Of a DNA stretch of 30,471 nt, positions 1 through 30,471 are shown in pieces. Source of the DNA: a virus; IMG/VR virus record IMGVR_UViG_3300005935_000085, positions 1 through 30,471 of that record; one strand, 5' to 3'. The stretch's first letter is position 1. Each line of letters starts with the position of its first letter. Made by a program: the position numbers and the translations under genes. A model generated the notes under the pieces. The model worked only from the letters and a program-made list of their open reading frames with translations. It made no database searches and had not been told where the DNA came from.

Positions 1-16
1 CTAATATTTCATTCAT
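1..16 (-). CDS. 5' end of a gene cut by the window edge
   Basis: An ATG at 16 overlaps the stop of the preceding 35-aa gene in an ATGA arrangement, the coupling style used by most neighbours. Only five codons (MNEIL) lie in the window, so nothing can be said about function. It could also be a chance ATG. Confidence 0.25.
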
Positions 17-120
17 TTCATCCAATCTTTCCCAAAAGCAAAACCTACCCATATCATAACAATACTCCAAATTATAAATAGGACTATTCTGCCAATTATT
101 ATTTTATCTGCGAAGCTCAT
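13..120 (-). CDS. 35-aa single-pass membrane mini-protein
   Basis: This short frame starts with MSFADKI, has a hydrophobic stretch at about residues 8-29 (GRIVLFIIW, then VMIWVGFAF) and ends in GKDWMK. Its ATG overlaps the stop of the upstream 42-aa gene (ATGA), which argues for translational coupling. No family is recognised. The pattern of one membrane segment with a short charged tail recurs in several small genes of this genome, and I infer an inner-membrane location. Confidence 0.5.
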   Translation of the reverse strand: MSFADKIIIGRIVLFIIWSIVMIWVGFAFGKDWMK

Positions 121-245
121 TTCTTATGGTACTCCATATTATGTCCCCATAAAAGACATATAGTACCAATACCAATTCTATAATCCACTAAGAATAAAAG
201 TAATATTCCAGTGATGGGGATAGCATATTTTATAAACATTTTCAT
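117..245 (-). CDS. 42-aa membrane mini-protein
   Basis: The frame starts MKMFIKYAIP, followed by a hydrophobic segment at about residues 8-20 (IPITGILLLFLV) and a second weakly hydrophobic part (IGTICLLW). The start overlaps the stop of the metallophosphoesterase gene by one base (TAATG), with AAGGAAAC a short way upstream as ribosome binding site. Function is unknown. The coupling to the phosphoesterase suggests co-expression only. Confidence 0.5.
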   Translation of the reverse strand: MKMFIKYAIPITGILLLFLVDYRIGIGTICLLWGHNMEYHKK

Positions 246-1153
246 TATTTTGTTTCCTTGAAAATTTTTGTTTTGACACAATTCCCACAAGTTACTTTAG
301 ATTTAATAATTGTGCGATTATTTTCATAAGCAAAAATAGATAAATCTGAATTACAGGCCAAAAATTCACCATCTACAAAAAAGTGAATAGGTTCTTTCCT
401 CTTAGTTATCATCCTACCCATGTATTTCGGCTTAGGTTTATATGATTTAGTTTCATTTGGTTCTTCAAATCTCGAATCATGGTACTTCTCACCATGACTA
501 CATTTCATAGCTACGGAAATTGGTTGACCATCATCTACTATACCACATGCAAGGATGGGACGTTCAAGCATATCTCTCCCGTAAGCAAATTGCCATTCTT
601 TCTCACTAATCCCACAACCAACATCAAGACAAAAGAACCTCTTTAATGGATTCATGCTCCATTTGGTCCCTGCTCTTGAGTGAGTATGTCCCATTACTGC
701 CGACATCTTCATCTTGTTCATCAAATTCCATGCAGGATGAATACCATGACATCCTGTACCATGTCTATATAATACTTCATCAATTACAAAAGAGAAATCA
801 ACTTCCCAATCAGGAACATTCCATAATTCATTATAAGATTTTAGTACAAAATCAGGAAGACTAACAGTTTTTGCTACTCGTGCTGGCAATTCATCATGGT
901 TTCCAAGACACCACTTCAATTTAGGAAATCTCTCTTTCCATTTTTGTACTTCAGTTTTTGCCAGATCAAATTCTTTTTTTGGTCCGGGACAGTTTGGTTC
1001 ACTTGTATGAAAACTAATACTGTGCCAATCAACCACATCACCGATGGAAATAATTTGGTCCACTTTGTATTTCTCAAAGGTATCAGTACAAAAGTCAAGG
1101 TATCCCGGCCTGACTCCCGGCAAATGTAAATCACCGATAACGCCTGCGATCAT
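245..1153 (-). CDS. calcineurin-like metallophosphoesterase with C-terminal zinc-finger-like module
   Basis: The 302-aa protein carries the ordered metal-binding motifs of the calcineurin-like phosphoesterase superfamily: GDLH (residues 7-10), GDVVDWH (38-44), GNHDE (84-88), HG at 131 and GHTHS (155-159). Such enzymes use two metals to cleave phosphomono- or diesters; the substrate here is unknown. The last 46 residues form a separate module, H257, then AC about ten residues on, then VTCxxC, which recurs at the end of the protein at 2028-2864. I place the start at ATG 1153, because GGAGGTG lies just upstream and the ATG overlaps the stop of the preceding 62-aa gene (ATGA). A TTG at 1168 in the same frame has no comparable site. 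Confidence 0.88.
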   Translation of the reverse strand: MIAGVIGDLHLPGVRPGYLDFCTDTFEKYKVDQIISIGDVVDWHSISFHTSEPNCPGPKKEFDLAKTEVQKWKERFPKLKWCLGNHDELPARVAKTVSLPDFVLKSYNELWNVPDWEVDFSFVIDEVLYRHGTGCHGIHPAWNLMNKMKMSAVMGHTHSRAGTKWSMNPLKRFFCLDVGCGISEKEWQFAYGRDMLERPILACGIVDDGQPISVAMKCSHGEKYHDSRFEEPNETKSYKPKPKYMGRMITKRKEPIHFFVDGEFLACNSDLSIFAYENNRTIIKSKVTCGNCVKTKIFKETK

Positions 1154-1338
1154 CTTTTCCACCTCCAAATTTCTATCCAGAATCTAAAACATAAAATGTT
1201 AATAGATAATGTAAGATTTCTATTCCCTTCAGAAGTAAGAATATACCACCAATGGAAACCAATATTCCACCAAGTTAAATCTGTAGTTGCTCCAAAAGCT
1301 ATTTCAGTATTTTTTGTGTCTATTACTGTTGTTTCCAT
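1150..1338 (-). CDS. 62-aa hypothetical protein
   Basis: The frame starts METTVIDTKN and is Trp-rich (TWWNIGFHWWYIL), ending in FWIEIWRWKR. It has a good ribosome binding site (AAGGAGC) and ends in an ATGA overlap with the phosphoesterase start; its last codons double as that gene's Shine-Dalgarno. No family is recognised. One copy of a 37-bp direct repeat lies directly upstream of its ribosome binding site. Confidence 0.55.
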   Translation of the reverse strand: METTVIDTKNTEIAFGATTDLTWWNIGFHWWYILTSEGNRNLTLSINILCFRFWIEIWRWKR

Positions 1339-1349
1339 AAATTAGCTCC

Positions 1350-1386
1350 TTGTTTCATTTACAACAAAATTACTTATAGAATCTAA
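1350..1386. repeat. 37-bp direct repeat, copy 1
   Basis: This copy is identical to 1543-1579, with the two copies starting 193 bp apart. In gene orientation it supplies the last codons and stop of the 71-aa gene (IRFYK, then TAA) and the leader of the 62-aa gene, up to its ribosome binding site. Confidence 0.95.
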
Positions 1387-1585
1387 TTGTTTTAATTTCA
1401 AGTGCTGGAAGATGAGTAGAACCAGCAGGATCATGGTTTGTTACTATTGCTGCTTCAATAATAAGTATTTTACCAGATTTGAACAATAATGTAATATTTG
1501 CTACATTTGGCCCTTCAAATCCCCCAAAATGCATTTTATCTATTGTTTCATTTACAACAAAATTACTTATAGAATCTAAACTCAT
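1370..1585 (-). CDS. 71-aa hypothetical protein flanked by direct repeats
   Basis: The protein starts MSLDSISNFVVNETIDKMHF and continues with a beta-rich middle (VANITLLFKSGKILIIEAA). It ends LEIKTIRFYK. The start at 1585 is set by AAAGGAGC five bases upstream; an in-frame ATG further 5' lacks a site and would overlap the preceding gene. Codons 2-14 are one copy of a 37-bp repeat. The second copy spans its stop codon in another frame. No family is recognised. Confidence 0.6.
   Translation of the reverse strand: MSLDSISNFVVNETIDKMHFGGFEGPNVANITLLFKSGKILIIEAAIVTNHDPAGSTHLPALEIKTIRFYK
1543..1579. repeat. 37-bp direct repeat, copy 2
   Basis: This copy is identical to 1350-1386. Here it codes for residues 3 to about 15 (LDSISNFVVNETI) of the 71-aa protein. 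Confidence 0.95.
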
Positions 1586-1596
1586 TTTTAGCTCCT

Positions 1597-2031
1597 TTAA
1601 AATACATATATTTCGTAAAACCAATCTAATATATCTTCAACTAATTTGGGAATTCCAGTAATACAATGAAATCTAAAAATAGGAATACCAAGCTCTTTGG
1701 CATGGGCCATTTCTATTTCCATACCGTTTGACACTACACCTTTATATGCAAAAACAATCATAATATCTCGCTTTGCAAGAATAATCTTATCAATCTCCAA
1801 AATCTCATGTTCATCGTGAGTACCACGTGTATATGCTTCAATAACATATTCATCGTGAACGGCTGGTACATATAAATCCAGAGCAGGTAAGGCATTCCCA
1901 ACCATTTGACCGACTAATGCAGCAATCTTATTATTGAGTTGCAAATCTTCAAGGGTAGCATCTTTTCCCTTCTTGCCTCTAATGGGGTGCGAGAGATAAG
2001 CTGAAATTTTTATATTATTTTGCATAATCAT
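1597..2031 (-). CDS. nucleoside 2-deoxyribosyltransferase-like protein
   Basis: The 144-aa protein opens with AYLSHPIRG and later has NGMEIEMAHAKELGIPI. This is the layout of the nucleoside 2-deoxyribosyltransferase/DUF4406-like fold: an N-terminal strand ending in a small-residue loop, then S/NGM..E with the nucleophilic glutamate, then a helix and the GIPI strand. Relatives exchange or hydrolyse the base of deoxynucleosides or nucleotides; the exact reaction here is not deducible. The start overlaps the stop of the dNTP-pyrophosphohydrolase-like gene (ATGA). That neighbour supports a role in remodelling the nucleotide pool. Confidence 0.65.
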   Translation of the reverse strand: MIMQNNIKISAYLSHPIRGKKGKDATLEDLQLNNKIAALVGQMVGNALPALDLYVPAVHDEYVIEAYTRGTHDEHEILEIDKIILAKRDIMIVFAYKGVVSNGMEIEMAHAKELGIPIFRFHCITGIPKLVEDILDWFYEIYVF

Positions 2032-2864
2032 TTTCCCCTATAAATTTCGGTTTGTTTACAATCTTTACACGTTACTTTATTTTTAAGGATTGTGTAATCA
2101 ACATCTATTGCAAAAAGTCCACAAGCAATTTTAAATAAGCTATCTAATGGGGGTTCGGAGGAATTATAAAAACCATAATGTACCATTTTTTTATGGTTTC
2201 TTTCAAAATGTGAGCAAGTACCTACTTCTTGATCTTCTCCAGATAATATAATACCCTGAAGACAGGCAGTACCATTTGGTATATGATGGATACAATCCCG
2301 ACAATACATTATATTTTCAACTTCTTTAGGTCCTAACAATTTCTTCAGCATATCATTACCCAAACCCAGTTCCTCAGTGAGTTCTTTTGCATCAATAAAC
2401 CCCGGTGTAGTACCTTCAAGAATCTGATTACAATGTTTATTTATTTCTTTGTCACAATTTTTTGAGGCAGCAGCCCTTCTTTCTTTAAGAATATCAGATA
2501 TACTGATAGATGTTCCATATTTCGGCATATCGTCTAATCCCCCCGGCAACAGCCCATTTTCAATCCTCAGCTTTGTTGCAAGTAAAACAACAGCGTTCCA
2601 TGCAATCGCTCTAAGATGACTCTCATCGGTCATATTCATCTTAAACTGAGCAATATGCCGTTCAAGGGAATTGACCAGTTCAGATAACGGGATTCCTGCT
2701 TCCCAATTTCTTGCCTCATAAGTCTCAGCACCATCTTCAAAATGTTTGCTTATATCAAGATAAGCATCACCGGGAAATAGGACCGGAGTACCCTTACCGG
2801 ATGCAGCCTGTTTCTTAGCTCCAGTAGAAAATTCACGCTTTTTACCAGTTTCTTTCTTTATCAT
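2028..2864 (-). CDS. dATP/dGTP diphosphohydrolase-like (DUF5664/MazZ-type) protein with Cys-rich C-terminus
   Basis: Residues 1 to about 115 match the phage DUF5664 pattern: REFSTGA, GKGTPVLFPG, HFEDGAETYEARNWEAGIPLS, then SLERHIAQF, DESHLRAIAWNAV. In that family (related to MazG; MazZ in phages with 2-aminoadenine) the domain hydrolyses dATP or dGTP to the monophosphate. A middle helical region follows. Then comes a cysteine cluster (CRDCIHH, CLQG, TCSHFE, about 188-222) and a terminal H-AC-VTCxxC module (229-278) shared with the phosphoesterase at 245-1153. The protein is more than twice as long as the domain alone, and the C-terminal zinc-binding role is inferred. No PurZ or other Z-genome gene lies in the window. 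Confidence 0.72.
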   Translation of the reverse strand: MIKKETGKKREFSTGAKKQAASGKGTPVLFPGDAYLDISKHFEDGAETYEARNWEAGIPLSELVNSLERHIAQFKMNMTDESHLRAIAWNAVVLLATKLRIENGLLPGGLDDMPKYGTSISISDILKERRAAASKNCDKEINKHCNQILEGTTPGFIDAKELTEELGLGNDMLKKLLGPKEVENIMYCRDCIHHIPNGTACLQGIILSGEDQEVGTCSHFERNHKKMVHYGFYNSSEPPLDSLFKIACGLFAIDVDYTILKNKVTCKDCKQTEIYRGK

Positions 2865-3169
2865 TATCTCACGTCCTCTAAACTTTTAGCATCTAATCCA
2901 CTTATGGGGCCATTTTTTATACGTTGCTTGCTTTCGTAAGGTCCGGCCACTGTACGATAAAACTCTTTACTCGCGCAATCGAGGACACCCATTACTTTGT
3001 TTATGTTGGCATAAGATAATCCGTCATGCTCAATGTATCCGTGTAGTAGTTTGCTTATGACATAGTTTAATCCGCCGGGGTGTGTGCCATTTTCTTCCAA
3101 TAGTGTTTTCAAAAGTACCGGAATCCAGTAATCTAATCCGTCCCTCTGGTCTTTCTTGATATACGGCAT
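2864..3169 (-). CDS. DUF6899-type conserved phage protein
   Basis: The 101-aa protein starts MPYIKKDQRDGLDYWIPVLL and contains GGLNYVISKLLHGYI, INKVMGVLDCASKEFYRTVAGPYE and KNGPISG. This is the usual pattern of a small phage family I know as DUF6899, which has no established function. The start follows the zinc-finger gene's stop by one base. The stop overlaps the next gene by one base (TAATG), so it sits in a tight operon. Confidence 0.7.
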   Translation of the reverse strand: MPYIKKDQRDGLDYWIPVLLKTLLEENGTHPGGLNYVISKLLHGYIEHDGLSYANINKVMGVLDCASKEFYRTVAGPYESKQRIKNGPISGLDAKSLEDVR

Positions 3170-3170
3170 C

Positions 3171-3395
3171 TTATTTCTCCCTATTTATTTTCCCAGAACC
3201 ATAACAAATTATACAAGTTGTTTTAACAGGTTTACGTTGAATCTTATCATAATCCACATGAAACCCTTTACCTTTACAAATTCTGCATTTATTATAAATT
3301 CTATCATATCCTTCGGCAAATGCTTTCTGAGACTTTGCAGAATATTGGTGTTCTCTTGGGGCATCACCTTTTCCATAATCAGTTTTTCCAGACAT
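3171..3395 (-). CDS. DnaJ-type zinc-finger mini-protein
   Basis: The 74-aa protein has two CxxCxGxG motifs, CRICKGKG and CIICYGSG, separated by about 20 residues. This is half of the four-motif cysteine-rich region of DnaJ and enough to hold one zinc. The N-terminus (SGKTDYGKGDAPRE) resembles other small phage proteins. There is no J domain, so it is not a co-chaperone by itself; nucleic-acid or protein binding is likely. The ribosome binding site AGGAG precedes ATG 3395. Confidence 0.75.
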   Translation of the reverse strand: MSGKTDYGKGDAPREHQYSAKSQKAFAEGYDRIYNKCRICKGKGFHVDYDKIQRKPVKTTCIICYGSGKINREK

Positions 3396-3431
3396 CTTTA
3401 TAACTCCTATGTATTTAATTCTTAAAGAAAA

Positions 3432-3490
3432 GTGGGTGGGGCCAGATATTGATATTGCAGACCGTACAAGTCCAGCCCCATTTCACCCAC
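3432..3490 (-). terminator. intergenic GC-rich hairpin, possible terminator
   Basis: The arms are 3432-3442 and 3475-3490. On the minus strand GTGGGTG...GGGGC pairs with GCCCCACCCAC, leaving a four- to five-base bulge and a loop of about 32 nt. CTTTTCTTT follows the 3' arm. It lies between the 150-aa membrane protein and the zinc-finger gene. The long loop and broken T-run make termination uncertain, and a processing or stability hairpin is also possible. Confidence 0.5.
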
Positions 3491-3504
3491 TGGTATAAAG
3501 TATA

Positions 3505-3957
3505 TTATGATATTGCAGATAATCTACCTTGCCCATCCAACTCTTCTTTGAGTTCTTCTATCGTATTCTTTGTAAGTGTGGTAGGGTTGCTTTCTTTAAT
3601 ATTTAATTTAATTGTTTCCCATGTCTTTTTATCATTCTGTTTAATATATTCCAGTAATTCTACATACATTTCCAACGGACCTTTGTACTTAGTTACTGTT
3701 TTTCTCATTTTCTTCCATGTTACAGTACCCACACCCGCAGCTGCTGCAATTGGTATAAGTGCAGGAAAGAAAGCAGACAATAAACCAAGTGTTTTTGTTG
3801 TAGCATCCCCCATACCACCAATTGTTTGATGTGTTTCAGGTGTTACTCCTACTTTGAATCCACCATCAGCTTGTTTTACAATCGTACATGCAGGAAAAGC
3901 AAAAATAAACATAATAATTGCTGCTAAAATCAACGCATAAATAGTTTTTTTCAACAT
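3505..3957 (-). CDS. putative lipoprotein or membrane protein
   Basis: The 150-aa protein starts MLKKTIYALILAAIIMFIFA, then FPAC at residues 22-25, a possible lipobox (weak, because Pro precedes Ala-Cys). A second hydrophobic stretch (LLSAFFPALIPIAAAAGVG, about 57-75) follows. The C-terminal half is charged and helical (YVELLEYIKQNDKKTWETIK). It may be an envelope protein exported by the phage. A holin-like or lysis-associated role is possible but there is no endolysin neighbour. The ribosome binding site AAGGAGACAG supports the start. Confidence 0.55.
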   Translation of the reverse strand: MLKKTIYALILAAIIMFIFAFPACTIVKQADGGFKVGVTPETHQTIGGMGDATTKTLGLLSAFFPALIPIAAAAGVGTVTWKKMRKTVTKYKGPLEMYVELLEYIKQNDKKTWETIKLNIKESNPTTLTKNTIEELKEELDGQGRLSAIS

Positions 3958-4035
3958 AACTGTCTCCTTAATTTGTGGAAATTGTTAATAATACAAGCCG
4001 TAACATAAATAAAACTAATATCCGAACGGACTTAT

Positions 4036-4185
4036 TCATCCCCTTTCAAATGTTACTCCAAAGCATAGAAAAGAAAAACTAACTTCAATATAGTTAGGTA
4101 CCTTAGAAAATTCAAAACCAAAAGGTAATCCCCATTCGCTTACATCAAAATAAAATGATACATTCCAGCCAAAAATCTTCATCAT
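4036..4185 (-). CDS. 49-aa aromatic-rich mini-protein
   Basis: The protein is rich in Phe and Trp with alternating beta-like spacing (KIFGWNVSFYFDVSEWGLPF, then YIEVSFSFLCFGVTFERG), suggesting a small beta-sheet. ATG 4185 overlaps the upstream stop (ATGA). A second in-frame ATG at 4182 has better spacing from GGAGG, so the start is uncertain by one codon. No family is recognised. Confidence 0.55.
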   Translation of the reverse strand: MMKIFGWNVSFYFDVSEWGLPFGFEFSKVPNYIEVSFSFLCFGVTFERG

Positions 4186-4319
4186 AATTCCTCCAATTCA
4201 AATTCATATCCATAAAAATCTCCAATTTCTTCATTTCTGCCGGTATTTAATAAATCTGGAAAACTACCAATAATAAGATCATTTTGTAAATACCATTGCC
4301 ATTCTGCTGCACTTATCAT
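4182..4319 (-). CDS. 45-aa acidic mini-protein
   Basis: The protein is soluble and acidic (MISAAEWQWYLQNDLIIG ... YGYEFELEEL). Its ATG overlaps the ninG stop (ATGA), GGAGGAATT precedes it, and its own stop overlaps the next start (ATGA). This chain of coupled overlaps is the main evidence that it is real. Function is unknown. Confidence 0.55.
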   Translation of the reverse strand: MISAAEWQWYLQNDLIIGSFPDLLNTGRNEEIGDFYGYEFELEEL

Positions 4320-4765
4320 AATTCCTCCAATAATTGTTTATGTTCGAGCATATAAGCATAACCTCGTTTATACATATCTCGCATTTCTTCAAGTTCCCCT
4401 ACAGTAAATTTTCTGGTCTTATGTCTTAAAGCCAATAATCTATCAATTTCCTCTTGTCCATATTCCTTGAGCATAAAAGCATAATATCCCGGCCAGTTAC
4501 CTCGTAATCCCATATTACTATTACACCAATAACATTGACCATGCACTCCAGTCTCTTCAAAGAGAATAGAAGATCGTCTTCCGGGAATAAAGTGTCCAGC
4601 CTGAACACATTTTACCCCGAAGGCAGGGAGTATCTTACCACAGGAACAGCATACACACTTATCAATAGTCCCAGTAGTTCTAAGAGCATCCCGTATTCGG
4701 ACATAACGGGAGAATTCATTCCATGCTTTAACCTTCCACCACCTTACTCCATGTTTTTTAGCCAT
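4316..4765 (-). CDS. ninG: NinG/Rap-like recombination nuclease
   Basis: The 149-aa protein has the NinG signature: CCSCGKILP (about 38-46), QAGHFIPGR (56-64), HGQCYWCN (75-82) and a downstream GN..GYYAFMLKEYGQEEIDRL. Lambda NinG (Rap) is a structure-specific endonuclease with a zinc-stabilised HNH-like centre that cleaves recombination intermediates. The cysteine pairs and the AGHF histidine are all present, and length is a little under that of lambda NinG. It overlaps the upstream 56-aa gene by 8 nt and sits in the replication operon next to primase and helicase. Confidence 0.82.
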   Translation of the reverse strand: MAKKHGVRWWKVKAWNEFSRYVRIRDALRTTGTIDKCVCCSCGKILPAFGVKCVQAGHFIPGRRSSILFEETGVHGQCYWCNSNMGLRGNWPGYYAFMLKEYGQEEIDRLLALRHKTRKFTVGELEEMRDMYKRGYAYMLEHKQLLEEL

Positions 4766-4928
4766 TTTTAAGTCCCATCAATTTATTAAGTTGGGCATAA
4801 GTTGGTAGTTTTTGAAGATTATCAAGAGCTTTGTCAACACCTTTTCCTAAAGCTTCAGCTTCTTTTTCAATGACTTCTTCTGGAAAACCGCATTCTCTCA
4901 ATAATTTTTCTAATATTGGGTCTTTCAT
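4758..4928 (-). CDS. 56-aa hypothetical protein
   Basis: This helical charged protein runs MKDPILEKLLRECGFPEEVI, then EKEAEALGKGVDKALDNL. I choose ATG 4928, one base after the upstream stop and preceded by GAGGTGAT. An ATG twelve bases earlier would overlap that gene and lacks a site. The C-terminus overlaps ninG by 8 nt. No family is recognised. Confidence 0.6.
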   Translation of the reverse strand: MKDPILEKLLRECGFPEEVIEKEAEALGKGVDKALDNLQKLPTYAQLNKLMGLKNG

Positions 4929-4929
4929 A

Positions 4930-5073
4930 TCACCTCGCATTCATAAGTACAAGACCATTTACTGCCATAAGTAACCATGATATTGCAGCCGTTTGCCAAT
5001 CACCGGCTTTAGCATCAAGTACCCCCAACATAAAAAAAGCAATCAACATTATAATAACTATTATCATTCTCAT
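4930..5073 (-). CDS. 47-aa two-helix membrane mini-protein
   Basis: There are two hydrophobic segments, MIIVIIMLIAFFMLGVL and AAISWLLMAVNGLVLM, joined by DAKAGDWQT. This is a hairpin topology also seen in small holins, but nothing else supports lysis. The start overlaps the primase stop (ATGA). The start codon lies in one arm of a 14-bp inverted repeat (5062-5075 with 5125-5138), so translation probably depends on ribosomes finishing the primase gene. Confidence 0.55.
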   Translation of the reverse strand: MRMIIVIIMLIAFFMLGVLDAKAGDWQTAAISWLLMAVNGLVLMNAR

Positions 5074-5138
5074 ATCCTGTGTACTCCATCTGACATCTTT
5101 GAATTGCTCAGGTACTTCGAGTATATATGAGAATGATA
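5062..5138 (-). promoter_or_regulatory. 14-bp inverted repeat burying a start codon
   Basis: The arms 5062-5075 and 5125-5138 are perfect inverted copies (TATCATTCTCATAT) with a 49-nt spacer. The downstream arm in the mRNA contains the ATG of the 47-aa membrane protein, and the spacer holds its weak ribosome binding site. Translational coupling by structure is inferred. Confidence 0.55.
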
Positions 5139-5969
5139 CCTGTGTACTTCATCAATAATCTCATCTTTAGATACTTTATTTTCAGTCAGCCACAATCTGA
5201 CATCTTTGAATTGCTCAGGTACTTCCAATATAGCAGTAAAAGGTGTAGCTTTATAAAGTTCTTTTGCTAAAGTAAAAGCACCCCTTTGTCCGATATTTCC
5301 ATGAACATTGTTTGGATCATTATCTCCTACTATTGTAACCTGTGAAATCTTCGGGTGGTTATACAAGAAGTTCTTGATATAAGCTACTCCTGTTTGACAG
5401 TTAGCTCTGCCCATAGCTCTGAATCCATAGTCAACTAAAGCTGCCGCATCTGTTACACCCTCAGTAATAAATATATTACCTTCAAATGATTTCATCTTGG
5501 GGATAAACAATCCATCCCCTGATCGAGATACCCATAGTTTTTTACCGTCTGGGAACCTACGCATGATACCAACTATTTGAAGAGTACCATTATAGGCCGG
5601 AAAAGTATATGTCTCACCATCCCAACCAAGATCAAATTTTGCAAGAGTTGTTAATGTAATACCAATATCTAATCCAATTGAACCATCCTTATCCAACAAC
5701 TTCCGAAGCTTACTCTTATATAATTTATTGAGACTTTTCCAGTTGATACGCTGGTTGGATCGTTTTCTGTTGGGTTTAGTGCCCTTCTTTAACCCGTTGT
5801 CAAATACCTTATGTAAAAACCCTGAATTTTTGAGACGAATATTACTCTTGACTCTTGGACATATCACTTTTTTACCACAAGTTGAAACTAAACACCAGTC
5901 CTTCTTTCCGCATATTGGACACGGCATTCCCTTTTCTACCCTTATCCAATCACTTGGTTGTTTTTCCAT
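5070..5969 (-). CDS. DNA primase (zinc-binding and TOPRIM domains)
   Basis: The 299-aa protein has an N-terminal zinc-binding domain: CPIC (17-20), C26, C31 and C37, followed by a basic linker. A TOPRIM fold follows, with FITEGVTDAAAL (E170) and VGDNDPN (D216, D218). This is the arrangement of small phage primases that lay down RNA primers for the replisome. It follows the helicase with one base between stop and start, so the two are made together, like the split halves of T7 gp4. I chose ATG 5969 because GGAGATAAT precedes it. The last 16 residues come from a second, out-of-frame copy of a 31-bp segment encoding EVPEQFKDVR. Confidence 0.87.
   Translation of the reverse strand: MEKQPSDWIRVEKGMPCPICGKKDWCLVSTCGKKVICPRVKSNIRLKNSGFLHKVFDNGLKKGTKPNRKRSNQRINWKSLNKLYKSKLRKLLDKDGSIGLDIGITLTTLAKFDLGWDGETYTFPAYNGTLQIVGIMRRFPDGKKLWVSRSGDGLFIPKMKSFEGNIFITEGVTDAAALVDYGFRAMGRANCQTGVAYIKNFLYNHPKISQVTIVGDNDPNNVHGNIGQRGAFTLAKELYKATPFTAILEVPEQFKDVRLWLTENKVSKDEIIDEVHRYHSHIYSKYLSNSKMSDGVHRI
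5088..5118. repeat. 31-bp direct repeat, copy 1 (primase 3' end)
   Basis: This copy is identical to 5195-5225, offset 107 bp. Because 107 is not a multiple of three, this copy is read in another frame (about SKYLSNSKMSD) at the very C-terminus of the primase. Confidence 0.93.
5195..5225. repeat. 31-bp direct repeat, copy 2 (primase body)
   Basis: This copy is identical to 5088-5118. Here it is read as EVPEQFKDVR within the TOPRIM-side C-terminal region and is probably the ancestral copy. Confidence 0.93.
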
Positions 5970-5970
5970 A

Positions 5971-6822
5971 TTATCTCCAATCACTCATCGTTTCATCAGG
6001 GGAATCTCTAAAAGACATATACTCACCAATAAATATAGTTTTGATCTTACCAGTAATACCATTTCTATGTTTTGCTAAAATAATTTCTGCATCCCCATCA
6101 TCCTCAGTATTGTAGTCAATCTCTCTTTGCAAATAGTATGATGGTCGGTGCAATAACAATACAATATCACTATCTTGTTCAATACCACCGGAACCTCTGA
6201 GGTCTGCTAATCTTGGTTCATGCGATTGTCTATCTTCTGTTTTCCTGTTTAACTGGCAAGCCAATACAATTGGAACATTCTTTGTCTTTGCATATTCTCG
6301 TAACTGTTGGCATATATCATCAAGTGCCTGTACTTCTCCTAACCTACCATCATCGTGTCTCATTAAATGTAGATGATCTATAATAATCAAATCCGCATCT
6401 TCATGTTCCAAAGCCTTATCCCAAAATTGCTCAGGAGTAAGGCATGGAGTATCATCTATAAATATACCACTTCTTTCTAATTTTCCTATTGCAGCCCGTA
6501 TTTGTTTATTTTGCTCATCATCAGTCTCATTATTAACCAAAGTACGGAAGTTGATATTTGTTGAATTAGCTATCAGACGTTGAATCAATACAACAGAAGA
6601 CATTTCTAAGCTAAAGAACAGAACCTTACCTGTCTGGGCCAGAGCACAATCACCTAACATAGCTGTTTTACCCACCGAAGGACGGCCCGCAATGATAATA
6701 AGCTGTCCCTTTTTATATCCACCAGTGGCCTTATCTATTGATTTCAATCCTGTTGGTAAGCCTTGTACTGGATTCTTAATAGCATCAATAACTTCATTTA
6801 TCGTCTCAGAAATCTTTTTCAT
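5971..6822 (-). CDS. replicative DNA helicase, DnaB-type RecA domain
   Basis: The 283-aa protein contains Walker A GRPSVGKT (46-53), FSLEMS (70-75), Walker B LIIIDH (145-150), LACQLNR (187-193), RLADLRGSGGIEQDSD (204-219) and AKHRNG near the end. All are landmarks of the DnaB C-terminal ATPase that unwinds DNA 5' to 3' as a hexamer. The family is usually about 450 aa. Here the N-terminal primase/loader-interacting domain is missing and only a 20-residue linker helix precedes the ATPase, as in several phage helicases. The neighbours, a probable loader upstream and the primase downstream, complete the replisome core. Confidence 0.9.
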   Translation of the reverse strand: MKKISETINEVIDAIKNPVQGLPTGLKSIDKATGGYKKGQLIIIAGRPSVGKTAMLGDCALAQTGKVLFFSLEMSSVVLIQRLIANSTNINFRTLVNNETDDEQNKQIRAAIGKLERSGIFIDDTPCLTPEQFWDKALEHEDADLIIIDHLHLMRHDDGRLGEVQALDDICQQLREYAKTKNVPIVLACQLNRKTEDRQSHEPRLADLRGSGGIEQDSDIVLLLHRPSYYLQREIDYNTEDDGDAEIILAKHRNGITGKIKTIFIGEYMSFRDSPDETMSDWR

Positions 6823-6836
6823 TAACTCGCTCCATT

Positions 6837-7349
6837 TTACTTATATTTTTCACGGATATTCTCCATATATATTTCTTTGGCTGATGGGCCTGTTCGTTCT
6901 ACTTGACGGTGGAGCTTTCTTTTCTGCCATGTATAATCATTTGCCATTTGTAATTCAAGACGATCAAGCTGTTTCCTGAGTTTGGCCGGGGATAGAATAT
7001 TATTTTGCCAGAAACTATCCTGTTGACACCAATCAACGATCTCTTGTAACTTCTCAGGTGTTCTCTTATCAATACGAAGAATCTTATCCATATCAGTAGC
7101 CCAAGTATCCAATTGAATTGGTCTAAGATTAGGTTTTCTATTCCTAATGTGAGCTTCCAACCTTTTAGAAAGCATTACAGCAATATCCCAAGTAGGATCA
7201 GCACGACCAATTTCTTTTTTAGGTATAACATGGGGCTTTTCCAAAAGTTTACAAAGGTCAAGACAATTTTGATGATCTGAAGTAGTTGTTCTATGCTCCA
7301 TTTCTTTCAATACTGCAATTGCATGTAAAATTTTTCTACGGTCTGTCAT
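6837..7349 (-). CDS. putative replisome organiser or helicase loader
   Basis: The 170-aa protein ends in a region with WCQQDSFWQNNILSPAKLRKQ and a following helix. The pattern W..nILSP.KLR..f..L is typical of the C-termini of phage replication initiator/organiser proteins (DnaD-like or O-like). The first half is helical (KILHAIAVLKEMEH, WDIAVMLSKRLEAHI). Its position directly before the helicase supports a loading role, which I infer from context. No ATPase motif is present, so it is not a DnaC-type loader. Confidence 0.6.
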   Translation of the reverse strand: MTDRRKILHAIAVLKEMEHRTTTSDHQNCLDLCKLLEKPHVIPKKEIGRADPTWDIAVMLSKRLEAHIRNRKPNLRPIQLDTWATDMDKILRIDKRTPEKLQEIVDWCQQDSFWQNNILSPAKLRKQLDRLELQMANDYTWQKRKLHRQVERTGPSAKEIYMENIREKYK

Positions 7350-7381
7350 CTAACACACCCCCTGACTGGAACAGTTACTAC

Positions 7382-7879
7382 TTAAAAAGGTACTTCGTCT
7401 TGATAACGAGAATCTCCATCTTGTCTATTACGACCATCATCTCTGGTCCGATCTCGACCATTGTCCCTATCTCTGCTTCTATTACGACTACTCCCACGAT
7501 CTCTGTTATCACCTCGGCTATTGCCTCTATTTCTATCAGCATCACCATTTGGTCTTTGACGATCACCACCAGTATTACCTACAAAATGAAAACCTTCTAC
7601 GGTAATATAAAGTTTAGATCGTTTATTTCTATCCTTATCTTCCCATTGATTCAGACTAAGCCTACCAGTTACTCCAATAGGATCACCTTTTGAAAAGAAC
7701 TTACTGATATTTACTGCAACTTTACCATAAGCGGTACAATCCACATATACAACATCTTCTTTGTCTTTGTACTTACGAGAAGATGCAATTGTAAAATTGA
7801 GAAGATCAGTATCTGATTTGGTTTCTGCAAATTCCGGATTTCTTACGAGGTTCCCCTGCAAACATATTAAATTAAACAT
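7382..7879 (-). CDS. ssb: single-stranded DNA-binding protein
   Basis: The 165-aa protein has an OB-fold of about 105 residues: NLICLQGNLVRNPEF, LLNFTIASSRKY, VYVDCTAYGKVA, KGDPIGVTGRLSLNQWEDKD and LYITVEGFHFV. A low-complexity linker of Asp, Arg, Asn and Gly follows (about 107-158). The tail ends DEVPF, the acidic tip by which SSB recruits partners. It coats single-stranded DNA at the phage fork. The start overlaps the upstream stop by one base (TAATG), with GAGGGATT as site. The strongly Arg-rich linker is unusual, since bacterial SSB linkers are generally Gly/Pro/Gln-rich. Confidence 0.92.
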   Translation of the reverse strand: MFNLICLQGNLVRNPEFAETKSDTDLLNFTIASSRKYKDKEDVVYVDCTAYGKVAVNISKFFSKGDPIGVTGRLSLNQWEDKDRNKRSKLYITVEGFHFVGNTGGDRQRPNGDADRNRGNSRGDNRDRGSSRNRSRDRDNGRDRTRDDGRNRQDGDSRYQDEVPF

Positions 7880-8247
7880 TATAATCCCTCCACTATTATT
7901 TCTATCATTTTACCTAATACTTTAGTTACTTTGCAACCTTCATACATATTTTCTGGTGGATAATTACAACCACCATAGCCAAGTACAAGAAGAATATGTT
8001 TGGCACCATCTTTGCCTTCATAAACTAAACCTACTGCTTTATCATCAAATTCTACGACTGTACCAGCATTAAGTGTTCTCCAATCAATGGCTTTTTCTTT
8101 AACTACTTTTTTCTTCACACTAACCTTCATTTTATTCTCCTTAAAATAATTTTTATAATGTGGTAATTCTATATTTTCATAATGCCATTTCGTAAATAGC
8201 CACAACCAAGGCAATCCGCAACCAGAAAGATCAGTCCTCTTTAACAT
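7879..8247 (-). CDS. hypothetical protein with possible internal start at 8130
   Basis: From ATG 8247 the protein is 122 aa. A short Trp-rich leader (GCGLPWLWLFTKWHYENIELP) precedes a second domain beginning MKVSVKKKVV that continues GTVVEFDDKAVGLVYEGKDG and ends KMIEIIVEGL. GGAGG lies six bases before 8247. A second strong site (AAGGAGAATAAA) precedes in-frame ATG 8130, which would give an 83-aa product. Either two proteins are made from one frame or only one start is used. No family is recognised. It overlaps the upstream gene by 17 nt and SSB by one. Confidence 0.6.
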   Translation of the reverse strand: MLKRTDLSGCGLPWLWLFTKWHYENIELPHYKNYFKENKMKVSVKKKVVKEKAIDWRTLNAGTVVEFDDKAVGLVYEGKDGAKHILLVLGYGGCNYPPENMYEGCKVTKVLGKMIEIIVEGL

Positions 8248-8722
8248 CATTAACCTCCACATCGGGGGGATCAGGCGTTTCAATACCCATGCCAGCAGCT
8301 TCTCTTCTCACTCCATCAATATAATCTGATAATTCCTTGCGGTTAAGATTACTTTTGTTGCGGATGTACTCCAAACGACTATCAGGATTCATAATAAGTA
8401 ATCTTCGACGCATGATTCCATCAGCTTCTTCTATAGTACAACCAATTTCTTCAGCAATTAAAGGATAAATAGCACCGTATAAATATCTAAATTGACGATG
8501 AGTTCGATCTTTGTGTGGTTTCTCTACTGTCATCCACACTTTATCACCTGCTTTGAAAGTGCGATTGATATATGTATCAAATTGTTCTCTATCCCTCAGA
8601 ACTAAAGTTAATTTCTGATTGTTTGAACTTTTTATACAACCACCAATATTTGTGCCGCCGGAATAGGTGGTTTTCTTTGTTTCAACTACTTTGATCTCAC
8701 CAACCCAAGGCAGCTTAAACAT
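8231..8722 (-). CDS. NinB-like recombination-associated protein (tentative)
   Basis: The 163-aa protein runs MFKLPWVGEIKVVETKK, VEKPHKDRTHRQFRYLYGAI, IAEEIGCTIEEADGIMRRRL, SNLNRKELSDYIDGVR and GIETPDPPD. The order R.HRQ..YLYG...IAEE.G...EE, then L...E...YI..I, then a Pro-rich end, resembles phage proteins loosely related to NinB. The link is by pattern only. ATG 8722 is chosen because AGGAGAAAA precedes it; upstream in-frame ATGs lie inside the previous gene. It overlaps that gene by 8 nt. The neighbouring exonuclease and nearby NinG fit a recombination role. Confidence 0.5.
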   Translation of the reverse strand: MFKLPWVGEIKVVETKKTTYSGGTNIGGCIKSSNNQKLTLVLRDREQFDTYINRTFKAGDKVWMTVEKPHKDRTHRQFRYLYGAIYPLIAEEIGCTIEEADGIMRRRLLIMNPDSRLEYIRNKSNLNRKELSDYIDGVRREAAGMGIETPDPPDVEVNDVKED

Positions 8723-9110
8723 TATTTTTCTCCTCTGAATCATTAGCTTCATCTTCAGCACGTTGTTGATCGTCTTCATACTGTTGTCGCCTAAGAGCAG
8801 CTTCAGCATCTTCATCGGTAGGTTCTGGAGCTTCAATTTGTTCAGGTTTCTTGCTTTCTCGTTTCTCTTTATCTAATTTTTTATCTAATACTGAGATGCG
8901 TAGGATTTCCCTATCCACTTCTGGTTCAACTTGAATCTGTCCAAAATGCAAAAGTGTAAACTTATCAGTATAAGTAGGAATATCTTTTAATTCTATTTTC
9001 CCGGCAAGACACAGTTCAAGAGCCATTTTAGCTGCCACACTTCTGGTTATTAGATATTGTTTGAAGCGGTCTGCCGTATATTGTTTTAGTTCATTATTTT
9101 TATATCCCAT
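8715..9110 (-). CDS. hypothetical protein with charged C-terminal tail
   Basis: The 131-aa protein has a folded-looking N-terminal part (ADRFKQYLITRSVAAKMALEL, FTLLHFGQIQVEP). From about residue 78 a long highly charged tail rich in Glu, Asp, Lys and Arg follows (EAALRRQQYEDDQQRAEDEA), probably coiled coil or disordered. It starts one base inside the exonuclease stop (TAATG). Function is unknown. Its position between exonuclease and NinB-like gene suggests recombination or replication. Confidence 0.6.
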   Translation of the reverse strand: MGYKNNELKQYTADRFKQYLITRSVAAKMALELCLAGKIELKDIPTYTDKFTLLHFGQIQVEPEVDREILRISVLDKKLDKEKRESKKPEQIEAPEPTDEDAEAALRRQQYEDDQQRAEDEANDSEEKNNV

Positions 9111-10099
9111 TATTTGTCCCCTTTATAGTATTTACAAAATGGATGGACCAAACAATAGTCTTGACATCTTCTTGCTTGACCCTCAAACTTCTCAATATAA
9201 ATCTTAGTACCATCTACTATATGTTTCTTGGCTTTAGCAGCAGATAGAGCATCTGCAATAGTAAGCAAATCCTTTTTCTCATTATTGATCCATCGAGTAG
9301 CAATAAGGGCTGATTTCCTACCCTGTTTCATAACCTTATATACTGTAGGTGACTCCCATTTTTCTTCTGGAGTACACTCACTCGGAGCACCATCAAACAA
9401 GATAAGTCTGTCATATATATAATCCTCTTGTTCTTGTATATCCCATAAACGTAATGGAATTCTGGCAAATGGAACCTTAGGATATTTAGGATCATTATCA
9501 TACTTTGCTTTGCTTTTCTGCCAATCACGTAATAATGCCCATACTTCAAGACTCTTTACTTCGTAACCAAGCTTACGTCTCATGTAGGCATATACATTGA
9601 GTTGATCTTCCCAGTTATGGTCCGCAAACAATACACTCCAGACTGAGGTGATTTTCCAATCCATTAACTTACCGGCATTTTCATCGAAGTGATCGTCTGT
9701 TCCAACCAATACCCATCTATCACTGAGTTTAAGACTTAACTGAGACTCAATTCCTGTGCGTCCTACGCTGTCAAGGGATTTTAATAAATCATTGAGAATG
9801 GACATTTGAACATCATGGTCTATTTTTTTCCAAGTATCAAGCATGCCTTCAATAACTTTTTTAGCATGCTCAATACGACCATCATTTGCTATTCCTGCAT
9901 GAAGTCCAGTGCCCAACATAGCAAATAATCTTGAGGAAGAGTCATCTACTAACTCATCCCAATGTTTACGTCTTAGATAATCAATCATAGGTGGACCAAT
10001 TAAAGTTGTCACGTGAATTTCACCCTCAACTGGTGGACGATTTTGTGATAAAGCATTATGTAACAATTCCGGTAAATGTTCTTTATTCTCAACGATCAT
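9110..10099 (-). CDS. PD-(D/E)XK exonuclease, Cas4/RecB-like
   Basis: The 329-aa protein shows the RecB-family nuclease order: GTGLHAGI (H67), IESQLSLKL (E118), GTDDHFD (D135), MDWKIT (D147, K149) and EDQLNVYAYM (Q166, Y170). Three cysteines close to the C-terminus (C312, C316, C322) resemble the Fe-S cluster cysteines of Cas4/AddB-type enzymes. The usual fourth, N-terminal cysteine is not seen. Such phage enzymes resect DNA ends for recombination or degrade host DNA. There is no CRISPR nearby, so adaptation is not implied. AGGAGATAAGA precedes the ATG. Confidence 0.8.
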   Translation of the reverse strand: MIVENKEHLPELLHNALSQNRPPVEGEIHVTTLIGPPMIDYLRRKHWDELVDDSSSRLFAMLGTGLHAGIANDGRIEHAKKVIEGMLDTWKKIDHDVQMSILNDLLKSLDSVGRTGIESQLSLKLSDRWVLVGTDDHFDENAGKLMDWKITSVWSVLFADHNWEDQLNVYAYMRRKLGYEVKSLEVWALLRDWQKSKAKYDNDPKYPKVPFARIPLRLWDIQEQEDYIYDRLILFDGAPSECTPEEKWESPTVYKVMKQGRKSALIATRWINNEKKDLLTIADALSAAKAKKHIVDGTKIYIEKFEGQARRCQDYCLVHPFCKYYKGDK

Positions 10100-10235
10100 T
10101 CTTATCTCCTTTTTTATCTTCTGTATATGCTGCTATACATTTAACTCCACCCCAAAATCGTTTTCTTTTCAAATGTTTGTCCCGGCAGATTCCTTCACAT
10201 TTTCCACCGCAAGCACAAAGTATTTTATCTTTCAT
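10089..10235 (-). CDS. 48-aa cysteine-rich, probably zinc-binding mini-protein
   Basis: The five cysteines at 7, 9, 13, 17 and 33 (CACGGKCEGIC ... VKC) are followed by a basic middle and a lysine-rich end. GAGGTGAAAT precedes ATG 10235, and the end overlaps the exonuclease start by 11 nt. A treble-clef-like zinc fold is plausible. No family is recognised. Confidence 0.6.
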   Translation of the reverse strand: MKDKILCACGGKCEGICRDKHLKRKRFWGGVKCIAAYTEDKKGDKNDR

Positions 10236-10243
10236 ATTTCACC

Positions 10244-10555
10244 TCAAAATGTATTCTCTGTTTCATCATATATGCCGCCAAGACCAATAGCTTCGGAAAT
10301 ACCATCCAAACTACGCATATTATGTGCCGCTCTAAGTTGACGATTCATTACTCTTTGCATCGATCTAACTCTTTCCCATGCTGAGGGAAATTTAGTTTTT
10401 ATTTCAGCAACTATTCTTTTTACTGTTTTAAGACAGACATCCATATCATCTGCTGCCATTTGTTGTGTCATTCCCTGTCCTAATGGTCCGGGTGTTATTC
10501 GTTTCAATACTTCAAATTGTGGTATAGATAACCAACTTGGTAAAATAAATTCCAT
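10244..10555 (-). CDS. helix-turn-helix DNA-binding protein (sigma-region-4-like)
   Basis: The 103-aa protein contains LSIPQFEVLKRIT, GMTQQMAADDMDVCLKTVKRIVAEIKTKF. The spacing (Q..VL......T...MA..M....KTVKR....) is that of the tetrahelical HTH found in sigma region 4 and related activators. No full sigma factor is present. I infer a transcription regulator, possibly of later genes. Its ribosome binding site lies inside an element 88% identical to the one before polA, which suggests shared post-transcriptional or transcriptional control. Confidence 0.6.
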   Translation of the reverse strand: MEFILPSWLSIPQFEVLKRITPGPLGQGMTQQMAADDMDVCLKTVKRIVAEIKTKFPSAWERVRSMQRVMNRQLRAAHNMRSLDGISEAIGLGGIYDETENTF

Positions 10556-10563
10556 ATTATCAC

Positions 10564-10629
10564 CCTTAAAAAGTAAGTCCTTCTGTATATGACGATATAG
10601 GGGACATTTTGCTCTAAATTACTCTGCAT
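10564..10629 (-). promoter_or_regulatory. 66-bp conserved leader element before the HTH gene
   Basis: It aligns with 19651-19717 with seven mismatches and one gap (59 of 67). In gene orientation it runs from ATGCAG through TTAGAGCAAAATG and CCCCTATAT to CTTACTTTTTAAGG, the last part being the ribosome binding site of the HTH gene. Both copies are placed the same way relative to the start codon. It could be an operator for a translational repressor or a promoter plus leader. Confidence 0.75.
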
Positions 10630-10801
10630 TTTTCCTTGTAATTTGATACAAACCTTCTGATCTTTCGTAAAAGTAGCGTCTGATAGACCTACCATGCTGA
10701 TGTTTATAGGACTCAAACATTCCTGTTTCTTTTGTGCTTGTCCATGCAGGCCTGAGAAGGCTCTCTTGATTCTCAGTAAAATGTCTTAGGTCATTTTTCA
10801 T
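10619..10801 (-). CDS. 60-aa basic hypothetical protein
   Basis: The protein runs MKNDLRHFTENQESLLRPAW ... GRSIRRYFYERSEGLYQITR. It is basic and aromatic, with no motif recognised. AGGAGAAATCAAG precedes the ATG, which overlaps the upstream stop (ATGA). Its own end runs about 11 nt into the conserved leader element. Confidence 0.55.
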   Translation of the reverse strand: MKNDLRHFTENQESLLRPAWTSTKETGMFESYKHQHGRSIRRYFYERSEGLYQITRKNAE

Positions 10802-11058
10802 CTTGATTTCTCCTTAACATCACTATACCAGAATACCCGAACAGTATCTTTTGGCAATCTAATAATATTTCCGTTCCTGACAGGTCTTATACTTATTCCA
10901 CCTCGCCCATCACGATAGACCAGTATATCCATTCTCAATCTTTTGCACATTTTCTCGCATCTTTTGTATATCTTTTCAAAATCTATTGATCTTGGCAGTC
11001 CTTTATACGGTGGTAAAAGCGTCCCTGTTTTCACTTGGTACTGGTTTTTGGTTTGCAT
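10798..11058 (-). CDS. 86-aa basic hypothetical protein
   Basis: The protein has IDFEKIYKRCEKMCKRLRM, then two beta-like stretches (DILVYRDGRGGISIRPV and NIIRLPKDTVRVFWYSDV). AAGGAG precedes the ATG. No family is recognised. A helix followed by a small sheet would suit a nucleic-acid-binding or regulatory mini-domain, but this is a guess. Confidence 0.6.
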   Translation of the reverse strand: MQTKNQYQVKTGTLLPPYKGLPRSIDFEKIYKRCEKMCKRLRMDILVYRDGRGGISIRPVRNGNIIRLPKDTVRVFWYSDVKEKSR

Positions 11059-11067
11059 GATTTCTCC

Positions 11068-11103
11068 TTATATCTCTAATTTTACTATTACTTTTTTGCT
11101 CAT
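11068..11103 (-). CDS. 11-aa mini-ORF (possible leader peptide)
   Basis: The mini-ORF reads MSKKVIVKLEI and has an excellent ribosome binding site (AAAGGAGAAATCAAA). Its stop TAA is the first part of the ribosome binding site (TAAGGAG) of the next gene. It may serve only to deliver ribosomes to that gene, or be the remnant of a longer gene. Confidence 0.35.
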   Translation of the reverse strand: MSKKVIVKLEI

Positions 11104-11116
11104 TTTGATTTCTCCT

Positions 11117-11323
11117 TTATTGAATCTCCTTGAAGGTGCAACCAATAGTTGGGTGGGCCATTATTGCTTTCTGGATCATTACCATTAGTTTTGCGTTGAT
11201 GACGTTAAGGGCCTTTGCAGATACTCTATGGCAATCCCAACCTTTTCTGTTATCTCTTGCGTACCTGAGAATAAAATCTTTGACTCTTTTACTGTTGATT
11301 AGATTTTGTAGGTCCAGTTTCAT
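11117..11323 (-). CDS. 68-aa conserved-type phage protein, possibly DNA-binding
   Basis: The protein reads MKLDLQNLINSKRVKDFILR ... RVSAKALNVINAKLMVMIQK ... HPTIGCTF. The sequence of basic helix, RVS, long amphipathic helix and HP..G.T resembles small phage proteins with a histone-fold-like helix pattern. I know this only as a pattern, so DNA binding is tentative. AGGGGTG sits before ATG 11323. The start overlaps the upstream gene by 35 nt. Confidence 0.55.
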   Translation of the reverse strand: MKLDLQNLINSKRVKDFILRYARDNRKGWDCHRVSAKALNVINAKLMVMIQKAIMAHPTIGCTFKEIQ

Positions 11324-11576
11324 CATCACCCCTAATACCAAATGCTTTTCGTATATATTCTGTTTCGGCCTGTTGGTGTAATATATCCAATATTACCCAA
11401 TCCAATACATTACCAAGAACATTATAATCTTGCGCAGATAATAGATAGAACTTCTGAATTTTTTCATGTATTCCTACTATCAAATCAATGTTATCAGATA
11501 ACCTTGTCAATCGTTCTTCCCGTTCATGGCAAGCCTGCACTCTCTCTGCATCCGTTGTGTATTTGAATTCAAGCAT
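11289..11576 (-). CDS. 95-aa helical hypothetical protein
   Basis: The protein starts MLEFKYTTDAERVQACHERE and continues with long helices (LTRLSDNIDLIVGIHEKIQKF, VLGNVLDWVILDIL). It ends in a polar tail. GAGGTATAATT precedes the ATG. No family is recognised. Confidence 0.6.
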   Translation of the reverse strand: MLEFKYTTDAERVQACHEREERLTRLSDNIDLIVGIHEKIQKFYLLSAQDYNVLGNVLDWVILDILHQQAETEYIRKAFGIRGDDETGPTKSNQQ

Positions 11577-11619
11577 AATTATACCTCTGATTTAACTAAT
11601 ACGTGATTTTGTTATCCTA

Positions 11620-12444
11620 TTACATTTGTTGCAAGTTTTCATTCGGGAATATTCCCCACGTCCGTAATTCTCCAAAATTACTGGCAGAATAATAATTTTC
11701 AACCATCATTTCAAAACAATCATTACAAACAACGGTATCGAATACCTCAATCCCATACTGTTGTTCGCAAAATTCACAAACAGCATCTCTTTCCGTAAAA
11801 CTATATTGCTGGGTATATTTTATGTCCTTGTTCATAGCATAAAATTCCCTAAACTTTTTTATCTGCTGTTCTGTTTCTCTTATGCAAACAAAAGATTTCT
11901 TGCCGTGTGAATTATAATGTCCTAATCCCAAATTAAAGCAACAAGCATCTGTCTTAATATCACATATATCAGAATATGAGCCAAAACCGATATTCCAAAA
12001 ACCCATCAATGCTTGCTTAAATTCAGGACTGTCAAGTCCGTAGGTTACTATGTCCGTTGACTCTCTGTCAAATTCCACAATCCAATTATAATCCTTTATC
12101 TTGTGGTATTTTGCTGTTGTTCCGCCTCTCTCTTCATGGTCGGTCAACAATAAATCAGCATTCAATTCCTTTGACAGATTATAGGCCAACATACATCCTA
12201 ATCGGTCATCAAATCCACGTCCTCGAATATACCGCCCATCGGACTTATGCAATCTTGGCGTTCTCACAGTATCGACGTGGGCGACAAATAGCACCTTTGA
12301 ACCCCGGTTAAAAAATATCCGGTGCATTTTATTATCAATTGCATCCAAAACATGATTATTGCGTTCAAACCTCAAGAAAATCTGTTTGACCGGATCAAAC
12401 CACCGTTTCAACATTTTCTGACTGACAGTCTCTACATAAATCAT
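11620..12444 (-). CDS. M20/M28-like zinc metallopeptidase with zinc-ribbon tail
   Basis: The 274-aa protein has the metal and catalytic residues of the M20/M28 di-zinc exopeptidase fold in order: FVAHVDTV (H56, D58), GRGFDDRLG (D79/D80), LTDHEERGG (E104, E105), VEFDR (D125) and HYNSHGKKS (H180). These enzymes remove N-terminal residues or hydrolyse small amide bonds. From about 220 on a CxxC...CxxC ribbon follows (VCEFCEQQYG, VVCNDC). The fold is compact for the family, with no obvious dimerisation domain. It overlaps by 50 nt the large zinc-finger protein, so the two are probably co-expressed and may act together. The substrate is unknown; host peptides, immune or cell-wall targets are all possible. 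Confidence 0.75.
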   Translation of the reverse strand: MIYVETVSQKMLKRWFDPVKQIFLRFERNNHVLDAIDNKMHRIFFNRGSKVLFVAHVDTVRTPRLHKSDGRYIRGRGFDDRLGCMLAYNLSKELNADLLLTDHEERGGTTAKYHKIKDYNWIVEFDRESTDIVTYGLDSPEFKQALMGFWNIGFGSYSDICDIKTDACCFNLGLGHYNSHGKKSFVCIRETEQQIKKFREFYAMNKDIKYTQQYSFTERDAVCEFCEQQYGIEVFDTVVCNDCFEMMVENYYSASNFGELRTWGIFPNENLQQM

Positions 12445-13597
12445 TATTATTTAACTCCAAATGATGCTCATTACATTTACAGCATTTATATTTTTTATCT
12501 GCACAAACAAGACAAAAGACCAAATCTTCAATTATTTCGTAGTCTTTAACGTTTCCTTCTCCACAATCAACGCAGCGTCGGGCGTAGTTTTCAACGCAAT
12601 CCTCGCACCAACGCTCGTCAACATCCGCAATATGGACCATATCCTCATCTAAACAATACTCCTCGCATCTATCGCAAAGTGTAAACATCCCATTCCAACA
12701 AGCCTCACAATAGCTATTACCCGTTATCTCACTATAAAATAGATTATCTTCGCCCACGTTTTCATCGCAACTGGGACAAGTATATTGATTGGGAATATAC
12801 CCATTAGTTGAATCTACAATACCGTCGCATTTCAAACCACTATAACCGTGCATCAAGGATATTTTATTACCCGATAATTTATAGCGCGTCAAGGTATCTT
12901 GATACGGGACTTCCCCATCTTCGTATATCAGATTGCTCACTACAAAATCCGAATAATCGGCAACATCCATGCCCTCATAATCACAGATAACGGGATAACC
13001 AGCAGAGGTATGTTTTCGGTAATGCCATTTGTTCTTTTTTGCAATCTCTCTCATTTTACTAATTAGAAATTCGCTGGTACTAAATATCCTATCCATAAGA
13101 ATCATTCCATTATCCAGTTTAATAATCATAGCTCGTGTTGAATCATTACCATATTCCAATATGATTTGTCGATAAACATCGGGATTTTTAACATACATCC
13201 CTATTTTATCAGCATCACTACCAGTCATGCAGGACTCACCACCAATCCTGTTTCGGTAATTTCTATGTATATCATTACCACAATCTAATCGATAAACAAG
13301 ATTGGGGTTTATTTTCTCATTTATAAAATCTGCAATTTTCCGCAAAGAAACATCGTTCAAATATCTATCGTTTAAATCTAATTTCCGGGTTAAAAACCTA
13401 CCTATTTTCATTTTTCGTCTATCCTTGTCGGGTACATCATAGGCAATAAAACCATGTGTATTATCTTCGGGCGTAGTCGGCTCAAGTTTACTCAATATAT
13501 CCTTTATGATATATTTCCGAGATAAAAAAGCATTTACGCCATGCGTTTTGATTACTTCATCGGCTATCGCATCGAGTATTACATTACCTAAATACAT
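12395..13597 (-). CDS. 400-aa protein with multiple CxxC zinc fingers
   Basis: The N-terminal 250 residues contain GGESCMTG, MYVKNPDVYRQIILEYGND, RAMIIKLDNGMILMDRIFST and KNKWHYRKH, a pattern found in uncharacterised phage proteins. The C-terminal 130 residues hold at least seven CxxC pairs (CPSC, CEAC, CDRC, CEDC, CVDC, CLVC, CCKC, CRDC) in a tandem treble-clef or RING-like series. The function of the family is unknown; protein or RNA binding is likely. It is the first gene after a near-consensus promoter and a folded leader. AGGGGC precedes the ATG. Confidence 0.7.
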   Translation of the reverse strand: MYLGNVILDAIADEVIKTHGVNAFLSRKYIIKDILSKLEPTTPEDNTHGFIAYDVPDKDRRKMKIGRFLTRKLDLNDRYLNDVSLRKIADFINEKINPNLVYRLDCGNDIHRNYRNRIGGESCMTGSDADKIGMYVKNPDVYRQIILEYGNDSTRAMIIKLDNGMILMDRIFSTSEFLISKMREIAKKNKWHYRKHTSAGYPVICDYEGMDVADYSDFVVSNLIYEDGEVPYQDTLTRYKLSGNKISLMHGYSGLKCDGIVDSTNGYIPNQYTCPSCDENVGEDNLFYSEITGNSYCEACWNGMFTLCDRCEEYCLDEDMVHIADVDERWCEDCVENYARRCVDCGEGNVKDYEIIEDLVFCLVCADKKYKCCKCNEHHLELNNNDLCRDCQSENVETVV

Positions 13598-13618
13598 TTT
13601 AAGCCCCTAAAAGATATG

Positions 13619-13667
13619 AGACGGGAAACTCACAGGATGTTGCGGTCCTGGTCTTAATTTCCCGTCT
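13619..13667 (-). promoter_or_regulatory. two-tier hairpin in the mRNA leader
   Basis: The outer arms are AGACGGGAAA (13619-13628) and its perfect complement (13658-13667). The inner arms are CAGGA (13632-13636) and TCCTG (13646-13650). On the mRNA it lies between the promoter at 13701-13729 and the 400-aa gene, followed by CATATCTTTTAGGGG. It could be an attenuator, a stability hairpin or a binding site. Confidence 0.7.
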
Positions 13668-13700
13668 GTTGAAATGTAGAAGTTGTTTTAACATAATCAC

Positions 13701-13729
13701 AATATACCATAATCAGGATAGCTTGTCAA
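13701..13729 (-). promoter_or_regulatory. near-consensus sigma70-type promoter
   Basis: On the minus strand the -35 TTGACA (13724-13729) is followed by 17 bases and the -10 TATATT (13701-13706). An A-tract lies just upstream of the -35. Transcription would begin near 13694, giving a leader of about 97 nt before the gene at 12395-13597. Confidence 0.8.
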
Positions 13730-13740
13730 GTCTTTTTTTG

Positions 13741-13950
13741 TTATATTCCATATATATTTCTGTTCGGTCTTATTTCACGAATACAAGTATTTACAGTACA
13801 TTCTCGATTGACATTATGTACACAGTTTATGTCAATACAATCATCGGCAGTCATCGATTCAATCCATTGATCAAACGTCAATTTGTCGGGATTCCTTGTG
13901 CATCTAACAAATTCCATATATTCCTTGCCAAAATCTTTTAACTTACCCAT
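13741..13950 (-). CDS. 69-aa cysteine-motif phage protein
   Basis: The protein contains DDCIDINCVHNVNRECTVNTC (residues 37-56). The C....C.HN...CT pattern is widespread in small phage proteins and probably binds a metal. The N-terminus (GKLKDFGKEYMEFVRC) is helical. AGGAGATTAAG precedes the start, and leader element A lies 28 bases upstream of it. Confidence 0.6.
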   Translation of the reverse strand: MGKLKDFGKEYMEFVRCTRNPDKLTFDQWIESMTADDCIDINCVHNVNRECTVNTCIREIRPNRNIYGI

Positions 13951-13977
13951 AATCTTAATCTCCTAAATAAAATAAGT

Positions 13978-14001
13978 TATTATTGCGTGGCATCCATGCC
14001 G
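13978..14001 (-). repeat. leader element A (stem-loop plus GCAATAATA)
   Basis: In gene orientation this is CGGCATGGATGCC followed by ACGCAATAATA. GGCA and TGCC form the stem. It matches the elements at 14676, 14986 and 15169 and lies just after the stop of the 129-aa gene and before the 69-aa gene. Confidence 0.8.
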
Positions 14002-14007
14002 TGTTCC

Positions 14008-14397
14008 TTAATCCTTATCGGGCTTGTCAAATTCAGCATGGTCCACCCTATTTTCTTTGCTCGACGTGCTGTGTGTGCAATCTGTACATATATCCTCGGT
14101 TCTGCCCGTCATTTTATCATGTAAAATACAGTCAACAACAGGGCATTCCATTTTTGGTGGACCATAGGGCTTTTCTTTGACTTTATAACCGTCAAGGGTT
14201 AAGCCGATTTCCCCGGATAGGTCATGTTTTATAAGCTCGCCCTGATCTGTTATAGTTACTATTTCATGCGTCCAGTTTTTGTGGCACGTTCCCACAAGTG
14301 TTACACCTTTGGAGCTATAACACAACTCCAGTTTCAGTGTTGGTTTATCTTTGTAGTCCAACACCAAATTGATTGTTCTACGTTCATCATAACCCAT
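14008..14397 (-). CDS. 129-aa hypothetical protein with Cys cluster
   Basis: The N-terminal half is beta-rich (INLVLDYKDKPTLKLELCY, VTLVGTC, IVTITDQGELI). A CPVVDCILHDK...ICTDCTH cluster (about 85-107) follows, which may bind zinc, and then a polar tail. AAGGAGATTGAT precedes the ATG. No family is recognised. Confidence 0.6.
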   Translation of the reverse strand: MGYDERRTINLVLDYKDKPTLKLELCYSSKGVTLVGTCHKNWTHEIVTITDQGELIKHDLSGEIGLTLDGYKVKEKPYGPPKMECPVVDCILHDKMTGRTEDICTDCTHSTSSKENRVDHAEFDKPDKD

Positions 14398-14407
14398 ATC
14401 AATCTCC

Positions 14408-14497
14408 TTAACAAGTAAAAACTACCAACATAATTATAGCTAACATTAAAGCCGTGATAAAGAAAACAAAAGGCCAAAATTCTGTGCTATCAATCAT
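14408..14497 (-). CDS. 29-aa single-pass membrane mini-protein
   Basis: MIDSTEFWP is followed by one hydrophobic helix (FVFFITALMLAIIMLVVFTC). GGAAGGATTG precedes the ATG, and the stop TAA runs into the next gene's AAGGAG. Function is unknown. Confidence 0.5.
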   Translation of the reverse strand: MIDSTEFWPFVFFITALMLAIIMLVVFTC

Positions 14498-14528
14498 AAT
14501 CAATCCTTCCAATTAAGTGAAATAGTCA

Positions 14529-14654
14529 TTAAACCATAAGACCGTCGTATGGCCACCAACCATGTAATATCAAATAAAATGTTACAACTAAATATCCTAT
14601 CCAAACCCACTTCCACAACTTTGGCATTTTTACTTCTTCACCATTGATATACAT
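14529..14654 (-). CDS. 41-aa single-pass membrane mini-protein
   Basis: MYINGEEVKMPKLWKW is followed by a hydrophobic helix (VWIGYLVVTFYLILHGWW). AGGAGATTGATT sets the start at 14654; a longer frame upstream would run through leader element B and has no site. No family is recognised. Confidence 0.55.
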   Translation of the reverse strand: MYINGEEVKMPKLWKWVWIGYLVVTFYLILHGWWPYDGLMV

Positions 14655-14675
14655 AATCAATCTCCTAAAATATGT

Positions 14676-14698
14676 TATTATTGCATGGCATCCTTGCC
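14676..14698 (-). repeat. leader element B
   Basis: In gene orientation this is GGCAAGGATGCC, then ATGCAATAATA, 22 bases before the 41-aa gene. The stem is GGCA/TGCC and the AGGA in the loop resembles a Shine-Dalgarno. Confidence 0.8.
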
Positions 14699-14704
14699 CG
14701 GTCC

Positions 14705-14806
14705 TCAGAAATTCCGCCATTCAGTATATTTATGCTTGATTTTACGTTCCGGTCTCATCATGCGTTTTACAATCTGTTTGGTAATTTGTCTCAATACCTG
14801 TTTCAT
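14705..14806 (-). CDS. 33-aa highly basic mini-protein
   Basis: The protein reads MKQVLRQITKQIVKRMMRPE and then RKIKHKYTEWRNF. It is an amphipathic, strongly basic helix, a plausible nucleic-acid or membrane binder. Its leader TTTAGGAGATTAGACC is identical to that of the 47-aa gene at 14823-14966. Confidence 0.5.
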   Translation of the reverse strand: MKQVLRQITKQIVKRMMRPERKIKHKYTEWRNF

Positions 14807-14822
14807 GGTCTAATCTCCTAAA

Positions 14823-14966
14823 CTATAAAGTCGGACGACTTAATCGACTAATTATATAGCCAACCCATCGTGAGTCCCGAACAGTAATTGCTTCTTTAAG
14901 AGTCTTAGCATAATGAACGGGAACACCCTTTTTACTCTGAATTACATAATGTCTATCACGTTTCAT
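14823..14966 (-). CDS. 47-aa basic mini-protein
   Basis: The protein reads MKRDRHYVIQSKKGVPVHYA, KTLKEAITVRDSRWVGYIIS. The alternating strand-helix-strand pattern suggests a compact fold. TTTAGGAGATTAGACC precedes the ATG, and leader element C is 20 bases upstream. No family is recognised. Confidence 0.55.
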   Translation of the reverse strand: MKRDRHYVIQSKKGVPVHYAKTLKEAITVRDSRWVGYIISRLSRPTL

Positions 14967-14985
14967 GGTCTAATCTCCTAAAAGA

Positions 14986-15009
14986 TATTATTGCTGGTCG
15001 TCCTTGACC
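14986..15009 (-). repeat. leader element C, with paired base changes in the stem
   Basis: In gene orientation this is GGTCAAGGACGACC, then AGCAATAATA. The stem is GGTC/GACC where the other copies have GGCA/TGCC, so both sides of the stem changed together. This favours a real RNA (or palindromic DNA) structure. It overlaps the last codons of the 44-aa gene. Confidence 0.78.
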
Positions 15010-15122
15010 GATTCCCGTCCAGAAAACATCACTTCGATTATGACATCGTAGTATATTGACATCGACACCAACTCACCCATAATCACACTAACAGCTTCTT
15101 TTATCAACAATTCAGTCATCAT
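14988..15122 (-). CDS. 44-aa acidic hypothetical protein
   Basis: The protein starts MMTELLIKEAVSVIMGELVS and continues with IYYDVIIEVMF. Its tail SVKDDQQ is encoded by leader element C. The ribosome binding site is poor (GATAAAGTAATT), so the start (15122 or 15119) is less secure than for its neighbours. Confidence 0.45.
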   Translation of the reverse strand: MMTELLIKEAVSVIMGELVSMSIYYDVIIEVMFSGRESVKDDQQ

Positions 15123-15168
15123 AATTACTTTATCGCCAATACTTTAACCCAACTTAACTTATTTATTT

Positions 15169-15191
15169 TATTATTGCGTGGCATCCTTGCC
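15169..15191 (-). repeat. leader element D
   Basis: In gene orientation this is CGGCAAGGATGCC, then ACGCAATAATA. With its upstream flank GGAACA it is almost identical to element A over about 31 nt. It lies 47 bases before the 44-aa gene. Confidence 0.8.
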
Positions 15192-15200
15192 GTGTTCCAG

Positions 15201-15293
15201 TTATGCCCCTGTGATTCTCATAAGATATTCACCTAAAATACAGAGCAGAGCAGCAAACCCCGCCCCCACTAACATCATTTTCAAATAAAACAT
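15201..15293 (-). CDS. 30-aa membrane mini-protein
   Basis: MFYLKMMLVGAGFAALLCIL is followed by GEYLMRITGA. It has one hydrophobic helix. TTTAGGAGATTAGATT precedes the ATG. Function is unknown. Confidence 0.5.
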   Translation of the reverse strand: MFYLKMMLVGAGFAALLCILGEYLMRITGA

Positions 15294-15336
15294 AATCTAA
15301 TCTCCTAAACTGTTAAAAACTGGGTGAAAACACTAT

Positions 15337-15390
15337 CTAACACAACACCAAATACGCCAAAATTGTTAGCAACCATATTTCACGGCTCAT
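15337..15390 (-). CDS. 17-aa possible micro-protein
   Basis: The frame reads MSREIWLLTILAYLVLC, with GGGGGATAAGAAA before the ATG. It would be the first gene of the small-gene array after the promoter at 15442-15470. It is so short that a leader peptide or chance frame is equally possible. Confidence 0.33.
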   Translation of the reverse strand: MSREIWLLTILAYLVLC

Positions 15391-15441
15391 TTTCTTATCC
15401 CCCAGTAAACCCATCTTAACTTGTCAAATGCTTCTAATTAA

Positions 15442-15470
15442 AGTATAAACTATTTTTAATCGAAATGCAA
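15442..15470 (-). promoter_or_regulatory. candidate sigma70-type promoter for the small-gene array
   Basis: The minus-strand -35 is TTGCAT (15465-15470), the spacer is 17 bases and the -10 is TATACT (15442-15447). The -10 is good and the -35 weak. It lies in an AT-rich tract at the edge of the non-coding region and points toward the small-gene array. Confidence 0.45.
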
Positions 15471-16173
15471 GTAAATAATTAAAAAAACAAAAGATTTTTT
15501 AAGCCCCGTTTATAGTACAATAAGAGCGGTTACAGACTATACAGATAGTATAAGTATTATAGGACGAAGATAATCCAGTGGCTTGAGTCTATACAGTAGT
15601 AGATAAGAGGGTATGATAGAGTAAATAGTGTTATCAGGCGATAGCAACAAGTAGTTGTGGTGAGTATCCCACCTCATCCAGCCACCCTGCCTCACGCATA
15701 CACATCTTGTACACTTGTACAAGTTAAAGGCCATGTTGGGTTATAGGGTACACACAGGGTACACACAAGGCCCATCCTGGAATAGGGCTGTCAAGGAACA
15801 ATCAATGGAAAAGAAGAGACCCCGGTGGTAGGCCGGATTATCGGACGATGGACAAGGGGGGGACACCCTCCCTGAAAAATATAATAGCCCCACACAAAAA
15901 TAGCACTTATGTCAGGAGAGTTTCTCGGAAATGTATTGTTTAGGATTGAATAACGAGGATTATGTAAAATTTACGGGGATTTAAGAAATGATTCATATCC
16001 TGAGTATCAGGTGATGGGGCATCACCATAAATACGTAGGATTGATTCTAAGCGATTTGGACCTATCTGTATAGGTTTGGGACGAGTTTGGCCTTTAGAAT
16101 TGAAGCTGGGTTCCTTGCTAAGCGAGATACAGGACTAAGTGATATATATTATGACCTCGGAATAAGGCTATAA
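15471..16173. other. non-coding region with palindromes and tandem repeat, candidate origin or regulatory region
   Basis: No frame with a credible ribosome binding site covers these 700 bp, and the composition is visibly less AT-rich than that of the neighbouring genes. It contains the palindrome CTTGTAC/GTACAAG (15706-15723) and a tandem 11-mer AGGGTACACAC (15745-15766). Further on are two abutting hairpins, CCTGA/TCAGG (15999-16011) and GGTGATG/CATCACC (16010-16026), and ACCTAT/ATAGGT (16060-16075). Iteron-like repeats plus palindromes fit a replication origin, but a non-coding RNA or packaging region would also fit. Confidence 0.5.
15745..15766. repeat. tandem 11-bp repeat
   Basis: AGGGTACACAC occurs twice without a gap, 22 bases after the palindrome at 15706-15723. 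Imperfect copies of the flanking sequence (AAGGCC..T...GG..TAGGG) lie on each side. Confidence 0.8.
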
Positions 16174-16323
16174 TTACAGCCTCCCCTCCCAATTTCGTGC
16201 TTCTTCCATACAAGCATCCATTTTACGTTTTCTGGATTTTTTAATTTTCCTATAAAGTCTAAATGCAACTATCTTTCTAACTAACCAACAATGCTTTTTA
16301 TGATATTTAGGCCAAGTTTTCAT
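16174..16323 (-). CDS. 49-aa very basic mini-protein
   Basis: The protein starts MKTWPKYHKKHCWLVRKIVA and continues LYRKIKKSRKRKMDACMEE. About a third of its residues are Lys or Arg. Its start lies one base after the peptidase stop. DNA or RNA binding is likely from charge alone. Confidence 0.5.
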   Translation of the reverse strand: MKTWPKYHKKHCWLVRKIVAFRLYRKIKKSRKRKMDACMEEARNWEGRL

Positions 16324-16324
16324 C

Positions 16325-16678
16325 TTACCATTTCTCCATAATTTTAGACATCAAATATTCCAGAAGATAAGCATAGGCTTCCTGTGAATCATCCGATAGA
16401 TATATACCTTTATATTTCAAAATCCAATGGACAACATGAAAAACCTCGTGGGCAAGAACAGCAACATCTTTCTTACGAAGCCAGATAATAGGTAGAGGTT
16501 GATCATCTGCTGCAAAATGCTCAACACGACCTTTTACATTATCAGAAACATCTGAGGATACCAACTTGAATTCCTCCCGGACCAAATCAATATATTGTTT
16601 TCTTGGTCCTCGGAACCACCACACATTAACTTTATAGAGGTCTTCCCAAATATGGTTGAATTTCTTCTTACGTTCCAT
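16325..16678 (-). CDS. small zincin-type metallopeptidase (HExxH)
   Basis: The 117-aa protein has VAVLAHEVFHVVHWIL (H77, E78, H81) and, 19 residues on, SQEAYAYLLEYLM with E100. This is the HEXXH...E arrangement of gluzincin-like metallopeptidases. The preceding LPIIWLRKKD forms the edge strand. It is near the minimum size for the fold. Such single-domain zincins are known in phages, but their substrates are not. AGGGAATTTAAG precedes the ATG. Confidence 0.68.
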   Translation of the reverse strand: MERKKKFNHIWEDLYKVNVWWFRGPRKQYIDLVREEFKLVSSDVSDNVKGRVEHFAADDQPLPIIWLRKKDVAVLAHEVFHVVHWILKYKGIYLSDDSQEAYAYLLEYLMSKIMEKW

Positions 16679-16688
16679 CTTAAATTCC

Positions 16689-16997
16689 CTATTTTATTAC
16701 TGGTACTATTTCATTTTCAAATCTTACATTTGGGTACTCACAGGCATAATACGTTTCTTCAACAATTGTACCATAACCGTGTTTTTTTCCTGTTATTCTA
16801 CTCATCAAAGCAGCAATATTTCTACTTTTACGAATAAAATGAACATCCAGAATTTGGGGAATAAATCCAATCGGATCAATATAATACCGCATAGCAATTT
16901 GAATAGTAACCTCTGGATCGCCAATATCAAATATCCACGAAACAACCCTCCCGTTCAGAATTATTGGAACTAAACTTTTAGTTTCTTTCTTAAACAT
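16689..16997 (-). CDS. 102-aa hypothetical protein
   Basis: This beta-rich protein runs LVPIILNGRVVSWIFDIGDP, TIQIAMRYYIDPIGFIPQIL, YGTIVEETYYACEY and ENEIVPVIK. I chose ATG 16997, which overlaps the upstream stop by 8 nt; the site is weak (TTGGAATTATTT). No family is recognised. Confidence 0.55.
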   Translation of the reverse strand: MFKKETKSLVPIILNGRVVSWIFDIGDPEVTIQIAMRYYIDPIGFIPQILDVHFIRKSRNIAALMSRITGKKHGYGTIVEETYYACEYPNVRFENEIVPVIK

Positions 16998-17223
16998 CAA
17001 ATAATTCCAATAATTCTTTGATACTCTCTTCTACTATAAGTGGCTTGCCTTCAAGATGTATAAAACTTTTCTTTTCGTTAATTGGAATAGGTTGTCCATT
17101 CCCATCTTTGAGAGTACCGGATCGCTCAACTAAACCTTCATTAAAAACAACATTTGACGGATTTACAATATAATAATGTTGAAGTTTTTCATCTGTACCT
17201 TTTCCTGTAACTTTAACCACCAT
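16990..17223 (-). CDS. 77-aa hypothetical protein
   Basis: The protein runs MVVKVTGKGTDEKLQHYYIV, GTLKDGNGQPIPINEKKSFIH and LIVEESIKELLELFDV. GGAGGGTGAG precedes ATG 17223, which shares one base with the upstream stop (TGATG). No family is recognised. Confidence 0.58.
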   Translation of the reverse strand: MVVKVTGKGTDEKLQHYYIVNPSNVVFNEGLVERSGTLKDGNGQPIPINEKKSFIHLEGKPLIVEESIKELLELFDV

Positions 17224-17411
17224 CACTCACCCTCCAATTCTGCTTCAATTATGTCTTTAATTTCCTCATGCTCTTGGCTGTAGCCGAGCTTGTCGTACAC
17301 AAATCCCAAAGCTGCTTTCCATGCCCACTCTGAACATTCTTCTCTTCTTCTCCAGTATTCTTCGCTGGCTATTCCACTTCTTGAATCCCACCATTTCTTA
17401 AATTCTTTCAT
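17223..17411 (-). CDS. 62-aa Trp-rich hypothetical protein
   Basis: The protein runs MKEFKKWWDSRSGIASEEYW, RRREECSEWAWKAALGFVYD. It is helical, acidic at the end and coupled to its upstream neighbour by ATGA. Phages often carry short proteins of the form FxxWWxxxxG......A..AWxAA, whose function is unknown. Confidence 0.6.
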   Translation of the reverse strand: MKEFKKWWDSRSGIASEEYWRRREECSEWAWKAALGFVYDKLGYSQEHEEIKDIIEAELEGE

Positions 17412-17731
17412 TCCACTAACCTCCTATGCTTATTGAAATATACCAATTGTTTCTTTACAAACAATGCAGTTTCAAGTGTTTTCTTATCTCTTGGTAATAC
17501 CGCATGCTTAGCCCAGCAGCAGGACTTAAATTTAATTTTGGGTTCTCGATCACAATAGCAAAGTTCATTCCTACCCATCCAGTGCCCCCCGATAAAAGTC
17601 CGAGGGCTGATGATACCCATACGTCTTATTAAATTTCTATGATTTCGTTTTGCAACTTCTCTGGGAGTCTGACTGCAAATCCTACCAACAGCTTTTTTAA
17701 GTTTTTGTTTTAATACAGTAGTTGATTTCAT
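17408..17731 (-). CDS. SEC-C motif zinc-binding protein
   Basis: The 107-aa protein has a basic N-terminal half and GRNELCYCDREPKIKFKSCC (53-72), the SEC-C motif CxC....CC that binds zinc at the end of SecA and in many small proteins. A helical tail follows. It begins directly after the polymerase stop. ATG 17734 is also in frame, but GGGG sits too close to it. The role is unknown; SEC-C proteins often bind nucleic acid or ribosomes. Confidence 0.7.
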   Translation of the reverse strand: MKSTTVLKQKLKKAVGRICSQTPREVAKRNHRNLIRRMGIISPRTFIGGHWMGRNELCYCDREPKIKFKSCCWAKHAVLPRDKKTLETALFVKKQLVYFNKHRRLVE

Positions 17732-17734
17732 CAT

Positions 17735-19642
17735 TTACCCCTTACAATCACTATAAATCTTTCCAACACCTATGTCAGTTTCTATAGGAATACCAATATT
17801 GACAGCGGTATTCATAGCTTCCATTACTAAAGGAATAGCTTCCTCAATATACTTATCTTTGATTTCTAATACTACCTCGTCATGGACGGTAAGAACAAGT
17901 TTCATATCCCATTCTGGATATTTCAAAATAAGATGTCGAATATTTATCATTCCAAGACGTAACATCTCAGCAGAATAAGATTGAATAAGGTGATTAAAAG
18001 CTTGCCGTAATGCCCTTTTACTGAAACCATCGAACCTTCTACGCCTACCAGCATGATTAGTAACATATCCATACAACTTAATCCGCTCTTCACAATCTTT
18101 AATCCCATCTTTAATACCGGGATATTGATCTAAGAATTTCTCAAGTAGTCTTTTGGCTTCCGGGACAGATGCCCCTATATTTCTTGATATTCCGTGTTCG
18201 GTACTGCCATAAACAACTGGGAAGTTAAATCCATTTTTACCTTTATGTCTCTCATTCTTAAACTTCTTTCTTGCAGCTTCATAAGCACCATTACCTTCAA
18301 TCATCTCCTCTTCTGTGAGTCCAAGATCAAATAATAAATTAGCTGTGATTAGGTGTAAATCCATGCCTTTATCAAAAGCTTTCAGAAGAGTAGGGTCTTG
18401 GGTTACAAATGCCAAGATGCGGAGTTCTTGTCCAGCATAATCAGCAACAATAAAAGATTTACCTTCTGGTGCAATAAAACACGATCTACACTCTACATCA
18501 AGTACAGCATTTAACTTCCTTAAGTTCTGGAGATTAGGGTCTGAAGAACTTAACCTTCCAGTAGCAGCTACAGTATCATTGAATGAACAACGGATGCGGC
18601 CATCAGGACTTAAACTACTTTTCATTTTCTCTGTGAATTTACCTTTTATATCTAATGCCATACGATACATAAGTAATTCTTTACAGAATGGATATTTTTT
18701 AGCTAATCCACCAACCACACCATTATCCAATTCAGTACCACCAAGTATTACCTTATCAAGTTTCCAATAAGAATCCCCCACTTCCAATTTATCACGTTTT
18801 AGTTGTTCCCCCCTTTTAGTAAGTTCAGTAAACTCAATACCAAACTTTTCCATAAGAAGAGGAATTACCTGTGTATTGCTATTGAAATTAACTAAGACTT
18901 TACGAGTATCCAAATCTTCCCAGAATGCTTTATCAATAAAAGCTTTCTTTCCAATCATCTCAAGCATTTTATCCTCAGACTTTAGCATAATAGGTTCTAC
19001 TAAATCTTCTATTTCCTGAAGTTTCTTTTGGTTTATAAGAATACCGTTTATTGCTAAGTCTCTTAAGGGAAACATAAATGGCATTTCAATCTTAAAAAAT
19101 AAATAAGTCAACTTTTCTCGTTTTAATATAGGATAAAACTTTTCCCACAATTGCCAAGTCCATTTTGCATCATCTGCCCCATAATCATAAAAAGAAATAG
19201 AATGTTTATCAATATTTTGAACCTCATCCCATTTTCTAATAGATTTGAGAGGAACATTAAGTTTAGTAACAGCCAAATCCTTTAGAGCTTTCGGTCCTCG
19301 TTCATCAATTAAATGTGCAGCTACTTGAGTACATGCAATGGTTTCTGTATGTTTAATTCCTAATTTGTATAAAACCTTAATATCAAAAGCAGCATTGTGC
19401 ATAATAAGTTTCTTTATTTTATTTCTAAATTGATAAGTCAAAAACTTTAACATTTTATCACGATCAGGCACACCGAGGTCAATATAGCAATCTCGCTGAC
19501 CATCACAAAAACTCATCCCTGTGCAATCAAGAACAGAGTAATCCAAAGATGTAGTTTCAGTATCAAAAGATACAACACTACAATCTCCATCAAAAAACCA
19601 ATCTTGAAGTTCAGATAAATTTATTATGAAAGTTCTATCCAT
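17735..19642 (-). CDS. polA: family A DNA polymerase with 3'-5' exonuclease
   Basis: The 635-aa protein has DEDDy exonuclease motifs FDTETTSLD (D27, E29), MHNAAFDIK (N83, D87) and FYDYGADDAK (Y154, D158). Polymerase motif A is VADYAGQELRILAF, motif B RHKGKNGFNFPVVYG and motif C LTVHDEVVLE (H587, D588, E589). There is no 5'-3' exonuclease domain, as usual for phage replicative polymerases. Motif B has one residue more between the catalytic Lys and the tyrosine than E. coli Pol I. Start 19642 is chosen because AAGGATGATGAC precedes it. The frame stays open to an ATG at 19717, but that stretch is a repeated leader element. Confidence 0.93.
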   Translation of the reverse strand: MDRTFIINLSELQDWFFDGDCSVVSFDTETTSLDYSVLDCTGMSFCDGQRDCYIDLGVPDRDKMLKFLTYQFRNKIKKLIMHNAAFDIKVLYKLGIKHTETIACTQVAAHLIDERGPKALKDLAVTKLNVPLKSIRKWDEVQNIDKHSISFYDYGADDAKWTWQLWEKFYPILKREKLTYLFFKIEMPFMFPLRDLAINGILINQKKLQEIEDLVEPIMLKSEDKMLEMIGKKAFIDKAFWEDLDTRKVLVNFNSNTQVIPLLMEKFGIEFTELTKRGEQLKRDKLEVGDSYWKLDKVILGGTELDNGVVGGLAKKYPFCKELLMYRMALDIKGKFTEKMKSSLSPDGRIRCSFNDTVAATGRLSSSDPNLQNLRKLNAVLDVECRSCFIAPEGKSFIVADYAGQELRILAFVTQDPTLLKAFDKGMDLHLITANLLFDLGLTEEEMIEGNGAYEAARKKFKNERHKGKNGFNFPVVYGSTEHGISRNIGASVPEAKRLLEKFLDQYPGIKDGIKDCEERIKLYGYVTNHAGRRRRFDGFSKRALRQAFNHLIQSYSAEMLRLGMINIRHLILKYPEWDMKLVLTVHDEVVLEIKDKYIEEAIPLVMEAMNTAVNIGIPIETDIGVGKIYSDCKG

Positions 19643-19650
19643 GTCATCAT

Positions 19651-19717
19651 CCTTAAAAAAGTAAGTCTTTCTGTATAAAACCATATAGGGGTCATTTTGC
19701 TCTAAATCACCCTGCAT
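19651..19717 (-). promoter_or_regulatory. 67-bp conserved leader element before polA
   Basis: This is the partner of 10564-10629, with 88% identity. It runs to the polA ribosome binding site and ends CTTACTTTTTTAAGG. The T-run is one base longer than in the HTH copy, which shifts the reading frame. That argues against a shared leader peptide fused to the genes and for a DNA or RNA signal. CTTA/TAAG can form a small hairpin touching the ribosome binding site. Confidence 0.75.
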
Positions 19718-20000
19718 TTGTTCTTGCAGCCTGTTTATGTACCCATCACTATTAGGCTAAAAAGCAGCATTGAAAATTCTTGACAAATAAATATTTTGAT
19801 TTTGGCCACCCCAATTATTAGCCCAGAAACGCAGTCAAGTAAAAAATCTTCATTCTCCTTGACAATAAAATAAAATAAAATGTGTCGAGAAGAAAAAAAA
19901 TGTACGTTTTTAGTCCAATAATGAGGGTAGATTTTTAACAAATGACCAAAACAGCGATCCCTATAGATGACCTTACTTTTTTAAGGGACAGAAATAGAAA
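19718..20000. other. divergent intergenic region between replication and head blocks
   Basis: The DNA is AT-rich, with polA read left and the first plus-strand gene read right. Two plus-strand TTGACA hexamers (19780-19785 and 19859-19864) have no matching -10. CTTACTTTTTTAAGG at 19972-19986 on the plus strand repeats the end of the polA and HTH leader elements in front of gene 20001, with CCCTATA twelve bases before it as in those elements. I see no gene here. Confidence 0.6.
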
Positions 20001-20351
20001 ATGAAAAATTTAATAAATCAGAAATTTGGGAAATTATATGTACTGAATTTCGTACCCCCAAATAAGCATGGTGCTGAGATGCGATTTTGCCTCTGCGATT
20101 GCGGACAAGAAACAATTGTTCGAGCATCTGATCTCTGCTTCGGACGTATTCAAAGCTGTGGTTGTTTGAGAGGTGCTCATAAAAAAACAAGAATGACAAG
20201 ACAACAAAAACCTCTTCGATCAGTATATGATGAAATTTTCGACGTTGATATGCCTTATGAAAAGAAAAAAGTATTACGAGAAACTTATAATGAATTCTTT
20301 GACACTCTTGATCCAGAACTTGCTTGTGGGTTAAGGATGTTATTATTTTAA
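20001..20351 (+). CDS. zinc-domain fragment related to the HNH-like endonuclease at 21509
   Basis: In this 116-aa protein, residues 7-55 (FGKLYVLNFVPP, RFCLCDCGQETIVRASDL, GRIQSCGCLRG) match the N-terminal zinc domain of the endonuclease at 21509-22012 ([33 protein letters not shown]). The catalytic part is replaced by an unrelated charged helical tail (YEKKKVLRETYNEFF). It may be a decayed paralogue, or a DNA-binding regulator kept without the nuclease. It is the first rightward gene. A purine-rich leader with AAGGGA lies 10-15 bases before the ATG. Confidence 0.65.
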   Translation: MKNLINQKFGKLYVLNFVPPNKHGAEMRFCLCDCGQETIVRASDLCFGRIQSCGCLRGAHKKTRMTRQQKPLRSVYDEIFDVDMPYEKKKVLRETYNEFFDTLDPELACGLRMLLF

Positions 20352-20807
20352 TGACTTTATATTGTTATCTTGCCGTGAACGCTTTGTGCCTGTAGCGGTA
20401 AGATATTCAATATTTTTAATAAGCCAAATACAAAGATGGAACGGATTCTCCAGAAGAATTATTAGGTTGGAAAATGCTGAAGATGTGGGTTGGCCACTTA
20501 TGGCAAAACAGACTGTAAAGCGGTTTTTGACATGATGTCACTAACTGAGAACAGTGTTTTGCTTCCACGCATGTCAGAACTATGTGAAAAATCGTAGGAT
20601 GATTGACAGCTATTTGCATTAAGATACCGAAGTAACTCTTATTTTGGTTATACTCTACCGCTCTTCATGTGAGGAGCGAGATGCTTACTAAATAATAAAG
20701 TGTGAACAATAATATATTCTTAATATATTATTTAGTAAGATTACATTAGAGTTCTAAAAGTGGCGGTCTATTAAGATTTTGAGTTTTTGCATATTTTAGG
20801 AGTGAAT
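20352..20807 (+). other. hairpin-rich non-coding stretch before the head genes
   Basis: There is no gene with a start and ribosome binding site. The structures are ATCTTGCCG (20368-20376) with CGGTAAGAT (20397-20405, one G-U pair), CGCTC/GAGCG (20659-20678) and two competing hairpins at 20684-20739. Short open stretches on the plus strand in shifting frames (20380-20590) may be remnants of a decayed gene. It probably contains the control signals for the head operon, but no convincing promoter was found. Confidence 0.5.
20684..20739 (+). promoter_or_regulatory. mutually exclusive hairpins (attenuator-like)
   Basis: CTTACTAAATAATA (20684-20697) is the perfect complement of 20726-20739. AATAATATATT (20708-20718) is the perfect complement of 20722-20732. 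Both structures need 20726-20732, so only one can form at a time. All pairs but a few are A-T, so switching would be easy. Confidence 0.6.
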
Positions 20808-20849
20808 ATGTTAAATTTGCAAGGAAGCAAAAAGGAAATCGGAGGTTGA
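20808..20849 (+). CDS. 13-aa leader mini-ORF
   Basis: The mini-ORF reads MLNLQGSKKEIGG, with TTAGGAGTGAAT before the ATG. Its last codons and stop (ATC GGA GGT TGA) contain the GGAGG of the next mini-ORF. Ribosomes finishing here would open the hairpin at 20841-20898. Confidence 0.4.
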   Translation: MLNLQGSKKEIGG

Positions 20850-20898
20850 AATGCACTATAAAAAGCTTATCCGTTCCGTAATGATAGTGCATACCTCC
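20841..20898 (+). promoter_or_regulatory. hairpin hiding a ribosome binding site before terS
   Basis: GGAGGT (20841-20846) pairs with ACCTCC (20893-20898), and ATGCACTAT (20851-20859) with ATAGTGCAT (20884-20892). The result is a 15-bp stem with a four-base bulge and a 24-nt loop. The Shine-Dalgarno and start codon of the 20-aa mini-ORF are both in the stem. Confidence 0.78.
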
Positions 20899-20913
20899 AT
20901 TTCTGAGGGATAG
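20851..20913 (+). CDS. 20-aa leader mini-ORF before terS
   Basis: The mini-ORF reads MHYKKLIRSV, then MIVHTSISEG. GGAGG lies five bases before the ATG, and the stop is four bases before the terS start. GAGGGATAG at its end is the terS ribosome binding site, so the mini-ORF may couple terS expression to the hairpin. Confidence 0.42.
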   Translation: MHYKKLIRSVMIVHTSISEG

Positions 20914-20916
20914 AAA

Positions 20917-21522
20917 ATGAAAGACGAAAATAAAAAGGGATTAAAGTCCGGAGCTATTTTTAGTGTTGATTATTTAGAAACTGCTACACGGCTCGTGGCA
21001 TCGGGGATGACAGAGGTAGATGTGGGGTATTTTCTTGGAATTACTCCGGCAAAAATTAAAACTTGGAAAAAAAGACACCCGCTATTCAAACAGGCTTTCA
21101 CGGATGGTAAGAGACTGGCAAAATCATACTTGATTGCTAAGGGGCTTCGTGCTGCTGCCGGTTATCAGTATGTTGAGAAAAATGTAAAATATAAAAAGAA
21201 AGTGCTTGATGATGGGACGGAGCTTGAGTATGCTGCTGAGACAAGCGAGTTTCACAAAGAGATGAAGCCTGATAGCACACTATTGATGTTTCTTCTTTGC
21301 AATATGTCACGTCAACTCAAAGAAGAAGAGCCCTGGGTGTCAGTTCACAAGGTTGAAGTAAAAGATGATAAAACTATAAATGTAAAATTATCGGGTAAAG
21401 TTGCCACAGAAGAGATAAGGCGATTGGCAGGAGCATTTTTACCGAGAGACGTCATTGAGGCAGAATTCGAGAAAAAGAAACCAAAGAAGATAAAAGGGAA
21501 GACAGAAAATGAAAAAGATTGA
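20917..21522 (+). CDS. terS: terminase small subunit (putative)
   Basis: The 201-aa protein has an N-terminal HTH ([32 protein letters not shown]). The segment [25 protein letters not shown] follows, then [21 protein letters not shown]. This is the arrangement of small terminase subunits that recognise the packaging site and of related phage HTH proteins. The C-terminus is lysine-rich. The next terminase gene, terL, is separated only by an inserted endonuclease gene. The start has GAGGGATAG upstream. Assignment rests on the HTH and on position. Confidence 0.72.
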
Positions 21523-22012
21523 TGTACAAAATATGCAAGGTCAAAGATTTGGAAGACTTGAGGTTTTAGAAGGAGTGTCTTCAGACAAAAGAAATCATAC
21601 TCAATGTCTTTGTTTATGTGATTGTGGTGTAGAAAAAGTTATTAGAGCAAGTAGTCTTCGTTCAGGAACAACTCAAAGTTGTGGTTGCCTTCGCCGTGAA
21701 CAATCCGGGGCTGTTCCTAAACATGGGCACAGTAAAGTTGGGGAGGTAACAAGAGAGTATTGGACTTGGAATCACATGAAACAACGATGTCTGAATCCAA
21801 ATGTGTGGAATTACTATAATTACGGTGGTCGTGGTATTACTGTCTGTGATAGATGGTTAGAATTTGAGGCTTTTCTTGAGGATATGGGTGAGAAACCGGA
21901 AGGAATGTCAATTGATCGAATAGATAATGATGGAGATTATGAGCCGTCTAACTGTAGATGGGCTACATCAACAGAACAAATGAATAATCGCAGATGTTCT
22001 GTGAGGGTATGA
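21509..22012 (+). CDS. HNH-like homing-type endonuclease inserted between terS and terL
   Basis: The 167-aa protein has an N-terminal zinc domain ([25 protein letters not shown]). The phage module follows: [52 protein letters not shown] and EQMNNRR. The DRID...NCRW part resembles an HNH core (DHID...NLRW) in which the usual His is replaced by Arg, so catalysis is uncertain. Such free-standing genes behave as mobile elements. It overlaps terS by 14 nt and terL by one base, fitting neatly into the operon. Confidence 0.75.
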
Positions 22013-24075
22013 TGGCAAAGAGACTGAGTACCCTTTTCAATGATCCTGATATGTTGCTAAATGCTATACCGAGAGACATAGAAGAGAACCTCAGATGGCG
22101 TATAGGGCTGCACTCTAAAATGTCGCAGGATGCTGGGATGCTTCAGGCTTATTTGGAGTTGTGTAGAATTAAACCACAGATTTTATTCAACTCAGCCTTT
22201 TTTGTATATGAAGCAAGGGCCATGCCAGGGAGACAGAACGTCCCGTTCATATTAAGACCGAAACAGGAAATTGGAATTGAGCGTTTGAAAGTTGCTATTG
22301 ATAATGCAACTGAAATGAATCCACACAATTTGATATTTGATAAAAGTCGTGAAGAGGGTGCAACAGAAATTATTTGCAAGATGTTTGGTGCTTATTTTTT
22401 GTTGTACGAGGATATGTCTTTTCTTGTTGGTTCACGAGCAGAGCATTTTGTAGATCAGGGTGTTCGTGTTCCAACTAAGGGTACAAGAGTCCCCGGTTTA
22501 CATAAATCTCTTATGCACAAAATACTTTATGGTTTATGGAATTTGCCTGGGTATATGAGACCTAATATGTTTAAGAGCCATTTATCATTGGAGAATTTGG
22601 ATAATGGTTCCAAAATAGGTGGTGAAGCAACTACAGATAATTTTGGTGCAGCGGATAGAGCAAAGGCAGTGCTTGTAGATGAAGCTGCCCGTATTGAACC
22701 AAATGTAGCTCAGTATATCATTGATAATATTCAAGATGTCACCCCCTGTTGTATTTTTAACAGCACCCATTTCAAGTGGGGGAGCGGACACCCTTACGCA
22801 AAACTTATCAATTCCAATAAGATTGAGGTTATTACTTTGGGGTGGGAAGATAATCCTGTAAAGAACGGGGGATTGTATAATTCACCTGAAATGGATGTAA
22901 TTCAGATAAAAGATATTGACTATTATAGAGAGAAATGTCCTGTAATATTTAATGAGATAGAGGCTCATAAGTCCTTTATTTACAGTGACTTACAGTTGAA
23001 AGTTGCTGAATCAACAGATGAAATCCAAGAGCAAATGGGAGAAATAAGTTTTGTTGCCGATGGTGGTGAAAGACTTTTTAGTTGTGATAGAAGTCCTTGG
23101 CTTGATGGGCAGGAAGCTCGTGGGCGTAGAAAACAGGATATTGCAATAAATATTTTACGTATTCCACAGGGATCAGCTGACCAGTTCTTTGATGATATGA
23201 ACTTGGTTAGAATTGAAAAGAAGTTTGTCAAGGAACCGACTTATACGGGGACATTGCATTACGAGATAGAGAAGAAAAAACCAGTAGATATTAAATTCAA
23301 ACGTGGTGGTCCGAAATTATTAAAATGGTGGGGTCCACTTCCAAATGGAAAACCAAGACAGGATCATAATTATATTGTATCTTGTGATATAAGTAGAGGG
23401 ACAGGTGCAAGTAACAGTGTTGCTGCTATTACTGATGTAAATACAAGCGAGGTTGTTGGTTTATATGTTAATCCAAATATTGATGTAACTGATTTTGCCG
23501 AACTTGCTGTTGCTTTATGTTTGTGGACTGGTGGTGGATCACGTAATACTTATTTGATTTGGGAGCAAAATGGTCCGGGAGATAGTTTTGCGAATAGAAT
23601 ACGTAAGATTGGTTATGCTTTTGTTTATTATAAAGTAAATGAAAGAACAAAATCCCGTAAGCGTGGTAAAAATAAGACGTATGGTTGGACTTCAACCACA
23701 GGTATAAACGGTACTAAGAATGCTCTTCTTGGTGATCTTGATGCTGCTATTGATGAATCCATTCAAATAAATAAGAGATTCCCATTTTTAATAATACATG
23801 ATATGCAAACAATTAGGGAATTAAGAGATTATATTTTTATGGGTGATAGGATTGATGTAGGTCTTAGTTCTCAATCAACAGAATCAAGTGGTGCTCGGTA
23901 TGCTCATGGTGACAGAGTAATTGCTACAGCCATGACTATGTTGGCTATGAAAGAACAACCAAAGGCTAAGGTCAAGCAAGCACAGAAGGTTCGGAAGAAT
24001 TCAATGCTTTATAGGATGCAGGAGAGAAAAAGAGAATATAGTAGGAAGAAATGCGAAGTCGGAAAATGGTTATAA
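22012..24075 (+). CDS. terL: terminase large subunit
   Basis: The 687-aa protein has an N-terminal ATPase with a degenerate Walker A (DKSREEGAT, K111 to T118), Walker B AVLVDEAAR (D223, E224) and coupling motif NST (250-252). The RNase H-like nuclease has IVSCDISRGTGASNS (D459), LIWEQNGPGD (E518) and AHGDRVIATAM (D634). It drives DNA into the prohead and cuts the concatemer. It is somewhat longer than typical TerL, with extra sequence between ATPase and nuclease. GAGGG is placed for ATG 22012; ATG 22009 is too close to the site. Confidence 0.93.
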   Translation: MAKRLSTLFNDPDMLLNAIPRDIEENLRWRIGLHSKMSQDAGMLQAYLELCRIKPQILFNSAFFVYEARAMPGRQNVPFILRPKQEIGIERLKVAIDNATEMNPHNLIFDKSREEGATEIICKMFGAYFLLYEDMSFLVGSRAEHFVDQGVRVPTKGTRVPGLHKSLMHKILYGLWNLPGYMRPNMFKSHLSLENLDNGSKIGGEATTDNFGAADRAKAVLVDEAARIEPNVAQYIIDNIQDVTPCCIFNSTHFKWGSGHPYAKLINSNKIEVITLGWEDNPVKNGGLYNSPEMDVIQIKDIDYYREKCPVIFNEIEAHKSFIYSDLQLKVAESTDEIQEQMGEISFVADGGERLFSCDRSPWLDGQEARGRRKQDIAINILRIPQGSADQFFDDMNLVRIEKKFVKEPTYTGTLHYEIEKKKPVDIKFKRGGPKLLKWWGPLPNGKPRQDHNYIVSCDISRGTGASNSVAAITDVNTSEVVGLYVNPNIDVTDFAELAVALCLWTGGGSRNTYLIWEQNGPGDSFANRIRKIGYAFVYYKVNERTKSRKRGKNKTYGWTSTTGINGTKNALLGDLDAAIDESIQINKRFPFLIIHDMQTIRELRDYIFMGDRIDVGLSSQSTESSGARYAHGDRVIATAMTMLAMKEQPKAKVKQAQKVRKNSMLYRMQERKREYSRKKCEVGKWL

Positions 24076-24085
24076 GGAATCGAAT

Positions 24086-25849
24086 ATGAGTCTTCTCAAT
24101 CAGAAGGATGTACGTAAAGGTTTTACCCAGAGAGTTCGAGAAGCTGCCAGAATTTGGACAAGAGCGGATGAGCCTCGTTTGGCTAAGAGAAATCGGATGG
24201 TTAGTAGTTGGGTTTCTGGGTATTGTAAGAGTGGGACTAATGCTAAAGCTCATACTATGAATCTTATGGATAGGGCTATTGGTATTTTAGTACCTTATTT
24301 ATCTATGTCTGATCCGAATGTGCATTGTGAAGCTCGAATACCCAAATTAAAACCTTGGGCATATACAACTCAACTTGCTATGAATCATTTGTTAAAAGAG
24401 ATTAAATTTTCAAAAACAGTATTGAGACCTTCAATTTTTAATTCTATGTTTGGCTCTGGTATTGTGAAGACGGGTATTATGAAGGAATGGGAGTCAAGTA
24501 TATACGGAAATAATCTTGATATTGGACAACCATACGCTGCTGCTGTGGATGATGAAGATTACATAGGTGATGTATCGGCGAACACCAGAGAAGAATTTGA
24601 AATGGAAGGTAATTATTATGTAATGCCTACTCAACTTGCAAAAGAATTTTTTGGTGCAAGACATGCTGATAGTATAACACCGTCTTTTAAGCTTTTTGGT
24701 GATAATAGTATTAAAGATGTTGTAAGGACTACTACACAGGGTTCAGATTATCATACTTTACGATATTGGACTAAATTTATGGATGTATATCTTCCAGATG
24801 AAGGTATCACACTCACACTCCTTGCCGATGGTAATTATTATAGAATATTAAAAACTACTGTATTTGATGGTCCTGAAGATGGTCCTTATGATTTACTTGG
24901 GTACAAATATGCTATGAAACAACCTATGCCCATACCTCCGGCATGGGGTTGGATTGATATGGATACAGCCTTAAATGTTCTTATCAATAAAATGAGAGTA
25001 CAGGCAGAAGCTCAGAAAAATATATTAGTGTATGCTGCTGAAGCTCAAGAAGATGCTGATCGTATGGCAGCAACAATAAATAATGGTACTTGTAAAGTTA
25101 ATAATCTCGATGCTGTTAAAGCAATTGAATTAGGTGGAACTAATCCTGAAAATTATGAGTGGGTTAGTTATATTGAACAACAGTTTTCTATTCAAGGTGG
25201 TAATTTATATCAGCTTGGTGGGAGGGGGACACAGGCCGAAACACTTGGACAGGAGCAGATGTTGATGACAAATGCTTCTCGTATCGTGGATGATATGGTA
25301 AATTCAGTATATGATTTTACCCAGAGTGTAATGAAGAAGTTTGCTTGGTATATTTGGAATGACCCAATGATTCAAATTCCCACTATCAAGAGAATCGAGG
25401 GTGCTGGGAGTGTTGAAGTGATATTTGATAAGTATGCAAGAGAGGGTGATTTCTATGATTTCAACTTCAAGATTCAACCTTATAGTATGCAACGGTTCAA
25501 TCCGTCAATACAAAGTCAAAAGTTGATGCAGTTCTTAGCTGGTTGGGTTTTGCCTGTTTTACCTATGGCGGCACAACAAGGGGTTAAACTTAACATCGAT
25601 GCTGCAACTACAAAGATAGCTGAATATTTACAATTAGATATACAGGACATTTGGCAAGCGGCAACCCCAATGGGTGGTAATGATATGGGACCATACCAAC
25701 CGTCGCAGGGCCAAGTTTCACAGAAGCAATCCAAAATGACCAGTCAAGGGGACGATAGATTTGGAAGTTCAGGGGCATCTCGTATGGGAAACTTTCAGCA
25801 ATATGCAAACAGTCCGAGAGCCGGTCAATCTTCGCCACCTCAAAAGTAG
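24086..25849 (+). CDS. portal protein
   Basis: The 587-aa protein follows terL by ten bases. It contains NLMDRAIGILVPYLSMSDP, a central IPPAWGWIDMDTALNVLINK and a long helix with QAEAQKNILVYAAEAQEDAD. EWVSYIEQQFSIQGGNLYQL and QAETLGQEQMLMTNASRIVD come next, the typical portal 'stem/wing' region with the Q-rich helix. The C-terminus is low-complexity (Gln, Ser, Pro, Gly). It forms the dodecameric DNA gate at one capsid vertex. The call rests on these patterns and on position. Confidence 0.85.
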   Translation: MSLLNQKDVRKGFTQRVREAARIWTRADEPRLAKRNRMVSSWVSGYCKSGTNAKAHTMNLMDRAIGILVPYLSMSDPNVHCEARIPKLKPWAYTTQLAMNHLLKEIKFSKTVLRPSIFNSMFGSGIVKTGIMKEWESSIYGNNLDIGQPYAAAVDDEDYIGDVSANTREEFEMEGNYYVMPTQLAKEFFGARHADSITPSFKLFGDNSIKDVVRTTTQGSDYHTLRYWTKFMDVYLPDEGITLTLLADGNYYRILKTTVFDGPEDGPYDLLGYKYAMKQPMPIPPAWGWIDMDTALNVLINKMRVQAEAQKNILVYAAEAQEDADRMAATINNGTCKVNNLDAVKAIELGGTNPENYEWVSYIEQQFSIQGGNLYQLGGRGTQAETLGQEQMLMTNASRIVDDMVNSVYDFTQSVMKKFAWYIWNDPMIQIPTIKRIEGAGSVEVIFDKYAREGDFYDFNFKIQPYSMQRFNPSIQSQKLMQFLAGWVLPVLPMAAQQGVKLNIDAATTKIAEYLQLDIQDIWQAATPMGGNDMGPYQPSQGQVSQKQSKMTSQGDDRFGSSGASRMGNFQQYANSPRAGQSSPPQK

Positions 25850-25858
25850 GGGATAGTA

Positions 25859-26509
25859 ATGAAAAAATATATTATAACAGTTATATTGTGTATATTTTTA
25901 TTTGCAGGAATTCTTCTTAGGACGAATGTAAGATATATCCCAAAACAAGTTAAGATGATTGAACTTTCAATGCAGTCGGTTGTACAAGTTACTCATCCTA
26001 ATTGGCCGGGTTCTCCAGCATCAGGATTTTATATAGGTAATGATATTGTAGTAACAGCAGGTCATGTATCTGATACGGAACCAAATGGGGTAATATTTGA
26101 AGATGGTACAGAATACGAAGTATTAAAGAGTATTACTCATCCAGATTATGATTGTGGTTTTCTGCTACTTCATAGTGTGAAGAAACCTGCTCTTGAATTT
26201 GATTCAGTAAAATCCAAACGTGGTGAGAAATTATTTATTTTAGGAAACCCTTTTCGGTTAATATTTTGTGCAACAAAAGGAATAGTATCCAGTGTTAAAG
26301 CAGATTGTGATGAGTTTTTTGGAAAAGTGATATTGATACAAACAGATGCAGTATCATTTCCGGGGAATAGTGGTTCTTGTGTATTAGATGATGATGGGGA
26401 GATACGTGGTGTTCTTGTTGGTGGCAGAGGAAGATCAAGTGGGATTTCATTTGTTGTTCCTACTGAAGCAATATTAAAAGCATTAAAAGAAGCAAAATTG
26501 GAGATATAG
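25859..26509 (+). CDS. membrane-anchored trypsin-like serine protease
   Basis: The 216-aa protein has an N-terminal hydrophobic anchor or signal (residues 4-20, IITVILCIFLFAGILL). A chymotrypsin-fold protease follows: VVTAGHVS (H69), HPDYDCGFLLL (D98), FPGNSGSCVL (S171), then GVLVGGRGRSSGISFVVPTEA as the substrate-pocket strands seen in HtrA/Deg proteases. There is no PDZ domain. It occupies the usual slot of a prohead protease, but those are normally cytoplasmic ClpP-like or herpesvirus-like enzymes. The anchor suggests action at or beyond the membrane. The start follows the portal stop by ten bases with GGGGATAGTA. Confidence 0.82.
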   Translation: MKKYIITVILCIFLFAGILLRTNVRYIPKQVKMIELSMQSVVQVTHPNWPGSPASGFYIGNDIVVTAGHVSDTEPNGVIFEDGTEYEVLKSITHPDYDCGFLLLHSVKKPALEFDSVKSKRGEKLFILGNPFRLIFCATKGIVSSVKADCDEFFGKVILIQTDAVSFPGNSGSCVLDDDGEIRGVLVGGRGRSSGISFVVPTEAILKALKEAKLEI

Positions 26510-26511
26510 AA

Positions 26512-26889
26512 ATGGCCGTTGTAAATCAGATAAGAGTAGGTCTTAAATTAACAGGTCTTGGTCAGCTTGAGGAATTTGCGGAAACATTTGATGCCGTAAC
26601 CGCAGCTACCAGGAAGTTCAAACAATATCTTGTACAAGCTGAGGCAGATACAGATGAGGCTTTGTCTTTTGGTGATGTGGGTACAGTAACAATGCTTTTT
26701 ATAAAATGTGTATCAAATGATGTTGATATTGATTTGAATTATTCTGCCAGTTTCTCATCAGATTTTACAATACAAGAGGGTGAGTGGTCCGTGATACCCT
26801 CACCAACTGGAACTGTAAGAATAAAGAATAACGATGATGCTGAAGTGGTAACTTTAGAAATCTTAGCTTTTGGTACGGCGGGGGCATAA
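26512..26889 (+). CDS. 125-aa putative structural protein
   Basis: The protein runs MAVVNQIRVGLKLTGLGQLE, FKQYLVQAEADTDEALSFGD, VTMLFIKCVSNDVDIDLNY and GTVRIKNNDDAEVVTLEILA. The second half is all beta, as in small virion or head-decoration proteins with an Ig-like or jelly-roll sandwich. The call rests on position and composition. GGAGATATAGAA precedes the ATG. Confidence 0.5.
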   Translation: MAVVNQIRVGLKLTGLGQLEEFAETFDAVTAATRKFKQYLVQAEADTDEALSFGDVGTVTMLFIKCVSNDVDIDLNYSASFSSDFTIQEGEWSVIPSPTGTVRIKNNDDAEVVTLEILAFGTAGA

Positions 26890-26892
26890 AAA

Positions 26893-27207
26893 ATGCCCAG
26901 CTATAAATACAAATGTAAAGATTGCGGTGCAGAAATGGAGGAGCTTGAATCAATATCTAATCGTAGGGAAACTGTTCCTTGTTCTGAATGCGGAAAGTCC
27001 TCCCCAAGGAGCTATATGAATTCTATGAGGCGGCAGATAGATAAACCTCGTAAGTCAGCAGCAATGGGAGTACACCCAAGTCAGATTGGAGAGGCTATGA
27101 GGGCATACCCCGGTAGTAGATATGATAAGAATGGTCATTTGTTAATTGCGAACAGAGCAGAAAAAAAAGTTCGTCTTCGGCAACGAGGTTATATTGAATA
27201 CGACTAA
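26893..27207 (+). CDS. FmdB-type zinc-ribbon phage protein
   Basis: The 104-aa protein begins MPSYKYKCKDCGAEMEELES and has CSECG at 35-39, the two CxxC knuckles of FmdB-like ribbons. The C-terminal half (GVHPSQIGEAMRAYPGSRYD, GHLLIANRAEKKVRLRQRGY) is a pattern common in phage head modules and may be a structural or assembly factor. Zinc binding is likely; the function is not established. Confidence 0.7.
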   Translation: MPSYKYKCKDCGAEMEELESISNRRETVPCSECGKSSPRSYMNSMRRQIDKPRKSAAMGVHPSQIGEAMRAYPGSRYDKNGHLLIANRAEKKVRLRQRGYIEYD

Positions 27208-27247
27208 AAGAAAAGTTTTGTGATTATAAATAATTTGGAGACAGAAA

Positions 27248-27547
27248 ATGAATGTAGTACCAACAAAGGGGATTATTGTATTAAAATCACCTGAGAAATT
27301 AGATAAGAATGTTACAGCAGGGGGGATACATCTTCCTCAAAATGTAAAGCAACCAAATACAGACAAGGTTGGTATTGTTTGTGCAACCGGAAAAGATGTT
27401 AATTGTGTGAAAGTTGGAGATATTGTAATAGTTGATCCTCGTAATTTAGTAGTTGCTGTTATCAATGATGAGGTTCATATCTTTGCAAAAGAAGAAAATA
27501 TTGTAGCAATTCTTGACAATAAGGAGGCAGATGATGACTTATCTTGA
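27248..27547 (+). CDS. GroES-like co-chaperonin
   Basis: The 99-aa protein follows the Cpn10 layout: VVPTKGIIVLKSPE, AGGIHLPQNVKQPNTDKVGI, then CVKVGDIVIVDPRN, EVHIFAKEENIVAIL. The mobile loop (around TAGGIHLPQ) carries the hydrophobic tripeptide that docks on GroEL. Phages such as T4 (gp31) make their own co-chaperonin to fold the capsid protein in host GroEL. The location three genes before the capsid gene fits the same job. TTTGGAGACAG precedes the ATG. Confidence 0.85.
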   Translation: MNVVPTKGIIVLKSPEKLDKNVTAGGIHLPQNVKQPNTDKVGIVCATGKDVNCVKVGDIVIVDPRNLVVAVINDEVHIFAKEENIVAILDNKEADDDLS

Positions 27548-27875
27548 ACATGTTTTCAAAAATGGTACGGGTATTCGTATTGCAGATGTTCCTTATCCTG
27601 AGTTAGAACGTGAGGTTCCTACAATACAATTTCGTATTTCTTTACAAGGTCAGAAAACACGACTTTTGAAATGTATTTTATTTGATAAAGATACCGGAGA
27701 GGATTTATTTCAAGAGCTTTTAGATAATCTTCTTCAGGTTAAACTTAAAGAAATAGGCAGCAAATGTGAGAAATGTGGGAAGTATTTTTTGCAGCGTAGT
27801 CCCGCACAGAAGCAATGTGAAGATTGCAAAATTGGGGCTATTATTGATAATGGTATTAAGGAGACAGAAGAATGA
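27534..27875 (+). CDS. 113-aa protein with C-terminal zinc ribbon
   Basis: The N-terminal part is beta-rich (GIRIADVPYPELEREVPTIQ, RLLKCILFDKDTG). The C-terminus has CEKCGKYFLQRSPAQKQC and CEDC-type spacing, a zinc ribbon at about residues 79-100. I chose ATG 27534, six bases after GGAGG, rather than ATG 27531. It overlaps the co-chaperonin by 14 nt. No family is recognised. Confidence 0.6.
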   Translation: MTYLEHVFKNGTGIRIADVPYPELEREVPTIQFRISLQGQKTRLLKCILFDKDTGEDLFQELLDNLLQVKLKEIGSKCEKCGKYFLQRSPAQKQCEDCKIGAIIDNGIKETEE

Positions 27876-28090
27876 TTTTGGAAGAGATAAAAATTGAAAT
27901 TGATGAAGAAATTAGAAAAATCTTTTTTGTAGGTAAAGATTGTGGCCCTATTTCTTATAAGAAAATTCTTTTAGAAGATTTTGATAGAGAGTATTTGATA
28001 AAGTTGGTTCAAGTTCTTCTTTCAAGAATGCCGGGTGATGAAGTTGTAGATGAAATTATTGAAAGAGGCAGAAAAAATGCTGGGATTTAA
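27872..28090 (+). CDS. 72-aa acidic hypothetical protein
   Basis: The protein runs MILEEIKIEIDEEIRKIFFV, ISYKKILLEDFDREYLIKLV and EVVDEIIERGRKNAGI. It is helical and acidic, coupled by ATGA to the preceding gene, with its 3' end inside the scaffold candidate. Function is unknown. Confidence 0.6.
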   Translation: MILEEIKIEIDEEIRKIFFVGKDCGPISYKKILLEDFDREYLIKLVQVLLSRMPGDEVVDEIIERGRKNAGI

Positions 28091-29195
28091 TAGAAAAAAA
28101 GAAAAAGAAGATAAAGTCACTGACGAAATAGTTGATGAGAAGGTTGATGGTGACGACAAGAAGGTTACTGATGGACCTATACATGCTATGGGAGATGGTG
28201 ACGTTGTACCGCAGGGACTTAAAGAGAAACTTGCGGAAATACGTGGTCAGGTAGAACCTGATTTTAAGATGGTCGAAGTAGATGAGGATGGTAAACCTAT
28301 TAAGACCGATGGTAATGAAGAAGTCAAGGATGGTGAAGTTTCCAGCGGTGATGCCGATGAATCGAAGGGTGATTTTGAAGAAGAAAAGTCTGAGCTTGAG
28401 GGCGTTGAAGACACTTCAGAATATGAGCAAGTTGAGCTTGATCCCAGACTGGAAGCTGCCGGTGAAAAACTCGGTTGGTCCAAAGATAAGATTATCAAAG
28501 TGGCTGAAACCGATTTGTCAATTCTCAAAGATTTAGCTAATCAATTTGAGGATGACGAAACACACCGGCAAGAAAACAAGGATGGGGAAGAAAAGAAGGC
28601 CAAGGAAAAGGCCGATCTCGTTGATGAGAAAACTCTGGCTACATTGAAGGAAAAACTTGGTGATGATGCAGGTGGTATTCTTGATGTGCTTATAAAGCAA
28701 GTTGAGGATAAGGTTGGGAAAAAGTTTGAGGACAAGTTCAAGAGTGTGGATGATTTCAAAATATCTACGGAGAAGAAAGCTGCTGAAGAGGAAGCAAGGC
28801 AACGTGGGAGTATTGCTAATGATGTTTTTGATCGACATGCTGAGGTTTTTAAGGAATTTGGTCTTACTAAGGATTTACCAAAAAGCCAATCTGGTGCATT
28901 CATTGACAATAGTCCACAGATGAAAGTTAGAAATCAGGTGTATGAAGTCGCTGCTATGTTTTATCAATTTCAAAGTGGTACTTTTGAGGATGCTATGAAT
29001 CAAGCATTGATGCACTACGCTGGAACACAAGGAGTTACTACTGCAACGAGAAAAATTGTAAAGGATTTGAAAGATAATCAAAAACGATTTTCGCCAAAGC
29101 CAACAGGACGGAAGTTTATGAAGGTGTTCAGAGATACGGATGCTAAAAAAGCTGATATTGTTCAAACGGCTAAGAAAACGGCGGGGATTGAATGA
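28077..29195 (+). CDS. putative scaffolding protein
   Basis: The 372-aa protein is dominated by Glu, Asp and Lys, with long helical stretches (LATLKEKLGDDAGGILDVLI, KQVEDKVGKKFEDKFKSVDD, EKKAAEEEARQRG). A more ordered region follows (QVYEVAAMFYQFQSGTFEDA) with a basic C-terminus (RKFMKVFRDTDAKK). This composition, size and position directly before the major capsid gene are typical of scaffolds, whose basic end binds the capsid protein. I chose ATG 28077 (MLGFNRKK) after GAGGCAG. Confidence 0.72.
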   Translation: MLGFNRKKEKEDKVTDEIVDEKVDGDDKKVTDGPIHAMGDGDVVPQGLKEKLAEIRGQVEPDFKMVEVDEDGKPIKTDGNEEVKDGEVSSGDADESKGDFEEEKSELEGVEDTSEYEQVELDPRLEAAGEKLGWSKDKIIKVAETDLSILKDLANQFEDDETHRQENKDGEEKKAKEKADLVDEKTLATLKEKLGDDAGGILDVLIKQVEDKVGKKFEDKFKSVDDFKISTEKKAAEEEARQRGSIANDVFDRHAEVFKEFGLTKDLPKSQSGAFIDNSPQMKVRNQVYEVAAMFYQFQSGTFEDAMNQALMHYAGTQGVTTATRKIVKDLKDNQKRFSPKPTGRKFMKVFRDTDAKKADIVQTAKKTAGIE

Positions 29196-29228
29196 TGAAA
29201 ATAATTCCATATAAAAAGGAGTTTAATT

Positions 29229-30326
29229 GTGGAGATAACTATTGAGCAAGCTGTTGACGTTGGATACGCAACACTTGTTAATTATGCCAAAGATGATGAT
29301 CGACTTGAAATGACTTTTAAGGAAGCCAATTATCAGCCGGTCAATGATATGTTTGGTAAAGACAAAGCATCCTTAGATGGTGGCGACGCTATCAAAGGTT
29401 ATATCACTCTTGCTGATACAGGGAATGCGAAACACATTTCTCTGTGGGAAGAGGATAGTGATAACACTGTCAATACTGATAGTGAGTGGAAGGTTGATTG
29501 GACTCACGCTGTAACCAATATGAATTACAATCGTATTGAGCTTGCAATGAATATGGGCGACGATGTTAAGGTTTACAATTATCTTAACGGGAAGCGTAAG
29601 AATATGTTCCGTGAACTTGGTGAGTTGCTTCAAGATGCTATTTTCCAGACACCCACAAGTGCTACTGATAAAAAGAATCCTCATGGACTTTGTGCGTGGT
29701 TAAGTCAAGGTACTGATAATTCTGCTGGTACATTTACTGGATACAGTGGCAGATACAATAGCACTGGTACTACCTATAATCTTGGTGGTATTGCTTCGAG
29801 TGCAAGTTCTAATGCTCGATGGGCATCATTTTATGCCGATCATAATGGCAATTTGGGTGACAATCTAATTGTGCTTCTGGATACTGCTACCAGAAAAACT
29901 TATTTTGTTCCTCCGGTAATTGTTGAGGAAACTGGTCCGAAACAGAATTTCCAAGGAATGCGTTACTTTAGTAATAATAAGGTAATTGGTAATCTGAATC
30001 ATCTGGCTCTTTTGAGTGATGATAGAGTTGGTCCTGATCTTACTAAGTATCATGGTGTACCTATGTATAAAGGTGTGCCTTGGATTTATGTGCAGAAGTT
30101 AGATACTGCAAATACCACTACTTATGGTACTGATCCGATTATTGCAGCTAACTTGGATTATATTAAGGTCTTTATCCTTCGGGAAAATAACTTTGTTATA
30201 TCCAAACCTAAAGAGCGTGACGATCAGCATAATGTTTTGAAGGTAAATGTTGACCTCTCATACGCTATATGTTGTATTAACCGTCAAAGGGCCGGATTTT
30301 TGATTAACGAGTACGTGGCCGCATAA
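29229..30326 (+). CDS. major capsid protein (GTG start)
   Basis: The 365-aa protein runs MEITIEQAVDVGYATLVNYA, DRLEMTFKEANYQPVNDMFG, NYNRIELAMNMGDDVKVYNY, LLQDAIFQTPTSATDKKNPH, then LYG-like GLCAWLSQGTD. The later part has GNLGDNLIVLLDTATRK, VIGNLNHLALLSDDRVGP and YHGVPMYKGVPWIYVQKL. The 'F.TPTS.TDK..HGL' block is common in a group of tailed-phage capsid proteins with the HK97 fold. The C-terminal ends match the P-domain/A-domain pattern. It follows the scaffold candidate. The start codon is GTG with AAAAAGGAG seven bases upstream. Confidence 0.85.
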   Translation: MEITIEQAVDVGYATLVNYAKDDDRLEMTFKEANYQPVNDMFGKDKASLDGGDAIKGYITLADTGNAKHISLWEEDSDNTVNTDSEWKVDWTHAVTNMNYNRIELAMNMGDDVKVYNYLNGKRKNMFRELGELLQDAIFQTPTSATDKKNPHGLCAWLSQGTDNSAGTFTGYSGRYNSTGTTYNLGGIASSASSNARWASFYADHNGNLGDNLIVLLDTATRKTYFVPPVIVEETGPKQNFQGMRYFSNNKVIGNLNHLALLSDDRVGPDLTKYHGVPMYKGVPWIYVQKLDTANTTTYGTDPIIAANLDYIKVFILRENNFVISKPKERDDQHNVLKVNVDLSYAICCINRQRAGFLINEYVAA

Positions 30327-30339
30327 AGAATTTTAATGT

Positions 30340-30402
30340 GGTTCGGGGGATGGATTTCCTGAGAACCTAAATGGGGCCGGAAGGCAAAACGTAACTTTCG
30401 GC
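30340..30402 (+). promoter_or_regulatory. two hairpins after the capsid gene
   Basis: GGTTC/GAACC (30340-30344, 30363-30367) and GCCGGAAG/CTTTCGGC (30376-30383, 30395-30402, one G-U) lie in the 114-bp gap. No T-run follows, so a partial terminator, processing site or stability element is more likely than a strong terminator. Confidence 0.55.
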
Positions 30403-30440
30403 TCAACATATTTTGTAAGTATAATTAAAGGATTAAAGAA

Positions 30441-30471
30441 ATGAGAAGTCAGTTTGGGACTAATATTGTTG
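30441..30471 (+). CDS. 5' end of the next head gene
   Basis: The frame starts MRSQFGTNIV and is cut by the window edge. AAAGGATTAAAGAA precedes the ATG. By position after the capsid gene it may be a head-completion or neck protein, but the sequence seen is too short to say. Confidence 0.55.
   Translation, partial: MRSQFGTNIV

What the first reader, a model, noticed from the sequence alone, without database searches (positions are those of the whole stretch)
13978..15191. Four stem-loop leader elements in an array of micro-genes
Four copies of a motif (CGGCAAGGATGCC, then GCAATAATA in gene orientation) precede small genes by 20-47 nt. One copy has both stem sides changed together (GGTC/GACC instead of GGCA/TGCC), which indicates selection for structure. 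The AAGGA in the loop mimics a Shine-Dalgarno. Seven or eight genes of 17-47 aa share these or the TTTAGGAGATTAGA leader. This looks like a cassette array with a common RNA signal, perhaps for processing, stability or coordinated translation, or a recombination site by which small genes are shuffled.
Basis: partly seen in the sequence, partly recalled or inferred. Interest (0 to 1): 0.68.

Follow-up and report, generated by a model that had tools for sequence, protein, structure and literature searches.

The report
Phage gene-array hairpins resembling CsrA sites
An uncultured phage family puts a small RNA hairpin, matching the best binding site of the bacterial master regulator CsrA, between its tiny early genes, so the phage may either place those genes under the host's own regulator or soak that regulator up.

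Summary
Four minus-strand copies lie between micro-genes at 13978-15191. Related phages carry the same element: 26 copies in 7 IMG/VR genomes (terminase 40-89% identical where measured), always on the coding strand and just after an upstream stop codon where that gene could be called. A covariance model from part of the set found 9 unseen copies in two more genomes (E 2e-6 to 8e-4). The stem covaries (19 double changes, 0/500 shuffles).

The loop is the key. In 26/26 copies it is A-N-G-G-A-Y, with N taking all four bases, and 22/26 are closed by C-G. This is the published high-affinity CsrA/RsmE site: an ANGGAX hexaloop directly on a stem. In 22/26 copies another GGA, in most cases that of the next gene's Shine-Dalgarno, lies 16-60 nt downstream, inside the 10-63 nt one CsrA dimer can bridge.

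I conclude these are most likely CsrA/Rsm-binding sites in a phage early operon, acting as translational operators and possibly as a sponge. Binding is inferred, not shown: the host is unknown and no csrA was found in the phages searched. A conserved tail (GYAATWATM) is unexplained. Gene order differs around the hairpins between relatives, but nothing shows that they drive shuffling.

The parts
13978..14000 (-). Element copy 1: hairpin GGC[ATGGAT]GCC plus tail GCAATAATA, between the 129-aa and 69-aa genes
   Evidence: (R1 37.3 bits)
14676..14698 (-). Element copy 2: GGC[AAGGAT]GCC plus tail GCAATAATA, between the 33-aa and 41-aa genes
   Evidence: (37.6 bits)
14986..15009 (-). Element copy 3: GGTC[AAGGAC]GACC plus tail GCAATAATA; the upstream 44-aa gene ends inside the tail
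   Evidence: (35.3 bits)
15169..15191 (-). Element copy 4: GGC[AAGGAT]GCC plus tail GCAATAATA, after the 30-aa gene
   Evidence: (37.8 bits)
15337..15390 (-). 17-aa micro-gene MSREIWLLTILAYLVLC (15 of 17 residues shared with G001)
15201..15293 (-). 30-aa micro-gene with leader TTTAGGAGATTAGATT
14988..15122 (-). 44-aa ORF after copy 4, no clear Shine-Dalgarno
14823..14966 (-). 47-aa gene after copy 3; AGGAG begins 26 nt after the loop start
14705..14806 (-). 33-aa gene upstream of copy 2 (ortholog in G001 in a different order)
14529..14654 (-). 41-aa gene after copy 2; AGGAG begins 29 nt after the loop start; its G001 ortholog also follows an element
14408..14497 (-). 29-aa membrane-like micro-gene without its own element
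14008..14397 (-). 129-aa gene upstream of copy 1
13741..13950 (-). 69-aa gene after copy 1; AGGAG begins 33 nt after the loop start

Best explanation
Each element is an RNA-level binding site for a CsrA/RsmA-family protein of the host. It is a short hairpin with an ANGGAY hexaloop, placed in the untranslated gap between two micro-genes of a phage early operon. Shown: the hairpin exists, covaries, is oriented with the genes, and matches the published high-affinity ANGGAX-on-a-stem site in 26 of 26 copies. Inferred: CsrA binds the hairpin, and in most copies the same dimer also contacts the GGA of the next gene's Shine-Dalgarno 16-60 nt downstream, blocking translation of that gene. Further inferred: 2-6 such sites per genome on an abundant early mRNA may also draw CsrA away from host mRNAs. 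Which of the two effects matters more cannot be told from sequence. That the operon is early is itself inferred from its small genes and its place beside the replication genes.
For: Loop statistics over 26 copies: A1, G3, G4 and A5 invariant, N2 = A14/C5/G4/T3, X6 = T24/C2; closing pair C-G in 22/26. Published site: ANGGAX hexaloop directly on a stem, with A and GGA contacted and N and X looped out; the RsmE-bound hcnA loop is ACGGAU, seen here in several copies (PMC4005645). SELEX consensus RUACARGGAUGU, mostly 4 bp or fewer, and one dimer bridging sites 10-63 nt apart (PMC7652899). GGA 16-60 nt downstream in 22/26 copies. Covariation: 93.3% of cells paired, 19 double changes, 0/500 shuffles. 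Model R1 built from G000-G003 finds 9 unseen copies in G825 and G826. Density control: ANGGAY hairpins occur at 0.14 per 10 kb in relatives without the array and in unrelated viral loci, with no cluster of three. The stems are weak (-4.8 to -5.5 kcal/mol for the window copies), as for SELEX CsrA hairpins, which fits a protein site better than a terminator.
Against: The host is unknown, so whether it has CsrA is untested; terminase searches of about 800 genomes from two phyla gave nothing, without a positive control. No csrA in any of 23 records searched; G825 and G826 were not searched. The tail GYAATWATM is nearly as conserved as the loop and no CsrA rule explains it. Four copies lack a GGA in bridging range. 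The element keeps its distance to the upstream stop more tightly than to the downstream start, which fits a simple operator less well. Several relatives show no element, though many are fragments.
Confidence: 0.62

Rival explanations
1. The hairpin and tail are an operator for a phage-encoded RNA-binding protein that times or represses translation of the micro-genes, and the match to the CsrA loop is convergent.
For: Loop and tail are both conserved, more than a CsrA site needs. Phages such as T4 encode translational repressors and RNA-processing proteins (review PMC3014915, listed, not read in detail). No csrA in the phages searched.
Against: No candidate protein was identified; the micro-genes tested match no Pfam family with confidence. 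The invariant/free pattern of the loop is exactly that of CsrA/RsmE.
Confidence: 0.17
2. The element is an intercistronic RNA processing or decay site: the AU-rich tail is a ribonuclease cleavage site beside a small hairpin, perhaps protected when CsrA is bound.
For: It sits directly after the upstream stop codon (loop begins 2-3 to about 15 nt after it in most copies). The tail is single-stranded in the folds of the four window copies. CsrA is reported to protect CsrB from RNase E (review PMC7652899).
Against: The tail is a specific 9-mer rather than a loose AU-rich run. No RNA-end data exist. A 3-5 bp stem alone is a poor stability element.
Confidence: 0.12
3. The element is a DNA-level signal: a promoter with an extruded hairpin (N4 type), or a -10 motif in the tail.
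For: The tail resembles a -10 box (AATAAT). Hairpin-plus-downstream-sequence promoters are known in N4 (own knowledge).
Against: No -35 at a constant distance by inspection. No RNA-polymerase family matched the largest unassigned ORFs of G001 and G002 (the PF00940 genome search had a silent control). In L115 a TTGACT-17-TATAAT promoter lies upstream of the element, which would put it in the transcribed leader (by eye).
Confidence: 0.05
4. The element is a recombination site by which micro-gene cassettes are exchanged.
For: Gene order and content around the elements differ between the window and G001, with orthologs permuted.
Against: No recombinase was identified and no consistent cassette boundary. 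The hairpin's stem changes while its loop, read on the RNA strand, stays fixed, which a DNA crossover site does not require. Turnover of early genes is common in phages (own knowledge).
Confidence: 0.04

Closest known systems
CsrA/RsmE-binding hairpins (hcnA leader, RsmZ SL2, SELEX ligands)
   Same: ANGGAX hexaloop directly on a short stem, mostly C-G closing pair, GGA unpaired, a second GGA at the Shine-Dalgarno within bridging distance
   Different: Here in a phage operon, repeated between genes, next to upstream stop codons, with a conserved GYAATWATM tail that the published sites I read about lack
Csr/Rsm sponge sRNAs (CsrB, RsmX/Y/Z)
   Same: Several CsrA-type hairpins on one presumed transcript
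   Different: Not a compact non-coding RNA: the hairpins are about 200-1300 nt apart with genes between them; no Rfam family matches the window
Phage- and plasmid-borne csrA/rsm genes (PMC7366521, PMC8450108, PMC11879866)
   Same: Mobile elements engaging the host Csr/Rsm pathway
   Different: Those supply the protein; these phages appear to supply the RNA sites, with no csrA gene found in the records searched
T4 translational operators and RegB sites
   Same: Short RNA signals near phage early-gene start sites
   Different: RegB recognises GGAG, and T4 operators differ in loop and position (own knowledge); 26/26 copies here have GGAY

Membership tests
CsrA/RsmE high-affinity binding site | Hexaloop A-N-G-G-A-X with A and GGA invariant | tested here: met
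   26/26 copies; consensus from PMC4005645. The copies were partly found by patterns or scans that ask for GGA, but the CM and the tail-anchored scan turned up no other loop.
CsrA/RsmE high-affinity binding site | Loop placed directly on a base-paired stem | tested here: met
   93.3% of cells paired, 19 double changes, 0/500 shuffles
CsrA/RsmE high-affinity binding site | C-G closing base pair preferred | tested here: met
   22/26 C-G, 3 A-U, 1 G-C
CsrA/RsmE high-affinity binding site | Second GGA 10-63 nt away, usually at the Shine-Dalgarno (for bridging targets) | tested here: met
   22/26 copies, 16-60 nt; not required in all known targets
CsrA/RsmE high-affinity binding site | Actual binding by a CsrA-family protein of the host | not testable with these tools
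   Host unknown; needs gel shift or CLIP
Csr/Rsm sponge sRNA | Compact non-coding RNA of a known Rfam family | tested here: not met
   No Rfam match in the window; the hairpins are interleaved with genes
Phage-borne csrA | A PF02599 protein encoded in the genome | tested here: not met
   0 of 4 and 0 of 19 records, positive controls rang; G825 and G826 not searched
N4-type hairpin promoter | A dedicated phage RNA polymerase | tested here: inconclusive
   No RNA-polymerase family on the large unassigned ORFs of G001 and G002; PF00940 search had no positive control; genomes may be incomplete
Intrinsic terminator | Stable GC stem followed by a U run | tested here: not met
   3-5 bp stem, -4.8 to -5.5 kcal/mol in the window copies, followed by GCAAUAAUA

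The most novel reading that the evidence does not exclude
It would be an RNA-based capture of a bacterial global regulator by a virus.
Probability: 0.25. Interest if true: 0.82.

Novelty: new variant of a known kind. Interest (0 to 1): 0.64.

Why it matters
Phages are known to carry csrA genes, and Rsm/Csr controls CRISPR-Cas and other host programmes, but in the papers I could search I found no report of phage mRNAs bearing arrays of canonical CsrA sites. If confirmed, it gives a sequence signature by which phages that exploit Csr/Rsm can be found without knowing the host. It also supplies a ready set of natural candidate high-affinity sites with varied stems and all four bases at N, and it makes testable whether a virus obeys or disarms a bacterial global regulator.

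Tried and rejected
Single-protein searches for polA and the 400-aa gene in IMG/VR found no relatives; the DNA pattern did. The genome contigs pattern scan gave 14 hits; those I looked at read as chance or coding matches, so no host came from it. Terminase searches in about 800 genomes of two phyla were silent and had no positive control. Portal search of GenBank phages: no match; the large tail-region protein points to BPP-1-like podoviruses only weakly (21-27% identity). MAFFT on unequal flanks misaligned the stems, so I anchored on the loop. The Hfq/ARN reading of the tail (AAUAAUAA) was dropped because many relatives have AAUUAUA. Terminator reading rejected. Sample numbers in the literature gave only an anoxic Antarctic lake for one relatives' sample, with no virus-host link. 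Background clusters in L154, L160 and L164 appear to be repeats inside a gene, not elements.

Full report
What was checked. The window is a 30,471-base IMG/VR virus record. Its left part is replication genes on the minus strand, among them a DnaB-like helicase, a primase-like protein and an exonuclease. The right part is structural genes on the plus strand, including a podovirus-type major capsid protein (below the family's cut-off). Between the replication block and DNA polymerase A lies an array of micro-genes on the minus strand. The four elements sit in that array.

Anatomy of the element. In RNA sense each copy is a short stem (3-5 bp in most copies), a hexaloop, a matching 3' arm, 0-2 spacer bases and a 9-base tail. 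In the window the loops are AAGGAU, AAGGAC, AAGGAU and AUGGAU and the tail is GCAAUAAUA each time. The folds of the window copies are weak, -4.8 to -5.5 kcal/mol. ViennaRNA draws three of the four window copies with a 4-nt loop because A1 and U6 of the hexaloop can pair; I use the hexaloop because copy 3 and the stem changes in relatives fit it. The core 13-mer alone is not above chance; stem, loop and tail together are.

Relatives. A gapped DNA pattern over IMG/VR found true copies in three other phages. Whole-record comparison showed that they belong to the same phage family: terminase 89% (G001), about 52% (G003) and about 40% (G002) identical to the window's. Terminase and polymerase alignments brought in further relatives. 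Later patterns, one of them with the stem in the other orientation (GCC/GGC), found G825 and G826, which also carry family terminases. The total is 26 copies in seven genomes: window 4, G001 6, G002 3, G003 2, G007 2, G825 4, G826 5. All are on the strand of the array's genes.

Statistics. Model R1 was built from ten sequences of G000-G003. Over 0.9 Mb of relatives' sequence it found known and new copies with a clear gap to noise. On G825 and G826, which were not used to build it, it found all nine copies. The alignment of 25 copies has 93.3% of cells paired and 19 double changes, which no shuffle of 500 reached; sliding the partner by 1-3 columns destroys the signal. Stems change between GGC/GCC, GGTC/GACC, GGGA/TCCC, GGCG/CGCC, GGCA/TGCC and AGCC/GGCT. 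One caveat: copies within an array are related to each other, so these are not 19 independent events, and the alignment was fitted to the structure.

Background. ANGGAY hexaloop hairpins with at least three GC pairs occur about 0.14 times per 10 kb, both strands together, in 56 family loci without the array and in 33 unrelated viral loci, and never three within 3 kb. In the seven array phages every such hairpin lies in the array, on its coding strand. A scan anchored on the tail rather than on the loop found hairpins beside it almost only with GGA loops; the two exceptions, in L074 and L095, have 3-nt loops and no array.

Position. In the window, G001 and G002 the loop begins 9-15 nt after the upstream stop codon, apart from copy 3, where the upstream gene ends inside the tail. 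In G826 the stop codon TAG overlaps the 5' arm in five of five copies. The next start codon is 29-73 nt from the loop where one could be called near by (G003 is an exception). In 22 of 26 copies a GGA lies 16-60 nt downstream of the loop's GGA, usually in the Shine-Dalgarno. No downstream Shine-Dalgarno-led start was found for window copy 4 and for one G002 copy.

Why CsrA. Over 26 copies, loop positions 1, 3, 4 and 5 are invariant (A, G, G, A), position 2 takes all four bases and position 6 is U (24) or C (2); the closing pair is C-G in 22. The NMR work on RsmE defines the high-affinity site as an ANGGAX hexaloop directly on a stem, with A and GGA contacted by the protein and N and X looped out; the loop of its hcnA ligand is ACGGAU (PMC4005645). 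A CsrA review reports the SELEX consensus RUACARGGAUGU, hairpins mostly of four or fewer pairs, and one dimer bridging sites 10-63 nt apart (PMC7652899). I know of no other protein family with this exact pattern of fixed and free loop positions; that is own knowledge and not a test.

What is inferred. Binding itself, the identity of the protein, and the effect are not shown. The operator model (hairpin plus Shine-Dalgarno bridged by one dimer) fits most copies. The sponge model fits the repetition and the copies without a following Shine-Dalgarno. The tail remains unexplained: its consensus over clades is roughly GYAATWATM, which argues against a simple Hfq ARN run, and no -35 motif sits at a constant distance by inspection. 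A ribonuclease site guarded by the hairpin is possible. In L115, a more distant relative, a similar hairpin with tail GCAATTATC lies downstream of a sigma-70-like promoter and upstream of a Shine-Dalgarno, which would place it in a transcribed leader.

Weak points. The host is unknown. No csrA was found in 23 records; this does not bear on the host. Not every relative has the element, although many of those are fragments. The polymerase-promoter alternative was tested only by family searches on large ORFs.

The recombination idea has only circumstantial support: orthologous micro-genes are permuted between the window and G001.

Literature. Phages and plasmids carrying csrA genes are known (PMC7366521, PMC8450108), knock-down of a phage CsrA homologue reduces plaque formation (PMC11879866), and Rsm controls CRISPR-Cas (PMC8450108). 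Searches for phage mRNAs or sponges with CsrA sites found none among the listed papers, but the library lacks most subscription journals.

Noticed in passing
window 15337-15390, minus: A 17-aa ORF (MSREIWLLTILAYLVLC) with a Shine-Dalgarno is 88% identical in G001 (MRREIWILTILAYLVLC), so very short peptides in this array appear to be real genes.
   Followed up: partly
window 14529-14806 and 15201-15390; G001 about 24000-24910: Orthologous micro-genes are in swapped order between the window and G001 (33-aa/41-aa and 17-aa/30-aa), with elements in between.
   Followed up: partly
G001 (L062) about 4329-4375 and 4566-4612: Two copies are followed by a near-identical stretch of about 45 nt (TATCCTAAGTATTAGGTAATGAAKTACCATACTAT and flanks), which looks like a recent duplication.
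   Followed up: no
L383-L385 (G828) 35674: A phage with no detectable family terminase or other shared protein carries one matching element (GGCC[AAGGAT]GGCC TGCAATTATAA) whose loop begins 17 nt after a stop codon.
   Followed up: partly
L386 (G829) 3080: GCC[AAGGAT]GGC directly before GCAATTTTAGGAGTAGATCATG in another phage without a family terminase, a CsrA-type loop next to a Shine-Dalgarno.
   Followed up: no
L115 13480-13600: A TTGACT-17-TATAAT promoter, then GCCCCG[ATGGAG]CGGGGC A GCAATTATC, then GGAG and ATG: a single leader that may show the element in a transcribed context.
   Followed up: partly
window 27248-27547 and 25859-26509, plus: A GroES-like co-chaperonin and an HtrA/DegP-like serine protease (both below the curated family cut-offs) are encoded within the structural gene block.
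   Followed up: no
window 20001-20351 and 21509-22012, plus: Two related proteins with the motif FG.L..LCDCG...SCGCLR flank the gene before the terminase; they look like homing-endonuclease-type inserts.
   Followed up: no
window 15400-16170: A stretch of about 800 bases with no convincing gene between the array and the polymerase side, likely carrying early promoters.
   Followed up: no
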